From positions 153,019-217,018 of the forward strand of contig NZ_JAJQQP010000009.1 in NCBI RefSeq assembly GCF_028994805.1: a stretch of 64,000 nt of DNA, written 5' to 3'. The DNA is from Promicromonospora iranensis (GTDB taxonomy: Bacteria; Actinomycetota; Actinomycetes; Actinomycetales; Cellulomonadaceae). The position numbers and the translations under genes were made by a program. Shown one piece after another: positions 1 to 64,000 of this stretch; position 1 is the stretch's first letter, and every line of letters starts with the position of its first letter. The notes beneath the pieces were generated by a model, which worked only from the letters and a program-made list of their open reading frames with translations, was not told where the DNA came from and did no database searches.

Positions 1-37
1 TGTGGTGGACGAGGCTCACGAGCTCGCGGCACGGTCG

Positions 38-1258
38 TCAGGCGCGCAGGGTCTCCAGGTGCTCTGCGATCCGGCCGATCGCCTCGGTGAGGACGTCGAC
101 GTCGGGGAGGGTCACGAGGCGGAAGTGGTCGGGCTCCGGCCAGTTGAACCCGGAGCCGTGGGTCACCAGGATCTTCTTGGCGCGCAGCAGGCCGATGACG
201 AACGCCTCGTCGTCCTTGATCGGGTATACCTCGGGGTCCAGCCGCGGGAAGCAGTACAGCGCGCCGCGGGGCCGCACCGAGGTGACGCCCGGAATCTCGT
301 TGAGCAGCTTGTCGGCGAGCATGGACTGCTCGTAGAACCGGCCGCCGGGCACGATCAGCTGGTTGATCGACTGGTAGCCGCCGAGCGCCGTCTGGATGGC
401 GTGCTGCGCCGGCACGTTGGCGCACATGCGCATGTTCGCCACCAGGGTGAGTCCCTCGATGAAGTCGGCGGCGCGGTGCTTGGGGCCCGAGATCATGGCC
501 CACCCCGACCGGTAGCCGCAGATCCGGTACGCCTTGGACAGCCCGCTGAACGTGATGCACAGGACGTCGTCGGCCGCGTACGTGGCGGTGTGGTGGTGGG
601 TGGCGCCGTCGAACAGGATCTTCTCGTAGATCTCGTCGCTCAGGAGCACCAGGTCGTGCTTGCGGGCCAGCTCCGCCAGACCCTTGACGGTGCCCTCGCT
701 GTAGACCGCGCCCGTCGGGTTGTTCGGGTTGATGATCACCAGCGCCTTGGTGGCCGGCGTGATCAGGGCCTCGATGTCCTCCAGGTCAGGGTTCCAGCCG
801 TTCTCCTCGTCGCACCGGTAGTGCACGGGCGTGCCGCCCTGCAGGCTCACTGCCCCGGTCCACAGCGGGTAGTCCGGTGCGGGAACCAGCACCTCGTCGC
901 CGTCGTCGACCAGGGCCTGCAGCACCAGGCTGATCATCTCGGACACACCGTTGCCGATGTAGACGTCGTCCACGTGGGTGTCGATGCCGTGCGACTGGTA
1001 GTAGTGCGCCACCGCGGTGCGTGCCGAGTAGATGCCACGGCTGTCGCTGTAGCCCTGCGCCTCGGGCAGGTGGTGGATCATGTCCGCGAGGACCGCCTCG
1101 GGCGCCTCGAACCCGAACGGCGCCGGGTTGCCGATGTTCAGCTTGAGGATCTTGTGGCCCTCGGCCTCCAGCCGGTACGCCTCCTCGAGGATGGGACCCC
1201 GGACGTCGTAGCGGACGGACTTCAGCTTGCGGCTCTGCCGGATCTCTCGCACCGGCAC
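38..1258 (-). CDS. alaA: Alanine-type PLP aminotransferase (AlaA family)
   Basis: Cytosolic fold-type I aminotransferase, most likely glutamate-pyruvate transaminase making alanine. The 406-residue length and the run of motifs match E. coli AlaA closely by memory: YDVRGPI near residue 17, NIGNPAPFGF at 41-50, NPNNPTG at 177-183, SDEIYEK with Asp208, and SGLSKAYR with the PLP lysine at about 242. The late NVPAQHAIQTALGGYQS block is also AlaA-like. It is transcribed leftwards and is not obviously part of an operon; the next gene lies divergently 174 bp away. The start ATG precedes the first conserved block by only a few residues, as in the family. Aspartate activity cannot be excluded from sequence alone. 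Confidence 0.92.
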   Translation of the reverse strand: MPVREIRQSRKLKSVRYDVRGPILEEAYRLEAEGHKILKLNIGNPAPFGFEAPEAVLADMIHHLPEAQGYSDSRGIYSARTAVAHYYQSHGIDTHVDDVYIGNGVSEMISLVLQALVDDGDEVLVPAPDYPLWTGAVSLQGGTPVHYRCDEENGWNPDLEDIEALITPATKALVIINPNNPTGAVYSEGTVKGLAELARKHDLVLLSDEIYEKILFDGATHHHTATYAADDVLCITFSGLSKAYRICGYRSGWAMISGPKHRAADFIEGLTLVANMRMCANVPAQHAIQTALGGYQSINQLIVPGGRFYEQSMLADKLLNEIPGVTSVRPRGALYCFPRLDPEVYPIKDDEAFVIGLLRAKKILVTHGSGFNWPEPDHFRLVTLPDVDVLTEAIGRIAEHLETLRA

Positions 1259-1432
1259 ATGCTCTCAGATCCCTGGACCGGCTCCGGAACAGGCACTCCG
1301 GTACGTGGTGAGGGCTCCGGATGATCTCGGAGCGGTCGGTGGTCCGTAACCAGCGACGATGCCCTCTCTACGTCTGTAGTCACAGGCCAGGCGGACCTCG
1401 CCCGGCCGGTCGGACACAGGGGCAGGAAACAG

Positions 1433-1969
1433 ATGACCGCTTCACATGACGCGTCGGGACCGGACGGCTTCTCCGAGCCGCCGCGAGAGACGGACGACAC
1501 CTCCGACCGACAGTCGGCGGCCGGCGTGACCGCGGCTCTCGTCCTGGCCCTGTGGTTCGCCATCGTGCTGGTGGTCGTGGGCGTCCAGGTGCTCCTGAAC
1601 CAGATCTTCGGCACTGGTCTCGAGGTAGGAGCGCTGCCCGGCGTCTGGGACTGGACGCTCACCATCGCGGCCGCCGTGGGGACGTGGGCCCTGGTCAGCA
1701 GCCGCCATCCCAGGGTCGGTCCCCCGGCCGAACCGGACGGGATCTCCGGTCGGCAGTCGGCGGTCGGCGTGACCGTGGTTCTCGTCCTGGCCTTGTGGGT
1801 CGCCATCGTGCTGGTGCTGGCGACCGTCCAGATACTCCTGGACCGGATCTTCGGCATCACCATCGAGGTGGGTTCGTTGCCCGGCGTCTGGAACTGGTTG
1901 CTCACGTTCGGGCTCGTCGCCGGGACGTGGGCCTTCGTCCGTAGCCGCCATCCCGCGATCGGTCCCTGA
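1433..1969 (+). CDS. Internally duplicated four-helix membrane protein
   Basis: I do not recognise a named family. The 178-residue protein has a polar N-terminus of about 24 residues followed by two near-identical repeats, about residues 25-97 and 106-178. Each repeat begins with RQSA, has a hydrophobic helix around ALWFAIVLV, a conserved LPGVW segment, a second helix ending in GTWA, and closes with SRHP. This predicts four transmembrane helices from a doubled two-helix unit. The repeats are also obvious in DNA at an offset of 243 bp, so the duplication is fairly recent. AGGAAA lies just upstream of the ATG. It stands alone between convergent and divergent neighbours, so its role is unknown. 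Confidence 0.75.
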   Translation: MTASHDASGPDGFSEPPRETDDTSDRQSAAGVTAALVLALWFAIVLVVVGVQVLLNQIFGTGLEVGALPGVWDWTLTIAAAVGTWALVSSRHPRVGPPAEPDGISGRQSAVGVTVVLVLALWVAIVLVLATVQILLDRIFGITIEVGSLPGVWNWLLTFGLVAGTWAFVRSRHPAIGP

Positions 1970-1979
1970 CGAGGGCTGG

Positions 1980-2450
1980 TCACCCCTCCGCGAGCCGCGG
2001 CGGGAACCCGCCCGTCGCGATCGGGCCCCAGCGTTCGACGGTGATCCGCACGAGCGACTTGCCCTGCTCGACCATGGCGGCGCGGTACTCGTCCCAGTCC
2101 GGGTGCTCCTTGCCTGCGGCCGCACGGAAGTAGTCGACCAGCGGCTCGACGGAGTCAGGGATGTCCAGCACCTCGGCCGTGCCGTCCACCTGGACCCACG
2201 CGTCCCCGAAGTCCTCGCCGAGCGCCATGAACGACGCCGCGGGCCGCTTCTTCAGGTTCCGGACCTTGGCGCGCTCCGGGTAGGTCGAGACGACGACGCG
2301 CCCCTGCTGGTCCACGCCGTACGTGACGGGGCTCAGCTGCGGGGCGCCGTCGGCCCGGCTGGTCACGAGGATCCCGTTGCGGCGCGAGCGGAGGAACTCC
2401 AGCAGCTCGTCGCGGGTCACCGTGGTGTTGGTTGCGATCGTCCTGGCCAT
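1980..2450 (-). CDS. PPOX-class F420-dependent oxidoreductase
   Basis: A 156-residue split-barrel flavin/deazaflavin-binding protein. The pattern ELLEFLRSRRNGILVTSRADG, then SPVTYGVD, VVVSTYPERAKVRNLKKRP and an AWVQVDGTAEVLD strand is typical of the actinobacterial PPOX-class F420-dependent enzymes of the pyridoxamine 5-phosphate oxidase-like fold. Such proteins usually reduce small ketone or quinone-like substrates with F420H2, but the substrate here cannot be read from sequence. The ending VERWGPIATGGFPPRL is common in the family. It lies just downstream of, and in the same direction as, the SseB-domain gene, separated from it by a strong hairpin, so it probably has its own transcript. Confidence 0.85.
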   Translation of the reverse strand: MARTIATNTTVTRDELLEFLRSRRNGILVTSRADGAPQLSPVTYGVDQQGRVVVSTYPERAKVRNLKKRPAASFMALGEDFGDAWVQVDGTAEVLDIPDSVEPLVDYFRAAAGKEHPDWDEYRAAMVEQGKSLVRITVERWGPIATGGFPPRLAEG

Positions 2451-2477
2451 GTGCAGCAGGTTACGTCAGGCAGGACA

Positions 2478-2507
2478 GGAGCCCTGGCGACGGCTCGCCA
2501 GGGCTCC
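2478..2507 (-). terminator. Hairpin terminator of the toxin module
   Basis: A perfect 12-bp stem (arms 2478-2489 and 2496-2507, ggagccctggcg and its complement) with a 6-nt loop lies 12 bp beyond the stop of the SseB-domain gene on the minus strand. There is no U-tract, which is common for actinobacterial terminators. It separates the four-gene module from the PPOX gene. Confidence 0.7.
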
Positions 2508-2519
2508 CTCTCACCAGGG

Positions 2520-3782
2520 TCAGACGCCGGCCGGGCTCGGTGCCGTGGGAGCAGGCGTTGCCGGAGCAGGCGACGCGGGCGTGGCAGGACCCGGCTCGGC
2601 CGGGCCTGGCTCAGGCGGAGCATCGGCGGGCGTGTTCTCGCTCGGCCGGCCGAGGATCCACTCCGTGGAGAACAGGACCTTGTCGGTCAGGCGCAGCATC
2701 TCGTCCCGGATCCCGACGTGCGGGGTCGAGAACGCGAGCCGCGCGACCGACTGCTTGCCCGGCGCCTCGGCCCAGTAGTCGATCAGGAGCAGCGGGACGT
2801 CCTGACCGCCGACTTCCTCGGAGCCGTGCGTGAGCCGGATGTGGCGCAGGAACGGTCCGGACAGCGTCTCGGTGCGGGTCAGTGCGTCGTCGGGGCCAGG
2901 GTTGGCGCCGAGCCGGTCCTGGATGCGCTGGAGGTGGCTCGAGCTGCCCTCCTCAGGGCCCAGATCGTGCCAGTAGAGGGTCACGTTCAGCGCGAGCGCC
3001 GTCTCCTGGCCGGGCAGGAGCAGGTAGGCCATGGCCTGGCCGCCGGCGGCCTCGGCCTTGTCGGCGACCTCGATCATCTTCTGTCGCAGGTCGCGCCGCA
3101 GGGGAGCGGAGCGGTCGCTGAGCTTGACCGTCTGCTGCTTCACGATCTCGCGGATCTGGCGGTCACGCCGCTCGGGATCGTCGAGCTCGACGATGGCCCA
3201 GTGCTCGGGCAGGTTCAGCTCGATGCCGATGCCGCGGAACCCGCCGGGGTTCTCGACCGTGCCGAGGGCGTGCAGGGCCTCGCCGCTGATCCCGGCGCCT
3301 GTCTCGTCGAACAGGCCGGTCGGGTCGTCTGCGGGGGGCTGCGGGTCGAGGAGCGCCAACGTCTCGTCGACCCCGAGGGTCATGGTGTTGGGCCCAGCGG
3401 CGTCGATGACGACCTGTTGGAGCGCGTCACCGTGCCGCTTGATGAATGGGCCCAGCGAGTCGCGCCGGCGCAGGCTGAACGCGCGGTCCGGGGCGTTTCT
3501 GAGGAACTCGCCCAGGGTCTGCGTCGTCGAGAACAGACAGAGCTGGTAGGGCTTGGCCGATCCCTCCGGAGTGGGGAACACCTGGATCTGGGGTGTGCCG
3601 TCCCCGCGATCGAGGATCGGCACGACGACGGCGTCGTCCCGCAGCGCTTCGCCGACAGCGGCGCGGTCACCCGCCGCCAGGGCCAGGGCGAGCGCGGGCG
3701 AGCCGACGTCGGACTGCGGGTCGACGGTCGGACTTTCGATGTCGGGGCCGACAGGTCCCACCTGGGACGCTTCGTCGCTCAT
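2520..3782 (-). CDS. SseB-domain protein, last gene of a toxin module
   Basis: A 420-residue soluble protein. Residues about 25-140 resemble an SseB N-terminal domain (hydrophobic VVVPILDRG start, a Phe-containing strand, then QLCLFSTTQTLGEFL and a central IDAAGPNTMTL). The remainder looks like a second alpha/beta unit, followed by a Pro/Ala-rich tail from about residue 395. In actinobacteria SseB-domain proteins are often encoded near type VII secretion clusters, which suits its place here. The ATG at 3782 overlaps the stop of the preceding immunity-like gene by 4 bp (ATGA), so translation is probably coupled. Its exact role, whether chaperone, adaptor or second immunity factor, is unknown. 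Confidence 0.7.
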   Translation of the reverse strand: MSDEASQVGPVGPDIESPTVDPQSDVGSPALALALAAGDRAAVGEALRDDAVVVPILDRGDGTPQIQVFPTPEGSAKPYQLCLFSTTQTLGEFLRNAPDRAFSLRRRDSLGPFIKRHGDALQQVVIDAAGPNTMTLGVDETLALLDPQPPADDPTGLFDETGAGISGEALHALGTVENPGGFRGIGIELNLPEHWAIVELDDPERRDRQIREIVKQQTVKLSDRSAPLRRDLRQKMIEVADKAEAAGGQAMAYLLLPGQETALALNVTLYWHDLGPEEGSSSHLQRIQDRLGANPGPDDALTRTETLSGPFLRHIRLTHGSEEVGGQDVPLLLIDYWAEAPGKQSVARLAFSTPHVGIRDEMLRLTDKVLFSTEWILGRPSENTPADAPPEPGPAEPGPATPASPAPATPAPTAPSPAGV

Positions 3783-4165
3783 ACCTGAGGGTCTCCTCCG
3801 TTCCGTTCGAGAACCTGGACAGCGTCGGCGGCGGCGTTGACGACGGCGCTCCAGCCCGGATGAGCCAGGTACGCCGCGTCGGGCTGGTCGCCCAGCTCGT
3901 CGATGATCGGCTCCAGGACGGAGTTGAGCTTCTCCAGCACGTCGACCTCGTCGGTCGTGATGATCGACCCGACGCTCTCGACCGGGTCGGGCAACACCAT
4001 GGTGTCGTCGTAGAAGACGTGAACGTTGAGGTCCAGGTCGTCGTAGTACGCCCCGTCCTCTGACAGCTTTCCCCATCGTGTGCGTTGGTGCTCGAGGTTG
4101 CTCAAGGAGCGGAGAGATGTGACCACCTGAGCCCGCATCTCGGGGTACTGGATCTTGTTGCTCAC
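3779..4165 (-). CDS. SCO4402-like protein, probable immunity protein
   Basis: A 128-residue acidic protein placed directly after a polymorphic toxin gene. I chose the GTG at 4165 because it overlaps the toxin stop as GTGA; an upstream ATG at 4195 would need a 34-bp overlap. The pattern PEMRAQVVTSLRSLS, then DLDLNVHVFYDDTMVL with DPVESVGSII, and finally AYLAHPGWSAVVNAAADA matches what I remember of the SCO4402 family of small actinobacterial proteins. Position and charge make it the likely antidote of the upstream toxin domain; that function is inferred. Its own stop overlaps the SseB-domain gene start by 4 bp. Confidence 0.72.
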   Translation of the reverse strand: MSNKIQYPEMRAQVVTSLRSLSNLEHQRTRWGKLSEDGAYYDDLDLNVHVFYDDTMVLPDPVESVGSIITTDEVDVLEKLNSVLEPIIDELGDQPDAAYLAHPGWSAVVNAAADAVQVLERNGGDPQV

Positions 4166-5862
4166 GGCTTGTTCCACTCCGTCCACTGCATCCAATCTGC
4201 CAGCGGGACGTGCCCTTGTGGGTTCTCCTGGAGGGCCCCGGTCCCGGGGAGCGGTCTCCCGTCTGGTCCGAGGACCTTACCCCCGCTCCGTACGACCACA
4301 TGATCGACTTGCTGAAAAGGCCCAGTGTGCGTGGGGTCGCCCTCGTCCATACGGAATCCGTTCCCCTGGTAGTCAGGATCCTGCCATCGCTGGCCGACCT
4401 TCTTCTTGTTGGGCCTCCCCGGCCCCCAGCTCTCAGGCAGCTTGTTCCGGGCCGCAGCCACCTTGTCCCCCCAGCTGGCTGCGCCGCCCTGGTGGGTGTT
4501 GTGGACCAGGACGGGTGTGTCGCCCGCGTGGACGTAGTAGTTGAGGTTGTTCTCGACGTGGAAGTTGTACACTTCCACGATGTCGGCCAGGTCGCGTTCC
4601 TCGACCCGGACCGCTTCCAGGACAACAGTGCCCTCGGGCGTGATCAGGATGTCGCCGGGACGCAGGTTCCCGGCCGGCTGCCAGCCGCGGTCCTGGACCA
4701 TGAAGGGGTGCTCGGGCGTGGTCGACACGGTCGCGCCGTTGACGGTCAGGTGGTGCAGCGCCAGGGTCTGGCGCACGAACGTCTCGGCGACCAGCTGCAG
4801 CTCGTCCAGCCCCGTGACCAGGTTGCGGGTCCAGACCTTGTCCCCGACCCGGATGTCCTCGATCGGCTTGGTGCCGTCCGCCGTCAGCACCGGGGTACCA
4901 GCCACGAAGCAGGCGCCCATCCCGAGCATGCAGTTCTTGCCCGACTTCACACCCTGGTTCACCGCTGTCTTGCTCATCCCCTTGGCCAGGCCCATCGCGG
5001 CCTTGGCCGCACCACCCAGACCAATCAGCGAGAGCGCCGCGCCCGCAATGGCCAGCCCGGCCTCCGCCCAGGACCGCTCACCCGTCGCGGCCAGGGTGAT
5101 GTTCGCGACCGCGCTGACTATCGCGGCCACCGCCGCGATCACGATCAGCACCCCGGCCAGGGCGGTGCCCACGACGGGGATGAACGCGACGATGATCGCG
5201 AGGATCCCCGCGATGGTGGAGATCATGTCCGCGATGTCCGCGATCGCGGCGACCAGCTTGGAGCCCCAGTTGTCCCACCACCCGTCATTCAGGTCGTCCG
5301 AGCTGGTGATCTCCTCGATCCGGTCGATCGCGTGCTCGGCGGCCCGGTCCCGGTCCGAGACCGCGGAATCGATGTCCGACTTCGCCGAACTGATGGACCC
5401 GGCAGCCTGATCAGCCTCACCACCGGCCTGCCGCGCCTTCTGCTCGTACTCCGATTTCTCCGTCTCGTCCTTCGCGGAGTCGGCGAGGTCCTGCCACCGG
5501 TCCTGCGACCCGGACGCCGCCTGCGCCGCGTCCTGCGCCTCACGGGCCCGATCCAACGCGGACAGGGTCTCGGACTGCACGCGCTCCAACGAGCTGGCGT
5601 ACCCGACCAGGGCCTCACCCGCGGCGACGTACCGGCCGTGGGCCTTGCGGATCTCCCCGATGGTGTCTTCCTTGGTCGCCATCAGCGCGTCCACGGCCTG
5701 CGAGACGGTGCCGTCCACATCCAACCGGGACATCGAGGAGGCGGCGTTGTCGATCGAGGACGCGACCTCCAGATACTCCTGCCCACCCGAGAGCACCAGC
5801 ACCGGGTCACCCGGCGTCGGATCAGCGTCCAACCCCACCGGCGACCAGTCAGACGGCCTCAT
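4162..5862 (-). CDS. Polymorphic toxin: T7SS signal, Hint domain, C-terminal toxin
   Basis: A 566-residue modular toxin. Residues 15-55 (GDPVLVLSGGQEYLEVASSI) resemble the N-terminal signal of putative type VII-secreted proteins. Residues about 60-190 are charged helical coiled-coil. Residues 205-300 hold three or four hydrophobic helices. A pretoxin Hint domain starts at Cys318 (GACFVAGTPVLTADG), has the TTPEHPF block at 381-387, and ends with VLVHN at 451-455, the splice-type self-cleavage site. Residues 456-566 form a small polar domain with VDHVVVRSGG and a final HVPLADW motif, which I take to be the toxin, probably nuclease-like, but could not assign. The ATG overlaps the ESX-like gene stop as ATGA. 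Confidence 0.85.
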   Translation of the reverse strand: MRPSDWSPVGLDADPTPGDPVLVLSGGQEYLEVASSIDNAASSMSRLDVDGTVSQAVDALMATKEDTIGEIRKAHGRYVAAGEALVGYASSLERVQSETLSALDRAREAQDAAQAASGSQDRWQDLADSAKDETEKSEYEQKARQAGGEADQAAGSISSAKSDIDSAVSDRDRAAEHAIDRIEEITSSDDLNDGWWDNWGSKLVAAIADIADMISTIAGILAIIVAFIPVVGTALAGVLIVIAAVAAIVSAVANITLAATGERSWAEAGLAIAGAALSLIGLGGAAKAAMGLAKGMSKTAVNQGVKSGKNCMLGMGACFVAGTPVLTADGTKPIEDIRVGDKVWTRNLVTGLDELQLVAETFVRQTLALHHLTVNGATVSTTPEHPFMVQDRGWQPAGNLRPGDILITPEGTVVLEAVRVEERDLADIVEVYNFHVENNLNYYVHAGDTPVLVHNTHQGGAASWGDKVAAARNKLPESWGPGRPNKKKVGQRWQDPDYQGNGFRMDEGDPTHTGPFQQVDHVVVRSGGKVLGPDGRPLPGTGALQENPQGHVPLADWMQWTEWNKP

Positions 5863-6182
5863 ACCGGAACGTTCCCCGACGTCGGCGCCGGCGCCGAGCC
5901 CTCACCCGTGACGCCGTCGGCGAGCTGCTGGTCGACGTCCGTGAACGCCTCGGCCACCTGCGTCGACGACTCCGCCAGCATCCGCAGGTTCTCCGTCATC
6001 TTCTCCCGCGTGTCATCCCACTTGTGCGCGAAGTCCCGCACGACCCCTGCCAGTCCCTCGTGCCCGACGGCACCAGCGATCCGGTCACTGTTCGCATTCG
6101 CGTTCTCGAACTCGTTCGCCACCGTCGTCAGGCTCGAACCCAGCTCTCGAACCGCATCCAGATCCATCTTCAGGTCAGCCAT
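5859..6182 (-). CDS. Small ESX/WXG100-like helical protein
   Basis: A 107-residue, mostly helical protein heading the toxin operon. The start ATG at 6182 follows a purine-rich GGAAGGGG sequence. The composition (MADLKMDLDAVRELGSSL, a central HKWDDTREKM where the WXG turn would be, and a second helix ending in FTDVDQQLADG) and length resemble WXG100/ESAT-6-like partner proteins, though the WXG triad is replaced by KWDD. Partners of this type pair with T7SS-signal toxins to allow export. The stop overlaps the toxin start by 4 bp, which supports a direct partnership. Family assignment is by pattern and context. Confidence 0.72.
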   Translation of the reverse strand: MADLKMDLDAVRELGSSLTTVANEFENANANSDRIAGAVGHEGLAGVVRDFAHKWDDTREKMTENLRMLAESSTQVAEAFTDVDQQLADGVTGEGSAPAPTSGNVPV

Positions 6183-6430
6183 CGGCCCGCCCCTTCCATC
6201 CGTCCATGGCCTGCACAGGCCCCCGTCCCTACCCCTGCTGAGCAGCGAGAATACTGGGCTGGATACGCGCGCACCATGGATATAAGTACCCATGGACCGT
6301 TCCCCGAGACCAGCTGTGGTCGTCACGCACTAGACTCGTCGGCGCGCCGTGAGGCGCTCCCCACGTCGTCGTCCCGCCCGCCGGGGCGCTCGCCGACGGG
6401 ACCTCATCCTCCGTACGAAAGGAACGCTCA
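6183..6430. promoter_or_regulatory. Divergent promoter region, toxin module and aspS
   Basis: This 248-bp space separates the leftward toxin operon from rightward aspS. On the plus strand TAGACT at 6331-6336 is a plausible -10 box for aspS. On the minus strand TATTCT (complement of 6248-6253) is a plausible -10 for the operon. Two CCATGG sites flank an AT-rich patch at 6274-6295. No gene is seen here. Confidence 0.4.
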
Positions 6431-8221
6431 GTGCTCCGCACCCACACGGCCGGCTCACTACGGGCCGAGCACATCGGCCAGACCGTCACCCTCACGGGCT
6501 GGGTCGATCGCCGCCGTGACCACGGGGGAGTGGCGTTCATCGACCTGCGTGACGCGTCGGGCATCGCCCAGGTCGTCATCCGGGACGAGGAGATCGCCCA
6601 CCCGCTGCGCGCGGAGTACGTGCTGCAGGTGACCGGTGAGGTCGGCCGCCGCCCCGAGGGCAACGCCAACCCCAACCTCGCCACCGGCGAGATCGAGGTG
6701 GTCGCGACCGAGGTCGTCACCCTGAACGAGTCGGCCCCGCTGCCGTTCCAGGTGTCCACTGCGCTCGCGGACACCGAGGTCATCGGCGAGGAGGCGCGCC
6801 TCAAGCACCGCTACCTCGACCTGCGCCGTCCGGCGCCCGCCGCCGCGCTCCGCCTGCGGTCGAAGGCCAACCAGGCCGCGCGCCGCGTGCTGGACGAGCA
6901 GGAGTTCGTCGAGATCGAGACGCCGACGCTCACCCGGTCCACCCCCGAGGGCGCCCGCGACTTCCTGGTCCCGGCCCGCCTGGCGCCCGGCTCCTGGTAC
7001 GCCCTGCCCCAGTCGCCGCAGCTGTTCAAGCAGCTCCTCATGGTCAGCGGCATGGAGCGCTACTACCAGATCGCCCGCTGCTACCGCGACGAGGACTTCC
7101 GCGCGGACCGCCAGCCGGAGTTCACGCAGCTCGACGTCGAGATGAGCTTCGTGGACCAGGACGACGTCATCGCCCTGGGCGAGAAGATCCTGCAGGCCCT
7201 GTGGGCGCTGATCGACGTCGAGATCCCGACCCCGATCCAGCGCATGACGTTCCACGAGGCCATGCGTCTCTACGGTTCCGACAAGCCAGACCTGCGCTTC
7301 GGCAACCCGATCGTCGAGCTGACGGACTTCTTCAAGGACACGCCGTTCCGCGTGTTCCAGGCGGAGTACGTGGGCGCCGTCGTGATGAAGGGCGGCGCGT
7401 CGCAGCCGCGCCGCCAGTTCGACGCGTGGCAGGAGTGGGCCAAGCAGCGCGGCGCGCGGGGCCTCGCGTACGTGACGTTCTCGGAGGAGGGTGAGCTCGG
7501 CGGCCCGGTCGCCAAGAACCTGTCCGACGACGAGCGCGCGAACCTCGCGAAGGTCACCGGCGCCGAGCCGGGCGACGCCGTGTTCTTCGCCGCGGGCAAG
7601 ACCACCGACTCCCGGGCGCTGCTCGGGGCGGCGCGCGTCGAGATCGCGCACCGGACCGGCCAGATCGACGAGGACGCCTGGGCGTTCGTGTGGATCGTGG
7701 ACGCACCCCTGTTCAAGCCGGCCGGCGAGGACGACGACGTCGACCTCGGCTCGTCCGCCTGGACCGCCGTGCACCACGCGTTCACGTCGCCGACCCCGGA
7801 GTGGGTCGACACGTTCGAGCAGGCGCCGGGCGAGGCGCTGGCCTACGCGTACGACATCGTCTGCAACGGCAACGAGATCGGTGGCGGCTCGATCCGTATC
7901 CACCGCCGCGACGTGCAGGAGCGTGTCTTCGAGGTGATGGGCATCGGTCAGGAGGAGGCGCAGGAGAAGTTCGGCTTCCTGCTCGACGCCTTCGCGTTCG
8001 GCGCTCCGCCGCACGGCGGCATCGCGTTCGGCTGGGACCGCATCGTGGCCCTGCTGACGAAGTCGGCCTCGATCCGCGACGTCATCGCGTTCCCGAAGTC
8101 GGGCGGTGGGTTCGACCCGCTGACCGCGGCGCCGGCGCCGATCACGCCGGAGCAGCGCAAGGAGGCCGGCGTCGACTTCAAGCCCGAGGCCGCCGTGCCC
8201 GTGGCGGCCACCACGGCGTGA
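6431..8221 (+). CDS. aspS: Aspartyl-tRNA synthetase
   Basis: Class II aminoacyl-tRNA synthetase charging tRNA-Asp, 596 residues, the normal bacterial length. An OB-fold anticodon-binding domain covers residues 1-110 ([19 protein letters not shown]). Motif 2 appears near residue 216 ([20 protein letters not shown]), the bacterial GAD insertion lies in the middle, and motif 3 is near residue 530 ([10 protein letters not shown]). The start is a GTG preceded by GAAAGGA at good spacing. The stop overlaps the following acetyltransferase start by 4 bp, so the two are co-transcribed. Whether the enzyme is discriminating or also charges tRNA-Asn depends on a GatCAB system that is not in this window. 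Confidence 0.97.
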
Positions 8222-9000
8222 CCCGGCTGGGCCGTCACGGGCTCGACCACGTCTTCCACACCGTCCGGAACGACTTCCTCGAGGCCGCCCGGTCGTGGAC
8301 CGACAGCACGGCGCCGGACGACGCCGGCGTGGCCGCCGTCGTCGAGCTCGTCGACCCGACGGGCGAGCGTGCCGGACGCGTCTACACGGCGGTCGGTGAG
8401 CCCGAGCGCGTAACCGCCGTGCTCCGGACGGTGACGCCGGACGACACGGTGCGCGGCGTGCTGGTCACCCGCGGTACCGGGGCCCTGGCCGGGGAGATCC
8501 TCTCCGGCTGGGGCCTCGGCCCGGCCGCCACCTGGGACCGGATGGCCACCGAGACGGCGCCGAAGGTGCCCGACGTCGGCGGCGCCGTCGTGGAACGGCT
8601 CGACCTCGACCGGGACATCGACGAGATGGCGGACGTGCTCGCCGAGGCGAACCCGAACAGCCGGCTGGGCGTGCGTGACCCCCGCGCGCGCCGCGCCCGC
8701 TGGTACGGCGTCCGGCTGCCGTCGGACGGTGCGGGACGCCGGAAGGGTGCGCTCGTCGCCGTCGGCTCGGCCACCCCGGTTCCCGGCGACGCCGTGCACC
8801 TGGGCGCGATCGGGACCTTGCCGGAGTTCCGCGGCCGCGGGTACGCCGGAGCCATGACGGCACGCATGACGGCGGACGGGGTGGCCGAACGCGGGCTGGT
8901 GACGCTCGGGCTGTACGACGACAACGTCGCCGCGCGCCGGGTCTACGACCGGCTCGGCTTCGTGCTGGAGCACGAGGTGGAGCAGTGGCACCGGGTCTGA
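8218..9000 (+). CDS. GNAT-family N-acetyltransferase
   Basis: A 260-residue protein whose C-terminal half is a GNAT fold. Residues about 195-215 give the acetyl-CoA pyrophosphate loop, [13 protein letters not shown], matching R/QxxGxG/A. It is followed by [19 protein letters not shown], the usual late beta5/alpha4 block. The N-terminal half is less conserved and may be a degenerate GNAT repeat. The GTG start at 8218 overlaps the aspS stop as GTGA, so this start is secure and expression is coupled to aspS. The substrate (amino acid, antibiotic or protein) cannot be inferred. Confidence 0.85.
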
Positions 9001-9097
9001 CCCGCGTGTTTGCCGGGCGCGCCCACGTCTTCACTGGTTAGGTGGAGTCGGGGCGCTGGTCCCGGCGCCTCCGGACCCAGACCTGGAAGGCAGCCTC

Positions 9098-9664
9098 ATG
9101 ACCGAGAACGACGGCGGCACACCGCGCGATCCTCAGCAGGATCCGGAGACGCCGCCCACGCAGCCGGTGCCCGAGTCGTTCGGAGCGGAGCCGGCTCCGG
9201 GCGGACCGGCGCAGCCCGGCCGCAGCGAGCCCTTCGAGCAGGGTACGACCGAGCCTTATGGACAGGCCGGCGCGAACGCGCCGTACGGGCAGGCGAGTAC
9301 GCCGTACGAGCAGCAGAGCGGGTCGGGATACGGCCAGCCGGCGGCACCTGCGGTCACCCAGTACGGGTACGCGGCGACGCCGCCGAAGAACGACCTGGCC
9401 GTCTGGTCGCTGGTCACGGGAATCCTCAGCTACGTGACGTGCCCGCTCCTGCTCGGCATCGCGGCGATCGTGACGGGCGTCAAGGGCCGACGGGCCGCCG
9501 ACGAGGGTCTCGCGAACAACCGCGGCATGGCGACCGCGGGCCTGATCCTGGGCTGGATCAACGTGGCGCTTGCGCTCCTCGGTGTTGTGTTCTTCGTCTT
9601 CGTGCTCGGCGCCGGGCTGCTGTCCGGCGGTATCAGCCAGTGGAACGACATGAACGGCTACTGA
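9098..9664 (+). CDS. DUF4190 membrane protein, copy 1
   Basis: A 188-residue protein with a disordered Pro/Gln/Tyr-rich N-terminal half (repeats such as PYGQA) and a C-terminal DUF4190 domain. The domain has two transmembrane helices, about residues 100-120 and 145-170, around a cytoplasmic loop with KGRRAADEGLANNRGMA. It is the first of three adjacent paralogues at 9.1-11.1 kb, each behind a similar GGCAG leader a few bases before the ATG. The function of the family is unknown; tyrosine- and proline-rich tails on such proteins often mediate self-association. A hairpin follows the stop, so each copy may be transcribed separately. Confidence 0.85.
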   Translation: MTENDGGTPRDPQQDPETPPTQPVPESFGAEPAPGGPAQPGRSEPFEQGTTEPYGQAGANAPYGQASTPYEQQSGSGYGQPAAPAVTQYGYAATPPKNDLAVWSLVTGILSYVTCPLLLGIAAIVTGVKGRRAADEGLANNRGMATAGLILGWINVALALLGVVFFVFVLGAGLLSGGISQWNDMNGY

Positions 9665-9671
9665 ACCTCCG

Positions 9672-9693
9672 GCGTGGGGAGAGCTCCCCACGC
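9672..9693 (+). terminator. Hairpin terminator after DUF4190 copy 1
   Basis: A 9-bp perfect stem (gcgtgggga and complement) with a GAGC loop begins 8 bp after the stop and is followed by a short AT-rich stretch (gattta). Confidence 0.6.
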
Positions 9694-9784
9694 GATTTAC
9701 GTGCCGTACAGGCCCTCCGACCTGTAGGTTTGGCTCCTCCTCGCCGGTTCAGCCCCGGCACGACGCAAGCAGAAAGGCAGCACG

Positions 9785-10363
9785 ATGACCCAGCCCGACG
9801 GCGGCCAGTCGCCGTACGACCCGCCGCAGCAGCCGCAGCAGCCCGACCAGGGCCAGCCCGGTGCGGCTCCGGGGGAGCCGGCGCCGTACCAGCAGACGCC
9901 GTACCCGCAGGCGCCGCAGGGTCCGGTCTACGCGCAGGGCGGCCAGCCCGGCGCCTACGGTGCCGGGCCGCTGCCGAAGAACAGCCTCGGCGTGTGGTCG
10001 CTCGTGCTGGGCATCCTGTCGGTCCTGGGCTGCGGTCTCCTCACTGGTATCGCCGCCATCATCACCGGCTCGAAGAGCCGTCGGGCGCAGCGGGAGGGCC
10101 TGGCCGACAACGGCGGCATGGGCCTGGCCGGCCTGATCATGGGCTGGATCGGCACGGTGCTCATCACCCTGGGCTGGGCCGCGTACCTGGTGTTCATCGG
10201 TTTCCTGGTCAACTCGCCGGAGTTCCAGGACGACATCGAGCAGGAGCTCGAGCAGCAGTACCAGCAGGAGCTCGACCAGGGGCTCGAGCAGGGCATCGAC
10301 CCGTCGCTCGACCCCGAGCTCCAGGACGCGCTCGACCAGCTCGAGCAGCTCGAGAACGGCTAG
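9785..10363 (+). CDS. DUF4190 membrane protein, copy 2
   Basis: A 192-residue paralogue of its two neighbours. A low-complexity N-terminus rich in Pro, Gln and Tyr (residues 1-60) precedes the DUF4190 core beginning PKNSLGVWSLVLGILS, with two transmembrane helices and the loop SKSRRAQREGLADNGGMG. Unlike copy 1 it ends in a highly acidic, Glu/Gln/Leu-rich helical tail (about residues 148-192) likely to form a coiled coil. The sequence GAAAGGCAGCACG just before the ATG closely resembles that of copy 3, showing that the duplication included the ribosome binding region. Function unknown. Confidence 0.85.
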   Translation: MTQPDGGQSPYDPPQQPQQPDQGQPGAAPGEPAPYQQTPYPQAPQGPVYAQGGQPGAYGAGPLPKNSLGVWSLVLGILSVLGCGLLTGIAAIITGSKSRRAQREGLADNGGMGLAGLIMGWIGTVLITLGWAAYLVFIGFLVNSPEFQDDIEQELEQQYQQELDQGLEQGIDPSLDPELQDALDQLEQLENG

Positions 10364-10396
10364 TCCCGCCTCCGCGTTCGTCCAGCAGGTCCCTGG

Positions 10397-10446
10397 TCAG
10401 CCCGTCACACACCGAAGCGCACCTCATCCGGCGTGTGACGGGCTGA
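10397..10446 (+). terminator. Long-stem terminator after DUF4190 copy 2
   Basis: A perfect 14-bp stem (arms 10397-10410 and 10433-10446, tcagcccgtcacac and its complement) with a 22-nt loop lies between copies 2 and 3. No U-tract follows. Confidence 0.65.
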
Positions 10447-10501
10447 TCTGCACGTTCACGTACCGCGCCGTCCGGCGCGGCCGAGCACGGAAGGCAGCAC
10501 G

Positions 10502-11098
10502 ATGACCCAGTCCGACGGGTGGAAGTCCCCGTACGACCCGCCTCAGCAGGACGCTCCTGGGCCGGTCCCCGACCCGGCTCCCGCAGCCCCGGTCCCGGAC
10601 CAGGGGGCAGTTCCGCCCCCGTACGGGCAGCCGTACCCGGACCTGCAGCAGCCCGCGCCGCAGCAGCCCTCCCCGCAGCCCTACCAGCAGGGGCCGTACC
10701 AGCCGTATCAGCAGCCGTACCAGCAGGGGCCCGCCTACCAGCCGGGGCAGCCTCAGCCGGCGCCCTACGGCGCGCCCTACGGGTACGCCGCTTCGCCCGA
10801 GAAGAACGCGCTCGGCGTGTGGTCGCTCGTGCTGGGCATCCTCAGCGTCGTCATGCTGTTCAGCTGCTTCGTCGGGTTCCTCGCTGCCATCCCCGCCGTC
10901 ATCACGGGTCACCTGAGCCGCAAGGCGCAGAAGGAAGGGCTGGCGGACAACGCGGGCCTGGCCCTCGGGGGCATCATCACGGGCTGGGTGACGATCGGGC
11001 TGACGGCTCTCGTGGTCATCGTCGTCGCGATCCTGTTCAGCATCCCGGAGTTCCGCGAGGGCTTCTTCAGCGACTCGAGCACCTATTCGGACTACTGA
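10502..11098 (+). CDS. DUF4190 membrane protein, copy 3
   Basis: A 198-residue third copy. The first 100 residues are a Pro/Gln/Tyr-rich tail with repeated PYQQ units. The DUF4190 core begins EKNALGVWSLVLGILSV and contains two transmembrane helices and the loop LSRKAQKEGLADNAGLA. It starts MTQSDG, almost identical to copy 2, and shares its leader GGAAGGCAGCACG. The stop codon region is tandemly duplicated (see the repeat at 11094). Function unknown; the three-gene array suggests local gene amplification with divergence of the tails. Confidence 0.85.
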   Translation: MTQSDGWKSPYDPPQQDAPGPVPDPAPAAPVPDQGAVPPPYGQPYPDLQQPAPQQPSPQPYQQGPYQPYQQPYQQGPAYQPGQPQPAPYGAPYGYAASPEKNALGVWSLVLGILSVVMLFSCFVGFLAAIPAVITGHLSRKAQKEGLADNAGLALGGIITGWVTIGLTALVVIVVAILFSIPEFREGFFSDSSTYSDY

Positions 11099-11123
11099 AG
11101 CCCGGACCACTGAAGCCCGGCCT
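11094..11123 (+). repeat. 15-bp tandem duplication across a stop codon
   Basis: Two head-to-tail 15-bp units (actgaagcccggacc and a copy with two changes) begin at the stop codon of DUF4190 copy 3, so the second unit carries a spare TGA in frame. Confidence 0.7.
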
Positions 11124-11158
11124 GCCGAAGCGCGCGGGCCGGGCGACGCCCGTGGGTG

Positions 11159-12559
11159 TCACACCTGGGCGGCCGCGACGTAGCCGTCGGGGCGGACGAG
11201 CAGGGAGGTCGCGCCGCCGTCGGCCCGGCGGGCCAGGACGCGCTCGGCGGGGTCGACCTCGCCGAGCGCGGCCGGCAGGTCGGGCATCGGCGCACCCGCC
11301 GGGGCGACCAGGACGAACCGGCCCGCACGCAGCGCCTCGGCGAGGCGCCGGCCGCCCTCCAGCGGCAGGTCGCGCGCCCGTGTGCCGACCAGCGGGTGCG
11401 CCCCGCGGGGCCGCGGGTAGGCGATACCGAGCGCGGAGACGAAGCCGGCCGCCCGGCGCCGGATCGGGGCCGCCCGCGACACGATGCCGACGCCGATGGC
11501 GCTCGCGACCGAGGCGACCGGTCCCCGGCTGGTCGCCGCCCGCAGGATCCCGCCGCTGGCGCGCAGGACCTGCCGGCCGACGGGGTGCCGCTCGGCCTCG
11601 TAGCTGTCGAGGACGGCGGTGCCGGCGTCGCCGGGCAGCCGCAGTGCCGCGGCGAGCTTCCAGCCGAGGTTCGCGGCGTCCTGCATACCCGTGTTCATGC
11701 CGAGCCCGCCCGCCGGGCTGTGCACGTGCGCGGCATCTCCCGCGAGGAGCACGCGGCCCGTGCGGTAGGTGGGAGCCTGCCGCTCGTCGGAGTGGAACCG
11801 GGACAGGAAGCGCGGCTCGGTCATGCCGTAGTCGTCGCCCAGGGTGGCTCGCGCGATGGCGCGCACCTCGTCCAGGTCGACCGGCTCGTCCTCGCTCACG
11901 TCGCGGTTCCCGTGCCAGCCGATGAACCGGTACCAGCCGTCGCCGAACGGGGCGATGAAGCCGAGCGACTCGTTCGCCGCCGCGACGGTGAGGGCGTCGG
12001 CGGGCTCACGGGTCAGCCGGACGTCGGCCAGGACCATCGACCGGATGACTGCCCGGCCCGGGAACGGGATGCCGACAGCGCTCCGCACCGTGGACCGGGC
12101 GCCGTCCGTGCCGACCAGGTACCTGGCCCGCAGGTCCGGACCGTCCGCGGTGGTGACGGTGACGCCCTCGTCGTCCTGGCTCAGGGACACGACCTCGCTG
12201 TCGTGGCGGAGCTCGGCGCCGGCCTCCTGGGCCCGGCGCCGCAGCAGCCGTTCCACCTCGTACTGGGGCACGACGAGCACGTACTGGAACCGGGAGGGCA
12301 GAGCCTCGAGGCTGATCGTGAGGCGATCCAGGAGCCGGACGCTCCCGACCGGCTGCCCGGTGGCGACCAGCTCGTCCGCGAGGCCGCGCGCGTCGAGCAC
12401 CTCGAGGCTGCGGGCGTGCACGGCGAACGCGCGGGTGAGGTTGCTCAGCTCGGCCGGACGCTTCTCCAGCACGGCGACCCGAGGCCCCGCGGTGGCGAGG
12501 TCCCCCGCGAGCAGGAGGCCCGTGGGCCCTGCTCCGACCACGACGACGTCCGTATCCAT
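11159..12559 (-). CDS. FAD-dependent aromatic monooxygenase
   Basis: A 466-residue group A flavoprotein monooxygenase (PHBH fold), cytosolic, using NAD(P)H and O2. The FAD-binding GAGPTG motif is at residues 9-14, the GTDGARS motif with the DG pair is near 170, and the GD motif is near 295 (LLAGDAAHVHSPAGGLGMNTGMQD). It resembles enzymes that hydroxylate phenols, polyketides or antibiotics such as rifampicin; the true substrate is unknown. The ATG at 12559 is preceded by GAGGAGG at ideal spacing, so I prefer it over an upstream in-frame start. It is transcribed divergently from a TetR gene across an operator-rich space, so it is probably induced by the regulator's ligand. Confidence 0.88.
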   Translation of the reverse strand: MDTDVVVVGAGPTGLLLAGDLATAGPRVAVLEKRPAELSNLTRAFAVHARSLEVLDARGLADELVATGQPVGSVRLLDRLTISLEALPSRFQYVLVVPQYEVERLLRRRAQEAGAELRHDSEVVSLSQDDEGVTVTTADGPDLRARYLVGTDGARSTVRSAVGIPFPGRAVIRSMVLADVRLTREPADALTVAAANESLGFIAPFGDGWYRFIGWHGNRDVSEDEPVDLDEVRAIARATLGDDYGMTEPRFLSRFHSDERQAPTYRTGRVLLAGDAAHVHSPAGGLGMNTGMQDAANLGWKLAAALRLPGDAGTAVLDSYEAERHPVGRQVLRASGGILRAATSRGPVASVASAIGVGIVSRAAPIRRRAAGFVSALGIAYPRPRGAHPLVGTRARDLPLEGGRRLAEALRAGRFVLVAPAGAPMPDLPAALGEVDPAERVLARRADGGATSLLVRPDGYVAAAQV

Positions 12560-12581
12560 GGTGTCCTCCTCGTTGCCTGGC

Positions 12582-12663
12582 CAACGGTTGTTGGCCAACG
12601 CTTGTTGACAACCCTAGCGAGCGGCGCGCAAGGACGTCAACGGATGTTGGCCTACAGTTGTAG
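12582..12663. promoter_or_regulatory. Four operator-like palindromes between monooxygenase and tetR
   Basis: Four 12-bp inverted repeats lie in the intergenic space: caacggttgttg at 12582, caacgcttgttg at 12596, caacggatgttg at 12638 and ctacagttgtag at 12652. The first three share CAAC-N4-GTTG. They form two pairs, each offset by 14 bp, with 56 bp between pairs. The last site extends to a perfect 16-bp palindrome (12650-12665) ending just before the tetR ATG. They are the likely binding sites for the TetR protein. Confidence 0.7.
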
Positions 12664-12665
12664 GC

Positions 12666-13238
12666 ATGACAGGTCCCGTGTCTCCGCGCCGCCGCTCCGA
12701 CGTGACCCGCACCTCGATCCTGGACGCGGCGCGGGAGCGCTTCGCCTCCGACGGCTACGACCGCGCGACCGTGCGCGCCATCGCCCGTGACGCCGGGATC
12801 GACCCCTCCATGGTCATGCGCTACTACGGTTCCAAGGACGGGCTGTTCGCCGCGGTGATCGACGTCGAGCTCGACTTCCCGGACCTCGGCGAGCTCGATC
12901 CGGACCGGCTGGGCGTCGTCCTGGTCACGCACTTCCTGGAGCTGTGGGAGCGCGACACCGTGCTGCGCACCCTGCTCCGGGTGGGGGTGACCAACGAGTC
13001 CGGTTCCGACCGCCTGCGTCAGGTGTTCGCCACCCAGCTCGTGCCGGCCGCTCGGACCTTCGTACCCGACCCGGCCGACGCCGAACGGCGCGCCGCGCTC
13101 GTGGCCTCGCAGGTGCTGGGCATGGCGCTGGTGCGGTACGTGCTGCAGTTCGGCCCGGCCGCGGACATGTCTCGGGAGGACGTGATCGCCTGGCTTGCGC
13201 CGACCGTCCAGCGGTACATCACTGCGGAGACGCCCTGA
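12666..13238 (+). CDS. TetR-family transcriptional repressor
   Basis: A 190-residue one-component regulator. Residues about 12-58 form the N-terminal TetR DNA-binding domain (TRTSILDAARERFASDGYDRATVRAIARDAGIDPSMVMRYYGSKDGLF is spread over this region). The C-terminal two-thirds is the variable ligand-binding and dimerisation domain. The ATG lies directly against a 16-bp palindrome, so autorepression is expected. Divergent arrangement with the flavin monooxygenase makes that gene the probable target, with the enzyme's substrate or a related aromatic as possible inducer. Confidence 0.9.
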   Translation: MTGPVSPRRRSDVTRTSILDAARERFASDGYDRATVRAIARDAGIDPSMVMRYYGSKDGLFAAVIDVELDFPDLGELDPDRLGVVLVTHFLELWERDTVLRTLLRVGVTNESGSDRLRQVFATQLVPAARTFVPDPADAERRAALVASQVLGMALVRYVLQFGPAADMSREDVIAWLAPTVQRYITAETP

Positions 13239-13250
13239 CCCGAGCCGAGT

Positions 13251-13274
13251 CGTGCGCGGCTGAGCCTGCGCACG
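13251..13274. terminator. Hairpin between convergent tetR and histidine kinase genes
   Basis: A 7-bp stem (cgtgcgc and complement) with a 10-nt loop sits in the 54-bp space between two convergent genes and could serve both strands. Confidence 0.45.
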
Positions 13275-13292
13275 GCCGAGCCGGGGCGCGAC

Positions 13293-14591
13293 TCAGCCGG
13301 CCCGGGGCCACACGACGGTGAACCGGGCGCCGTCGTCAGGCGACTCGCCCACGGCGACGCGGCCGCCCCGCCGGCGGACGAGCTCGCCGACCAGTGCCAG
13401 GCCGAGCCCAGCGCCGCCGGAGGTGCGAGCGCGGTCGTCCGAGACCCGGTAGAAGCGATCGAAGATCTTCGACCGGTGCTCCGTCCGGACGCCCGGACCG
13501 TCGTCGTCGACGAGCACGCGCACGGTGGACCGGCTCGCGAGCACCGAGACCACCACCCGGGTGCGGGTGTACCGGCAGGCGTTGCGCAGCAGGTTGTCGA
13601 GGACCAGCTCGATCTCGGTCTGCGCGGCGGCGGCCCAGGCCCGGCCCGTCATGGCGTTGACCACGATCGGCACGGGCTGCTCCCCGGCGCGGTCCACCGC
13701 GGCGCGCACCTCGTCCACCAGGTCGCCGGAGTCCGCCGGAGGCAGCTCGCCCGCGTCCGAGCGCGCCAGGGCCAGCAGCCCGTCGAGGAGCGCGGACAGC
13801 CGCTCGGCCTCCGTCAGGACGTCCGCGTGCACCTCGTGCGACAGCTCGGGATCAGGATTGGCCACCGCGACCTCCGACAGCACGCGGATCGACGCCACGG
13901 GGGACCGGAGCTCGTGCGCGGCGTCGCCGGTGAACCGCCGCAGCCGTTCCGTGGTCGCGTCCTGCTGGTCCAGGAGGACGTTGAAGTCGTCGGCCAGTGC
14001 ACGGAGCTCCCCGGCGGCGGCGTCGGGCACCTCGACACGCGCGCCGGGTGCGAGACGTCGGACGGACCGGCGCATCCGGGCCACCGGGCGCAGCGCCGAA
14101 CCGACGGCGAACCAGATCGCAACCCCGGCCACGACCGACCCGACGAGGGCGGTGACCAGCAGCCAGCGGCTGCCCGAGGCCTCGGCGGCCTCCTGTCCTA
14201 CGAGCCCGGTCCCGACGGCCACGAGCCGCTGGCTCCCGTCGGGGGCCGTGACGACCGCGCCGTGCCAGCGGACCGATCCCCGGCCGTCCGTCGTGGTCGG
14301 CGTACCGGCCTTCAGGGCCCGGATCTCCGCACGCGTCAGGGCGGGTGGCGCGCCGTCGTCGACGGGTCCGCCCGCGGTGTCCAGGACCCGCACCTCCAGG
14401 CCGTCGGGGGAGGCCGGCGCGGCACCGGCGGCGACGGCGCGGGTCGCGCCGCCCAGCGCCTCCTGGAGCTCGTCGTCCACGGCGTCCGTCAGCAGCGGCC
14501 CGAGCCCTCGCCCCGCGACCGTCGCCAGACCGAGCAGGCAGGCCAGCGTGACCGCGGTGGCAAGGGCGGTGATCCGCAGGCGCAGCGACAT
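13293..14591 (-). CDS. Sensor histidine kinase of a two-component system
   Basis: A 432-residue membrane kinase. A transmembrane helix at about residues 7-30 precedes an extracytoplasmic region, and a second helix lies near 155-180, followed by a HAMP linker. The H-box reads DAAHELRSPVASIR near residue 230. The catalytic domain has the N-box LDNLLRNACRYT, the G1 box DDGPGV and GLGLALVGELV. I use the ATG at 14591; a GTG at 14624 that overlaps the stop of the response regulator gene as TAGTG is also possible and would add 11 residues. It forms an operon with the upstream OmpR-type regulator. The stimulus is unknown; cell-envelope stress is a guess based on neighbours. Confidence 0.92.
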   Translation of the reverse strand: MSLRLRITALATAVTLACLLGLATVAGRGLGPLLTDAVDDELQEALGGATRAVAAGAAPASPDGLEVRVLDTAGGPVDDGAPPALTRAEIRALKAGTPTTTDGRGSVRWHGAVVTAPDGSQRLVAVGTGLVGQEAAEASGSRWLLVTALVGSVVAGVAIWFAVGSALRPVARMRRSVRRLAPGARVEVPDAAAGELRALADDFNVLLDQQDATTERLRRFTGDAAHELRSPVASIRVLSEVAVANPDPELSHEVHADVLTEAERLSALLDGLLALARSDAGELPPADSGDLVDEVRAAVDRAGEQPVPIVVNAMTGRAWAAAAQTEIELVLDNLLRNACRYTRTRVVVSVLASRSTVRVLVDDDGPGVRTEHRSKIFDRFYRVSDDRARTSGGAGLGLALVGELVRRRGGRVAVGESPDDGARFTVVWPRAG

Positions 14592-14623
14592 GCCCACGCG
14601 GCGCCCGCTCGCCGGCACGCGCA

Positions 14624-15307
14624 CTAGCGGGGGTCCCCGAGCTGGTACCCGCGGCCCCGCACGGTCCGCACCAGGTCGCCGCCACCTACGGCGGAGAGCT
14701 TGCGACGCAGGTAGCCGATGTACACCTCCACGACGTTCCTGGTCGCCGCCCACTCGTCGCCCCACACCTCGTGCAGCAGCTCGTCCTTCGTGCGCACGGT
14801 CCCGGCCCGCACGGCGAGCGCCTCGAGCAGCGCGTACTCGCGCGGGCTCAGGGGGACGTCGACGTCGTCGTACCGCGCCGTGCGTGCCTCCCGGTCCATG
14901 GTCAGCGGCCCGAGCCGGATGCGGTCCCGGGCCGTCGACGCGGCCGCGCGGCGCAGGGTGGCGCGCAGCTGGGCGAGCAGCACCACGAACGAGAAGGGCT
15001 TGACCACGTAGCCGTCGGCGCCGAGGTCGAGGCCGTCGGCCTGGTCCACCTCGCCGTCCTTCGCCGACACGAGCAGCACCGGGGTTGCGATCCCGTCGGC
15101 GCGTAGCTCCTCGAGCACGCGGTACCCGGACAGGCCGGGGATCATGATGTCGAGGAGTATCGCGTCGAACGACCCGGTGCGCGCCAGGCGCAGGGCTGAC
15201 GGTCCGTCGGCGGCGACCGTCACGTCCATGCCCTCGGCGCGCAGCCCGCGGTCGAGGGCCTTGCGCACGCCTGGCTCGTCGTCGACCACGAGTATCTGCG
15301 GCCTCAT
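14624..15307 (-). CDS. OmpR-family response regulator
   Basis: A 227-residue regulator. The receiver domain (residues 1-120) has the acidic pair DDE near residue 9, the phospho-acceptor Asp in AILLDIMIP near 52, the Ser in LLVSAKDG and the Lys in VVKPF near 102. The C-terminal winged helix shows LSPREYALLEALA, ending VRTVRGRGYQLG. MRPQILVVDDE is the natural start; a further upstream ATG would only add a short poor extension. It is co-transcribed with the kinase gene and divergent from the LolA-like/ABC operon, whose promoter it may control. Confidence 0.93.
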   Translation of the reverse strand: MRPQILVVDDEPGVRKALDRGLRAEGMDVTVAADGPSALRLARTGSFDAILLDIMIPGLSGYRVLEELRADGIATPVLLVSAKDGEVDQADGLDLGADGYVVKPFSFVVLLAQLRATLRRAAASTARDRIRLGPLTMDREARTARYDDVDVPLSPREYALLEALAVRAGTVRTKDELLHEVWGDEWAATRNVVEVYIGYLRRKLSAVGGGDLVRTVRGRGYQLGDPR

Positions 15308-15452
15308 GCCTGCCAGCATGCCGTACGCGGCGCCCTCCTGGAGCATCCTGGGACGGCTGCCTGAGGAAGGTCTCAGCCGACAGGGGGCATCGTTGACGGT
15401 GTCGGCGCACGAGCCGGTGGAGCACACTGGTCGAAGAGCGAAGGAGCTGGAC

Positions 15453-16553
15453 ATGGGGCCGAGGACGAAGGCACTGGTCGCCGCGGGGTCAGGGATCACG
15501 GTCGGGCTGGCCGGCCTGGCGCTGAGCTCGCTGCCCGCCGGGGCGGACGACGACCCGGAGCTGCCCGCGGTCGGTGCGGAGGAGCTGGTCGCCTCGACGC
15601 TGGCTGCCCGCGCGCCGGCCTTCGCCGGCGTGGCCGAGCTGCAGAACGAGCTCGGGCTGCCCGCCGTGCCCGGCGGGGAGGCGCTCGACTTCGAGACGGT
15701 GCGGGTGTTCCACGACGGCGAGGAGAGCGCCCGGGTCCAGGTCGAGCGGCAGGCGTCCGAGCTGACGTTCGTCAAGAACGCGGACGAGGCGTGGGCCTAC
15801 GACTCCCAGGAGCGCACCGCCACGGCCCTCACGTGGGACGAGGACGACAAGGCGGCGGCGCGGGGGCACGCCGAGGCAGAGATGGCGGACCCGTCGCAGG
15901 CGGCGGCCGAGATGATCGAGCAGCTCCGCCCGACGAGCGACATCTCCGTGGACGGCACGGCGAGCGTCGCCGGCCGTGCCGCCTACGAGCTGGTGCTGAC
16001 GCCGAAGCCGTCGGAGAAGACGCTACTGCGGGAGATCACCGTGGCGATCGACGAGGAGACGCGGGTCCCGCTGCGCTTCGACGTGTTCGCCAACGGCACG
16101 TCCGACCCTGTCCTGTCGCTCGGCTTCGTCGAGCTCGAGCTCGGTGCGCAGGACGCGGACCTGTTCGAGTTCACGCCGCCGGACGGCGCGACGGTCGAGA
16201 CCACCGAGGCGGACGACGCGGTGCGTGCGCTCGAGGACGCCGAGGACGCGGGCGACGTCGGACAGCGTGCGACGACAGTGGGCACCGGCTGGGACACCGT
16301 GGTCATCGGGGAGGCGCCGGCCGGTGGCTCCGGCGAGGGCTCCGGCGCGGACGCCGGTGCGCGCGGCCAGGACCTCGACGGGATCCTGCAGCAGATCGGT
16401 ACGCCGGTGACCGGCGAGTTCGGTTCCGGGACGTACGTCCGGACCGCCGTCGGGGGCGCCGTCGTCACCGAGGACGGCCGGATCGCGGCGGGTGCGGTAC
16501 CGCGGCAGGTGCTCGTCGACGCCCTCGACGCCGACGACGCGGACCGCCAGTGA
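15453..16553 (+). CDS. Secreted LolA-like lipoprotein-carrier-fold protein
   Basis: A 366-residue exported protein. The N-terminus has charged MGPRTK then a hydrophobic stretch (residues 7-30) ending ALSSLPAGA, a likely signal peptide without a lipobox. The rest resembles the LolA/DUF2092-type fold: a strand-rich middle with VERQASELTFVKN, a DEAWAYDSQ segment and a final DLFEFTPPDGATVE block. AAGGAG precedes the ATG at good distance. The stop overlaps the next gene, an ABC ATPase, as GTGA, so secreted protein, ATPase and permease form one operon. In this bacterium without an outer membrane a role in binding a lipid or envelope component is plausible but unproven. Confidence 0.75.
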   Translation: MGPRTKALVAAGSGITVGLAGLALSSLPAGADDDPELPAVGAEELVASTLAARAPAFAGVAELQNELGLPAVPGGEALDFETVRVFHDGEESARVQVERQASELTFVKNADEAWAYDSQERTATALTWDEDDKAAARGHAEAEMADPSQAAAEMIEQLRPTSDISVDGTASVAGRAAYELVLTPKPSEKTLLREITVAIDEETRVPLRFDVFANGTSDPVLSLGFVELELGAQDADLFEFTPPDGATVETTEADDAVRALEDAEDAGDVGQRATTVGTGWDTVVIGEAPAGGSGEGSGADAGARGQDLDGILQQIGTPVTGEFGSGTYVRTAVGGAVVTEDGRIAAGAVPRQVLVDALDADDADRQ

Positions 16554-17563
16554 CCACAGCGCGCGCCGAAGGGGCGGTGCCGGAGGCCGGGAACGGCTCC
16601 GGTACCGCCCTGGCGGCTCGCACCAGAGCGCTGCGCAAGGTCTACCGCGGCACCGTCGCCGTGGACGGTGTGGACCTGGAGGTGCCGGAGGGCGCGGTGG
16701 TCGGGATGCTCGGGCCGAACGGCTCGGGCAAGACCACGACCATCCGGATGCTGCTCGGCCTCGTGCAGCCGACGGAGGGCGAGATCGAGCTGCTGGGCGT
16801 CCCCGTGCCGGAGGCCGCCGAGCAGGTGCTCCCGCACGTCGGGGCGCTGGTGGAGGGTCCGGGCTTCCACCCGTTCCTGTCCGGCCGGGACAACCTGCTG
16901 CGGTTCGCCGCCGCTGAGCCGCTGCTGGCCGGCGGGGAGCTGGACGGCGCCGTGTCCGCGGCGCTGGAGCGGGTGGGTCTCGCGGGCGCCGCCCGGAAGA
17001 AGTACCGCGCGTACTCGCTCGGCATGAAGCAGCGGCTGGGGCTCGCGTCGGCGCTGCTCGCGCCGCGTCGGCTCGTCGTGCTGGACGAGCCGACGAACGG
17101 CCTCGACCCGGCCGGCACGCAGGAGGTCCGCCGGATCATCGCCGAGCTGCACGACCGCGGCGTCACGGTGCTCGTGTCGTCCCACCTCCTGGCGGAGGTC
17201 GAGGCGACCTGCACCCACGTGGTGGTGCTGAACGAGGGTGTCGTGGTGGCCCAGGGCGCGCTGGACGACCTGCTGGAGTCCGGCAGTCCCACGCTGCTCG
17301 TGTCCACGCCCGACGGACCCACCGCCGTGGAGACCCTGCGCGACCATCGGATCCCCGCGCGGCTCGCACCGGACGGCATCCGCGTGGACCTCACGACGAC
17401 CGCGCCGGCGGCGGTCATCGAGACGCTGGTCCGTGCCGGAGCGCGCGTGGACGAGGCCCGGCGGGAGCGCACCGGCCTGGAGGAGGCCTTCGCGCGGCTC
17501 ACGCACGACGTCGGCGACCTGGTCGGCGAGCTGGACACCGAGGAGCCGGAGGCAGTGCGATGA
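16550..17563 (+). CDS. ABC transporter ATP-binding protein
   Basis: A 337-residue cytosolic ATPase of the multidrug/lantibiotic-type class. Walker A is GPNGSGKTTT near residue 57, the signature is YSLGMKQRLGLA near 155, and Walker B is RLVVLDEPTNGLDP near 177, followed by the H-loop SSHLL. The variable C-terminal domain beyond residue 230 is typical of export ATPases such as NatA/BcrA types. The GTG start overlaps the preceding stop by 4 bp, and the gene's own stop overlaps the permease start as ATGA. With the permease it should form an exporter; the kinase/regulator pair transcribed divergently is a likely controller. Confidence 0.93.
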   Translation: MTTARAEGAVPEAGNGSGTALAARTRALRKVYRGTVAVDGVDLEVPEGAVVGMLGPNGSGKTTTIRMLLGLVQPTEGEIELLGVPVPEAAEQVLPHVGALVEGPGFHPFLSGRDNLLRFAAAEPLLAGGELDGAVSAALERVGLAGAARKKYRAYSLGMKQRLGLASALLAPRRLVVLDEPTNGLDPAGTQEVRRIIAELHDRGVTVLVSSHLLAEVEATCTHVVVLNEGVVVAQGALDDLLESGSPTLLVSTPDGPTAVETLRDHRIPARLAPDGIRVDLTTTAPAAVIETLVRAGARVDEARRERTGLEEAFARLTHDVGDLVGELDTEEPEAVR

Positions 17564-18501
17564 CCACTCCGCACCCGGCCGCCACCCGCGGTCCGGCAAC
17601 CGCCCCCGGCCCCGGCGTACCCGCAGAGCTGCCCGCCCGCCGGCGCGCTCCGCTCGGGCGCCTCCTGCGGGCCGAGGTGCGGTGGATCTTCCGGCGTCCG
17701 CGGACGCTGGCCGTGCTGGCCCTGCTCGCCGCACTCCCGGTGATCACCGGGGTGGCCGTCGACCTGACGCTCGACGGCGGCGGTGCTCCGGTCGACACGG
17801 GGCCACCGGGGGCCGGTCCGGGTGCGTCCGACGGCGGCCCGCCGATCTTCGTGACCATGGCCGCGAGTGCCTTCGTGCTGCCGCTCGGCTCGCTCATGAC
17901 GCTGCTGATGCTCCTGCTGCCGCTCACGGTGGCGATGGCGAGCGGTGACGCGCTCGCCGGCGAGCAGTCCCACGGCACGCTGCGCGGCTGGCTGCTCGCT
18001 CCCGTGTCCCGTGGCCGGCTGCTGCTGGTCAAGGCGGCCGGCGTGCTCGTCGTCGCGCTGGTCGCGTCCGGGCTGGTCGTCACGTCGGGGATGGTGACGG
18101 GGCTGGTCCTCACGGGGACCGACGGGCTGGTGTCGATGTCCGGCACCGAGCTGTCGATGGCCGACGTGCTGGGGCGGCTGGGCCTCGCCGTCGCCTGGGC
18201 GACGCTCTACCTGATGGCGGTCGGTGCGGTGGCGCTGGCGATCTCGGCGTTCACGGAGCACCCGATGGTGGTCGTGGTGAGTGTGCTCGGTGGGCTCATC
18301 GTCTCCGTCGTGCTGATGCAGATCTCCGCGCTGGACTGGCTGCACCCCTTCCTGCTGCCGTCGTCGCTGACCAGCCTGGTCGACCTGATCCGTGACCCGG
18401 TGTCGTTCGACGGCCTGGCCGAGGGTGCGTTCCGGGCCGGGTGCTACCTCGTGATCGGCATGTCGCTGGCCTACGCCCGCATCACGACCAAGGCCGGGTG
18501 A
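17560..18501 (+). CDS. ABC transporter permease (ABC-2 type)
   Basis: A 313-residue integral membrane protein. After a Pro-rich cytoplasmic N-terminus of about 45 residues, six hydrophobic segments are evident, beginning with TLAVLALLAALPVITGVAVDL. The conserved cytoplasmic motif SGDALAGEQSHGTLRGWLLAPVSR near residue 128 is the hallmark EXXSGTL-type sequence of ABC-2 permeases. The ATG overlaps the ATPase stop by 4 bp. It closes the LolA-like/ATPase/permease operon. Substrate unknown. Confidence 0.88.
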   Translation: MTTPHPAATRGPATAPGPGVPAELPARRRAPLGRLLRAEVRWIFRRPRTLAVLALLAALPVITGVAVDLTLDGGGAPVDTGPPGAGPGASDGGPPIFVTMAASAFVLPLGSLMTLLMLLLPLTVAMASGDALAGEQSHGTLRGWLLAPVSRGRLLLVKAAGVLVVALVASGLVVTSGMVTGLVLTGTDGLVSMSGTELSMADVLGRLGLAVAWATLYLMAVGAVALAISAFTEHPMVVVVSVLGGLIVSVVLMQISALDWLHPFLLPSSLTSLVDLIRDPVSFDGLAEGAFRAGCYLVIGMSLAYARITTKAG

Positions 18502-18649
18502 GCCGGCCGTCGCGCGGGGCCGACGGCCCCGCGCGACCGCCCGCGCGAGTTCGCCTCCCTAATCGTTTAGCGCCGTGTCCTGCGGTGATGCCACGTCCTA
18601 CGTTTCCTGTGACCGCGCCGCTGACGTCGCACGAGACGGAGACCACGAC

Positions 18650-19162
18650 ATGACCATCGATGCTCCAGGCCCCACCGAGGCCGTCAGACCCTCCGCACCA
18701 CGCACTGCCGCACAGGACGCCGCGCCCCCGGCACGAGACACCGAGCAGGCGCCCACCACCAGCCGCCGCGGCTGGTGGGCGCTCGCGGGTCGGGCCGCTC
18801 CGGTGCTCGGCTGGATCGTCACGCTGGCGGTCGCGGCGAACCTCGCGCAGGGCGCGTACGGCCAGCTCACCGTGTCCGAGCGGTCCGTCGGCATGTTCGA
18901 GGCCATCGGCTACCCGGCCTCCGCCGTCTTCCTGATCGGGGTGCTGCAGGGCGTGGCGGTGGTCCTCTACCTCGTGCCGTGGACGGCGTTCCTCGGCGGG
19001 CTGCTCCTGACCGCCTACCTGGGCGGCGCCGTGGCCGCGCACATCCGGCTGGAGGACTCGGCGTCGCACACGCTCACGCCGGTCCTGTACGCCGTCGCGC
19101 TCTGGGCCGCGCTGTTCCTGCGCAGCGAGCGGATCCGTGGCGCCGTCCTGACCGGACGGTGA
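18650..19162 (+). CDS. DoxX-like membrane protein
   Basis: A 170-residue protein with a disordered N-terminus (about 45 residues) and four transmembrane helices. The motifs EAIGYPASAVFLIGVLQGVAVVLYLVP and GGLLLTAYLGGAVAAHIR are characteristic of the DoxX_2 group. These proteins lie in the membrane and some take part in redox or thiosulfate metabolism, but most are uncharacterised. It stands alone, 148 bp after the ABC permease; an AT-richer TAATCGTTTAG patch at about 18560 could belong to its promoter. I set the start at the ATG before the acidic, Ala/Pro-rich leader. Confidence 0.8.
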   Translation: MTIDAPGPTEAVRPSAPRTAAQDAAPPARDTEQAPTTSRRGWWALAGRAAPVLGWIVTLAVAANLAQGAYGQLTVSERSVGMFEAIGYPASAVFLIGVLQGVAVVLYLVPWTAFLGGLLLTAYLGGAVAAHIRLEDSASHTLTPVLYAVALWAALFLRSERIRGAVLTGR

Positions 19163-19296
19163 TCCTGCCGGGGCGCGCCGTGAGCCATGGCGACGGAGCC
19201 GTGAATCACGTTGCGCCCCGGAAAGGGTCCGTGTCAGGCTGGTTCTCGCTCCTGCGGGTGTGCCGCGCGTGTGAGGGAGCTACCCGAAGGACTGTG

Positions 19297-19335
19297 ATGA
19301 CAGACATCTCCCGGTACGAGACCACCTCGCGCTGA
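19297..19335 (+). CDS. Possible 12-residue leader peptide upstream of ABC-F gene
   Basis: A short frame MTDISRYETTSR with a well-placed GAAGGA ribosome site ends 70 bp before the ABC-F ATG. A 6-bp hairpin (arms 19345-19350 and 19361-19366) follows it. Antibiotic-resistance ABC-F genes are often controlled by stalling on such leader peptides, so a regulatory role is possible. Only spacing and the ribosome site support it. Confidence 0.35.
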   Translation: MTDISRYETTSR

Positions 19336-19405
19336 CGTCTGCCCTGCCGCACCCTCCACCGCGGCACCCCGGCGTCGGCATCAGCCACCACCCGGGAGTC
19401 CTTCC

Positions 19406-21088
19406 ATGTTGTCCAACCCTTCCGTCGTGCTGCACGACGTCACTTTCGCCTGGCCCGACGGCGCCGTCGCGCTCGACCACGTCTCCGGCGCGTTCGGCCG
19501 CGGCCGCACCGGCCTGACCGGCCTCAACGGCGCGGGCAAGTCGACCCTGCTGCGCCTGGTCGCCGGCCTGCTCACGCCGACGTCGGGCAAGGTCACGCTG
19601 AGCGGGACCGCGGACTACCTGCCGCAACGGATCACCCTCGACGTCGATGCCACGGTCGCTGACCTGCTCGGCATCTCGCCGGTCGTGCGTGCGCTGCGCG
19701 CCATCGAGTCGGGAGACGTCGACCCCGGGCACTTCGACGTCGTCGGCGACGACTGGGACGTCGAGGAGCGCGCGGTGGCCCTGCTCTCCGCCACCGGCCT
19801 GCCCACCGGGCTCGACCGCTCGGTCGCGACGCTGTCCGGCGGCGAGACGGTGCTGACCGCGATCACCGGCGTCCGGCTGCGTCAGTCGAGCGGCAGTGCC
19901 TCGGTCGCCCTGCTCGACGAGCCGACCAACAACCTCGACGGCGATGCCCGCGAGCGCCTCTACGAGCTGGTGCGGGGCTGGCGGGGCGCGCTCGTCGTCG
20001 TCTCGCACGACCTGGCGCTGCTGGAGCTGATGGACGAGACGGCGGAGCTGCGCGGGGGCTCGTTGACCACGTTCGGTGGCCCGTACTCGCAGTACCGGGA
20101 GTGGCTCGAGGTGCAGCAGGAGGCTGCCGCGCAGGCCTTGCGCTCGGCGGAGCAGACGCTGCGCCGGGAGAAGCGGCAGCGGATCGAGGCCGAGGAACGG
20201 ATCGCGCACAGCGAGCGCAAGGGCCGCAAGGACGCTGCGAACAGCAAGTACGTCAAGGCGGTGATCAACGACCGCCGCAACAGCGCGGAGAAGTCGGCGG
20301 GGGCGCGGCGCGGGATGCTGGACGACAAGGTCGGGGCCGCGCGGGCGGCGGTCGACCAGGCGGAGCGTGCGGTGCGGGACGACGACCGGATCTCCGTGGA
20401 CCTGCCGGACCCGGGGGTGCCCGCCGGGCGGCGGCTGGCGGTGCTGCGTGGGGCGGACGGCCGGGAGATCGTGCTCCAGGGTCCGGAGAGGATCGCACTG
20501 ACGGGCCCGAACGGCGTCGGCAAGACGACCCTGCTGGAACGCCTCCTGTCCGCCCCCCACCCCACCTCCCCGTTGAGTGCTGGGTATGTGCGCGACGAAA
20601 CCGATTCCGCTCGACAGATAGCCAGCACTCAACGGGGTGGGGCGTCGGGGGAGCTGCTGACCGATCGCGTCGCGTACCTGCCGCAGCGGGTGGACGTGCT
20701 GCCGGACGACTCCCCGGTGCTGGAGGCCGTGCGGGCGGGTGCGCCGCACGTGCCGCCAGGGGAGCTGCGCAACCGGCTGGCGCGGTTCCTGGTGCGGGGC
20801 GCCGCGGTGGACCGGCCGGTCGCGACGCTGTCGGGCGGCGAGCGGTTCCGGGTGGCGCTGGCCAGGCTGCTGCTGGCCGACCCGCCGGCGCAGCTGCTGG
20901 TGCTGGACGAGCCGACGAACAACCTCGACATCGCGAGCACCGACCAGCTCGTCGCCGCGCTGTCGGCGTACCGGGGTGCGCTGCTGGTGGTGAGTCACGA
21001 CACGGCGTTCCTGGACCGGCTGGGCCTGGACGCGGAGATCCGGCTGGACGCGGAGGGGAACCTGACGGAGGCGCGGCGCTCCTCATGA
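19406..21088 (+). CDS. ABC-F family ATPase with an in-frame palindromic insertion
   Basis: A 560-residue soluble protein with two nucleotide-binding domains and no membrane helices. Domain 1 has Walker A LNGAGKSTLL near residue 38, signature TLSGGETVL near 140 and Walker B VALLDEPTNNLD. A charged helical linker spans about 230-330. Domain 2 has Walker A GPNGVGKTTLL near 368, TLSGGERFR near 474 and LLVLDEPTNNLD. ABC-F proteins act on the ribosome in translation or antibiotic resistance. Residues about 388-411, between Walker A and the Q-loop of domain 2, are encoded by a hairpin element with codons rare here (ATA, CGA, TTG, TAT), so this loop is unusually long. Both catalytic glutamates are intact. 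Confidence 0.9.
   Translation: MLSNPSVVLHDVTFAWPDGAVALDHVSGAFGRGRTGLTGLNGAGKSTLLRLVAGLLTPTSGKVTLSGTADYLPQRITLDVDATVADLLGISPVVRALRAIESGDVDPGHFDVVGDDWDVEERAVALLSATGLPTGLDRSVATLSGGETVLTAITGVRLRQSSGSASVALLDEPTNNLDGDARERLYELVRGWRGALVVVSHDLALLELMDETAELRGGSLTTFGGPYSQYREWLEVQQEAAAQALRSAEQTLRREKRQRIEAEERIAHSERKGRKDAANSKYVKAVINDRRNSAEKSAGARRGMLDDKVGAARAAVDQAERAVRDDDRISVDLPDPGVPAGRRLAVLRGADGREIVLQGPERIALTGPNGVGKTTLLERLLSAPHPTSPLSAGYVRDETDSARQIASTQRGGASGELLTDRVAYLPQRVDVLPDDSPVLEAVRAGAPHVPPGELRNRLARFLVRGAAVDRPVATLSGGERFRVALARLLLADPPAQLLVLDEPTNNLDIASTDQLVAALSAYRGALLVVSHDTAFLDRLGLDAEIRLDAEGNLTEARRSS
20568..20637. repeat. Palindromic element inserted inside the ABC-F gene
   Basis: Perfect 16-bp inverted repeats (ccccgttgagtgctgg at 20568-20583 and its complement at 20622-20637) enclose a 38-nt loop that is itself partly self-complementary. 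Its GC content and codons differ from the surrounding gene. The form suggests a REP/MITE-like mobile palindrome. No second copy was noticed in the window. Confidence 0.7.
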
Positions 21089-21236
21089 CCGACGGCGGCG
21101 TGCCGAGCCGCGGCGGCTCTGGCCCCCGTGGTTTGGCCCCCCGTGGTCGGTGTACGGGGAAGCCCTGATGTGGCGGTCCCTCGGCGGGCCGTACGGTCTC
21201 CTCACTGACAAGCCTGAAAGTTGAGGGAGGACGACC

Positions 21237-22568
21237 ATGCAAGCACGTCTACGGCGCCGTGCGTTCAGTGGCCTCGCGGTCCTGTCCATGGCTCTCGTCA
21301 CCGCGTTGGCGGTGGGCGGCGGCGCCCTGCCCGCCCGTGCCGCGACGGGAACCATCACCGGATACGGCGGCAAGTGCGTCGACGTCGCCGCGGCGAACAC
21401 CGCGAACGGTACGCAGGTGCAGCTCTACGGCTGCAACGGCACGAACGCCCAGAGCTGGGACGTGCGGAGCGACGGCACCGTCCGCGCCCTGGGCAAGTGC
21501 CTCGACGCGGCGGGCGGCAGCTCCGCCAACGGCACCCGCGTGCAGCTCTGGGACTGCAACGGCACCGCCGCGCAGCGCTGGACCGCCGGTGCGGACGGCA
21601 CGCTCCGGGCACTCGGCACGTGCCTCGACGCGACGGGGCCGAGCTCGGCCGACGGCACGCCCCTGCAGCTGTGGGACTGCACGGCCGGGGCAGCGAACCA
21701 GCGCTGGACGCTCCCGTCCGGCGGCGGCAACCCGGACAACCCGGCGAAGATGCCGGGCGCGCCCTACCTGTACCTGGGCTGGGGCAACCCGCCGAGCGCC
21801 ACGTCGGTCATGAGCCAGACGGGCATCCGCGCGTTCACTATGGCCTTCATCCTGTCGTCCGGCGGCTGCAACCCCGCGTGGGACGGCAGCCGTCCGCTGA
21901 CCGGTGGCGTCGACCAGCAGACCATCAACGCGATCAAGGCGGCCGGGGGACAGGTACAGATCTCGTTCGGCGGCTGGTCCGGCAACAAGCTCGGCCCCAG
22001 CTGCTCGACGCCCGCCGCGTACGCGGGTGCCGTGCAGCAGGTCATCAACGCCCACCAGCCGGACGTCGTCGACTTCGACATCGAGAACTCCGACGAGTTC
22101 GAGAACTACACGGTCCAGGACCGCATCCTGCGAGGGCTGATCATCGTCAAGCAGAACAACCCGAACGTGCGGATCGCCGTCACGATCGGCACCGGCCACA
22201 GCGGCCCCACCGGTGCGGGGACCCGCCTCATCAACCGGGCCGCCGAGCTCGGGGTGCCGATCGACAACTACACGATCATGCCGTTCAACTTCGGCTCATC
22301 GAACATCGCACAGGACACGGTCAATGCGTCCGAGGGCCTGAAGGACCAGCTCAAGGCGGCCAACGGCTGGACGGATGCCCAGGCGTACGCCCACATGGGC
22401 ATCTCCGGCATGAACGGCAGCTCCGACCAGGGTGAGGTCACCACCACGGCCGCCTGGACGCAGATCCGCGACTACGCGCGGAGCAACGGGCTCACGCGGC
22501 TCGCGTTCTGGTCCGTCAACCGGGACCAGCCCGGGTTCGAGTTCACCCGCATCACGGCGGGATTCTGA
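21237..22568 (+). CDS. Secreted lectin-chitinase (CBM13 plus GH18)
   Basis: A 443-residue secreted enzyme. The Sec signal peptide covers residues 1-36, ending PARAA after an RLRRR start. Residues about 37-160 are a ricin-type CBM13 lectin with three repeats, each with a Cys-Leu-Asp block (GKCVDV, GKCLDA, GTCLDA) and a QxW ending. After a Gly-rich linker the GH18 domain begins YLYLGWGNPPSA; the catalytic motif DxxDxDxE appears as VDFDIE near residue 280, with the glutamate as acid/base. It should bind and hydrolyse chitin outside the cell. GAGGGAGG precedes the ATG. The gene ends just before a very long hairpin shared with its convergent neighbour. Confidence 0.92.
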   Translation: MQARLRRRAFSGLAVLSMALVTALAVGGGALPARAATGTITGYGGKCVDVAAANTANGTQVQLYGCNGTNAQSWDVRSDGTVRALGKCLDAAGGSSANGTRVQLWDCNGTAAQRWTAGADGTLRALGTCLDATGPSSADGTPLQLWDCTAGAANQRWTLPSGGGNPDNPAKMPGAPYLYLGWGNPPSATSVMSQTGIRAFTMAFILSSGGCNPAWDGSRPLTGGVDQQTINAIKAAGGQVQISFGGWSGNKLGPSCSTPAAYAGAVQQVINAHQPDVVDFDIENSDEFENYTVQDRILRGLIIVKQNNPNVRIAVTIGTGHSGPTGAGTRLINRAAELGVPIDNYTIMPFNFGSSNIAQDTVNASEGLKDQLKAANGWTDAQAYAHMGISGMNGSSDQGEVTTTAAWTQIRDYARSNGLTRLAFWSVNRDQPGFEFTRITAGF

Positions 22569-22606
22569 CGCGCGGCACTACGGCAGGAGCTGGGCTGACC
22601 TGCTGA

Positions 22607-22675
22607 CCCTTTTCGAGGTCGAGGTTGCTCCGCTCTGAAGCGTTTCAGAGCGGAGCAACCTCGACCTCGAAAGGG
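22607..22675. terminator. Very long hairpin between convergent genes
   Basis: A 29-bp perfect stem (22611-22639 with 22644-22672) closed by a GCGT loop, extended by three more pairs beyond a one-base bulge. It lies between the chitinase and DUF6314 stops and includes the last codons of DUF6314, so it probably terminates transcription from both sides. Confidence 0.8.
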
Positions 22676-23094
22676 CGGGAGTACCGGGTACGCATCGTGT
22701 AGTCCTTCTCCGGGCCCCGGACGCGCCAGGACAGCTCCCACGACCGGGGCGGGCCGGGCGGGAGGGCCATGCCGCCCTGGTAGAGGTCGCGGCCGCACAG
22801 GTGCTCGACGGCGCCGGCTGTCCACGGGTGGAAGTCGCGGCCGTCCTCGAACGTGACCCGCCAGCCGGACGGCGAGCCGAGGCCGCCCGGCTCCTCCCGG
22901 ACCAGGAACAGCGTGCGGGTCACCGGCGTGGACCCGGCGGGCCAGGTGAGGGTGCCGTTCTCGGTCCACCGGATCCGGCCGTCGTCCTCGGCGCGGAACG
23001 TGGCCTCGCCCCGCGCGGTGTACACGGAGCCGTCGCGGTGGTCCTGGACCTCCCGCCGGAAGTCCCAGGTGCCGACGAGGCGGAGCGGATCCAC
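22645..23094 (-). CDS. DUF6314 family protein
   Basis: A 149-residue soluble protein of the DUF6314 family, recognised by GTWDF near the start, the TRTLFLV strand, VTFEDGRDFHPW, EHLCGRDLYQG and the late GPEKDYTMRTRYSR. It looks like a small beta-barrel (lipocalin-like) fold; function is unknown. The start is a GTG, since no in-frame ATG lies at the right place. The final eight codons after RYSRP fall within the right arm of a long hairpin, and the same eight residues would be read from the other arm, so the tail is probably derived from terminator DNA rather than conserved protein. Confidence 0.8.
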   Translation of the reverse strand: MDPLRLVGTWDFRREVQDHRDGSVYTARGEATFRAEDDGRIRWTENGTLTWPAGSTPVTRTLFLVREEPGGLGSPSGWRVTFEDGRDFHPWTAGAVEHLCGRDLYQGGMALPPGPPRSWELSWRVRGPEKDYTMRTRYSRPFEVEVAPL

Positions 23095-23145
23095 GGACCG
23101 ATCATACGGCGACGGTATGGGGACGGTGTGGGGAAGGATGTCCCC

Positions 23146-25260
23146 ATGACCTCGAACGATCAGACCACCCGCTCCGCGGAGCTGGACCCGGCCAACCCCT
23201 TCGCCACCCCGTCGACGCTCCCGTACGGGCTGCCCGACTTCACGGCGATCCGCGAGGAGCACTACGAGCCGGCAGTCGTCGAGGGCATGGCCGTCCACCG
23301 CGCGGAGGTCGAGGCGATCGTGACCAACCCGGAGCCGGCGACCGTCGAGAACACCCTGGAGGCGCTCGAACGGGCGGGGCGGCTGCTCGACCGCGCGGTC
23401 ACGGCGTTCTACAGCCTGCTGCCCGCGGACTCGACGCCCGGCCTGGAGGACATCCAGGAGCGGCTCGCACCGCAGCTCGCCGCCCACCAGGACGCCGTCC
23501 TGATGGACGCGCGCCTCTCCGCGCGCGTGAAGTCCCTGGCCGACGCCGCCGCGGCCGGCACCCTCGCTCTGGAACCCGACACCGCGTACCTGCTCGAGAA
23601 GCTCCTGACGCAGTTCAAGCGGTCCGGCATCGAGCTGTCCGAGACCGGCCAGGAGCGGCTGCGCGAGCTCAACTCCCGTATCACGTCCCTGCAGGCGAGC
23701 TTCGGGCGCAGGCTTCTCGCGGGCGCCAACGAGGCCAGCGTGCTCGTGACCGACGAGGCGGAGCTCGCCGGGCTGTCCGCGGACGCCAAGGCCGGTGCAC
23801 GCGCCGCCGCAGCGACCCGCGGGCAGGACGGCTGGCTCCTGGAGATGCAGCTCTTCACGCACCAGAACGTGCTGGCGTCCCTGGCGGACGCCGGCCTCCG
23901 GGCACGCGTCCAGGAGGCTTCCATGGCACGCGGCGCCACGGGCGGCGCGACCGACACGCGCGACGTGCTGCTGGAGCTGGCCCGGCTGCGGGCCGAGCAC
24001 GCGCAGCTGCTCGGCTACGAGCACCACGCCGCGTACATCGCGGCGGACGCGACGGCGGGCACCACGGCCGCCGTCAACGAGATGCTCGCCCGGCTCGCGC
24101 CCGCCGCCGTCGCCAACGCGCGGCGCGAGGCGAGCGAGCTCGCGAAGGTGAGCGGGGCGTCCAGCGGTGAGGCGCCGGGCAGCGTGCCGGCCGCCGACTG
24201 GTCGTACCTCAGCGAGGCCGTGCGCAAGGAGCGGTTCAACCTGGACGACGCCGCCCTGCGCCCCTACCTCGAGCTCGAGCGGGTGGTGCACGACGGCGTG
24301 CTCAAGGCCGCGAACCTGCTCTTCGGGCTCTCCTTCACCGAGCGGCACGACCTGCCCGGCTACCACCCGGACGTGCGCGTCTTCGAGGTGTTCGACGCGC
24401 CCGAGCCGGGCGAGCCGGACACCGGCCTGGGGCTGTTCCTCGCCGACTGGTACACCCGCGAGTCCAAGCGCGGCGGAGCCTGGATGAACAGCCTCGTGTC
24501 CCAGAGCCACCTGCTCGACCAGAAGCCGGTGGTCGTCAACAACCTCAACATCGTCAAGCCGCCCGCCGGCGAGCCCACCCTGCTCGTCTGGGACGAGGTC
24601 ACGACGCTCTTCCACGAGTTCGGGCACGCGCTGCACGGGCTGCTCAGCGACGTGCGCTACCCGTCGCAGTCCGGCACGTCCGTGCCGCGCGACTTCGTCG
24701 AGTACCCCTCGCAGGTCAACGAGATGTGGTCCTGGGAACCGGAGATCCTGCGGTCCTTCGCGGTGCACCACGCCACCGGCGAGCCGATGCCCGCCGAGTG
24801 GGTCGAGACCATGCTCGCGTCCCGCGCCTGGGGCGAGGGTTTCGCGACGACGGAGTACCTCGCCGCCGCGCTGCTGGACCAGGCGTGGCACCAGCTGACG
24901 CCGTCGCAGGTGCCGACGTCGGTGGAGGACGTGCTGCCCTTCGAGGCGGCGGCGCTCGCCGCGGCCGGCGTCGACCTCGACGCGGTGCCCCCGCGGTACC
25001 GCACCACCTACTTCAACCACGTCTTCGGCGGCGGGTACTCGGCCGGCTACTACTCCTACATCTGGTCCGAGGTGCTCGACGCGGACACCGTCGAGTGGTA
25101 CGCCGAGAACGGCGGGCTGACGCGGGAGAACGGCGAGGCGTTCCGTCGCAGGCTGCTCGCGCGCGGTGGGTCGCAGGACCCGCTGGCGTCGTTCGAGGAC
25201 CTGCGGGGACGGGCACCGGAGATCGCGCCGCTGCTCGAGCGCCGTGGCCTGGCCGGCTGA
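23146..25260 (+). CDS. M3-family oligopeptidase (Dcp/PrlC type)
   Basis: A 704-residue zinc metallopeptidase, full length for the M3A family, which degrades short peptides in the cytosol. The zinc motif HEFGHALHG is near residue 491, with the third ligand in the following PQVNEMWSWEPE segment. The C-terminus has FNHVFGGGYSAGYYSYIWSEVL, the substrate-binding tyrosine loop of the family. The ATG is preceded by GGAAGGA at good spacing. It resembles peptidyl-dipeptidase Dcp or oligopeptidase A; I cannot separate these by sequence alone. Divergent from DUF6314. Confidence 0.93.
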   Translation: MTSNDQTTRSAELDPANPFATPSTLPYGLPDFTAIREEHYEPAVVEGMAVHRAEVEAIVTNPEPATVENTLEALERAGRLLDRAVTAFYSLLPADSTPGLEDIQERLAPQLAAHQDAVLMDARLSARVKSLADAAAAGTLALEPDTAYLLEKLLTQFKRSGIELSETGQERLRELNSRITSLQASFGRRLLAGANEASVLVTDEAELAGLSADAKAGARAAAATRGQDGWLLEMQLFTHQNVLASLADAGLRARVQEASMARGATGGATDTRDVLLELARLRAEHAQLLGYEHHAAYIAADATAGTTAAVNEMLARLAPAAVANARREASELAKVSGASSGEAPGSVPAADWSYLSEAVRKERFNLDDAALRPYLELERVVHDGVLKAANLLFGLSFTERHDLPGYHPDVRVFEVFDAPEPGEPDTGLGLFLADWYTRESKRGGAWMNSLVSQSHLLDQKPVVVNNLNIVKPPAGEPTLLVWDEVTTLFHEFGHALHGLLSDVRYPSQSGTSVPRDFVEYPSQVNEMWSWEPEILRSFAVHHATGEPMPAEWVETMLASRAWGEGFATTEYLAAALLDQAWHQLTPSQVPTSVEDVLPFEAAALAAAGVDLDAVPPRYRTTYFNHVFGGGYSAGYYSYIWSEVLDADTVEWYAENGGLTRENGEAFRRRLLARGGSQDPLASFEDLRGRAPEIAPLLERRGLAG

Positions 25261-25428
25261 AGACTGCCCTGCCCGCCCAGATCTAGGCTTGCGGCGTTTT
25301 GCGCAAGTGACCTTGGATCGGGCTGGCCAAGGCCCCGGGGAGGGCGCCCTGCTACAGCCGGCGGAATCGATCGGTCCGTAACCCATGTCCAACGCAACGG
25401 CAAGGCCAAGGAGCCTCCGTCCCAGCGA

Positions 25429-25647
25429 CTACTCGACACCGATCTTGCGACAGATGCCGACCGCCCCGGCGCGGGTGAGTCCTAGCGCCCTTGCGATGTC
25501 ACCGTACGATGCGCCAGCCTCACGCATGCCGCGAACTGCGTCATTGCGTACGCCGATCGCCTGTTCCATCTGCTCGCGGATCCGCCTCACTTCACGTTCG
25601 TGCTTGGCTGCGACGGTGGCAAGTTCCCCGACGGTACCTGTCTTCAT
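25429..25647 (-). CDS. Small HTH protein of the Fic operon
   Basis: A 72-residue charged protein. The C-terminal half looks like a helix-turn-helix (EAGASYGDIARALGLTRAGAV, similar to sigma-factor region 4 or Xre-like helices), preceded by a helical segment with EVRRIREQMEQA. The ATG overlaps the Fic stop as ATGA, so it is translated with the toxin. It could regulate the operon or be a second antitoxin; no family name is certain. Confidence 0.65.
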   Translation of the reverse strand: MKTGTVGELATVAAKHEREVRRIREQMEQAIGVRNDAVRGMREAGASYGDIARALGLTRAGAVGICRKIGVE

Positions 25648-26519
25648 GACGTCGGCCTCGCTTCGTTCGTCTCAATCCCCGTCCCGTGGTGCGGGCAGCG
25701 CCCACGGCGCTGGCATCGCTTGCCGATGGCAGTCGGAGCACCGCACACTCCGCCCAATGAGACGTAGTGCGGCTGGTAGTACACGGTGACATCAGTCGTC
25801 GGCTCCACGGATTCACTACCGCCGTCGACCGACGGATCCACGTCGATGACCTCAGCCAGCGTCTCCGCGAGCAAGGTTGCGTCCAGGGTCGCTTGAACCA
25901 TGAATCGTCCCGCGTTGAACTTGAGTCGGAAGCCGGGATCCTGGCTGAACCGCCCCGAGTCCAGCGTGTGCCCGTGCGCCTGGGCGAAGTAGGTGAAGAA
26001 CACGACTTGAGTACGGGTGTTGCCCTCGCGAAACAGGTGCGCGACGTTGATCTCGCCCCACGGCTCGGCGATGGCGGAGGCAAACTGGCTGCCGGTCAAC
26101 TCCCGTAGCCCGGAGATCCTATGGAGGGTGCGGATCGACTGGTCGAAGTGATCGGTCATTGCCTCCCCGGCTGGGAAGTACAAGTAAGGATGACTGGCCT
26201 CCGCGTCGTACCTACCGTCGCGTATCTCCTGTGGCGTGGGGCCCTTCTTGGTCATCTTCTGCGGGAGCGACGGAGCGGTGCGCTCCTCCCCAGCCCAGGC
26301 GTACACGTCGCCGAAGATATGCCGGTGGATCGCGCACATATGGGCTCGGTCGAGGTGTCCCGCTATCGGTTCGGTGCCGAGCGCTTGGGATACTCGCAGC
26401 AGCGCATACTCTTCCTCAAACTCGCGTAGATCCTCAGCGTCCAGGTGTCCAGCTTTGTTCAGTAGGACGCTGGTGCCCGGGTAGTGGTAGTCCTCCCAAG
26501 CACGGAACCGTGGGCTCAA
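25644..26519 (-). CDS. Fic-domain toxin, noncanonical motif
   Basis: A 291-residue Fic protein, expected to transfer AMP (or another nucleotide part) onto a target protein. The active-site loop at 161-172 reads HLFREGNTRTQV: the catalytic His and GN-R anchor are present, but the usual Pro is Leu and the last Arg is Val. The C-terminal extension (about 255-280) has three Cys and two His, VCGAPTAIGKRC then GRCPHH, as in small zinc-binding tails. The start is a TTG at 26519 overlapping the antitoxin stop as TTGA. GC content of this island is visibly lower than its flanks, suggesting transfer. Activity is inferred. Confidence 0.85.
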   Translation of the reverse strand: MSPRFRAWEDYHYPGTSVLLNKAGHLDAEDLREFEEEYALLRVSQALGTEPIAGHLDRAHMCAIHRHIFGDVYAWAGEERTAPSLPQKMTKKGPTPQEIRDGRYDAEASHPYLYFPAGEAMTDHFDQSIRTLHRISGLRELTGSQFASAIAEPWGEINVAHLFREGNTRTQVVFFTYFAQAHGHTLDSGRFSQDPGFRLKFNAGRFMVQATLDATLLAETLAEVIDVDPSVDGGSESVEPTTDVTVYYQPHYVSLGGVCGAPTAIGKRCQRRGRCPHHGTGIETNEARPTS

Positions 26520-26758
26520 CTGGCGGATTCTCGCTCGGACGCCCGCTTAGCGACACGCTTTGCGGAGCGCGCTGCGATCCGTGAGGCGGCCTCGTCGAAG
26601 GTGATCTCGCCCTTCAGAGCCCGACGGGTGTCCTCGCGCACCTCGGCGCCTCGGGGGTAATGCCCTGCCGCAGCGAGCACACCCTCGGCAGCCCTGATCG
26701 TCTGGTCTGCTTCTTTGGCGTTCAACACGCGGTACTTGGTGGTCTTCTTCTTTGCCAC
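26516..26758 (-). CDS. VbhA-type antitoxin of the Fic toxin
   Basis: An 80-residue basic protein, first gene of the Fic operon. The segment EADQTIRAAEGVLAAAGHYP followed by RRALKGEITFDEAASRI resembles the VbhA antitoxin family, whose N-terminal helix inserts a glutamate into the Fic active site; the RAAEG part is the likely inhibitory helix. The GTG at 26758 is the best start (VAKKKT...). It overlaps the Fic start by 4 bp, giving tight stoichiometric coupling. The Lys-rich tail could also bind operator DNA. Confidence 0.78.
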   Translation of the reverse strand: MAKKKTTKYRVLNAKEADQTIRAAEGVLAAAGHYPRGAEVREDTRRALKGEITFDEAASRIAARSAKRVAKRASERESAS

Positions 26759-26842
26759 GCCACGTCTCCCATCGCTGTATCCCCCATCATACGCGGCGAT
26801 GATGCACGCTTTCCTCCGGGCGGGCGTGACGCACGGGCTCGG

Positions 26843-26848
26843 TACGGT
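26843..26848 (+). promoter_or_regulatory. -10 box for leaderless M20 peptidase mRNA
   Basis: TACGGT lies 7 nt before the GTG at 26856, the spacing expected when transcription begins at the first base of the start codon. Confidence 0.5.
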
Positions 26849-26855
26849 GGACCCC

Positions 26856-28205
26856 GTGACTGACACCGTTCCGGCCGCCGTGCCCACGCCCGTGCCCACG
26901 CCCACCGCCGCCGACGAGGTCATCCGGATCTGCCAGGAGCTGATCCGCATCGACACGTCGAACTACGGGAACAACGAGGGCCCGGGTGAGCGCGCCGCGG
27001 CCGAGTACGTCATGGAGCTGCTGCACGAGGTCGGGCTGGAGCCCGAGCTGTTCGAGTCCCTTCCCGGGCGCGCGTCCGTCGTCGTGCGCCTGGCGGGGGA
27101 GGACCGCAGCCGGCCCGCCCTCGTCCTGCACGGCCACCTCGACGTCGTGCCGGCGGCCACGGACGACTGGACGGTCGACCCGTTCGGCGGCGAGGAGACC
27201 GACGGCCTGCTGTGGGGCCGCGGCGCCGTCGACATGAAGGACATGGACGCCATGATCCTGGCGGTCGTGCGGCAGATGGTGCGCGAGGGCCGCAAGCCGG
27301 CGCGCGACGTCGTGGTCGCGTTCTTCGCCGACGAGGAGGCAGGCGGTGTGTACGGGGCGCGGTGGGCCGTGGACCACCGGCCCGAGCTGTTCGAGGGCGC
27401 CACCGAGGCGGTCTCCGAGGTGGGCGGCTACTCCGTCGAGCTGGGCGGCAAGCGCGCCTACCTGTTGCAGACGGCGGAGAAGGGGCTCGCCTGGCTGCGC
27501 CTCGTCGCGGACGGCCGGGCCGGCCACGGCTCGCAGGTCAACGAGGAGAACGCGGTGACGGAGCTGGCCGCCGCCGTCGCACGGATCGGGCAGCACGCCT
27601 GGCCGTACACGATCACGCCGACGGTGGACGCCCTGCTACGCGGTGTCGGGGACCTCACCGGGCTCCCGGTGGACTACTCGGACCCGGCGACGGTCGACGA
27701 CCTGATCGCTGCCCTCGGCCCGGTCGCGAAGTTCGTGGGTGCCACGGTGCGCAACACGTCGAACCCCACCCAGCTGCAGGCCGGCTACAAGGCGAACGTG
27801 ATCCCGGGCCGTGCGGAGGCGACGCTGGACGTGCGGCTCCTGCCGGGGCACGAGGAAGCGGGCATGGCGAAGCTGCGCGAGCTCGCCGGCGACGCGGTGC
27901 GGATCGAGACGATCCACCAGGACACGGCGCTCGAGGTGCCGTTCAGCGGCTCCCTCGTCGACGCCATGGTCGCGGCGATCGACGCGGAGGACCCGGGGGC
28001 GAAGGTGCTGCCGTACACGCTGTCGGGCGGCACGGACAACAAGTCGCTGCACCGGCTCGGGATCACCGGCTACGGCTTCGCGCCGCTGCAGCTGACGAAC
28101 GACCTCGACTTCGCGGGCATGTTCCACGGCGTGGACGAGCGCGTGCCGACCGAGGCGCTGAAGTTCGGGACGCGCGTGCTCGACCGTCTGCTGGCGACCT
28201 GCTGA
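26856..28205 (+). CDS. M20/M25/M40 family metallopeptidase
   Basis: A 449-residue cytosolic dizinc hydrolase (carboxypeptidase G2/ArgE/DapE type). The metal ligands lie in VLHGHLDVVPA near residue 91, WGRGAVDMKD near 124 and ADEEAGG near 158; a late GGTDNKSLH supplies the last histidine. A Pro-rich stretch of about 20 residues precedes the catalytic fold. I chose the GTG at 26856 because a -10 box sits 7 nt upstream; ATG codons at 26799 are possible but have no ribosome site. Substrate (peptide or N-acylamino acid) unknown. Confidence 0.88.
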   Translation: MTDTVPAAVPTPVPTPTAADEVIRICQELIRIDTSNYGNNEGPGERAAAEYVMELLHEVGLEPELFESLPGRASVVVRLAGEDRSRPALVLHGHLDVVPAATDDWTVDPFGGEETDGLLWGRGAVDMKDMDAMILAVVRQMVREGRKPARDVVVAFFADEEAGGVYGARWAVDHRPELFEGATEAVSEVGGYSVELGGKRAYLLQTAEKGLAWLRLVADGRAGHGSQVNEENAVTELAAAVARIGQHAWPYTITPTVDALLRGVGDLTGLPVDYSDPATVDDLIAALGPVAKFVGATVRNTSNPTQLQAGYKANVIPGRAEATLDVRLLPGHEEAGMAKLRELAGDAVRIETIHQDTALEVPFSGSLVDAMVAAIDAEDPGAKVLPYTLSGGTDNKSLHRLGITGYGFAPLQLTNDLDFAGMFHGVDERVPTEALKFGTRVLDRLLATC

Positions 28206-28212
28206 ACGCGGG

Positions 28213-29061
28213 CTACGCCGCCAGCTCGGCCAGGAGCGACCGCGTCTCGGACACGTAGGAGCCGCCGAAGAGGACCGCGTGCACCGCGAGCGGGTAGAGC
28301 TGGTGCAGCCGCACGCGGTGCTGCCAGCCGCGGGCGAGCGGGTGGACCTCCTGGTACCCCGCAAGGATCTCGGTCAGGTGGGGCGCGCCGAACAGCGCGA
28401 GCATCGCCAGGTCGGTCTCGCGGTGCCCGCCGTGCGCGGCGGGGTCGATGAGGACCGCCTCGACGGCGCCCGGCGGTGGACTCTGGCCGGAGTCCGCCGC
28501 CCGGCCGCCGTCGGCCCACAGCACGTTGCCGGACCAGAGGTCACCGTGCAGGCGTGCGGGCTCGTCGTCCGCGGCCGGGCCCGCCAGGCGCGGTAGCGAC
28601 GTGCAGACGGCGTCGACCAGCCGGGCGTCGGCGTCGCCGAGGACCCCACGGGCCCGGCCCTGGTCGAGCAGCGGGAGCAGGCGCGCCTCGGCGTAGAAGT
28701 CCGGCCAGGACCGCCAGGCGCCGCCGGGCATCGGCAGCGGGTCGTCCAGCGGACCGAACCAGCCGTCGGCGGTGCCGGACCAGCCCCAGGCCGGGCCAGG
28801 GCCCGCACCGAAGGCGTCCGCCCCGGCGTCGTGCAGCACGGCCAGCGCGGCGCCGAAGGTTCGTGCGGCGGCCGCGGTGGGCGCCACGGGGGAGAGCCGT
28901 TCCAGGTCGAGATGGCCGGGCCCGACGTCGGACACCCCGACGACCCGCGGCCCGCCCGGGACCCGCAGCCAGTCCAGGCCGGCTGCCTCGCGGGCGAAGA
29001 AACCGTCCGGCGCGTCCGCACGGGCCTTGCGGAACACGCCGGACGAGGGAGCGGCCGTCAC
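28213..29061 (-). CDS. Fructosamine kinase-family protein
   Basis: A 282-residue kinase-like protein. The Brenner motif is LHGDLWSGNVLW near residue 170 with the catalytic Asp, and the metal-binding DPA appears in VLIDPAAHGGHRETDLAML near 206, both typical of fructosamine-3-kinases and other APH-fold sugar kinases. These phosphorylate Amadori products to reverse protein glycation; the bacterial substrate may be a free ketoamine. The GTG start overlaps the stop of the DUF5703 gene by 4 bp, so the two are co-transcribed. Confidence 0.88.
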   Translation of the reverse strand: MTAAPSSGVFRKARADAPDGFFAREAAGLDWLRVPGGPRVVGVSDVGPGHLDLERLSPVAPTAAAARTFGAALAVLHDAGADAFGAGPGPAWGWSGTADGWFGPLDDPLPMPGGAWRSWPDFYAEARLLPLLDQGRARGVLGDADARLVDAVCTSLPRLAGPAADDEPARLHGDLWSGNVLWADGGRAADSGQSPPPGAVEAVLIDPAAHGGHRETDLAMLALFGAPHLTEILAGYQEVHPLARGWQHRVRLHQLYPLAVHAVLFGGSYVSETRSLLAELAA

Positions 29062-29282
29062 AGGGTGGACGAGACCCTGATGACCTTGCGGCGGAGCCAG
29101 ACCTTGCGTCGACCGCCGATGTAGAGACGGGTCCTCGCCAGCTCCCAGCGGCCGTACTCGGCCTCTTCGGTGAGCAGCCGGCGGGCGTCCGGCACAGTGG
29201 TGTCGGGATCGAACGTCATGACGCGGTACTCGTACTGACTGTGCTTGCGGAACACGGAGCCGTCTCTCGCCATCTGATGCAC
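29058..29282 (-). CDS. DUF5703 family protein
   Basis: A 74-residue basic protein. The core YEYRVMTF, then DARRLLTEEAEYGRWELARTRLY and GRRKVWLRRKVIRV, matches the DUF5703 family of small actinobacterial proteins. Function unknown. I take the ATG at 29282, which has GAGG upstream; an ATG three codons later is an alternative. Its stop overlaps the fructosamine kinase start. Confidence 0.8.
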   Translation of the reverse strand: MHQMARDGSVFRKHSQYEYRVMTFDPDTTVPDARRLLTEEAEYGRWELARTRLYIGGRRKVWLRRKVIRVSSTL

Positions 29283-29379
29283 CGTCCTCGGGTCGCGGGT
29301 GAGGTCAGTTTATGCCGGTTTCATCGCCGAGCTGCGGCACCAACACACTTCGTTCCGCCCATTGTGACCCACGGGACGG

Positions 29380-30438
29380 TCAAGGCACAGTGACCGGGGT
29401 CGCAGTCGACCGCGCGTCGCGCCGCAGCGCCACCGGCCGGAGCCAGGTCGCGGTGCGCCACAGCCACTCGACCGGGCCGTAGCGGAAGTGCTTCAGCCAG
29501 AGCCGGCTCAGCAGCGACTGCGCCACGATCAGCGCGAGCGACAGGGTCAGCACCGGCGTCACGGTGGTCATGTGGCCGAAGTCCACCACTGACGCGGCGA
29601 GCGCCATGACGATCGCCGCCCCGACGTAGTTGCTGAGGGCCATCCGGCCCAGTGGTTCGAAGGCTGCGGCGATGACCGTCCGGGCACGTGTGCGCCACAG
29701 GAGCGCCAGCCCGGTCGTGTACAGCACTGCCATGACGAGACCGGCGGCCGCGCCCGGCGTCGAGAACCGCGGGTCGCCCGGGGTGGTCAGCTGCCACAGC
29801 AGGGCGGGGACGGTCAGCACGGCCGAGGCGGCGAACACGATCGCCACGGCCCTGCCGGAGGACTCCAGCGCCCGGGGCAGGCCGAAGGCCGCCGCGCCCG
29901 CGCCGAGGAGCACGAGGCCGGGGACGGACGGCAGCCCGCCGCCGAACACCACGTACGCGACGACGGTGAGCACAGCGCCGCCCCCGAGGGTCACCCCGCG
30001 AGGGGCCAGCAGGACGGCGGGCAGCATCAGCAGGCCGACGACGCCGTACTCCAGGAGGATGTTGCCCGGGTAGGCGAACATCAGCAGCCCGCCGATGACG
30101 GCCAGGCCGACCATGCGGCGCACCATCACCAGCCACGGACGTGGTGAGCGGGCGCGTGCGCTGTCGAGCACCATCCAGAGGCTCATGCCGAACAGGACGA
30201 TGAAGATCGGTACGAAGCGTGTCTGGACGGTGAGGTAGAGCGCGTCGAGCACCGGGTCGGGGACGCGGCCCCCGCCGTCCATCAGCCGTGCCATTCCCAG
30301 CTGGGTGATATCGATGGCGTTGACCAGCAGGATGCCGAGGACGGCGAACCCCCGCAGCGAGTCGAGGAACGCCCAGCGCGGTCGGGCCGCGGTCAGGCGA
30401 GGCGTCGTGGAGGCGGCAGCAGTGCTCATGTCAGCCAT
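29380..30438 (-). CDS. DUF418 family membrane protein
   Basis: A 352-residue integral membrane protein with about nine hydrophobic helices. The opening FLDSLRGFAVLGILLVNAIDI (about residues 24-44) and the C-terminal GRMALSNYVGAAI, followed later by WLKHFRYGPVEWLWRTATW, are hallmarks of DUF418 proteins, relatives of acyltransferase-3 enzymes. They may act in envelope modification; no substrate is known. The ATG at 30438 is the first plausible start; a second ATG three codons later is possible. Confidence 0.85.
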   Translation of the reverse strand: MADMSTAAASTTPRLTAARPRWAFLDSLRGFAVLGILLVNAIDITQLGMARLMDGGGRVPDPVLDALYLTVQTRFVPIFIVLFGMSLWMVLDSARARSPRPWLVMVRRMVGLAVIGGLLMFAYPGNILLEYGVVGLLMLPAVLLAPRGVTLGGGAVLTVVAYVVFGGGLPSVPGLVLLGAGAAAFGLPRALESSGRAVAIVFAASAVLTVPALLWQLTTPGDPRFSTPGAAAGLVMAVLYTTGLALLWRTRARTVIAAAFEPLGRMALSNYVGAAIVMALAASVVDFGHMTTVTPVLTLSLALIVAQSLLSRLWLKHFRYGPVEWLWRTATWLRPVALRRDARSTATPVTVP

Positions 30439-30614
30439 CCAAGCAATCCCGCTCCGGGCTCGTCGTCCCCCCACGGGACCATGTTGCCTGGTCAGGGATG
30501 AGGGTAAACCCCGTGCACCACGTTCCGGGCCGGCGCGACGATACCCCGGTATCTCCGCCGTAACGATCAGGATTTGCGATCCCGCTCGCCAGGACCTGGC
30601 GCTACAGTCAGGGC

Positions 30615-30932
30615 ATGACCGTTGAACCGCGTGCCGCGCTCGATCGCCTCGTTGCCGCACTCGAGGCCCATCATCACGCGGTCGCCACTCGCCGGAGTGA
30701 CGACGACCCCGCCGTCGACGACGCGTACGACGTGCTCGCCGACGCCTACGAGGTGTACGAGGAGTCCCTGGCCACGGTGTTCGGCGAGGTGACGCCGTTC
30801 TACCTGGCCGACGAGATCGACGACGATGACGACGAGGACGACGACCTCGAGGACATCGACTTCGACGACGACCTGGAGGACGCGGAAGAGGTCATCGAGG
30901 AGGACGAGCCGCAGCCTGCGCAGCAGCGCTGA
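30615..30932 (+). CDS. Small, strongly acidic actinobacterial protein
   Basis: A 105-residue soluble protein. The first 65 residues are helical (ALDRLVAALEAHHHAVATRR, then DAYDVLADAYEVYEESLATVFGEVTPFYL); the rest is a run of Asp and Glu (residues 69-98). Similar short proteins, sometimes mis-annotated as primosomal protein, are widespread in Micrococcales. No function can be assigned. The acidic tail may mimic nucleic acid or bind metal. It converges with an aldo/keto reductase gene 16 bp away. Confidence 0.75.
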   Translation: MTVEPRAALDRLVAALEAHHHAVATRRSDDDPAVDDAYDVLADAYEVYEESLATVFGEVTPFYLADEIDDDDDEDDDLEDIDFDDDLEDAEEVIEEDEPQPAQQR

Positions 30933-30948
30933 CCAGGCACGGTCACGG

Positions 30949-31923
30949 TCACCAGCGTTCGGGGTAGCCGATCTCGGGCGCGGAGACGTCGTCGAGGGCG
31001 GCATGCACCTCGTAGGGCAGCTCGAGGCTCGCGGCCTCCAGCGAGGAACGAAGCTGCGCGGGCGTCCGCGCGCCCACGATCGCCGACGCGATGCCCTCGC
31101 GCTCCAGGAGCCACGCGATGGCGACCTCCCCTGCGGTGCGGCCGAGCCCTTCGGCAGCGGTGGCCACCGCCTCCACGACGGCGGACGCCGAACCCTCCAG
31201 GTACGGCTGGACGAATCCCGCGAGCGCTCCGGCAGCCCGGGAGTCCGCCGGGATGGCGCGCCGGTACTTGCCCGTGAGCACCCCGCGCCCGAGCGGTGAC
31301 CAGGCGAGCAGCCCCGCACCGAGGGCGTCGGCGGCGGGCAGCACGTCGCGCTCCACGCCGCGCTGCAGCAGGGAATACTCCAGCTCGACGGCGGCCAGGC
31401 CGACGTCGGGCTCGAGCAGCGTCGCCATGCGTGCGGTCGCCCAGCCGGGGTGGTTGCTCAGCCCGACGTACCGGGCGCGCCCCGTGGTGACCGCGATGCG
31501 CAGCGCGTTGCAGGTCTCCTCGAGGGACGTGTGCGGGTCGGGGCAGGCCACGAGGAACAGGTCGACGTGGTCGGTCCCCATGCGCCGCAGCGACTCGTCG
31601 AGGCTGTCGAGCAGCGCGCCTCGGGAGGCGTCCACCACGCGCCCCGAGCCGCCGTCCGGCCTCGACTCCGAGCGGATGCCCGCCTTGGTGGCGAGCACGA
31701 GCTCGTGGCGCTCGATCTTGCCGGACAGCAGGGTGCCGATGACGCGCTCGGCGTCGCCGTCGGCGTAGCTGGCCGCGGTGTCGATCAGGGTTCCCCCTGC
31801 GTCGAGGAAGTCCCGTACCTGCTCGGCCGCGTCGATCTCGTCGGTGTCGCGGCCCCATGTCATGGTCCCGAGCCCGAGTTCGGAGACCCGTAGGCCAGAC
31901 CTGCCTACGCGGCGTCGTTCCAT
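30949..31923 (-). CDS. Aldo/keto reductase with altered catalytic histidine
   Basis: A 324-residue TIM-barrel NADPH oxidoreductase. The catalytic Asp and Tyr lie in IDTAASYADGDAE near residue 50, and the Lys in LATKAG near 80. The catalytic His, usually in a DLYxxHxPD context, is replaced: here the segment reads VDLFLVACPDP. This could alter its activity or shift it toward other chemistry. NADPH-binding motifs near the C-terminus (WSPLGRGVLTGK and IVGARTPAQLRSSL) are normal. I chose the ATG at 31923 (MERRRVG), where family similarity begins. Confidence 0.88.
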   Translation of the reverse strand: MERRRVGRSGLRVSELGLGTMTWGRDTDEIDAAEQVRDFLDAGGTLIDTAASYADGDAERVIGTLLSGKIERHELVLATKAGIRSESRPDGGSGRVVDASRGALLDSLDESLRRMGTDHVDLFLVACPDPHTSLEETCNALRIAVTTGRARYVGLSNHPGWATARMATLLEPDVGLAAVELEYSLLQRGVERDVLPAADALGAGLLAWSPLGRGVLTGKYRRAIPADSRAAGALAGFVQPYLEGSASAVVEAVATAAEGLGRTAGEVAIAWLLEREGIASAIVGARTPAQLRSSLEAASLELPYEVHAALDDVSAPEIGYPERW

Positions 31924-31977
31924 GTGCGGCAGGTTACCCGCGGCCGCAGCGGGTGCGTCCGGAGGCGCGCCGTGGGG

Positions 31978-31983
31978 TAGTGT
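31978..31983 (+). promoter_or_regulatory. -10 box for leaderless uppP mRNA
   Basis: TAGTGT sits 8 nt before the GTG of uppP and supports that start. Confidence 0.45.
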
Positions 31984-31991
31984 CACCGCCC

Positions 31992-32912
31992 GTGACTGCG
32001 TGGGAAGCGATCCTTCTGGGCCTCGTACAGGGTCTGACCGAGTTCCTGCCGATCTCGTCGTCGGCGCACCTGCGGATCGTCGGTGAGCTGCTCGGTTCGG
32101 GCGACCCCGGTGCGGCTTTCACCGCGATCACCCAGATCGGTACCGAGATCGCAGTGATCATCTACTACCGCAAGAAGATCGGCGCGATTCTCGTCGCCTG
32201 GTTCAGGGCGCTCTCGGGCGCGAACGGCAGCGGCTGGCGCGCCCGCGCCGGACTCGGGCCACGGTCCGGCTCGGTGGACCTGCGGCACGGCCGCCCCGGC
32301 TCCGGGGCCGACCACGACGCCGCGATGGGCTGGTACATCATCTTCGGCTCGATCCCGATCGTGGTGCTCGGGCTCCTGTTCGAGGACCAGATCGAGTCCA
32401 CGTTCCGCAACCTCTGGCTCACCGTCTTCACGCTGGCGTTCTTCGGGCTCCTGCTGCTCCTGGCCGACGTCTTCGGCCGCCAGGAGCGCGAGCTGACGTC
32501 GCTCACCGGACCCAGCGCCCTCGGCTTCGGCCTGGCCCAGGCGCTCGCACTGGTCCCGGGGGTGTCCCGCTCCGGCGGCACGATCACCGCCGGCCTGACC
32601 ATGGGCTTCACTCGGAAGGCGGCGGCGGACTACTCGTTCCTGCTCGCGCTGCCCGCGGTGCTCGGCTCGGGCTTCTACCAGCTGTTCAAGACCATGGGCG
32701 AGCCGATCCCCGAGGGGGCGCCCGGCTGGGGTGCCACGATCATCGCCACGATCATCGCGTTCGGTGTCGGGTACGCGGTCATCATCGGGTTCCTCAAGAT
32801 CGTCGGGAACTACTCCTACAAGCCGTTCGTGTTCTACCGGTTCGCGCTCGCGGGCGCCGTCGTGTGGCTGCTCATGTCGGGCACCATCGACGCGACCGGC
32901 GGCGTCGTGTAG
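31992..32912 (+). CDS. uppP: Undecaprenyl-diphosphatase
   Basis: A 306-residue integral membrane phosphatase recycling undecaprenyl pyrophosphate for cell wall synthesis, and giving bacitracin tolerance. The BacA motifs are clear: GLVQGLTEFLPISSSAHL at residues 10-27 and PGVSRSGG near 193. About eight transmembrane helices follow. A hydrophilic insertion of about 30 residues (75-105) between the early helices is longer than usual and Arg/Gly-rich. The GTG start is supported by the -10 box at 31978. Confidence 0.95.
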   Translation: MTAWEAILLGLVQGLTEFLPISSSAHLRIVGELLGSGDPGAAFTAITQIGTEIAVIIYYRKKIGAILVAWFRALSGANGSGWRARAGLGPRSGSVDLRHGRPGSGADHDAAMGWYIIFGSIPIVVLGLLFEDQIESTFRNLWLTVFTLAFFGLLLLLADVFGRQERELTSLTGPSALGFGLAQALALVPGVSRSGGTITAGLTMGFTRKAAADYSFLLALPAVLGSGFYQLFKTMGEPIPEGAPGWGATIIATIIAFGVGYAVIIGFLKIVGNYSYKPFVFYRFALAGAVVWLLMSGTIDATGGVV

Positions 32913-32962
32913 AACACACTCTCAGCGCCCTGACGTGGTCCGGGAGCGTCCTGGGCGGCGGT

Positions 32963-32968
32963 TATCGT
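32963..32968 (+). promoter_or_regulatory. -10 box for leaderless mshC mRNA
   Basis: TATCGT is 7 nt before the mshC GTG. Confidence 0.5.
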
Positions 32969-32975
32969 TGGTCGC

Positions 32976-34286
32976 GTGCACGCCTGGCCCACACCCCAAG
33001 TCCCGGAGCTTCCCGGCTTCCCCGCCTCCGACCCGGTGCGGGTCCACGACTCGTCGACCGGTGAGCTCGTCGAGGCGGCGCCGGGCCTGCGGGCGCGGCT
33101 GTACGCGTGCGGCATCACGCCGTACGACGCCACGCACATCGGGCACGCGAACACGTACGTCGCGTTCGACCTGCTGGTGCGCGCCTGGCGGGACGCGGGC
33201 AAGGACGTCATCTACACCTCGAACGTGACCGACGTCGACGACCCGCTGCTGGAGCGCGCCGAGGCCACCGGCGTCGACTGGCGCGAGCTGGCCGCGTCCC
33301 AGACCGCCCTGTTCCGCGAGGACATGACGGCGCTCGGCGTCATCCCGCCGCAGACGTGGACGGGGGCCGTCGAGTCGGTGCCCGACGTCGCGCGGGCGGT
33401 GGCCGCCATGGTCGAGTCCGGGGCCGCGTACCGCGTCCCGCTGGAGCCGGGCGCCGGAGGTGCGACGCCGGAGCTGGGCGACGTCTACGCGGACCTCACC
33501 GCCGACCCGCGCTTCGGGACCGTCGCACGCCTGGACCGGGAACAGTCGCTGGCCTACTTCGCCGAGCGTGGGGGCGACCCCGACCGTACGGGCAAGAAGG
33601 ACCCGCTCGACCCGCTGCTGTGGCGCCGGGAGCGGCCCGGCGAGCCGGCCTGGGACGGAGGCCCGTTGGGCACGGGACGCCCGGGCTGGCACATCGAGTG
33701 CGCGGTGATCGCCCGGGACGGGCTCGACCTGGCGGCGGGGGAGCCGTTCGACGTGCAGGGCGGCGGGTCCGACCTGCTGTTCCCGCACCACGAGATGTCG
33801 ACCTCGCACCTGCGGGTGCTGTGTCCGGGCGCCGAGGGCGCCGAGCCCGCCGCCGCCCGCACGCACGTGCACGCGGGCCTGGTCGGCTACGAGGGCGAGA
33901 AGATGAGCAAGTCGCTCGGCAACCTCGTCCTGGTGTCGCGCCTGCGCGAGGCCGGCCACGACCCGATGGCGATCCGCCTGGCACTGCTGGCCCACCACTA
34001 CCGCACCGAGTGGGAGTGGGACGAGGCCTCGATGCCCGAGGGCGAGGCACGCCTCGTCCGGTGGCGCGACGCGGTCTCGGGAAACGGCGGTCCGTCCGCC
34101 GACGCGACCCTCGCGACGGTCCGTGCGGCGCTCGCGAACGACCTCGACGCGCCGGCCGCACTGGCGGCCGTCGATGCCTGGGCGGACCTGTCCCTCGACC
34201 CCGCACGGGACACGTCCGCGGACGAGGAGGGCGCTCCCGGGGTCATGTCCCGTACGGTAAACGCCCTGCTCGGAGTGCGTCTCTGA
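32976..34286 (+). CDS. mshC: Mycothiol ligase MshC
   Basis: A 436-residue class I synthetase-like enzyme that joins cysteine to glucosaminyl-inositol with ATP, the third step of mycothiol synthesis. The HIGH motif lies in DATHIGHANTYVAFD near residue 52, the KMSKS motif in YEGEKMSKSLGN near 309, and the zinc-binding Cys in LYACGITPYD near 45. The length and the cysteinyl-tRNA synthetase-like fold without the anticodon domain separate it from CysS. The final residues NALLGVRL are family-like. The GTG start is set by the -10 box at 32963. Confidence 0.95.
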   Translation: MHAWPTPQVPELPGFPASDPVRVHDSSTGELVEAAPGLRARLYACGITPYDATHIGHANTYVAFDLLVRAWRDAGKDVIYTSNVTDVDDPLLERAEATGVDWRELAASQTALFREDMTALGVIPPQTWTGAVESVPDVARAVAAMVESGAAYRVPLEPGAGGATPELGDVYADLTADPRFGTVARLDREQSLAYFAERGGDPDRTGKKDPLDPLLWRRERPGEPAWDGGPLGTGRPGWHIECAVIARDGLDLAAGEPFDVQGGGSDLLFPHHEMSTSHLRVLCPGAEGAEPAAARTHVHAGLVGYEGEKMSKSLGNLVLVSRLREAGHDPMAIRLALLAHHYRTEWEWDEASMPEGEARLVRWRDAVSGNGGPSADATLATVRAALANDLDAPAALAAVDAWADLSLDPARDTSADEEGAPGVMSRTVNALLGVRL

Positions 34287-34408
34287 CCTCCTGAAGGTCC
34301 CGTAGGGGTCCGCTTTGGGTCAGGTAGGCCAGCACCACGCCATGCGCCGACCAGGTTAGTTTTGACCCCTGCTTCCGTTTGCATTTAACCCGGGGCAGGA
34401 TGGGGAGC

Positions 34409-34624
34409 ATGACGGAGTACGAGGAAGACTTCACGGGTGAGACCCGGGTCACCGTCACGACGACGCCCCGGTGCAGCACGCGCTATCGCGTGGTGCGCAA
34501 CGGACCGGGATATACACCGGTCTACGACCGCGTCGAGGACGCCGCACGGTGTCTTGAGACGTGGGTGGGATTTCACGGTCCGGACGCCGGAGTGCGGATC
34601 GAACCCATCTCGAACAGCGCGTGA
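34409..34624 (+). CDS. Small hypothetical protein
   Basis: A 71-residue acidic protein that I do not recognise. It has a beta-rich look (TRVTVTTTPRCSTRYRVVRNG, then YTPVYDRVEDAARCLETWVG). GGGGAG lies before the ATG. It is followed by a good terminator and faces the PAC2 gene. The region upstream (34290-34400) holds no other feature. Confidence 0.6.
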   Translation: MTEYEEDFTGETRVTVTTTPRCSTRYRVVRNGPGYTPVYDRVEDAARCLETWVGFHGPDAGVRIEPISNSA

Positions 34625-34663
34625 ACCCGACCGCCGACGCCGAATAGACGCCGAACAGAAGAG

Positions 34664-34686
34664 GCCTGAGCCCCGTGGGCTCAGGC
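34664..34686. terminator. Bidirectional terminator between convergent genes
   Basis: A perfect 10-bp stem (gcctgagccc and complement) with a CGT loop, followed on the plus strand by GTCTTTG. It serves the small plus-strand gene and the minus-strand PAC2 gene. Confidence 0.75.
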
Positions 34687-34711
34687 GTCTTTGCTGCGGT
34701 CCGCCGTCCGG

Positions 34712-35605
34712 TCAGAGCTTCTCGGGGCCGGTGTCCTTGCCGCCGCTGTCCTTGCCACCGGTGTCCCGCCGGCGCAGGTAGCGCTCGAACTCCCGCGCGA
34801 TCGCGTCGCCCGAGGCCTCCGGGAGCTCGGCGGTGTCCTTCGCCTCCTCGAGCTGCGCCACGTACTCGGAGATCTCCGAGTCCTCGGAGGCCAGCTCGTC
34901 CACGCCGTGCTGCCAGGCGGCGGCGTCGTCCGGCAGCTCGCCCATGGGGACCGACTCGCCGAGTATCTCCTCGACGCGCGTGAGGATGGCGAGCGTCGCC
35001 TTGGGGGACGGCGGGTTGGCGACGTAGTGCGGCACCGCCGCCCACAGGCTGACCGACTGCAGGTCGCGCTGCGCGGCCTCGTGCTGCAGCACCCCCACGA
35101 TCCCGGTGGGCCCCTGATAGGTGTTGGCCTCGATGTCGAGCACCGCCTGCAGGCCCACGCTGTCGGACGTCGCGGTCATCGGGATGGGCCGCGTGTGCGG
35201 TACGTCGGCCAGGAGCGCGCCGAGCGTGATCACGGTCCGCACGCCCAGGTCGTCGGCCACCTGCAGCAGGTCCTCGCAGTACTTGCGCCAGCGCATGGAC
35301 GGCTCGACGCCGTGCACCAGCACGACCTTGCGCTCGCCCACCTGGGCCACCGACACGGAGGTCGTGGGCCAGGTGATGGACCGTTTGCCGTCGTCGTCCA
35401 ACGAGATGTACGGCCGGTTGACCTGGAAGTCGTGGAACTCCTCAGGGTCGAGCTCTGTCACCTTCTCGGCACCCCACACCTCGGCCAGGTGCGTGAGGGC
35501 CGACGTGGCGGCACTTCCCGCGTCGTTCCAACCTTCGAAGGCAGCGAGGAGCACGGTCTGGCGAGGCGAGGCCTGCTCCGGCTGCTCGTGGTGCGCGTCG
35601 GTCAT
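34712..35605 (-). CDS. PAC2-family protein
   Basis: A 297-residue soluble protein of the PAC2 (proteasome assembly chaperone-like) family. The typical opening VLLAAFEGWNDAGSAA, the RPYISLDDDGKR strand, LVHGVEPSMRWRKYCEDLL and the central TLGALLADVPHTRP are present. In actinobacteria the family is universal; a role in proteasome biology is proposed by distant homology only. The C-terminal tail is charged and Gly-rich. It lies far from the proteasome genes of this window (about 9 kb). Confidence 0.85.
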   Translation of the reverse strand: MTDAHHEQPEQASPRQTVLLAAFEGWNDAGSAATSALTHLAEVWGAEKVTELDPEEFHDFQVNRPYISLDDDGKRSITWPTTSVSVAQVGERKVVLVHGVEPSMRWRKYCEDLLQVADDLGVRTVITLGALLADVPHTRPIPMTATSDSVGLQAVLDIEANTYQGPTGIVGVLQHEAAQRDLQSVSLWAAVPHYVANPPSPKATLAILTRVEEILGESVPMGELPDDAAAWQHGVDELASEDSEISEYVAQLEEAKDTAELPEASGDAIAREFERYLRRRDTGGKDSGGKDTGPEKL

Positions 35606-35710
35606 CCCCCCAGCCTAGGGTGTGGGGCGCTCGGCGTGACCAGGGGCACGGCCGCGTTCGCGGACGGGCGAATTGGCGGTCGGCTGCCCGCGTCGGCGCG
35701 GACGGCCAGG

Positions 35711-35998
35711 TCAGAACACCGGGACGCCGGCGCGCAGCGCCCCGCGGACCTGCACCTCGACGCCACGCCAGGTGCCCGTCCACAGCGTGTAGCCAGGATT
35801 CATCATGCGCTGGTCGATGGCGTGGTCGAGACCCAGCGCGCGGGCGATGCTCTCGCCGTCGTCCAGGTGCCAGGGCTGCAGGCAGACGCGCTCGGGCGTG
35901 ACGGTGAGCACCTCGATCCAGTCCGCACGGACGTGCCGCAGCAGATCGATCACATCGCCGAGACGTTCGGTGACCGACTGCGTCGCAATGGGATTCAC
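35711..35998 (-). CDS. Hypothetical protein
   Basis: A 95-residue protein that I do not recognise. It begins with a GTG (MNPIATQSVTERLGD) and is soluble, with a hydrophobic-aromatic C-terminal half (YTLWTGTWRGVEVQVRGALRAGVPVF). It lies upstream of PAC2 in the same direction and divergent from the HTH regulator, so it may be controlled by that regulator. Confidence 0.6.
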   Translation of the reverse strand: MNPIATQSVTERLGDVIDLLRHVRADWIEVLTVTPERVCLQPWHLDDGESIARALGLDHAIDQRMMNPGYTLWTGTWRGVEVQVRGALRAGVPVF

Positions 35999-36137
35999 GA
36001 GACTCTCCGGAGCATGGGTCGGGCAGGGGGCGGACATCTGACGACTGGCTGACACCACTGTGCGCCGAGAGCATGGGACGTGCCATCGGCAGCGGTCGGG
36101 ACGTTTCGGTGATAGATACGTCCCTGGGGGGTAACAC

Positions 36138-36899
36138 GTGAGGAACCAAAGACTGGTCGCAGCGATGAGCCAGGCCGGCCTGAGCCAGGTGCGGCTCGCG
36201 GCTGCCGTCGGTGTGGACCCGAAGACCGTGGAGCGGTGGGTGGCCCAGGGCCGCACACCGCACCCGCGCCACCGCGTGGCGGTGTCCGAGGCTCTGGGCT
36301 GCGACGTCGCGGCGCTGTGGGGCGACGTCGACCGGGCCGAGGCGGCGGCGCAGGAGATCGTCGGGGTGTACCCGGCGCGCCGTGCGGTGCCGTCGGGGAC
36401 CTGGCGCGCCTTCCTCGCCGGCGTGGAGCAGCGGTTCGAGCTGCACGCCTTCGCGGCGACGTTCCTGCCCGACCAGACCCTTGACCTGACCACGGAGATC
36501 GTCACCATGGCGGCGCGCGGGGTGCAGGTGCGCCTGCTGCTCGGCGACCCGGACGGCGAGGCCGTGGCGGTGCGCACGGAGGAGGAGGGCGGCACGGGTC
36601 TCGCCGGACGGATCGCGCTGGTGCTGGCCTACCTCGCGCCCGCACTGGGCACCCCGGGCGTCGAGGTGCGGCTGCACGACCGCACCCTGTACGCCACGAC
36701 GTTCCGGTTCGACGACGACCTGCTCGTCAACACCCACGTGTGGGGCTCGCCCGCGGGCGCCAACCCGCTGCTGCACCTGAAGGACGGACCGGAGGCGTCG
36801 ATGGCGCCCGCGTACCAGGCAGGGTTCGAGCGGGTCTGGGCCGCCGCCAAACCTTTGGAGGCATGGCCTCGGACGGAGGACTCGGGCAGGGTGGCCTGA
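36138..36899 (+). CDS. HTH regulator with a phospholipase D-like C-terminal domain
   Basis: A 253-residue protein. Residues 5-60 are an Xre-type HTH (MSQAGLSQVRLAAAVGVDPKTVERW, then HRVAVSEALG). Residues about 95-245 look like a degenerate phospholipase D fold (FLPDQTL, a MAARGVQVRLLLGDPDG strand-turn, RLHDRTLYATTFRFDDDLLVNTH), without a complete HKD motif. It may bind a phosphorylated ligand. It starts with GTG. The following NUDIX gene overlaps its end by 37 bp, suggesting a functional link. Confidence 0.7.
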   Translation: MRNQRLVAAMSQAGLSQVRLAAAVGVDPKTVERWVAQGRTPHPRHRVAVSEALGCDVAALWGDVDRAEAAAQEIVGVYPARRAVPSGTWRAFLAGVEQRFELHAFAATFLPDQTLDLTTEIVTMAARGVQVRLLLGDPDGEAVAVRTEEEGGTGLAGRIALVLAYLAPALGTPGVEVRLHDRTLYATTFRFDDDLLVNTHVWGSPAGANPLLHLKDGPEASMAPAYQAGFERVWAAAKPLEAWPRTEDSGRVA

Positions 36900-37372
36900 C
36901 CGTGCGGTTCGACTACTTCGACGACCCGACCGCGCCGCCCGTGAACTCCGTGGTCCCCTCGGTCACGGTGGCGGTGCGGGACGACGTCGGACGGCTGCTG
37001 CTGATCCACCGCACCGACAACGACCTCTGGGCCCTGCCGGGCGGAGGTATCGACCCCGGCGAGACCGTCCGTGAGGCGGGCGTCCGGGAGACCGAGGAGG
37101 AGACCGGGTACCGCGTGCGGATCACGGGCCTGGTCGGGATCTACACCGATCCCCGGCACGTGATCGAGTACTCGGACGGCGAGGTCCGTGCCCAGTTCTC
37201 CATCTGCATGCGCGGCACGGTCACCGGGGGAGCGGCCCGGACCTCGGTGGAGTCCAGCGAGGTCGTGTGGCAGCAGGTCGACCGGCTCGGCGAGCTGGCG
37301 ATCCACCCCTCGATGCGGCTGCGGATCGAGCACGCGGTGGATCCGACGCGGACGCAGCCCTTCCTCACCTGA
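36863..37372 (+). CDS. NUDIX hydrolase
   Basis: A 169-residue pyrophosphohydrolase. The Nudix box is complete: GGIDPGETVREAGVRETEEETGY (written here in two parts, GGIDPGETV and REAGVRETEEETGY) near residues 67-89. The strand LLLIHRTDNDLWALPGG precedes it. I chose the ATG at 36863 because a strong GGAGG lies 7 nt upstream, although this overlaps the regulator gene; a GTG at 36902 would avoid the overlap. It might degrade the nucleotide or sugar-nucleotide sensed by the regulator. Its 3' end overlaps the convergent HD gene by 8 bp. Confidence 0.88.
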   Translation: MASDGGLGQGGLTVRFDYFDDPTAPPVNSVVPSVTVAVRDDVGRLLLIHRTDNDLWALPGGGIDPGETVREAGVRETEEETGYRVRITGLVGIYTDPRHVIEYSDGEVRAQFSICMRGTVTGGAARTSVESSEVVWQQVDRLGELAIHPSMRLRIEHAVDPTRTQPFLT

Positions 37373-37931
37373 ACGGCAGCCCCAGCCGGCGTTCGATCCC
37401 GGACACCAGCGTGCGCAGCCGCGGCTCCGCGTCGCGCATGCTGCGGGACACGAGGTGGCCGGGCGGGTAGCGGTCGTAGATCCGCTCGAACCGTTCGTCC
37501 ACCGTGACGGTCTCACCGCGGGCCGACGTGGTCATGTCGCAGTACGTGAGCAGGTCCAGCAGCCCGGTGGCCGGCTCGGGGAACTCGCGCCGCAGCGCTC
37601 CGTCCAGACCTCGCTCCGCCGCCTCCACGGTTGCCTCCGTGTGGTGTGCGACGAGGCCGGTCAGCTCCGGCGGAGCCCCCAGCCCGCGGAGGTAGCGCGC
37701 TCCGTCGAGCTGGTGCAGGCCGGTGTCGCGCGCCGCGGCGGCGTAGCCGATGTCGTGGAGGTAGGCGGCGGAGACGAGCAGGTCCGGGCAGTCCAGGACC
37801 CGCGCGACGTGCTCGGCCCGCCGGCCGACGCCGATCGAGTGCGCGAGACGGTCGGCGCCAGGCTCGAAGAGCTCGGTCAGCAGCGCCTGTGCGCCCGCGG
37901 GGTCCAGCTCCCGCGGGATGGTTCCGTGCAT
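37365..37931 (-). CDS. HD-domain phosphohydrolase
   Basis: A 188-residue HD-superfamily protein. Metal ligands: His in RLAHSIGVGRRAEHV near 32, the HD pair in SAAYLHDIGYAA near 60, and a late Asp in LLTYCDMTTS near 134. HDIG at 58-63 is intact. The substrate is probably a nucleotide. The MHGTIP start is the first sensible ATG. The stop lies within the end of the convergent NUDIX gene (8-bp overlap). Confidence 0.85.
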   Translation of the reverse strand: MHGTIPRELDPAGAQALLTELFEPGADRLAHSIGVGRRAEHVARVLDCPDLLVSAAYLHDIGYAAAARDTGLHQLDGARYLRGLGAPPELTGLVAHHTEATVEAAERGLDGALRREFPEPATGLLDLLTYCDMTTSARGETVTVDERFERIYDRYPPGHLVSRSMRDAEPRLRTLVSGIERRLGLPFR

Positions 37932-38027
37932 CGGTTCACCGTAGAGCGCCGGGCCGTGCACGGCGCGTCGGGCGGCAAGGGACGTGGTCGGGGGACGTGT
38001 GCTGGTCTGCATCCTGGACCCCCGTCG

Positions 38028-38429
38028 TCAGAGCTCCGGCCGGCCGTTGACGACCCAGTTGCGGACCATCGCCGTCGCACGGTGGTGGCCGGCCAGCGCG
38101 TCCTCGCGCGTGGCGTGCAGCTCCGCGTACTCCTCGGTGCAGTCGAGCTTGTCGTCCTCGGACAGGACACCGTCCGGGTCGAGCCGCTCGACGAACACCA
38201 TGGTCTCGTAGATCAGCGGGGTGCGGCCGTGGTCGTCGCGGGCCGGGGCCGTGGTGTCGATCCCGGTCCAGACGGTGGACACGTGGTAGAAGCCGATCTG
38301 GTCGTGGGCGACGTGGCCGCTGCCGGCCCCGAGGCGCAGCACGGACCACTGGTCCTGGGTGATCGGGTTGCCGTCGAGGTCGTAGTACGTCCGCTGCGAG
38401 AGTCGCTCGAAGAAATCGGGTCCGAACAC
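38028..38429 (-). CDS. Hypothetical protein
   Basis: A 133-residue soluble protein, not recognised. It opens FGPDFFERLSQRTYYDLDGNPIT and has a HVAHDQIGFYHVSTVWTG core and an acidic tail. The GTG at 38429 has an excellent GAGGAGGAG upstream, which decides the start. No relation to neighbours is seen. Confidence 0.65.
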   Translation of the reverse strand: MFGPDFFERLSQRTYYDLDGNPITQDQWSVLRLGAGSGHVAHDQIGFYHVSTVWTGIDTTAPARDDHGRTPLIYETMVFVERLDPDGVLSEDDKLDCTEEYAELHATREDALAGHHRATAMVRNWVVNGRPEL

Positions 38430-38711
38430 GGTCTGCTCCTCCTCGTCGGTGCTGCCGGGACTCGCCGGCCATGGCCGTCGATCGTGGGCCAGCATCGCGC
38501 AGGACGCCCTGGTGCGCGCGGCGGGGCTGTGAGTTGCCTCGTGGAGCCGGCACCTGGGGTGCCGCATGGGTATTGCGCTGGTATGGGCGGGGCGCGATCA
38601 TCGTGCCCATCGGTGTTCGAGGCCCGCGGTATCGCGGCTGACGCCGACACGTTCTCCCGGTACGAGCGAGATGACGGCCCCGACGTGTGGGCCGACCCGC
38701 TGTGGTGAGGG
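38430..38711. other. Gap without recognisable gene
   Basis: About 280 bp between two minus-strand hypothetical genes. Short frames exist but have neither ribosome sites nor family patterns. I see no repeat or hairpin of note. Confidence 0.5.
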
Positions 38712-38942
38712 TCAGCGCGAGACGCCGGGGTGGACCTCGACGTCGAACTTCAGGTAGGTCGGCGAACCGTTGGTGATCCCGACACACTCTGGCCGGCCTG
38801 CCGGGGTGTGGCCGAGGCGCCAGATCTCCTCGAGGACGGCATCGTCGGAGGGCCGGTCGTTGCCGCCGTCGGCGTACTTCCGGAGGATCTTCTGGGCCGT
38901 CGCCCGGTCTGCTGCCGGGAGCTCCACACGCATCTTCGGCAT
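38712..38942 (-). CDS. Small hypothetical protein
   Basis: A 76-residue protein, not recognised. It begins MPKMRVELPAADRATAQKILRKYADGG and ends with a Val-rich strand. The pattern is of a compact alpha/beta fold. The start ATG follows no strong ribosome site. It stands alone. Confidence 0.55.
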   Translation of the reverse strand: MPKMRVELPAADRATAQKILRKYADGGNDRPSDDAVLEEIWRLGHTPAGRPECVGITNGSPTYLKFDVEVHPGVSR

Positions 38943-39109
38943 GGCGCCACGGTAGGTTCGCCCACCGGGCCTCGCCCAGCGTTTTTGGTCCGGAGGGATC
39001 CAGGAAGCAGGGATTCGCTGCCCGAAAGAAGGGCATATGTCTGATTGCTCCGTCACGAATCACACTGCGAGGTGCGCGAAGTACCCGAGGTTCGGGCGAG
39101 TATGAACGA

Positions 39110-39652
39110 ATGCTCAACCTGCGAAACCACCGGGCCCTGCTGTCCGCGGTCGGAGCGTTCGTCGTCGCCGGCGCCGGCAGCGGCATCGCCTGGTCCCAGG
39201 CCGAACGCACCAGCGAGCCCGCTGACGTGCTGCTCGACGCCGTGGAGCACAGCGAGTCGACGATGCGTGACTACATCGACGAGATCAGCGGCCGGTTCGA
39301 CGAGATCGAGGCCACCTCCGACGCCGGACAGCAGCAGGAGCTGGCCACCGCGCTCATGGCGGACGTGCCCGACCTCGCCGAGGAGGCACGGGCCGACGTC
39401 CTGGCCGCCAAGGAGGACGCCCAGGCCGTGACGCTGCCCGACGGCAGCGAGCTCGACCGGGCTCGCGACGCCTACATGGCGCACATGGACGCGTGGATCG
39501 CGGAGTACGACGAGGCGATGGTGTCCCCGGCGGGCGTCGTCGAGATCGAGCCCACGGTGAACGAGACGTTCGACCAGGCGGTCGCCGCCTTCGGCAGGAC
39601 CCAGCTCGACGCCGACCAGGAGGAGCGGGCGGAGCAGCTCCTCACGGACTGA
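39110..39652 (+). CDS. Exported helical hypothetical protein
   Basis: A 180-residue protein. An N-terminal stretch with NLRNHR then a hydrophobic helix (residues 9-28) looks like a signal peptide or single membrane anchor. The rest is a charged, mostly helical coiled-coil rich in Glu, Asp and Ala. No family recognised. It is divergent from the preceding small gene and converges with the HD gene behind it. Confidence 0.65.
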   Translation: MLNLRNHRALLSAVGAFVVAGAGSGIAWSQAERTSEPADVLLDAVEHSESTMRDYIDEISGRFDEIEATSDAGQQQELATALMADVPDLAEEARADVLAAKEDAQAVTLPDGSELDRARDAYMAHMDAWIAEYDEAMVSPAGVVEIEPTVNETFDQAVAAFGRTQLDADQEERAEQLLTD

Positions 39653-39669
39653 ACCGCGGCACGCTCTCC

Positions 39670-40230
39670 TCAGCCCCGCCAGCTCATGGGGGACTGGCTG
39701 AGCGCCGCGTCCGCCACTCGCCTCGCGACGTCCGTGCGGAGCGCCGCGTAGGACGAGTCGATCCACTCCTGGACGCCGGCCTGGCCGCCGTGCCGGTACT
39801 CGACCGCCTGGACGAGGCACTCCAGCTTGTCCGCATCGCGCGCGCAGCGCGCCTCCGGCGTCTGCTGCGCCTCGAACTCGGTGACGGCATCGACGACGGT
39901 CGCGGCGGCGGCGTGCGGCAGGGGAGCGACCTGGTCGCGCGTGACCGCCACGTTGTCCGGCTTGGTGACGTACGGGCGGGCTGTGTGCGGGAGGTCCGTG
40001 ATACGGGTCTCCTGGGAGTCGTGCCAGAGCGCGAGATAGGCGGCGCGCGCCGGGTCGGCGCCTTCCTCCGCGGCCAGCAGGGCGGCGAGCTGCGCGACCC
40101 GCAGGCTGTGCTCGGCCACGGACTCCGGGTCCCGGACACCCACCTGCCACCAGCCGGAACGGCGCAGGCGCTTGAGCACGCCCATCTCGAAGGTGAAGGC
40201 GGCGATGCCGGAGGCGGCGGTGTGCGTCAT
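39670..40230 (-). CDS. YfbR-like HD-domain nucleotidase
   Basis: A 186-residue HD-superfamily protein resembling 5'-deoxynucleotidase YfbR/HDDC2. The ligands are SVAEHSLRVAQ near 40, ALWHDSQETRITD near 68 (HD pair) and ARDADKLECLVQ near 132. Such enzymes remove phosphate from deoxynucleoside monophosphates. The ATG gives a short N-terminus before FTFEMGVLKRL, as in the family. It is divergent from the HAD gene. Confidence 0.85.
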   Translation of the reverse strand: MTHTAASGIAAFTFEMGVLKRLRRSGWWQVGVRDPESVAEHSLRVAQLAALLAAEEGADPARAAYLALWHDSQETRITDLPHTARPYVTKPDNVAVTRDQVAPLPHAAAATVVDAVTEFEAQQTPEARCARDADKLECLVQAVEYRHGGQAGVQEWIDSSYAALRTDVARRVADAALSQSPMSWRG

Positions 40231-40363
40231 GGGGCTATCGTCCGGGATCCCGCGCGGTTCGTCGTCGCGCCGCTACCGGAGCCGTGTGTCCCGTGTGTCG
40301 CGTGTGTCGCTGGACCGTCACTCGTGTCTCCCAGCCGGTTACCGGGTGTACAACGTCGGCACC

Positions 40364-40369
40364 TACGAT
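40364..40369 (+). promoter_or_regulatory. -10 box for leaderless HAD phosphatase mRNA
   Basis: TACGAT 6 nt before the GTG at 40376 supports that start. Confidence 0.45.
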
Positions 40370-40375
40370 GTCCCG

Positions 40376-41065
40376 GTGCCCCACGACTCCTCCGCTGTCC
40401 TTCCCGCCGCCGTCCTGTTCGACATGGACGGCACCCTGGTCGACACCGAGCCGTACTGGATGCGCGCCGAGCGCGAGATCGTCGCGGCGCACGGAGCGAC
40501 GTGGACGCACGAGGACGCGCTGGGCGCCGTCGGCCAGGCGCTGCTGACCACCGGCACCATGCTGCGCGACGCCGGCGTCCCGCTCGAGCCTGCCGAGATC
40601 GTCGCCTGGCTCGTCGCCAGGGTCAACGAGCAGCTGCGTGAGGCGGTGCCGTGGCGGCCCGGTGTCCTGGAGCTCCTGGACGAGCTGCGGACGGCGCGGG
40701 TCCCCTGCGCGATCGTCACCATGTCCTACCGCAGCCAGGCCGAGGTCGTGGCCGACGGCGCCCCCGCCGGCACCTTCGCCCATCTCGTCACCGGTGACGA
40801 GGTGGCGCACGGCAAGCCGGACCCGGAGCCCTACCTCGTGGCCGCCGGCCTGTTCGACGTGCGGCCCGAGGACTGCGTGGCCATCGAGGACTCCGGCCCG
40901 GGGATCACCTCGGCGCTCGCGTCGGGCGCCCGCACCCTCGGCGTGCCCGCCGAGGTGCCCGTACCGCCACGACCCGGCCTGAGCCGCGCCGGATCGCTCA
41001 AGCAGATCGACCTCGAGGCCCTCGGTCGGATCGTGTCGGGCGAGGTCATCGACCTGCTGGGCTGA
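40376..41065 (+). CDS. HAD-family phosphatase (beta-phosphoglucomutase-like)
   Basis: A 229-residue HAD hydrolase. Motif I is LFDMDGTLVDTEPYW near residue 14, motif II is IVTMSYRSQAE near 114, and motifs III/IV lie in GKPDPEPY and CVAIEDSGPGITSALASG. A C1-type helical cap spans 25-90. It may act on sugar phosphates or nucleotides. The GTG start is supported by the -10 box 6 nt upstream. The stop codon is part of a threefold 15-bp repeat. Confidence 0.9.
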   Translation: MPHDSSAVLPAAVLFDMDGTLVDTEPYWMRAEREIVAAHGATWTHEDALGAVGQALLTTGTMLRDAGVPLEPAEIVAWLVARVNEQLREAVPWRPGVLELLDELRTARVPCAIVTMSYRSQAEVVADGAPAGTFAHLVTGDEVAHGKPDPEPYLVAAGLFDVRPEDCVAIEDSGPGITSALASGARTLGVPAEVPVPPRPGLSRAGSLKQIDLEALGRIVSGEVIDLLG

Positions 41066-41103
41066 GCCGTGCCGGGCTGAGTCGTGCTGGGCTGAGCCGT
41101 GAC
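41059..41103 (+). repeat. Threefold 15-bp tandem repeat at a stop codon
   Basis: Three units of gggctgagccgtgcc (41059, 41074, 41089) with few changes start at the last codons of the HAD gene. Confidence 0.7.
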
Positions 41104-41117
41104 CCGGTCGTCCCGGC

Positions 41118-42038
41118 TCAGACGGCGATCCCCAGGCGCAGGGGGATCGCACCCTCCGGGATCTCGGGGGGCGTACCGCCGAACTCCGGGCACATCGACT
41201 GGTGCGCGCACCAGCCGCACAGCTTCGACCTGCGTGGCTTCCACTCGCCGGTCCGCGCGGCGTCCTCGATGGCCGACCAGACGGTGCGGATCTTCTGCTC
41301 CGTCTGCTCCAGCTGACCCGCGGTGGGCTCGCCGCGCAGCACCTGACCGTCGCCCAGGTACACGAGCTGCAGCATCTTGGGCAGCACGCCGCGCTCGCGC
41401 CACAGCACCAGCCCGTAGAAGCGCATCTGGAACACCGCCGACGACTCGTAGCCCGGGCGCGGCGACTTGCCGGTCTTGTAGTCGACCACCCGCACGGCGC
41501 CGGTCGGCGCGACGTCGAGCCGGTCCACGATGCCGCGGAGCAGCGGGCCCCCGTCGAGCTGCGACTCCACCAGGAGCTCCCGCTCGGCCGGCTCCAGCCG
41601 GTTCGGGTCCTCCAGCGTGAAGTAGGTGCCCAACAGCGAGCCGGCTCCCGCGAGCCACCCCTCGCGATCCTGCCCGTCCGGCCCGATCCCGTCGGTGAAC
41701 AGCGACGTGTACCGGTCGTCCGCCTCCAGCAGCCGGTCCCACTCACCGGGCAGCAGGTCGTGCGCGGCGGCCAGCGTGCGTTCGCCCAGCGGCGCGTCGT
41801 ACAGCCGCTCCAGCACCGCGTGCACCAGCGTGCCGCGTGCCGCGGCGGCTGACGGCGGCTCCGGCAGCCGGTCCACCGTCCGGAACCGGAACAGCAGAGG
41901 GCACTGCATGAAGTCGTTCGCGCGGGACGGGGACAGGGCCGGCGGCCGCGACGGCGCACGCACGGTCGACACGGCGTCGTCGGCCGCCTCCGCCGTCACG
42001 TCCAGCACCGGCTCCTGGGATACCTCCGTCGTCGTCAT
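41118..42038 (-). CDS. RecB-family nuclease with iron-sulfur cysteines
   Basis: A 306-residue PD-(D/E)xK nuclease domain protein. The motifs are RGTLVHAVLERLYD near 71, with the key GxxxH, LRGIVDRLD near 178 and VVDYKTGK near 195 with the catalytic Asp and Lys. A lone Cys near residue 45 (MQCPLLFRFR) and three later ones (LCGWCAHQSMC, near 280) form the AddB-like 4Fe-4S pattern. It may act in DNA repair. The ATG is preceded by TAGGGT at leaderless spacing. Confidence 0.88.
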   Translation of the reverse strand: MTTTEVSQEPVLDVTAEAADDAVSTVRAPSRPPALSPSRANDFMQCPLLFRFRTVDRLPEPPSAAAARGTLVHAVLERLYDAPLGERTLAAAHDLLPGEWDRLLEADDRYTSLFTDGIGPDGQDREGWLAGAGSLLGTYFTLEDPNRLEPAERELLVESQLDGGPLLRGIVDRLDVAPTGAVRVVDYKTGKSPRPGYESSAVFQMRFYGLVLWRERGVLPKMLQLVYLGDGQVLRGEPTAGQLEQTEQKIRTVWSAIEDAARTGEWKPRRSKLCGWCAHQSMCPEFGGTPPEIPEGAIPLRLGIAV

Positions 42039-42045
42039 GGCCCCA

Positions 42046-42051
42046 ACCCTA
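42046..42051 (-). promoter_or_regulatory. -10 box for leaderless RecB-like gene
   Basis: TAGGGT on the minus strand, 7 nt before the ATG at 42038. Confidence 0.45.
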
Positions 42052-42119
42052 GGCGCGGTCACCGACATCCCCGGGCAGCCGTCCACAGCGTGCCGTGCGC
42101 CCGAGCGTGACAGGGCGGA

Positions 42120-42125
42120 TAGGTT
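42120..42125 (+). promoter_or_regulatory. -10 box for leaderless site-2 protease gene
   Basis: TAGGTT, 6 nt before the GTG at 42132. Confidence 0.45.
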
Positions 42126-42131
42126 TGTCCG

Positions 42132-43307
42132 GTGACCACCTCGGAGCCCGCCTCCACGCCCGCACCGCCCGCCCCGCAGCGCTCGAAAGGGTTCGTCATC
42201 GGCCGCGTGGCCGGCGCTCCAGTCATCGTCACGCGGTCCTGGTTCCTCGCGGCGTTCATCCTGACGATCCTGTTCGTGCCCAACGTCCAGGCGCTCGCGC
42301 CGGGGCTCGGCGCGGGCGCCTACCTCGTGGCGTTCGCGTTCGTGCTGCTCCTGTTCGGCTCCGTGTTCCTGCACGAGGCCGCGCACGCGCTGGTCGCCCG
42401 GGCGCGCGGCCAGAACGTGACCGAGCTTGCCGTCACGCTCTGGGGCGGCCACACCGCCTACACCGGCGGCCTGGGACGACCGCTGGACGGCTTCCTCGTC
42501 GCCGTCGTCGGGCCCCTGACGAACCTGGCGCTCGCGGCCGGGTTCTGGTTCGCGTACCAGGCATCACCGGTGCTGAACGTGCCGACGCTCCTGCTGTACG
42601 CGGGAGCCCTGTCCAACGCCTTCGTCGGGGCGTTCAACCTGCTCCCCGGGCTGCCGCTCGACGGCGGCCAGATCCTCGAGTCCATCGTCTGGGCCGGCAC
42701 GGGCAAGCGCACCACCGGCACGATCATCGCCGGCTGGGTGGGCCGCGTCGTCGCCGTCGGCGTCCTGGTCTGGGCCCTGGCGGTGCCGTTCGTGCAGGGC
42801 ACCACCCCACGGCTCACCACCGTGCTGTGGTCCGCGCTGATCGGGGCGTTCCTCTGGGCGGGCGCGGGCGCCGCGATCACGAACGGCCTGCGCAGGGAGG
42901 CGATCGACGGGCTCTCCGCCGCGGCGCTCGCCGGCCCCGCCGTCCTCGTGCCGCTCGGCTCCACGGTCGCGGGGGCGCTGAGCGCCCGGGCCGCGGCGGC
43001 GGGCGGCGGGGTGCCGGCGCACTACGTGGTCGTCGTGGGAGGGCACGACGACGCTCCCGTCGCGGTGCTCGACGGCGACGCCGTCGACGCGGTACCGGCG
43101 TCGGCCCGGGAGCTGACCCAGGTCGACGCCGTGGCCGTGCCGTTCGTCCCGGGGTCAGCGGTCCACCCGGAGATGTCGGGCACGGCGCTGCTGACGCACC
43201 TGGCCCAGCGGTCGGGTGGCGCCAGACTGGTCCCGGTGGTCGACGCCGGCCGGGTCACCGGGGTGCTCGACCTCGCCGACGTCGCGCGGGCGGTCCGCGC
43301 GACGTGA
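42132..43307 (+). CDS. Site-2 protease-family metallopeptidase with CBS-like tail
   Basis: A 391-residue polytopic membrane protease of the SpoIVFB/Rip3 type. The zinc motif HEAAH lies in VFLHEAAHALVARARG near residue 80, and the second metal motif NLLPGLPLDGG near 176. The C-terminal domain (about 295-391) resembles a CBS-domain tandem, ending VVDAGRVTGVLDLADVARAV, and may sense nucleotides. Such enzymes cleave transmembrane regulators. The GTG start follows a -10 box at leaderless distance. Confidence 0.92.
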   Translation: MTTSEPASTPAPPAPQRSKGFVIGRVAGAPVIVTRSWFLAAFILTILFVPNVQALAPGLGAGAYLVAFAFVLLLFGSVFLHEAAHALVARARGQNVTELAVTLWGGHTAYTGGLGRPLDGFLVAVVGPLTNLALAAGFWFAYQASPVLNVPTLLLYAGALSNAFVGAFNLLPGLPLDGGQILESIVWAGTGKRTTGTIIAGWVGRVVAVGVLVWALAVPFVQGTTPRLTTVLWSALIGAFLWAGAGAAITNGLRREAIDGLSAAALAGPAVLVPLGSTVAGALSARAAAAGGGVPAHYVVVVGGHDDAPVAVLDGDAVDAVPASARELTQVDAVAVPFVPGSAVHPEMSGTALLTHLAQRSGGARLVPVVDAGRVTGVLDLADVARAVRAT

Positions 43308-43351
43308 CCGACGGCGCCGCCCCGGGGCACGCGGGCGGGGAGCCCAGCGCC

Positions 43352-43357
43352 TAGGAT
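43352..43357 (+). promoter_or_regulatory. -10 box for leaderless trmI mRNA
   Basis: TAGGAT, 8 nt before the trmI GTG. Confidence 0.5.
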
Positions 43358-43365
43358 GGTCCGTC

Positions 43366-44379
43366 GTGACCACACCCACCGATACCCCGACCGCCACTGG
43401 CGCCGAACTGCGCCGAGGCCCGTTCCGCGTGGGCGACAAGGTCCAGCTCACCGACCCCAAGGGTCGCCTGCACACCATCACGCTGCAGCCTGGCGGGACC
43501 TTCCACACGCACAAGGGCTACTTCAAGCACGAGCAGATCATCGGGCAGCCCGAGGGCTCGGTGGTCGTCAACACCGCGGAGATCGAGTACCTCGCCCTGC
43601 GCCCGCTGCTGGCCGACTACGTCCTGTCGATGCCCCGCGGCGCAGCCGTCGTGTACCCGAAGGACGCCGCGCAGATCGTCGCCATGGCCGACATCTACCC
43701 GGGTGCACGCGTGGTCGAGGCCGGTGTCGGCTCCGGTGCGCTGACGATGTCGCTGCTGCGCGCCGTCGGCGACGCCGGCCACGTGCACTCGATCGAGCGG
43801 CGCGAGGACTTCGCGGCCATCGCCCAGGGCAACGTCGAGACGTTCTTCGGTGGGCCGCACCCGGCGTGGGAGCTCTCGGTCGGTGACCTCTCCGACGTGC
43901 TGCCCGAGGTCGCGGAGCCGGGCACCGTCGACCGCGTCGTCCTGGACATGCTCGCCCCCTGGGAAAACGTCGACGCGGTCGCCTCGGCGCTCGCCCCCGG
44001 CGGGGTGCTCGTCTGCTACGTGGCCACCACCACCCAACTTTCGCGCACAGCAGAAGACCTGCGTGCGGACGGCCGGTTCACCGAGCCGGCGGCCTTCGAG
44101 ACGATGATCCGCGGGTGGCACCTCGAGGGTCTGTCCGTACGTCCCGAGCACCGGATGATCGGTCACACGGGCTTTCTCATCATCGCCCGCCGGATGGCCG
44201 ACGGTGTCGTCGCGCCCGAGCGGAAACGGCGTCCTGCCAAGGGTGCGTACCCCGTGACGCCCGAGGCGGAGTGGACGCCGGAGGAGCTCGGGGAGCGCGC
44301 GGTGTCGGACAAGAAGGTCCGAAAGGTGCGACGTGACCTGGGCGTTGCGCCCGCGGACACGAACGCCCCGCCTGCGTGA
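43366..44379 (+). CDS. trmI: tRNA (adenine-58-N1) methyltransferase TrmI
   Basis: A 337-residue SAM-dependent enzyme placing m1A58 in tRNA. The N-terminal beta-domain covers residues 15-90. The Rossmann motif I is VVEAGVGSGALTMSLLRAVG near 114, followed by the acidic IERREDF. The late ATTTQLSRTAEDL and RPEHRMIGHTGFLIIARR are TrmI-like. In actinobacteria trmI typically precedes the mpa/ARC proteasome gene, as it does here. It has a basic C-terminal extension of about 55 residues. Confidence 0.95.
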   Translation: MTTPTDTPTATGAELRRGPFRVGDKVQLTDPKGRLHTITLQPGGTFHTHKGYFKHEQIIGQPEGSVVVNTAEIEYLALRPLLADYVLSMPRGAAVVYPKDAAQIVAMADIYPGARVVEAGVGSGALTMSLLRAVGDAGHVHSIERREDFAAIAQGNVETFFGGPHPAWELSVGDLSDVLPEVAEPGTVDRVVLDMLAPWENVDAVASALAPGGVLVCYVATTTQLSRTAEDLRADGRFTEPAAFETMIRGWHLEGLSVRPEHRMIGHTGFLIIARRMADGVVAPERKRRPAKGAYPVTPEAEWTPEELGERAVSDKKVRKVRRDLGVAPADTNAPPA

Positions 44380-44520
44380 ACGGGCTGTAACGATCGAGCA
44401 CCCCGGACGTCTCAAACGGGTGTTCTTACTCCCGGTGTGTCAGTGACTGTGCTTAGAGTGCTGTTCTCGGAGGCGTTTGCGTCATATGGTCGCCTCCCGG
44501 GCCCTACGAGAGGGGATGTC

Positions 44521-46182
44521 ATGACCGAGAACACGTCAGGATACAACCATCCCGAGCACGAGTCTTTGCCAAACCGCGACTACGAGCGCCAGATTGCCCT
44601 CCTCTCAGCCAAGAACGAGCGCCTGGCGGAGGCTCTCCGTGCGGCGCGCGACCAGATCGTCGAGCTGAAGAAACAGCTCGACGATCTTGCCAAGCCGCCG
44701 GGCACGTACGCCGTGTTCCTGGGCGCGCACACGGACGGCTCGGTGGACATCTCGTCCGCCGGCCGCAAGATGCACGTCTCCGCCAGCCCCAGCCTGGACG
44801 TCACGCGGCTGAGCCCTGGCCAGGAGGTCAAGCTCAACGAGGCCATGACGGTCGTCGGGGCCGGCGAGTACGAGACCACCGGCGAGCTCGTGACCGTCAA
44901 GGAGATGCTCGGGGGCGACCGGGTGCTCGTCGTGGGCCGCGCGGACGAGGAGCGCGTGGTGCGCCTCGCCGGCTCGGTGATGGACGCGCCGCTCCGCGTC
45001 GGTGACTCGCTCACCGTCGACACCCGCAGCGGGTTCGTCTTCGAGGTCGTGCCGAAGTCCGAGGTCGAAGAGCTGGTCCTCGAAGAGGTCCCGGACATCG
45101 AGTACGAGGACATCGGTGGCCTCGGTCAGCAGATCGAGGCGATCCGGGACGCGGTCGAGCTGCCGTTCGCCCACCCCGACCTGTTCCGGGAGCACGGTCT
45201 GCGCCCGCCCAAGGGCGTGCTCCTGTATGGTCCGCCCGGATGTGGCAAGACGCTCATCGCCAAGGCGGTGGCCCACTCCCTCGCCGGGATGGTCGCTCGC
45301 GCTCACGGGGGCAACCCGGAGGTGAAGAGCTACTTCCTCAACGTCAAGGGCCCGGAGCTGCTCAACAAGTACGTGGGCGAGACCGAACGGCACATCCGCC
45401 TGATCTTCGCCCGTGCCCGGGAGAAGGCCAGCCAGGGTATGCCCGTCGTCGTCTTCTTCGACGAGATGGAGTCGCTGTTCCGCACCCGCGGCACCGGCCT
45501 CTCGTCGGACGTGGAGACGACCATCGTGCCTCAGCTCCTTGCCGAGATCGACGGCGTGGAGCGGCTCGACAACGTCATCGTCATCGGCGCGTCCAACCGC
45601 GAGGACATGATCGACCCGGCCATCCTGCGCCCGGGACGTCTCGACGTGAAGATCAAGATCGAGCGGCCCGACGCCGAGGGCGCCAAGGAGATCTTCGGCA
45701 AGTACCTCACCAAGGAGCTGCCGATCCACGCGGACGACGTGGCGGAGTACGGCGGCAACATCGCCTCGGCCCTCGACGGCATGATCACGTCGGTCGTGGA
45801 GCGGATGTACTCGGAGGACGAGGAGAACCAGTTCCTGGAGGTCACCTACGCCTCCGGCGACAAGGAGACCCTCTTCTTCAAGGACTTCAACTCGGGCGCC
45901 ATGATCCAGAACGTGGTGGACCGGGCCAAGAAGAACGCCATCAAGGACTTCCTGGCCACCGGCCAGAAGGGCATCCGCGTCGAGCACCTGCTGACCGCGT
46001 GCGTCGACGAGTTCAAGGAGAACGAGGACCTCCCGAACACGACCAACCCCGACGACTGGGCGCGCATCAGCGGCAAGAAGGGCGAGCGCATCGTCTTCAT
46101 CCGCACCATCGTCCAGAAGAAGGGCGAGGGCGCCACGCCGCGCACCATCGACACCGTCCAGAACACCGGTCAGTACCTCTGA
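44521..46182 (+). CDS. mpa: Proteasomal ATPase Mpa/ARC
   Basis: A 553-residue AAA ATPase that unfolds Pup-tagged proteins and feeds them to the 20S proteasome. An N-terminal coiled coil (about 20-62, [20 protein letters not shown]) binds Pup. Two OB domains (about 65-200) form the entry ring. Walker A is [13 protein letters not shown] near 237 and Walker [13 protein letters not shown] near 310. The C-terminus ends GQYL, the Tyr-containing tail that docks on the proteasome alpha ring. It sits 140 bp after trmI; a strong terminator follows, so dop has its own promoter. Confidence 0.97.
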
Positions 46183-46192
46183 CAGCCATGGA

Positions 46193-46232
46193 GCAGGGTC
46201 CGCGTCCGTCGTCCGGCGGGCGCGGACCCTGC
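46193..46232 (+). terminator. Terminator after mpa
   Basis: A perfect 12-bp stem (gcagggtccgcg and complement) with a 16-nt loop, 10 bp beyond the mpa stop. Confidence 0.75.
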
Positions 46233-46256
46233 CTCACCAACGGGACTACTCCGGCA

Positions 46257-46262
46257 TAGGGT
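46257..46262 (+). promoter_or_regulatory. -10 box for leaderless dop mRNA
   Basis: TAGGGT exactly 7 nt before the GTG at 46270, which decides between three clustered GTG codons. Confidence 0.5.
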
Positions 46263-46269
46263 GGTGAAC

Positions 46270-47949
46270 GTGAGCGTGCGTCGTGTGATGGGCATAGAGA
46301 CCGAGTACGGGGTCCTGCAACCAGGTCGCCCCCTGGCCAACCCCATGCTGCTGTCGAGCCAGGTGGTGACGACCTACCGGGCGATCTCCACCCGTTCCGA
46401 GGGGACGGGTGGCAAGGCTCGCTGGGACTACGACGACGAGGACCCGCTGCAGGACGCGCGGGGCTTCCACCTCGACCGCGCCTCGGCGCAGCCCTCGATG
46501 CTGACCGACGACCCGGCGCGGCCCGCGCCGTCGGGCCCCGTCACCGGTCAGGTCCCCGTGGTGGAGCCCGGCCTGCCCGGCCGTGGCCGACGCCGGTCGG
46601 CCCCGACCCAGGAGGTCGAGCGGCCCGCCACCGACGAGTACGACGACCCGAGCGCTGCGAACGTCATCCTCACCAACGGCGCGCGGCTGTACGTGGACCA
46701 CGCCCACCCCGAGTACTCCTCGCCCGAGGTCATGTCACCCGAGGACATCGTCCGCTGGGACGTCGCCGGCGAGCGGGTCATGCTCGCCGCCCTGAGGGAG
46801 CTGGCAGGCTTCCCCGGTAGCGAGGTGGTCCTCTACAAGAACAACGTGGACGGCAAGGGCGCCAGCTACGGCACGCACGAGAACTACCTCGTGGACCGGT
46901 CGCTGCCCTTCACCACGCTCGCGGAGCTCATCACGTCGTTCCTCGTCACCCGCCAGGTGTTCACGGGCTCCGGGCGCGTCGGCCTGGGGGCGACGAGCGG
47001 TACCGCGGGCTACCAGATCTCCCAGCGCGCCGACTACATCGAGGCCGAGATCGGCCTGGAGACGACGCTGCGCCGGCCCATCGTCAACACTCGCGACGAG
47101 CCGCACGCCGACCGGCAGCGGTGGCGTCGCCTGCACCTCATCCTCGGGGACGCCAACCTGATGGAGGTGCCCACCTACCTGAAGACGGGCACGACGTCGC
47201 TGGTGCTGTGGGTGCTGGAGCACCTCGACGAGCTGGCCGAGGCCGGCGTGGAGGCCCGTGCCGAGCTCGAGGCGCTCCGGCTGGCCAGTCCGGTGAGCGA
47301 CGTGCAGAAGGTCTCGCGCGACCTCGCGCTGACCGCGCGGCTCGACCTGGCGGACGGCAGGACCATGACGGCGCTGGAGGTGCAGGGTGAGGTCGCCGAC
47401 GTCGTGCGACGGTCCCTGAAGGTGCTCGGCACCGACGCGGAGTCGGACGCCGTGCTCGACCGCTGGACGTCCGTCCTCGAACGCCTCGGCACCGACCCGG
47501 GCTCCTGCGCGCGCGAGGTGGAGTGGATCGCCAAGATGCGGCTCCTGGACCGCCTGCGCTCGCGGGACGGGCTGGAGTGGGACCACCCCCGGCTGCACGC
47601 GATGGACCTGCAGTGGTCCGACGTGCGTCCCGAGCGAGGCATCTACCACCGGCTGCTCGCCAAGGGTGCGGTGGACCGCATCGTCGACGAGGAGAGCGTC
47701 GCACGAGCCGTGCAGCACCCGCCGACAGACACGCGCGCCTACTTCCGGGGCGAGGTGATGGCCCGCTACGGGAGCCAGATCTCGGCGGCGAGCTGGGACT
47801 CCGTCATCTTCGACGTCGACGGGTCCCAGGCGTTGCAGCGCGTGCCGATGCTCGACCCGACCCGGGGCACACGCCACCACATCGGTGCGCTGCTCGACGC
47901 GAGCCCCGACGCCGCGGCCCTGCTCGCGGGACTCTCCGGAAGAAGGTGA
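46270..47949 (+). CDS. dop: Pup deamidase/depupylase Dop, with long insertion
   Basis: A 559-residue glutamine-synthetase-fold enzyme that deamidates Pup's C-terminal Gln and removes Pup from substrates. The opening RRVMGIETEYG, catalytic Asp in LYVDHAHPEYSSPE (residue 143) and HENYLVDR are diagnostic. The catalytic Asp is near residue 94 in the M. tuberculosis protein, so about 49 extra residues lie in between; they map to about residues 80-126, a Pro/Arg-rich stretch in the Dop-loop region. This exceeds the usual length of about 500. The GTG at 46270 is chosen from the -10 box. Confidence 0.95.
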   Translation: MSVRRVMGIETEYGVLQPGRPLANPMLLSSQVVTTYRAISTRSEGTGGKARWDYDDEDPLQDARGFHLDRASAQPSMLTDDPARPAPSGPVTGQVPVVEPGLPGRGRRRSAPTQEVERPATDEYDDPSAANVILTNGARLYVDHAHPEYSSPEVMSPEDIVRWDVAGERVMLAALRELAGFPGSEVVLYKNNVDGKGASYGTHENYLVDRSLPFTTLAELITSFLVTRQVFTGSGRVGLGATSGTAGYQISQRADYIEAEIGLETTLRRPIVNTRDEPHADRQRWRRLHLILGDANLMEVPTYLKTGTTSLVLWVLEHLDELAEAGVEARAELEALRLASPVSDVQKVSRDLALTARLDLADGRTMTALEVQGEVADVVRRSLKVLGTDAESDAVLDRWTSVLERLGTDPGSCAREVEWIAKMRLLDRLRSRDGLEWDHPRLHAMDLQWSDVRPERGIYHRLLAKGAVDRIVDEESVARAVQHPPTDTRAYFRGEVMARYGSQISAASWDSVIFDVDGSQALQRVPMLDPTRGTRHHIGALLDASPDAAALLAGLSGRR

Positions 47950-48045
47950 CCGGGGATGTCAGTGTCACCGCCTAGGGTCAATACCTGAGGTCAGGGCCTA
48001 GGCTTCGAGACCAGCACTACGTCAGAGAATCACCAGGAGGCGATC

Positions 48046-48243
48046 ATGGCCGGTCAGGAAAGAATCAACCCGTCACAAGAGGACCGCACTCCCGACGACG
48101 ACGCGGAGACCCCGGCGCCCGCCGCGGCGGCGGCGCAGAAGGACGACGACGAGGTCGACGCCCTGCTCGAGGAGATCGACGACGTGCTGGAGACCAACGC
48201 CGAGTCGTTCGTTCGTGGATTCGTCCAGAAGGGTGGGCAGTGA
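48046..48243 (+). CDS. pup: Prokaryotic ubiquitin-like protein Pup
   Basis: A 65-residue, disordered acidic tag protein. It ends in [11 protein letters not shown], the Gly-Gly-Gln C-terminus deamidated by Dop before PafA ligation. The helical [18 protein letters not shown] segment binds Mpa. GGAGG precedes the ATG. Its stop overlaps the prcB start by 4 bp. The upstream space has TAGGGT-like -10 boxes. Confidence 0.98.
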
Positions 48244-49079
48244 CCCTGAGCGCAGACCGCACCACAGGACGACTCCCGGACGCCTTCCTGCGTCCGGGAT
48301 CGTCGTCCTTCGTGGACTTCCTGGCCGAGCATGCCCCCGACCGCCTGCCCGGTAACCGAGTCATGCCGGCGGGCGTGACCGACCCGGCGACCTTGTCCCC
48401 GCACGCCACCACGATCGTGGCGCTCACCTTCGACGGTGGCGTCCTGCTGGCGGGCGACCGCCGCGCCACCGCCGGGCCGATGATCGCCAGCCGCAGCATC
48501 GAGAAGGTGTTCCCGGCCGACGAGTACTCGGCGGTGGGCATCGCCGGTTCCGCCGGTATCGGTCTGGAGCTAGTGCGGCTCTTCCAGCTCGAGCTCGAGC
48601 ACTACGAGAAGATCGAGGGATCGCTGCTCTCGCTCACGGGCAAGGCGAACCGCCTGGCCACGATGCTGCGCGCCAACCTGCCCATGGCGATGCAGGGGCT
48701 GGCCGTCGTGCCGCTGTTCGCGGGCTACGACCTGGACAAGGACACCGGCCGCATCTTCAGCTACGACGCGACCGGTGGCCGCTACGAGGAGCACGAGCAC
48801 CACGGCGTGGGCTCGGGATCCCTCTTCGCCAGGGGCTCCCTGAAGAAGCTGTGGCGGCGCGGCATGGACGCGGACGCCGCGGTCCAGGTGGCGGTCGAGG
48901 CGCTCTACGACGCCGCGGACGACGACTCGGCGACGGGCGGCCCTGACACCGTGCGCGGGATCTTCCCCGTGGTCGCGACGGTGTCCGTGGACGGCTATCA
49001 GCGCATCGAGGACGCGGAGATCTCCCGCGTTGCGGAGCAGATCGTGGCGCAGCGTCGAGAGAGGGGGCACCTCGCATGA
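48240..49079 (+). CDS. prcB: Proteasome beta subunit PrcB
   Basis: A 279-residue Ntn hydrolase forming the catalytic rings of the 20S proteasome. The propeptide (56 residues) is removed before Thr57 in [10 protein letters not shown], giving the N-terminal threonine nucleophile. The GSAG turn and Asp/Lys residues (DRRATAG, SIEKVF) of the active site follow. The GTG start overlaps the pup stop as GTGA; its stop overlaps prcA as ATGA. Confidence 0.97.
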
Positions 49080-50035
49080 ACATGCCGTTCTACGTCTCGC
49101 CCGAGCAGCTGATGAAGGACCGGGCGGACTTCGCCCGCAAGGGCATCGCCCGCGGCCGGTCCGTGGTGGTGCTGGCCTACGACGGCGGTATCGCGTTCGC
49201 GACGGAGAACCCGTCGCGTGCGCTGCACAAGATCTCGGAGATCTACGACCGCATCGCCTTCGCGGCCGTCGGCAAGTACAACGAGTTCGAGAACCTGCGC
49301 GTGGCCGGCGTGCGGTACGCCGACATGCGCGGCTACTCCTACGACCGGTCGGACGTGACGGCCCGGGGCCTGGCGAACGCGTACGCGCAGACGCTCGGCA
49401 CGGTGTTCATCACCGAGTCGAAGCCGCTCGAGGTGGAGATCGTCGTCGCCGAGGTCGGCGCGACGCCGGAGGACGACCAGATCTACCGGCTCACGTACGA
49501 CGGCACGGTGGCGGACGAGCACGGCTTCGTCGTCATGGGCGGCCAGGCCGAGCAGCTGGGCCGGAAGGTCAAGGACGGCTGGCGCGAGAACATGTCGCTC
49601 GGCGAGGCGCTGCGGCTCGCCGTGGCCGCACTCGGCTCGGGCGAGGGCTCCTCGTCACGCACCATCGAGGCGGCGCAGCTCGAGGTCGCGGTCCTGGAGC
49701 GGGGCCGGCCTCGGCGGTCGTTCCGGCGCCTTGCCCGGCCGGTCCTGGCCGACCTGCTCGCGGACGGTGCGGAGGCGTCCTCGGGCGAGGCGACGGGGGA
49801 CGACCTCCCGCCGGTGGACGCCCTCCCCGTCGGCACCGCTACGCCGGGCACCTCGACGGCGGACACGGTTCCGCCGGACCCGACCGACTCCGCCGCCGGC
49901 TCCGGCGACACCGCCACCACCGGCCCTGATGCGTCGGACGCCGGGCCGGAGGGCCCGACCGACGCATCCCCGACCGAGGAGAAGCCGGACGAGCGACCGG
50001 AGGCACCCGGCAGCACGCCCGACACCGAGCGATAG
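49076..50035 (+). CDS. prcA: Proteasome alpha subunit PrcA, with acidic tail
   Basis: A 319-residue alpha-ring subunit gating the 20S proteasome. The start [27 protein letters not shown] is the gate-forming N-terminus. The body ends near residue 245. The last 75 residues are a Pro/Thr/Asp/Glu-rich disordered tail, longer than in M. tuberculosis (248 residues), and may cover the Mpa docking face. Overlaps prcB by 4 bp. Confidence 0.96.
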
Positions 50036-50067
50036 CAGCACGTTCCGCGAACAGGGAGGGGAAGTCC

Positions 50068-51429
50068 ATGGACCGCAGGATCTTCGGTCTCGAGACCGAA
50101 TACGGCGTGACGTGCGCGGCCGACGACGGGCGTGGCCTGTCGGCTGACGAGGTCGCCCGCTACCTGTTCCGGAAGGTGGTGGCGTGGGGCCGTTCCTCGA
50201 ACGTCTTCCTGAGGAACGGCTCCCGCCTCTATCTCGACGTCGGATCCCACCCCGAGTACGCGACGGCGGAGTGCGACGACGTGCGCCAGCTCGTCTCGTA
50301 CGACCGGGGCGGCGAACGGATCCTGGAAGGCCTGGTCGCGGACGCGCAGCAGCGCCTGGAGCACGAGGAGCTCCCCGGCAAGATCCACCTGTTCAAGAAC
50401 AACACGGACTCGGCGGGCAACTCCTACGGGTGCCACGAGAACTACCTGGTGCGGCGGTCCGGCGACTTCTCACGGCTGTCGGACGTGCTGGTGCCGTTCC
50501 TCATCACGCGCCAGATCCTCGTCGGGGCGGGCAAGGTGCTCTCGACGCCGCGCGGCGCGGTGTTCTGCCTCTCGCAGCGTGCCGACCACATCTGGGAGGC
50601 CGTCTCCAGCGCGACCACGCGGTCGCGCCCGATCATCAACACGCGCGACGAGCCGCACGCTGACGCCGAGCTGTACCGCCGGCTCCATGTCATCGTCGGC
50701 GACTCCTCGATGGCCGAGCCCACCACGATGCTCAAGGTGGGATCGACCGATCTCGTGCTGCGCCTGGTCGAGGCGGGGGTGCCGATGCGGGACCTCACGC
50801 TGGAGAACCCGATCCGAGCCATCCGGGAGATCAGCCACGACCGCACGGGCAAGCACGCCGTGACCCTGGCCAACGGGCGGACCATGACGGCCGTCGAGAT
50901 CCAGTCGGAGTACTACGAGCGCGCTCGTGAGCTCGTGGAGGCCAACCTCGAGGTCACGCCGGTGGTCAAGCAGGTGCTCGACCTGTGGGAGCGAGGGCTG
51001 CGCGCGCTGGAGGTGGAGGACCTGTCGCTCGTGGACCGCGAGCTGGACTGGGCCATCAAGCTCAAGCTCATCCGGCGGTACCAGGAGAAGCACGGCATGG
51101 GCCTCGACGACCCGCGCATCGCACGGCTCGACCTGGCCTACCACGACATCTCCCGCACCGAAGGTCTGTACAACCTGCTCGCGGCCCGTGGCATGGTCGA
51201 GCGGGTCACGACCGACCTCGAGGTCTTCGAGTCCACGGCGCTGCCACCACAGACCACCCGGGCCAAGCTGCGCGGCGACTTCGTCCGGGCGGCCCAGGAG
51301 GCGCGGCGGGACTACACGGTGGACTGGGTGCACCTCAAGCTGAACGACCAGGCCCAGCGCACCGTGCTGTGCAAGGACCCGTTCAAGAGTGTCGACGACC
51401 GGGTGGAGCGCCTGATCGAGAGCATGTGA
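50068..51429 (+). CDS. pafA: Pup ligase PafA
   Basis: A 453-residue carboxylate-amine ligase that joins deamidated Pup to substrate lysines with ATP. It opens with [12 protein letters not shown]. The catalytic Asp lies in [14 protein letters not shown] near residue 57, and [10 protein letters not shown] follows. Overall it resembles Dop but lacks the long insertion. It lies 32 bp after prcA, with GGGAGGGG before the ATG, so it is in the pup operon. Confidence 0.97.
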
Positions 51430-51441
51430 GCAGGGGCGAGC

Positions 51442-51477
51442 GCCCCGGGACCGGTCACGGGGCCGGTTTCCCGGGGC
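51442..51477 (+). terminator. Terminator after pafA
   Basis: A 9-bp GC-rich stem (gccccggga and complement) with inner CCGG pairing, ending the pup-prcBA-pafA operon. Confidence 0.65.
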
Positions 51478-51549
51478 CTCCTTGTGGGCAGGGTCTCGTA
51501 CCGGGGACGCGGTGCCGGGAGCATCGTCGCGTCGTGGGAGAATCTGCTG

Positions 51550-52503
51550 GTGAGTTCCTGGGTACGTGTCGTCGTCGGCGCGCTGGCAGCGGCGACGGTG
51601 GCCGTGACCGCCGCGTGCGCGCCCGCGTCGCTGCCGGTGGACGTCGGCCCGGCGCCGACGTCGTCGGCCTCGCAGGCTCCGCTACAGGTCAAAGGGACGA
51701 GTGGCGCGCCGCCCACGCTCGAGTACGAGCAGCCGTTCGCCGTGGTCGAGCCCGGCTCGCGCACGGTCTGGCCCGGCACGGGGGACGTGCTGGAGCGCGA
51801 CGACCCGGTGCTCCTGAACCTCTACGCGCAGGACGGCCGGGACGGCTCGGAGCTGCAGAACACCTTCCGCACGGCGCCGGTGGCGTACGCGATGACCGAG
51901 CGGTCGCTCGGCAACCACCTCTTCGAGGCGCTCGAGGGCAAGCGCGTCGGCACGCGGCTCCTGCTCATGGAGGAGCAGGACGGCGTCCCGGTACTGCTCG
52001 TGGCGGACGTCCTGCCGGCTCGTGCGTCGGGCGTCGAGGCGGCCGCACCGGGCAAGAACCTGCCACAGGTGCGCCTCGACGAGCTCGGCGCCCCGACCGT
52101 ACGTGTCCCGCGCGGCGTCGAGCCGCCGTCGGAGCTGGTGGTGCACCCGCTGATCCGAGGGTCGGGGCATCAGGTGCGCGCCGGCCAGATCGTCACCGTG
52201 GAGTTCACCGCCGTGCGCTGGAGCGACGGTGGGGTGGTCGACACGACGTGGACCGAGGGCACGCCGCCGCAGTCCGCGGAGATCGGGATCGGCAGACTGG
52301 TCGAGGGCTGGGACCAGGGACTGCTGGAACAGACCGTCGGTTCCCAGGTCATGCTGGTGGTACCGCCGCAGGACGGCCACGCCAACACCACGAGCCGGCT
52401 CGCCGGCGAGACGCTGGTGTACGTGGTCGACATCCTCGATGCGCACAGCGCCGATCCGCACCCTGCGGGTGCCGAGGAAGAACCCGAGAAGAAGGAGGGC
52501 TGA
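51550..52503 (+). CDS. FKBP-type peptidyl-prolyl isomerase lipoprotein
   Basis: A 317-residue exported isomerase. The signal region [17 protein letters not shown] ends in a lipobox with the lipidated Cys at about residue 22. A degenerate FKBP-like unit covers about 55-160, and a clearer FKBP domain 210-300 ([38 protein letters not shown]). It assists folding of secreted proteins. I chose the GTG at 51550, which puts the lipobox at usual distance. Its stop overlaps hisF by one base, an unusual pairing. Confidence 0.88.
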
Positions 52504-53273
52504 TGTCCGTCGCGATCCGCGTGATCCCGTGCCTGGACGTCGACGCGGGCCGAGTGGTCAAGGGCGTCAACTTCGCCGACCTGCGCGACGCGGGCGACCC
52601 GGTCGAGCTCGCCGACCGGTACGACGCCGAGGGCGCCGACGAGCTCACGTTCCTGGACGTGTCAGCCTCGTCCGGCGACCGAGAGACCATGGTCGACGTC
52701 GTGCGCCGCACCGCCGAGCAGGTCTTCGTGCCGCTCACCGTCGGAGGGGGCGTGCGCTCCACGGACGACGTCGACCGCCTGCTGCGGGCAGGTGCCGACA
52801 AGGTCGGCGTGAACACGGCAGCGATCGCGCGGCCCGAGCTGATCGCCGAGATCGCCGAGCGGTTCGGCTCGCAGGTGCTGACGCTCAGCGTCGACGCCCG
52901 CCGCGTCACGGGCGACGTCACCACGCCGTCGGGCTACGAGGTCACCACCCACGGCGGGCGGCGCGGCACCGGCATCGACGCCGTGGAGTGGGCGGAGCGG
53001 GTGGCGGTCCTGGGAGCGGGGGAGATCCTGCTCAACTCGATGGACGCCGACGGCACCAACGCCGGGTTCGACCTGGAGATGCTCCGCGCCGTGCGGGAGC
53101 GGGTGCACGTCCCGCTCGTCGCCTCCGGCGGAGCTGGTACGCCCCAGCACTTCGTGGAGGCCGCACAGGCGGGGGCCGACGCGGTCCTCGCGGCATCGGT
53201 GTTCCACTTCGGCGTGCTGACCGTCGGCCAGGTCAAGGACACGATGCGCGCGGCAGGTCTCGTCGTCCGCTGA
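52503..53273 (+). CDS. hisF: Imidazole glycerol phosphate synthase subunit HisF
   Basis: A 256-residue TIM-barrel cyclase, step 5 of histidine biosynthesis. [18 protein letters not shown] gives the first catalytic Asp at residue 11, and the second lies in LSVDARR near 130. Phosphate-binding GGGVRS and LVASGGAG loops are present. No other early his gene is nearby; hisI comes 4.7 kb later, after an inserted-looking ABC exporter and pseudogene. The ATG overlaps the FKBP stop (TGATG). Confidence 0.97.
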
Positions 53274-53314
53274 CGCCCGGCGTCACCGGCCGCGACCAGC
53301 CCTCCGCCGGCGCG

Positions 53315-53346
53315 CTTGACCTCAACTTAGGTCAAGGTCGTAACGT
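53315..53346 (+). promoter_or_regulatory. MerR-type promoter of the ABC exporter operon
   Basis: A perfect inverted repeat, cttgacct-N6-aggtcaag (53315-53336), overlaps a -35 box TTGACC (53316-53321) and is followed by TAACGT (53341-53346). The spacer is 19 bp, the overlong distance typical for promoters activated by MerR-family proteins. Confidence 0.65.
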
Positions 53347-53431
53347 CGTTGACGCCCAGGGCGAAAATCTGTCGAATCGATTCCCGGGCCGTGAGAAAAT
53401 TCTGCTGTCCCCGAGGAAGCGAGATCTCGCC

Positions 53432-55408
53432 GTGCCCACAGCTGTGCCCACAGACGCCCCGCGACCCAGGCCGATGGGGCTGACCGGTTCGCGTGTCCGC
53501 CGGTCGCTCGCGCTGATGTGGCGCGGCATGCGGTCCCACCCGGGGATCTACGCCCTGGCCGTGGGCGCCTCGGCGATCTTCGGCGCCCTCACCGTCGGTG
53601 TGAGCCGCGCCGTCGGCTGGGCCACGGACGCCGTGGTCGTGCCCGCCATCGCCGGCGACGAGGTCGCGCGCGACCGGGTGTGGCTCGGCGGCCTCGTCCT
53701 CGCCGCCGTGGCACTGACCCTCGCGCTGTCCGTCGCGGGCCGGCGCATCTGGGCGGGCTTCGGTGTCGTCCGGATCCAGGCCGACCACCGCACGGCGCTG
53801 ACCCGCCAGTACCTGCGCCTGCCCGCCTCCTGGCACCGCGCGCACCCCGCCGGCCAGCTCCTGAACCACACCACCTCCGACACGGAGGCCGCCACCGGCG
53901 TCTTCAACCCGCTGCCGTTCGCACTCGGCGTCGTGGTCATGATCGGCGTCTCCATCGGCATGCTCCTGACGATCGACCCCTGGCTGGCGCTCGCGGCGCT
54001 CGCCGTCATCCCCGTCACGGTGGCCGTCAACGCCGTCTACCAGCGCCACATGTCCCCGGCCGTGACCCGGGCGCAGCGCCTGCGCGGCGACGTCGCCGAC
54101 GCGGCGCACGAGAGCTTCGAGGCCGCACTCCTGGTCAAGTCGCTCGGCACGGAGGGACGCGAGGAGGAGCGGTTCGACGCCCGCACGCAGGAGCTGCGTG
54201 CCGCCAACGTGCGTGTCGGCATCGTGCGCTCGCTGTTCGACCCCGTGATCCAGACGCTGCCCGCGGTCGGCACCCTGCTGGTGCTCGCCATCGGTACGTG
54301 GCGCATCTCGACCGGTGACGTCGTCGCCGGCGACATCGTCACCGCTGCCTACCTGCTCACCATGATGACCGTGCCCGTGCAGGCGTTCGGCTGGGTCCTC
54401 GGCGAGCTGCCGCGCGCGCTGGTCGGCTACGAGCGCATCGCGCAGGTCGTCGACTCGACGGGCGCCCTCGCGTACGGCGACGCCCGCCTGCCGCAGACGC
54501 CCGGCCAGGCCGGCCTCGCTGTCCGCCTGGACGGCGTGGGCGTCGACGTGCCCGCGATCAGCGGGGCGCGCGGCCGCACGATCACCCTGCTCGACAGCGT
54601 GGACGTCGACGTCGAGCCCGGTACGACGGTCGCCGTCGTCGGCACCACCGGCGCCGGCAAGACCACTCTCGTGAGCCTCCTGGCCCGCCTGTCCGACCCG
54701 ACCCGTGGACACGTGCTGCTCGACGGCGTCGACGCGCGAACCCTGGCCGACGGCGAGATCCCGGCCCACGTCGCGTTCGTCACCCAGACCACGTTCATCT
54801 TCGAGGACACGGTGCGCGGCAACGTGACCCTCGCCGACGAGGGCGCGCCCGGCGCACCGTCCGACGACGACGTGTGGGAGGCCCTGCGGCTCGCCCGCCT
54901 GGAGGACACCGTGCGGGAGCTCGCCGGTGGCCTCGACGCGCCGCTCGGCGAGCGCGGCGCCAACCTCTCCGGCGGGCAGCGCCAGCGCCTCGCGATCGCA
55001 CGCGCCCTGGTCCGCGCCCCTCGGCTCCTCGTGCTCGACGACGCGACCAGCGCCGTCGACCCACGGGTCGAGCAGGAGATCCTGCGCGGGCTGGCCGACC
55101 GGGCCGACGAGCGGGCCGCCGGCCAGGCGGCCAGCGGGACCGGCTCGGGCGCCGGCCGCAGGTCGGGCACCACGGTGATCATGGTCGCCTACCGCATGTC
55201 GTCGGTGGCGCTCGCCGACCGCGTCATCCACGTCGACGGCGGCCGTGTCGTCGACACCGGGACGCACGACGAGCTCATGGCGCGCGACGCCGGCTACCGC
55301 GAGCTGGCCACGGCCTACGAGGTCGAGACCGAGCGCAGGGAGCAGGAACGGGCCGACGCGGCCGCCGCCGGTGTGCTGGACGACGAGCTGGAAGAGGTGG
55401 CCGGATGA
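53432..55408 (+). CDS. Heterodimeric ABC exporter, degenerate-site subunit
   Basis: A 658-residue half-transporter: six transmembrane helices in residues 35-330 and a nucleotide-binding domain. Walker A is GTTGAGKTT near 408, the signature LSGGQRQRLAIARA near 510 is canonical, but Walker B reads LLVLDDATSAVD (Asp for the catalytic Glu) and the H-loop is VAYRMSS (Tyr for His). This is the partner with a dead ATP site, as in BmrC or TmrA-type exporters. GTG at 53432 is the best start; GTG or ATG codons a little downstream are possible. Confidence 0.9.
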   Translation: MPTAVPTDAPRPRPMGLTGSRVRRSLALMWRGMRSHPGIYALAVGASAIFGALTVGVSRAVGWATDAVVVPAIAGDEVARDRVWLGGLVLAAVALTLALSVAGRRIWAGFGVVRIQADHRTALTRQYLRLPASWHRAHPAGQLLNHTTSDTEAATGVFNPLPFALGVVVMIGVSIGMLLTIDPWLALAALAVIPVTVAVNAVYQRHMSPAVTRAQRLRGDVADAAHESFEAALLVKSLGTEGREEERFDARTQELRAANVRVGIVRSLFDPVIQTLPAVGTLLVLAIGTWRISTGDVVAGDIVTAAYLLTMMTVPVQAFGWVLGELPRALVGYERIAQVVDSTGALAYGDARLPQTPGQAGLAVRLDGVGVDVPAISGARGRTITLLDSVDVDVEPGTTVAVVGTTGAGKTTLVSLLARLSDPTRGHVLLDGVDARTLADGEIPAHVAFVTQTTFIFEDTVRGNVTLADEGAPGAPSDDDVWEALRLARLEDTVRELAGGLDAPLGERGANLSGGQRQRLAIARALVRAPRLLVLDDATSAVDPRVEQEILRGLADRADERAAGQAASGTGSGAGRRSGTTVIMVAYRMSSVALADRVIHVDGGRVVDTGTHDELMARDAGYRELATAYEVETERREQERADAAAAGVLDDELEEVAG

Positions 55409-57294
55409 CCGCGGCGACGGACGAGCGCGACGTGCCCGACGTGCCCGAGGACCTGCTCGACGCCGACGGCGCGCGCATCGAGTCGACGAGCAGCCTCGGC
55501 GTGTTCGCGACGCTGCGCCGGGGCATCGAGATCAGCCCCGAGATCGCCCGGGGCATCTGGGTGACGCTCGGGCTGGCCTCCCTCGCGGCCGCCGGCCGGG
55601 TGGTGGTGCCGCTCGCGGTGCAGCAGACCATCGACGTCGGCATCCTGGCCGACGACGGACCCGACGCGGGCCGGGTGGCGCTCCTCGCGTCGCTCGCGGC
55701 GGGCGCGCTCGTGCTGGCCGGGCTCTGCGCGGCGCTCGTCAACGTGCGGCTGTTCCGCTCGGCCGAGGCCGGCCTGGCGACCCTGCGGGTCAAGGCGTTC
55801 CGGCACGTGCACGACCTGTCGACCCTGACGCAGAACACCGAGCGGCGCGGCGCGCTGGTCTCCCGCGTCACCAACGATGTCGACACCGTGTCGCTGTTCG
55901 TGCAGTGGGGCGGCATCATGCTGCTCGTCAGCGCGCTGCAGATCGTGGTGGCGACCGGGCTGATGGTCGTGTACTCGCCGGTCCTCACGGCGGTGGTGTG
56001 GGTCGCCTTCGTGCCGATGTTCCTGGTGATCCGGTACGGGCAGAAGTACGTCAACCGCGCCTACACCCTGGTGCGGGAGCGGGTCGGGGCGATGCTGGGC
56101 GCCATCTCCGAGGCCGTCGTGGGCGCCGAGACGGTGCGCGCGTACGGCGTGTCCGAGCGCACGGGGCGCCGCATCGGCGGCGCCGTCGAGGACACCCGCA
56201 GCGCGCAGGCCCGGTCACAGGTCCTGGTCGCCGCGACGTTCTCGTCGGGTGTCCTGATCTCGAACCTGGTGCTCTCGATCGTCGTCGTCGTGGGAACGCT
56301 GCTCGGCGTGGGCGGCGGCCTGACGGCCGGTCAGCTCGTGGCCTTCCTGTTCCTGGTGCAGCTGTTCACCGGCCCGGTCCAGATGGCGACCGAGATCCTC
56401 AACGAGCTGCAGAACGCGGTGGCGGGGTGGCGGCGCGTGATCGCCGTCATCGAGACGCCGGTGCAGGTGGCCGAGAAGCCGGGCGCGACGACGCAGGAGC
56501 GCGGGCCCGCCCGCGTCACGCTGCGCGACGTCCGGTTCTCGTACCCGAACGGGCCAGAGGTGCTGCACGGCGTGACGCTGGACCTGCCGCCGCGCACCAA
56601 GGTCGCGGTGGTGGGCCAGACCGGCTCCGGCAAGACGACCATCGCCAAGCTGGTCACCCGCCTCATGGACCCGACGTCGGGCGCCGTGGAGCTGGACGGC
56701 GTGGACCTGCGGGACCTCACGTTCGCGTCGCTGCGCGAGCGCGTCGTGCTGGTGCCGCAGGAGGGCTTCCTCTTCGACGGGACCGTGCTGGCGAACGCGG
56801 CGTACGGCCTGCGGGGTGGGGCGGCAGGTCCGACCACCGGACCGGTGGCCGAACCGGTGGAGATCACGCCCGAGACCCGCGCTGCCGTCGAGCAGGCATT
56901 CGTCGAGCTCGGGCTGTCCGACTGGGTCGCCGACCTGCCGGACGGGCTCGACACGGAGGTGGGCCAGCGGGGCGAGGCGCTGTCGGCGGGGGAGCGGCAG
57001 CTCGTCGCGATCGCACGCGCCTACCTCGCCCAGCCGGACCTGCTCGTGCTCGACGAGGCGACGTCGGCCGTGGACCCCGCCACCGAGGTCCGCATCGCGC
57101 GCGCCCTGGACTCGCTGACCGCCGGACGCTCCACGATCACCATCGCCCACCGGCTCTCGACCGCAGAGGCGTCCGACCTCGTGGTCGTGGTGGACGAGGG
57201 TCACGTGGCCGAGGTCGGCCCGCACGACGAGCTGGCCGCGGCCGACGGCATCTACGCCCGTATGCACGCGAGCTGGATATCCCAAACCCGGTAG
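55405..57294 (+). CDS. Heterodimeric ABC exporter, active-site subunit
   Basis: A 629-residue half-transporter overlapping its partner as ATGA. Six transmembrane helices lie in residues 45-335. Walker A is GQTGSGKTT near 408, Walker B LLVLDEATSAVD with the catalytic Glu, and H-loop AHRLST with His, all canonical. The signature is altered: LSAGERQ. Thus the consensus ATP site pairs these with LSGGQ of the partner, while the other site lacks every key residue. The pair probably exports drugs or lipids. Confidence 0.92.
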   Translation: MTAATDERDVPDVPEDLLDADGARIESTSSLGVFATLRRGIEISPEIARGIWVTLGLASLAAAGRVVVPLAVQQTIDVGILADDGPDAGRVALLASLAAGALVLAGLCAALVNVRLFRSAEAGLATLRVKAFRHVHDLSTLTQNTERRGALVSRVTNDVDTVSLFVQWGGIMLLVSALQIVVATGLMVVYSPVLTAVVWVAFVPMFLVIRYGQKYVNRAYTLVRERVGAMLGAISEAVVGAETVRAYGVSERTGRRIGGAVEDTRSAQARSQVLVAATFSSGVLISNLVLSIVVVVGTLLGVGGGLTAGQLVAFLFLVQLFTGPVQMATEILNELQNAVAGWRRVIAVIETPVQVAEKPGATTQERGPARVTLRDVRFSYPNGPEVLHGVTLDLPPRTKVAVVGQTGSGKTTIAKLVTRLMDPTSGAVELDGVDLRDLTFASLRERVVLVPQEGFLFDGTVLANAAYGLRGGAAGPTTGPVAEPVEITPETRAAVEQAFVELGLSDWVADLPDGLDTEVGQRGEALSAGERQLVAIARAYLAQPDLLVLDEATSAVDPATEVRIARALDSLTAGRSTITIAHRLSTAEASDLVVVVDEGHVAEVGPHDELAAADGIYARMHASWISQTR

Positions 57295-57393
57295 CCACTG
57301 CGCCGAACCGCAACCCATCACCCGGACGGAGTCCGTGCACAGGTCCGCCGGACACGTCGCCGCCGCGCCGTGTGAACGGCGTTGGCCGGCGCC

Positions 57394-57890
57394 ATGGGAC
57401 GACGGAACGAGCTCCCCGGCGATCTCGCGATCATCGCCGAGGCTCAGGCAGGCCTGATCACGACCGCGCAGTGTCCTGACCGCGCCGTGTCCTGACCTCG
57501 GTGTGTCGCCCACGCGTGTCGACCGGCTGATCGAGTCGGGGGCGTGGAGACGAGTCACCCGCGGCGTCTACGACACCGACCCGACGCCCATCGCTTCCCG
57601 GCATCCCGATCGCCGGCGACGTCGGGCAGCCTTCGCTGCGAAGCGCATGCTCGGGCCTGACTCGGTGGTGGTCGGTGCCTGCGCGCTTGCCCTCCATGGT
57701 GTCTGGGGCCTTCCGATCGCGCTCGAGCCGCAGGCGGGCCCTGCCCGGCGGGCGTCGCACCTACTCGCGGGACGGTATCCACGCCCGGCGCGGTGTCCGG
57801 CAAGGTGCGCGCAACGCTGGACAAGCACAACGAGGAGCTGTCCTGCGGTCCGACGCCGTCGTCCAGCGGCCTACGACGAAGTCACCGGAT
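57394..57890 (+). pseudogene. AbiEi-like antitoxin pseudogene, frameshifted
   Basis: The reading frame opens at ATG 57394 (GRRNELPGDLAIIAEAQAGLITTAQC) and stops at 57493. The rest continues in the next frame from about 57498 ([22 protein letters not shown], then [17 protein letters not shown]). Joined, these match the N-terminal wHTH of AbiEi-type antitoxin proteins. The shift comes from a 16-bp tandem duplication at 57466-57497; removing one copy restores one frame. After about 57730 the frame degrades and the normal C-terminal part is missing. The end given here is approximate. Confidence 0.7.
57466..57497 (+). repeat. 16-bp tandem duplication causing a frameshift
   Basis: Units gcgcagtgtcctgacc (57466-57481) and gcgccgtgtcctgacc (57482-57497) differ by one base. 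Their length is not a multiple of three. Confidence 0.85.
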
Positions 57891-57959
57891 CTAGGACCGG
57901 ACACGCGCCGGCGGCGGACATCACACCGCCGTCGGCCCGTGACGTGGCAGGATTCTCAG

Positions 57960-58361
57960 GTGCCCGATGTTCTCGATCCCACGATCTCTGCCCGACTCAA
58001 GCGGGACGATGCCGGCCTGGTGGCCGCCGTCGTGCAGCAGCACGACACGGGCGAGGTGCTCATGGTCGGCTGGATGGACGACGAGGCCCTGCGCCGCACC
58101 CTCAGCGAAGGACGCGTGACCTTCTGGTCCCGCAGCCGCGAGGAGTACTGGCGCAAGGGCGACACGTCCGGGCACGCCCAGTACGTCAAGGCCGTGAGCA
58201 TGGACTGCGACGGCGACGCGCTGCTGGTCCGGGTGGACCAGGTGGGCGCCGCGTGCCACACCGGCACGCGCACGTGCTTCGAGGCCGGGGGCGACCTCGG
58301 CGCGGTGGTCGGAGAGCGCGAGCCGCAGGACACCAACCAGCGAGACGAGGAGAACCGGTGA
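57960..58361 (+). CDS. hisI: Phosphoribosyl-AMP cyclohydrolase HisI
   Basis: A 133-residue metal-dependent cyclohydrolase, step 3 of histidine biosynthesis. [33 protein letters not shown] and the metal-binding [14 protein letters not shown] plus [10 protein letters not shown] cysteines are all present. The start is a GTG; no ATG is available. Its stop overlaps trpE by 4 bp. It is joined to trp genes, a common actinobacterial order. Confidence 0.96.
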
Positions 58362-59959
58362 CCCAGCTCGACACCCAGCTCGACCCCCACGAGGCGGGCG
58401 CGGCGACCGCACCCGCCGACCTGCCCTGGGGTCGCACCTGGCCGAGCCTCGGAGAGTTCCGGGAGATGGCCACCGACCGCCGGGTGATCCCGGTCGTCCG
58501 CCCCCTCCTCGCCGACGACGCCACGCCCGTCGGCCTCTACCGCACGCTGGCGCAGAGCAAGCCGGGCAGCTTCATCCTGGAGTCCGCGGAGTCCGGGGTC
58601 TGGGCACGCTGGTCGTTCGTCGGCGTGGCGTCCCGCGCGACGCTGACCAGTGACAACGGCCGGGCCGTCTGGACCGGTGACGTGCCGGTCGGCGTCCCGA
58701 CGGAGGGTGACGTCGTCGACGTGCTCGAGGCGGCCCTGGTCGCGCTCCGCACGCCCGGCGTGGCCAACCTGCCGCCGCTCACCGGCGGCCTCGCGGGCGT
58801 GCTGGGCTGGGACATCGTGCGGCACTGGGAGCCCACGCTCCCGGCGACGGCCCCGGACGAGGTGGGCGCGCCGGAGCTCGCCCTGTGCCTCGCCACCGAC
58901 CTCGCCGTGGTGGACCACCGGGAGGGGACCGTGTGGCTGGTCGCGAACGCGATCAACGCCGACGCCACGGACGAGCGCGTCGACGAGGCCTACGCGGACG
59001 CCGTCGCCCGGCTCGACGCCATGGAGGCGCAGCTGGAGGCGGGCGGGACCCGTGTCACCTCCGTCGTCGTGGAGGGCCCGGAGCCGCAGCTCGAGTTCCG
59101 CTCCACCCAGGACGAGTTCGAGGACGCGGTGCTCGCTGGCAAGGAGGCGATCCGCGACGGCGAGGTGTTCCAGGTCGTGCTGTCCCAGCGCCTGGACCTG
59201 GACTGCCCGGCGGACCCGCTGGACGTCTACCGCGCGCTGCGCACCGTGAACCCGAGCCCGTACATGTACTACTTCCACCTGGCCAAGCCGGACGGTGCCG
59301 AGTTCGCCGTGGTCGGCTCCAGCCCCGAGACCCTCGTGAAGGTGGACGACGGCCACGTCACCACCTACCCGATCGCAGGGTCCCGGCCGCGTGGCTCCCA
59401 CCCGGAGGAGGACGCGGAGCTCGGCGAGGAGCTGCTGGCCGACCCCAAGGAGCGCGCCGAGCACATCATGCTCGTCGACCTGTCCCGCAACGACATGGTG
59501 AAGGTGTGCGAGCCCACCAGCGTCGAGGTGGTCGAGTTCATGAAGGTGCGCCGGTTCAGCCACATCATGCACATGTGCTCGACGGTGGTGGGCCGGCTCC
59601 GCGCCGGTCGCAGCGCGCTGGACGCGCTGCGCGCCACCTTCCCGGCCGGCACGCTGTCGGGTGCGCCCAAGCCCCGGGCGATCGCCCTGATCGACGAGCT
59701 CGAGCCCGCGTCCCGCGGCATCTACGGCGGGGTGTGCGGGTACTTCGACTTCGGCGGGAACATGGACATGGCCATCGCCATCCGCACCGCGTACATCGCC
59801 GACGGGCGGGCGAGCGTCCAGGCGGGCGGCGGCATCGTCGCCGACTCGGTGCCCGCCCTGGAGTACGCGGAGTCGCGCAACAAGGCCGCCGCGGCGGTAC
59901 GCGCCATCCAGCTCGCGTCGCGCCTGGCTCCGCTGCGGAAGGCCGGGGGCGGCAGGTGA
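58358..59959 (+). CDS. trpE: Anthranilate synthase component I TrpE
   Basis: A 533-residue chorismate-binding enzyme, the first committed step of tryptophan synthesis. The N-terminal feedback region has [22 protein letters not shown] with the ESxxxxxxxxxS motif that binds Trp. The chorismate domain has [30 protein letters not shown] and [14 protein letters not shown] start overlaps hisI (GTGA). The partner TrpG is not in the window. Confidence 0.96.
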
Positions 59960-60603
59960 CCCGTACCCGCACCGTCCTCGCGCTGCTGGTCCTGGGCGCG
60001 CTGACCTTCGGTACCGGCTCGCCCACGTGGGTGACCACCACGGTGGCGACCGCGCTGGAGCCCGAGGTCGCGGTCGCTGCCTCGGGCACCTCGGCGGCGC
60101 CGGGCGTGGGAGCCGGTGCGCTCGTCCTCCTCGCCGCCGGCATCGCCTGCGCGCTCACGGGGCGTGTCGCCCGGTACGTGGCCCTCGTGGTCGCGGCGGG
60201 GGCAGGGGTGCTGGTGGTGGCGAGCACGCTCGTCGTCGTCGCCGACCCCACACCTGCCGCCACCGCCGCCGCGTCCGCGACGAGCGGTGTCACCGAGCTC
60301 ACGTCACCGGTCACGCTGACCGCGTGGCCGTGGGCCGCGATCGCCACGGGAGTGCTCGCGGTGGTCGTGGCCGTCTGGGCCGCTGTCGCGGCGCGCGGGT
60401 GGGCGGGGACCTCTGGCCGGCACGAGCGCGCGGACGGGACGGGGACGGCCGGCAGCACGGACGAGCAAGGCCACGCCGCTGGGTCGGACGCTCCTGGGTC
60501 GGACGCCACTGGTCCGGACGCCGCAGAGCAGGACGACGACGAGATCGACCCCCACGACGCCTGGGACGCGCTGTCCCGGGGCGACGACCCGACGGGCCGC
60601 TGA
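59956..60603 (+). CDS. Trp-biosynthesis-associated membrane protein
   Basis: A 215-residue membrane protein with about four helices, always found between trpE and trpC in actinobacteria (TIGR02234 type). Helices lie near 5-25, 50-70, 75-98 and 120-145. The C-terminal tail is acidic and ends DPHDAWDALSRGDDPTGR, a family signature. GTG start overlaps trpE. The precise role is unknown. Confidence 0.85.
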   Translation: MTRTRTVLALLVLGALTFGTGSPTWVTTTVATALEPEVAVAASGTSAAPGVGAGALVLLAAGIACALTGRVARYVALVVAAGAGVLVVASTLVVVADPTPAATAAASATSGVTELTSPVTLTAWPWAAIATGVLAVVVAVWAAVAARGWAGTSGRHERADGTGTAGSTDEQGHAAGSDAPGSDATGPDAAEQDDDEIDPHDAWDALSRGDDPTGR

Positions 60604-60663
60604 CCTCACGCCGAGCGGTTAGGCTGAGCGCGTACCGCACGACACGAAAGGCACCAACCTGCG

Positions 60664-60924
60664 ATGACCGAGAACAAGCCCGAGATCGCCTACCTGCCGC
60701 CGGGCGTCCCGCCGACGAACCACGGCCACACGGTCGCCGCGTGGGTGACGATGGCCGGCATCACGCTCGGCGCGCTCATCTCCGCGTTCGGCCTCGTGCT
60801 GGCCGCGTCGTCGCCGTCGGGGCTGGTCATGTTCGCGGTCGGCCTGGTCGTGGTCGGCGTCTCGCTGATCGTCGGCCTGGTGCTGCGGAACCTGGGCATG
60901 GGCCAGAAGAAGGTCCAGCGGTAG
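60664..60924 (+). CDS. HGxxPAAW family membrane protein
   Basis: An 86-residue protein with two transmembrane helices. The motif HGHTVAAWV near residue 21 corresponds to the family's HGxxPAAW pattern, here with Val for Pro. It lies 60 bp after the Trp membrane protein, with GAAAGG before the ATG at some distance. Function unknown; conserved position near trp genes. Confidence 0.85.
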   Translation: MTENKPEIAYLPPGVPPTNHGHTVAAWVTMAGITLGALISAFGLVLAASSPSGLVMFAVGLVVVGVSLIVGLVLRNLGMGQKKVQR

Positions 60925-60931
60925 GTCCACG

Positions 60932-61222
60932 ATGACCGAGCTCGCGATGCCCGCACGGCCCGCCGCGTACCCCCGGAACAACCTGGGGGTCTGGTCGCTC
61001 GTGCTGGGCATCGCGTCGGTCGTCCTGGCGCTGGGTGTCGTCACCGGCATCCCCGCCATCATCGTCGGCAACCAGGGACGCCGCGCCGTGCGCGCAGGCG
61101 AGGCGAACAACGAGGGCATGGCGCTGACCGGCGTCGTGCTCGGCTGGATCTCGCTGGCGATCCTGGCCGTGGTGATCGGGCTGCTCGTCGTCCGGCTCCT
61201 GGCGGGTGAGCCCCATTCCTGA
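60932..61222 (+). CDS. DUF4190 membrane protein, short form
   Basis: A 96-residue protein, distant relative of the three at 9-11 kb but without their long tail. It contains YPRNNLGVWSLVLGIASV, a loop NQGRRAVRAGEANNEGMA and two transmembrane helices. It begins 8 bp after the HGxxPAAW gene and overlaps the DUF2752 gene by 17 bp, so all three are co-transcribed. Confidence 0.85.
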   Translation: MTELAMPARPAAYPRNNLGVWSLVLGIASVVLALGVVTGIPAIIVGNQGRRAVRAGEANNEGMALTGVVLGWISLAILAVVIGLLVVRLLAGEPHS

Positions 61223-61682
61223 GATCGCCGAGCCCGGCCCTGCGCCGGCCGCCGGGCCCGACGCTCGGCCTGCCCGGCCCGCCACCACCTCGGTGCTCCG
61301 GGCGCCGCTCCTCGCGGGCGCGGCGGTCGGCGCGGCCACGCTGCTGGTCGCGCTGCGCGACCCGCACGTGCGCGGCTCCTACGGGTTCTGCCCGCTGCTG
61401 GAGCTGACCGGCCTGGCCTGCCCCCTGTGCGGTGGGCTGCGCGCCACGCACGACCTCGCGCACCTCGACCTGGCCGGTGCCTGGTCGGCGAACGCGCTGT
61501 GGACGGTGGCCGCCCCCGTCGTGGTGGTCCTCTGGCTGACGTGGCTCGTGGCCGCCGCACGCGGCCGTCCCGTCAAGGGTCTGTCGAGCACCGCCGGCTG
61601 GGTCACCCTCGGGGTCGCCCTGGCGTTCTTCGTGGCGCGCAACCTCCCCGTCCTGCAGCCCTATCTGACGCCCTGGACCTGA
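61206..61682 (+). CDS. DUF2752 membrane protein
   Basis: A 158-residue membrane protein with three helices. The signature CPLLELTGLACPLCGGLRATHDLAHLD near residue 60 (three cysteines here split as CPLLELTG and CPLCGGLRA) is typical of DUF2752. GTG start overlaps the DUF4190 gene. Function unknown, possibly a redox or metal site in the membrane. Confidence 0.88.
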   Translation: MSPIPEIAEPGPAPAAGPDARPARPATTSVLRAPLLAGAAVGAATLLVALRDPHVRGSYGFCPLLELTGLACPLCGGLRATHDLAHLDLAGAWSANALWTVAAPVVVVLWLTWLVAAARGRPVKGLSSTAGWVTLGVALAFFVARNLPVLQPYLTPWT

Positions 61683-61912
61683 CGCCGGACCCGACGCCGG
61701 ACGTGACCGGGCGCGGTCCTGGCCCGACCAGGTGATCTCCAGGGAGTCCTCGGACGACTCCCGGCCCGGGATCTGACGGGACGTCGTCTCACGGTCCGGG
61801 AGTGGTCAGGACCACACCCTGGGTCCGCCTACGATGGCCATGGGGCGATCGCCCCGGCAAACGTACGAGGCGTAGCACGAGGGCAGAGCAAGGGCACGGG
61901 GAGGCTCATTAC
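61683..61912 (+). promoter_or_regulatory. trpC upstream region
   Basis: A 230-bp space. TACGAT near 61832 is a possible -10 box, followed by the perfect palindrome ggggcgatcgcccc near 61842. Small hairpins near 61740 may end the preceding operon. No convincing Trp leader peptide with its own stop codon was found. Confidence 0.4.
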
Positions 61913-62728
61913 ATGTCGGTCCTGGAGGACATCGTCGCGGGAGTTCGTGAGGACCTCGCGGAGCGTGAGGCACGTGTGTCTCTCGACGCGCTCAAGGAGC
62001 GTGCCACCGCGGTGCCCGGGGCCCTCGAGTGCCTCGGTCGTCTGAAGCAGGCGGACGCCGTGTCGGTGATCGCCGAGGTGAAGCGCTCGAGCCCGAGCAA
62101 GGGCTCGCTCGCGTCGATCGACGACCCTGCGGCGCTCGCCGTCGAGTACGAGACGGGCGGCGCGTCCGCGATCTCCGTGCTCACCGAGCAGCGCCGGTTC
62201 AACGGCTCGCTCGCCGACCTGGACGCCGTGCGCGGCCGGGTGGACGTCCCGGTGCTCCGCAAGGACTTCATCGTGACGCCGTACCAGGTGTGGGAGGCGC
62301 GAGCGCACGGGGCCGACCTGGTGCTGATCATCGTGGCCGCCCTGGAGCAGACGGTGCTCGAGTCGCTCGTCGAGCGGGTGCACTCGCTCGGCATGACGGC
62401 CCTGGTCGAGGCGCACAACCTCGAGGAGGTCCGCCGGGCGGTCGACGCCGGGGCGCGGGTGGTGGGCGTCAACGCCCGCAACCTGAAGACCCTCGAGCTG
62501 GACCGCGGCCTGTTCCGCAGCCTCGCCGAGTACATCCCGGACGACGTGATCAAGATCGCGGAGTCCGGCATCCGAGGTCCGCACGACGTGATGGAGATGG
62601 CCCGCGCGGGCGCCGACGGCGTCCTGGTGGGCGAGGCCCTGGTGACCGACGGCGCGCCGCGCGCCTCGGTGGCCGACCTCGTCGCAGCGGGTTCGCACCC
62701 GTCGCTGCGGTCCGTCCGTCCGGCTTGA
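61913..62728 (+). CDS. trpC: Indole-3-glycerol phosphate synthase TrpC
   Basis: A 271-residue TIM-barrel enzyme of tryptophan synthesis. [12 protein letters not shown] near 53 holds the catalytic Lys and phosphate-binding Ser, VLRKDFIV near 110 holds the second Lys, and [20 protein letters not shown] and VLVGEALV follow. The ATG at 61913 lies after GGGGAGG. It starts a new transcript rather than overlapping the DUF2752 gene. Confidence 0.96.
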
Positions 62729-62739
62729 AGGGGTCCGAG

Positions 62740-64000
62740 GTGACCGACGTGAAGCTGTCCGACGTCTCCGGTCCGTACTTCGGCGAGTACGGCGGGCGCT
62801 ACGTGCCCGAGGCGCTCATCGCCGCGCTCGACGAGCTGGACACCGAGTTCCGCAAGGCGGCCGACGACCCCGAGTTCGCGGCGGAGCTGCAGCGCCTGCA
62901 CCGGGAGTACACGGGCCGGCCGAGCGCGCTGACCGAGGTGCAGCGGTTCGCCGCGCACACGGGTGAGGCGCGCGTGTTCCTCAAGCGTGAGGACCTGAAC
63001 CACACCGGCTCGCACAAGATCAACAACGTGCTGGGCCAGGCCCTGCTGGTCAAGCGCATGGGCAAGAAGCGCCTCATCGCCGAGACGGGGGCCGGCCAGC
63101 ACGGCGTCGCCACCGCCACCGCCGCAGCCCTGATGGACCTCGAGTGCGTGGTCTACATGGGCGAGGAGGACACCCGGCGCCAGGCGCTGAACGTGGCACG
63201 CATGCGCCTGCTCGGTGCCGAGGTGGTGCCGGTGAAGATCGGCTCGCGCACGCTCAAGGACGCGATCAACGAGGCGCTGCGGGACTGGGTGGCCAACGTC
63301 GAGACCACCCACTACCTCCTGGGCACCGTGACGGGCCCGCACCCCTTCCCCGAGATGGTGCGTCAGTTCCACCGCATCATCGGCGAGGAGGCGCGCGAGC
63401 AGATCCTGGAGCGCACCGGCCGCCTGCCCGACGTCGTCGCGGCGTGCGTGGGCGGCGGGTCCAACGCGCTCGGCATCTTCAACGCGTTCCTCGACGACAA
63501 GGGCGTCGAGCTGCGCGGCTTCGAGGCCGGCGGCGAGGGCATCGAGTCGGGGCGCCACGCGGCCCGGTTCAGCGGCGGCGCGCTGGGCGTGCTGCACGGT
63601 GCCCGCTCCTACCTGCTGCAGGACGACGACGGCCAGACCCTGCCCAGCCACTCCGTCTCGGCCGGTCTCGACTATCCGAGCGTCGGCCCGGCCCACGCCT
63701 GGCTGCACGACCTGGGCCGCGCGACCTACGAGCCGGTGACCGACGACGAGGCCATGGAGGCGTTCCGCCTGCTGTGCCGCACCGAGGGGATCATCCCGGC
63801 GATCGAGTCGGCGCACGCCCTCGCGGGCGCGATGCGCGTGGGCAAGGCCGCGGCGGCAGAAGGCCGCACCGGACCCGACGGCGAGCCGCTTCTGATCCTC
63901 GTGAACCTCTCCGGTCGCGGCGACAAGGACGTGGCGACGGCGGCCCGCTGGTTCGGGCTGCTCGACGAGGGTGTGGCGACGGAAGAGCTCGAGCGGCAGG
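62740..64000 (+). CDS. trpB: Tryptophan synthase beta chain TrpB (cut by window end)
   Basis: PLP enzyme joining indole and serine. The open frame starts at GTG 62740, 11 bp after trpC, and runs off the window after 420 codons without a stop, close to its full length. [16 protein letters not shown] at 11-26, the PLP lysine K93 in [24 protein letters not shown], and the phosphate loop [10 protein letters not shown] are all intact. trpA is expected next. Confidence 0.96.

Follow-up and report, generated by a model that had tools for sequence, protein, structure and literature searches.

The question raised by this locus is how the coding end of a gene came to lie within a long, perfect hairpin, and what such a hairpin does there. 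In the window, the 64-kb stretch of DNA that was analyzed, a perfect 29-bp palindrome occupies positions 22611-22672, with arms at 22611-22639 and 22644-22672 that are complementary at 29 of 29 pairs, and a 4-nt loop, GCGT, at 22640-22643. Extended to 22608-22675, the palindrome gains one mismatched and two further paired positions. The original prediction had described a 29-bp perfect hairpin at 22607-22675 containing the last eight codons and the stop of the DUF6314 gene; the 29/29 pairing at 22611-22672 and the reading of the minus-strand arm, given below, bear out both statements. It is confirmed that the 29-bp stem across the DUF6314 end far exceeds chance expectation. The runner-up among perfect stems in the window is 14 bp, and the maximum in ten first-order Markov shuffles of the window is 12 bp. 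The RNA folding z-scores of the hairpin are -10.4 and -10.9 on the two strands, and equal fold stability was reached in 0 of 200 shuffles on either strand. The neighboring gene, which carries a ricin-B-lectin domain (Pfam; 21237-22568, plus strand), is convergent to DUF6314. Its stop lies 42 nt from the same hairpin, and its mRNA would run into it.

Judged by its sequence, the hairpin belongs to a dispersed palindromic repeat of Promicromonospora that resembles REP and RPE elements and that we call family A. When it was used as a DNA query against the window's own genome (5.84 Mb in 31 contigs), 45 strand matches were found, at 23 places. The covariance model, derived from 24 gap-free aligned copies with the window copy among them, gave 59 strand matches, corresponding to about 30 places if both strands match at each. 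Family A is about 60-68 bp long with near-perfect 28-bp arms; in the 24 aligned copies the arms are near TTCGAGGTCTAAGTTTCTCCGCTCTGAA and the loop is NCGN. Pairing in the flanks beyond the 28-bp core shows a weak excess (mean 1.71 versus 1.11 positions, with 5 of 200 shuffles as high). The plain DNA search found family A in 9 of the 13 Promicromonospora genomes and in none of 46 genomes outside the genus. The covariance model found it in 11 of the 13, with 150 first-look candidates scored per genome, so that the highest counts are to be read as at least 150. The repeat consensus of each species was taken from top-scoring model hits and is biased to well-paired copies. Other long palindrome families are also present in the window's genome.

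From this dispersal, family A appears to have been mobile. Judged by DUF6314, P. iranensis is the closest named relative (87%), and four places in the window's genome have no orthologous copy there. Three of these are chance-level matches (9 mismatches) and one is a real copy (L021 13131). It is the only family A copy absent between matching P. iranensis flanks, and those flanks lie 1.6 kb further apart.

At the DUF6314 locus the repeat is read as protein. The DUF6314 coding sequence (PF19834; 22645-23094, minus strand, predicted start 23094), recognized from a Pfam match and gene prediction, ends within the palindrome. The Pfam match stops at residue 141 of 150, and the tail encoded by the arm covers residues 143-150. 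Read on the minus strand, the arm consists of the codons F E V E V A P L (22671-22648), that is, the last eight codons of the gene (22648-22671, minus strand), then the stop TGA beside the loop (22645-22647, minus strand), and one flanking base per side. Translated in the frame of DUF6314, the family A consensus gives FEV-stop-VSPL-stop. Its first in-frame stop, TAA, is the sense codon GAG in the window and AAG in P. iranensis, and the resulting tail in the two is FEV[E/K]V[A/S]PL followed by a stop.

The distribution of this tail follows that of the repeat. In 26 of the 40 retrieved DUF6314 loci, compared together with the window, the protein core ends near TRYSRP. An FEV/PFE-type tail follows it in only three loci, in each of which a family A hairpin, or an A-like one, covers the stop: the window (PFEVEVAPL), P. 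iranensis (PFEVKVSPL) and P. thailandica, which has the sister version LPFETEVASLSAL. In P. thailandica the species' own repeat sub-family, defined from four copies in a genome (G011) assigned by its identical DUF6314 end, overlaps the stop. None of the 24 other DUF6314 loci, which have no family A or A-like element at the stop, carries a PFE-type tail. This alignment of C-termini had been proposed with the original prediction, which would have been contradicted by a tail conserved in DUF6314 proteins that have no hairpin; the outcome favors the prediction, with a PFE tail in 3 of 3 loci with an A or A-like element and in 0 of 24 others. The consensus frame and the tail distribution therefore identify the DUF6314 tail as the repeat read in frame. 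The predicted DUF6314 frame is thus shown to enter one arm, to take its codons as an eight-residue tail, and to take its TGA as the stop.

A local inverted duplication of the DUF6314 3′ end, the first of the two origins offered by the original prediction, would also produce a perfect stem with one coding arm. Both arms, however, match family members dispersed elsewhere in the genome, and none of the 24 DUF6314 loci that have no family A or A-like element at the stop has the tail. We regard such a duplication as hardly credible, and the dispersed arm copies contradict it as the source of the hairpin; the idea that it had created a terminator is therefore abandoned. The second proposed origin, a terminator recruited as coding sequence, stands in part: a dispersed 3′-end palindrome has been recruited, and its role as a terminator is a prediction from position.

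Elsewhere in the genus the DUF6314 end looks different. P. panici has a different palindrome and a different tail. In P. sukumoe, P. kroppenstedtii and strains AC04 and MEB111, a palindrome of another family lies 3′ of the stop, and in P. citrea yet another one begins at the stop. The only stem in P. umidemergens is weak (score 10), and stem scores in three Myceligenerans loci do not exceed 8. Between the hairpin and the lectin gene, P. iranensis has about 1.3 kb of extra DNA (window 22570-22611 compared with L100). This stretch opens with DNA that is also found 3′ of DUF6314 in P. umidemergens, P. thailandica and P. panici; the window genome lacks this DNA, and one breakpoint lies close to the hairpin.

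Coding capture is also seen in a second palindrome family, family D, a separate element but a related phenomenon. One copy lies in frame at 20568-20637 (plus strand) within an ABC ATPase gene (19406-21088; Pfam ABC_tran), which we take to be of the ABC-F type, and encodes about SPLSAGYVRDETDSARQIASTQRGG. Six of the 13 genus genomes have this insert, and a seventh retains a remnant of it. The peptide pattern LSAGYVR...STQRGG is common to the ATPase insert and to a second protein, of the DNA polymerase III alpha type and encoded elsewhere in the genome (Pfam DNA_pol3_alpha and PHP), presumably DnaE2, in which a family D palindrome lies in frame within the PHP domain (L017:13458-13515, on G000 contig C12). 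The polymerase insert is whole in four, half in one and absent in seven of the 13 genomes, and one locus is unreadable. A pattern search in 822 kb of this genome yielded 14 family D copies, of which two are inside genes and five supply the TGA of the neighboring predicted gene. In these five the outermost TGA is the gene stop (L012:1394, L014:11900, L023:8069, L115:8490 and L119:8824; Pfam MarR, kynureninase, acyltransferase, GH43 and IclR). A further palindrome family, GCGAGGTAGTCA, occurs at L018:10118-10216, L121:14091-14166 and L034 and has GTAG inside; several direct repeats per arm give it very long nested stems.

Such behavior has precedents. REP elements have been described as lying at 3′ ends, in some cases at the ends of coding sequences, as donating stop codons, and as inserting into genes, dnaE2 among them (PMC3733652). 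Gene-end placement, stop-codon donation and coding capture are, on the strength of that account, already known from REP and RPE elements (PMC3733652). Family A shares with REPs its dispersal as a palindrome in many copies (23 places in the DNA search, about 30 with the covariance model) and its placement after stop codons, in convergent or co-directional gaps. Conversely, it is longer (about 60-68 bp, against the 20-40 bp given for GTAG- and CGTC-tagged REPs by Di Nocera et al. 2013), has near-perfect arms, and belongs to an actinobacterial genus; the words "Actinobacteria" and "Streptomyces" are absent from the main text of that paper (PMC3733652). Among 48 flanks, namely the 10 nt that border the 28-bp core to either side in 24 family A copies, one has the REP tag GTAG and one has CGTC; of the reverse complements, CTAC is in none and GACG in one. 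A search for the RAYT transposase domain (Y1_Tnp, PF01797) at E<=0.001 found none in the 13 Promicromonospora genomes, and the control search was positive in 5 of 14 named genomes. A RAYT-driven REP is rejected for the lack of Y1_Tnp in the 13 genomes and of tags. We therefore term family A REP-like rather than REP, because position and dispersal fit but tags and RAYT are missing.

Rickettsia palindromic elements (RPE; Ogata et al.) are described as palindromes with readable frames inside unrelated proteins (PMC2229807, PMC10969869), with lengths of 105-146 bp (PMC2229807). Compared with these descriptions, family D is RPE-like, being in frame within the ABC ATPase and the DNA polymerase III alpha-type protein, whereas family A is coding only as a C-terminal tail with its stop and comes from a shorter, more perfect hairpin. 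As candidate target-site duplications of the MITE kind, direct repeats of at least 4 nt lie at 2 of 24 family A copies, against a mean of 1.0 with shuffled partners, which is not a clear excess. The window has no match to 4227 Rfam models at gathering score. In the open PMC literature, whose coverage takes in few subscription papers, we found no description of these Promicromonospora repeats. What is new here is the clade, the lack of RAYT and tags, the near-perfect 28-bp arms with mirrored changes and loop inversions, and the turnover of families. With these observations, the known range of REP/RPE-like palindromes at gene ends, and of their capture as coding sequence, comes to include an actinobacterial genus that yielded neither a RAYT nor a REP tag.

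The position of such hairpins relative to genes was surveyed in 822 kb of the window's own genome, most of it in regions picked for holding family A copies. Gene positions came from our own gene caller trained on this sequence (735 genes, 90% coding), and the stem finder tolerates small loops and a few mismatches. The 82 stems scoring at least 15 comprise 37 in tandem gaps, 36 in convergent gaps, 4 inside genes, 3 at region edges and 2 in divergent gaps; nine of the 82 overlap a stop codon, as do 2 of 23 classified family A stems. Expressed per gap, a stem of at least 15 is present in 34 of the 128 convergent gaps, in 36 of the 258 tandem ones and in 2 of the 119 divergent ones. At a score of at least 18, one of 53 stems is divergent. 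Similar stems at convergent gene pairs, for which the original prediction had proposed a search, are present: at scores of at least 20, convergent gaps hold 27 of 48 stems, tandem gaps 19, divergent gaps none, and one stem each lies inside a gene and at a region edge. Relative to intergenic base counts, the 46 gap stems of this class are enriched in convergent gaps (27 versus 7.9 expected, p=3e-10) and depleted in divergent gaps (0 versus 13.6 expected, p=1e-7). In tandem gaps, 20 of the 23 stems scoring at least 18 are nearer to the upstream stop, with a median of 14 nt to it and 79 nt to the next start. Such hairpins thus cluster 3′ of stop codons, prefer convergent gaps and shun divergent ones. 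One palindrome (L020:5021-5068) covers the stop codons of both convergent predicted genes.

The density of stems scoring at least 20 was also recorded outside these regions. Fifteen further stretches of the window genome's contig C1 hold 13 in 298 kb, or 4.4 per 100 kb. Nine other Promicromonospora loci have 9.4 per 100 kb, a figure from 84.9 kb that all lies around DUF6314, itself a hairpin site. Three Myceligenerans loci give 3.4 per 100 kb, from one stem. In 15 Nocardioides-type loci the value is 1.4 per 100 kb, and 14 loci, mostly of Rhodobacterales, have no such stem.

The hairpin spans the DUF6314 3′ end between two convergent genes. Once transcribed, it would act on both mRNAs as a bidirectional 3′-end structure, and its role may be to form or protect their 3′ ends. 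The placement, the conservation of the hairpin and its service to two convergent genes together suggest an RNA 3′-end role. We propose that the element is probably a REP-like hairpin, transcribed at both mRNA 3′ ends and captured as DUF6314 coding sequence. Within this proposal, the predicted RNA 3′-end function has about an even chance of being correct, and we are far more confident of the repeat identity and the coding capture, as read from the sequence.

If the hairpin does act on RNA, the manner of its action is constrained by its flanks. A classical intrinsic (Rho-independent) bidirectional terminator, with no tie to repeats, would account for a very stable hairpin on both strands between convergent genes. 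However, no T-run of at least 4 follows any of 44 family A stem ends, so that no U-tract is present, and the hairpin is a member of a repeat family; we therefore consider a classical terminator unlikely. The mean T content next to family A stems is 0.93 in 9 nt, versus 1.46 in intergenic 9-mers. Because there is no U-tract, the classical form is less likely than a U-less "I-shaped" terminator, or than a structure that blocks exonucleases once Rho has ended transcription. In the Term-seq study of S. clavuligerus, 353 of 535 highly structured 3′ ends are reported without a U-tract; in the authors' view these may be I-shaped terminators or may mark where Rho-terminated RNAs end (PMC8269248). As far as that account goes, those ends resemble the present one in their stable GC-rich stem, short loop and location at gene ends of a high-GC actinobacterium (PMC8269248). 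In contrast, they were mapped by Term-seq, and the Promicromonospora hairpin is known from sequence alone and is a member of a repeat family.

A long conserved palindrome in many copies could instead be the DNA site of a nucleoid, replication or segregation protein, the hairpin being incidental palindromy. The sequences nevertheless differ among species and sites while the palindrome stays, the placement tracks gene ends, and 28-bp arms with a 4-nt loop would exceed what a dimer site needs. A protein site is accordingly a very unlikely explanation.

A selfish or neutral palindrome would persist 3′ of stops simply where it does least harm, with no RNA 3′-end role. We consider this somewhat unlikely, although several observations agree with it. 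Dispersed copies are restricted to the genus among the genomes searched, palindromes lie within genes and over stop codons, some orthologous gene ends have no palindrome, and changes in one arm are common. Against the 3′-end role, moreover, the avoidance of promoters could merely reflect selection against harmful insertions. Orthologous ends are often without a detected stem (7 of 13 at hisD, and only 3 of 13 stems scoring at least 15 at the LigD-like gene), and one-arm changes outnumber mirrored ones in the comparison with P. iranensis. Conversely, the enrichment in convergent gaps, where a hairpin would serve two genes, argues against a selfish or neutral palindrome, and mirrored orthologous changes and covariation suggest that the hairpin is kept, although template switching could do likewise.

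The arms themselves bear on this point. In the 24-copy alignment, changes on both sides occur in 23 cells versus 12.5 in shuffles, which ignore relatedness, and 0 of 500 shuffles is as high. At the uxaC end, counted in five of 13 species chosen for a comparable stem, 7 of 28 columns are perfectly mirrored, 4 are changed in one arm and 1 in both arms with some unpaired; left out of this count were G000 (an indel), G005 (an 8-nt loop), three species with another palindrome and three with none detected. At the mqo end, in six of 13 species chosen in the same way, 10 of 25 columns are mirrored, 1 is one-arm and 2 are changed in both arms with some unpaired. Between the window's genome and P. iranensis, 18 orthologous copies give 504 columns, of which 419 are the same, 66 one-arm, 9 mirrored and 10 other. 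One indel-shifted row (L021 6779) contributes 16 one-arm, 5 mirrored and 2 other columns to these totals; without it, the 476 columns divide into 414 same, 50 one-arm, 4 mirrored and 8 other. Since one-arm changes are frequent, arm pairing is not tightly enforced.

The loops and two single copies add further details. In the same 18 pairs, the loop is scored as unchanged in ten, as an exact inversion in three and as other in five; one of these five (L021 6779) in fact reads GCGT in both species. The three inversions are also visible in single spanning alignments. In the window copy, all three departures from the 28-base consensus arm are mirrored, including the two that give GAG at the consensus TAA, and the uxaC-end copy of the window's genome has a one-base insertion in both arms. 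The mirrored departures, the loop inversions and the double insertion at uxaC may be taken as signs of an arm-rewriting process. Template switching between inverted repeats is reported to yield both mirrored arms and spacer inversion (PMC8794818, PMC8604942), and paired change arising from hairpin selection has been reported for terminators (PMC5381666). The arms could thus stay alike through hairpin selection, through template switching between arms, or through both. As a tentative reading, template switching or a similar process that copies arms and inverts hairpins may rewrite these elements and carry changes of the non-coding arm over into the coding one, in which case the DUF6314 C-terminus would have been written by a mirror process at the DNA level and not by ordinary point mutation. 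The inverted repeats homogenized by template switching share with ours the mirrored arm changes and exact loop inversions (PMC8794818, PMC8604942). Those studies, as far as they bear on this point, concern RNA genes and yeast coding genes, whereas here it is a bacterial repeat whose arm encodes a protein end.

The turnover of hairpins was followed at orthologous gene ends across the 13 genus genomes. Besides DUF6314 (orthologues in 12), these were the ends of five neighbor genes of family A copies, which we take to be hisD, LigD-like, uxaC, mqo (13 each) and maoC (12; ten loci were compared at this end, L193-L196 being excluded at 43-50% identity as not clear orthologues). The 3′ ends of the six genes carry family A, another palindrome, or none detected. 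The stopping rule of this survey was stricter and missed the P. citrea and P. panici palindromes found in the DUF6314 comparison. At the hisD stop the stem finder detects a stem in 6 of 13 genomes and none in 7, and it missed palindromes that are visible by eye in the alignment. G008 and G004 have a palindrome of another family with a large loop, G001 has a partial one, and G007 has an A-like palindrome; none is seen in G006, G010 and G011. The hisD alignment has no clean empty sites, the intergenic sequence being too diverged. A stem of at least 10 follows the mqo stop in 13 of 13 rows; six species share one palindrome, and the others have different or shorter ones.

In a broader form of the arm-rewriting reading, several palindrome families may conceivably replace each other at the same gene ends as interchangeable 3′-end parts. 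Several families coexist here, orthologous gene ends can be traced through 13 genomes, and mirrored mutations can be looked for in the two arms. The genus offers a natural test of how long near-perfect hairpins arise and persist, and of how U-less hairpins act at gene ends in high-GC bacteria. Two observations were made alongside this comparison. At the P. iranensis place orthologous to a family B palindrome (L010:18144-18181), an unrelated palindrome is found. The LigD-like gene of G001 (G001:C1:1456524-1457616; L154, L155) matches in two overlapping pieces, which suggests a frame break.
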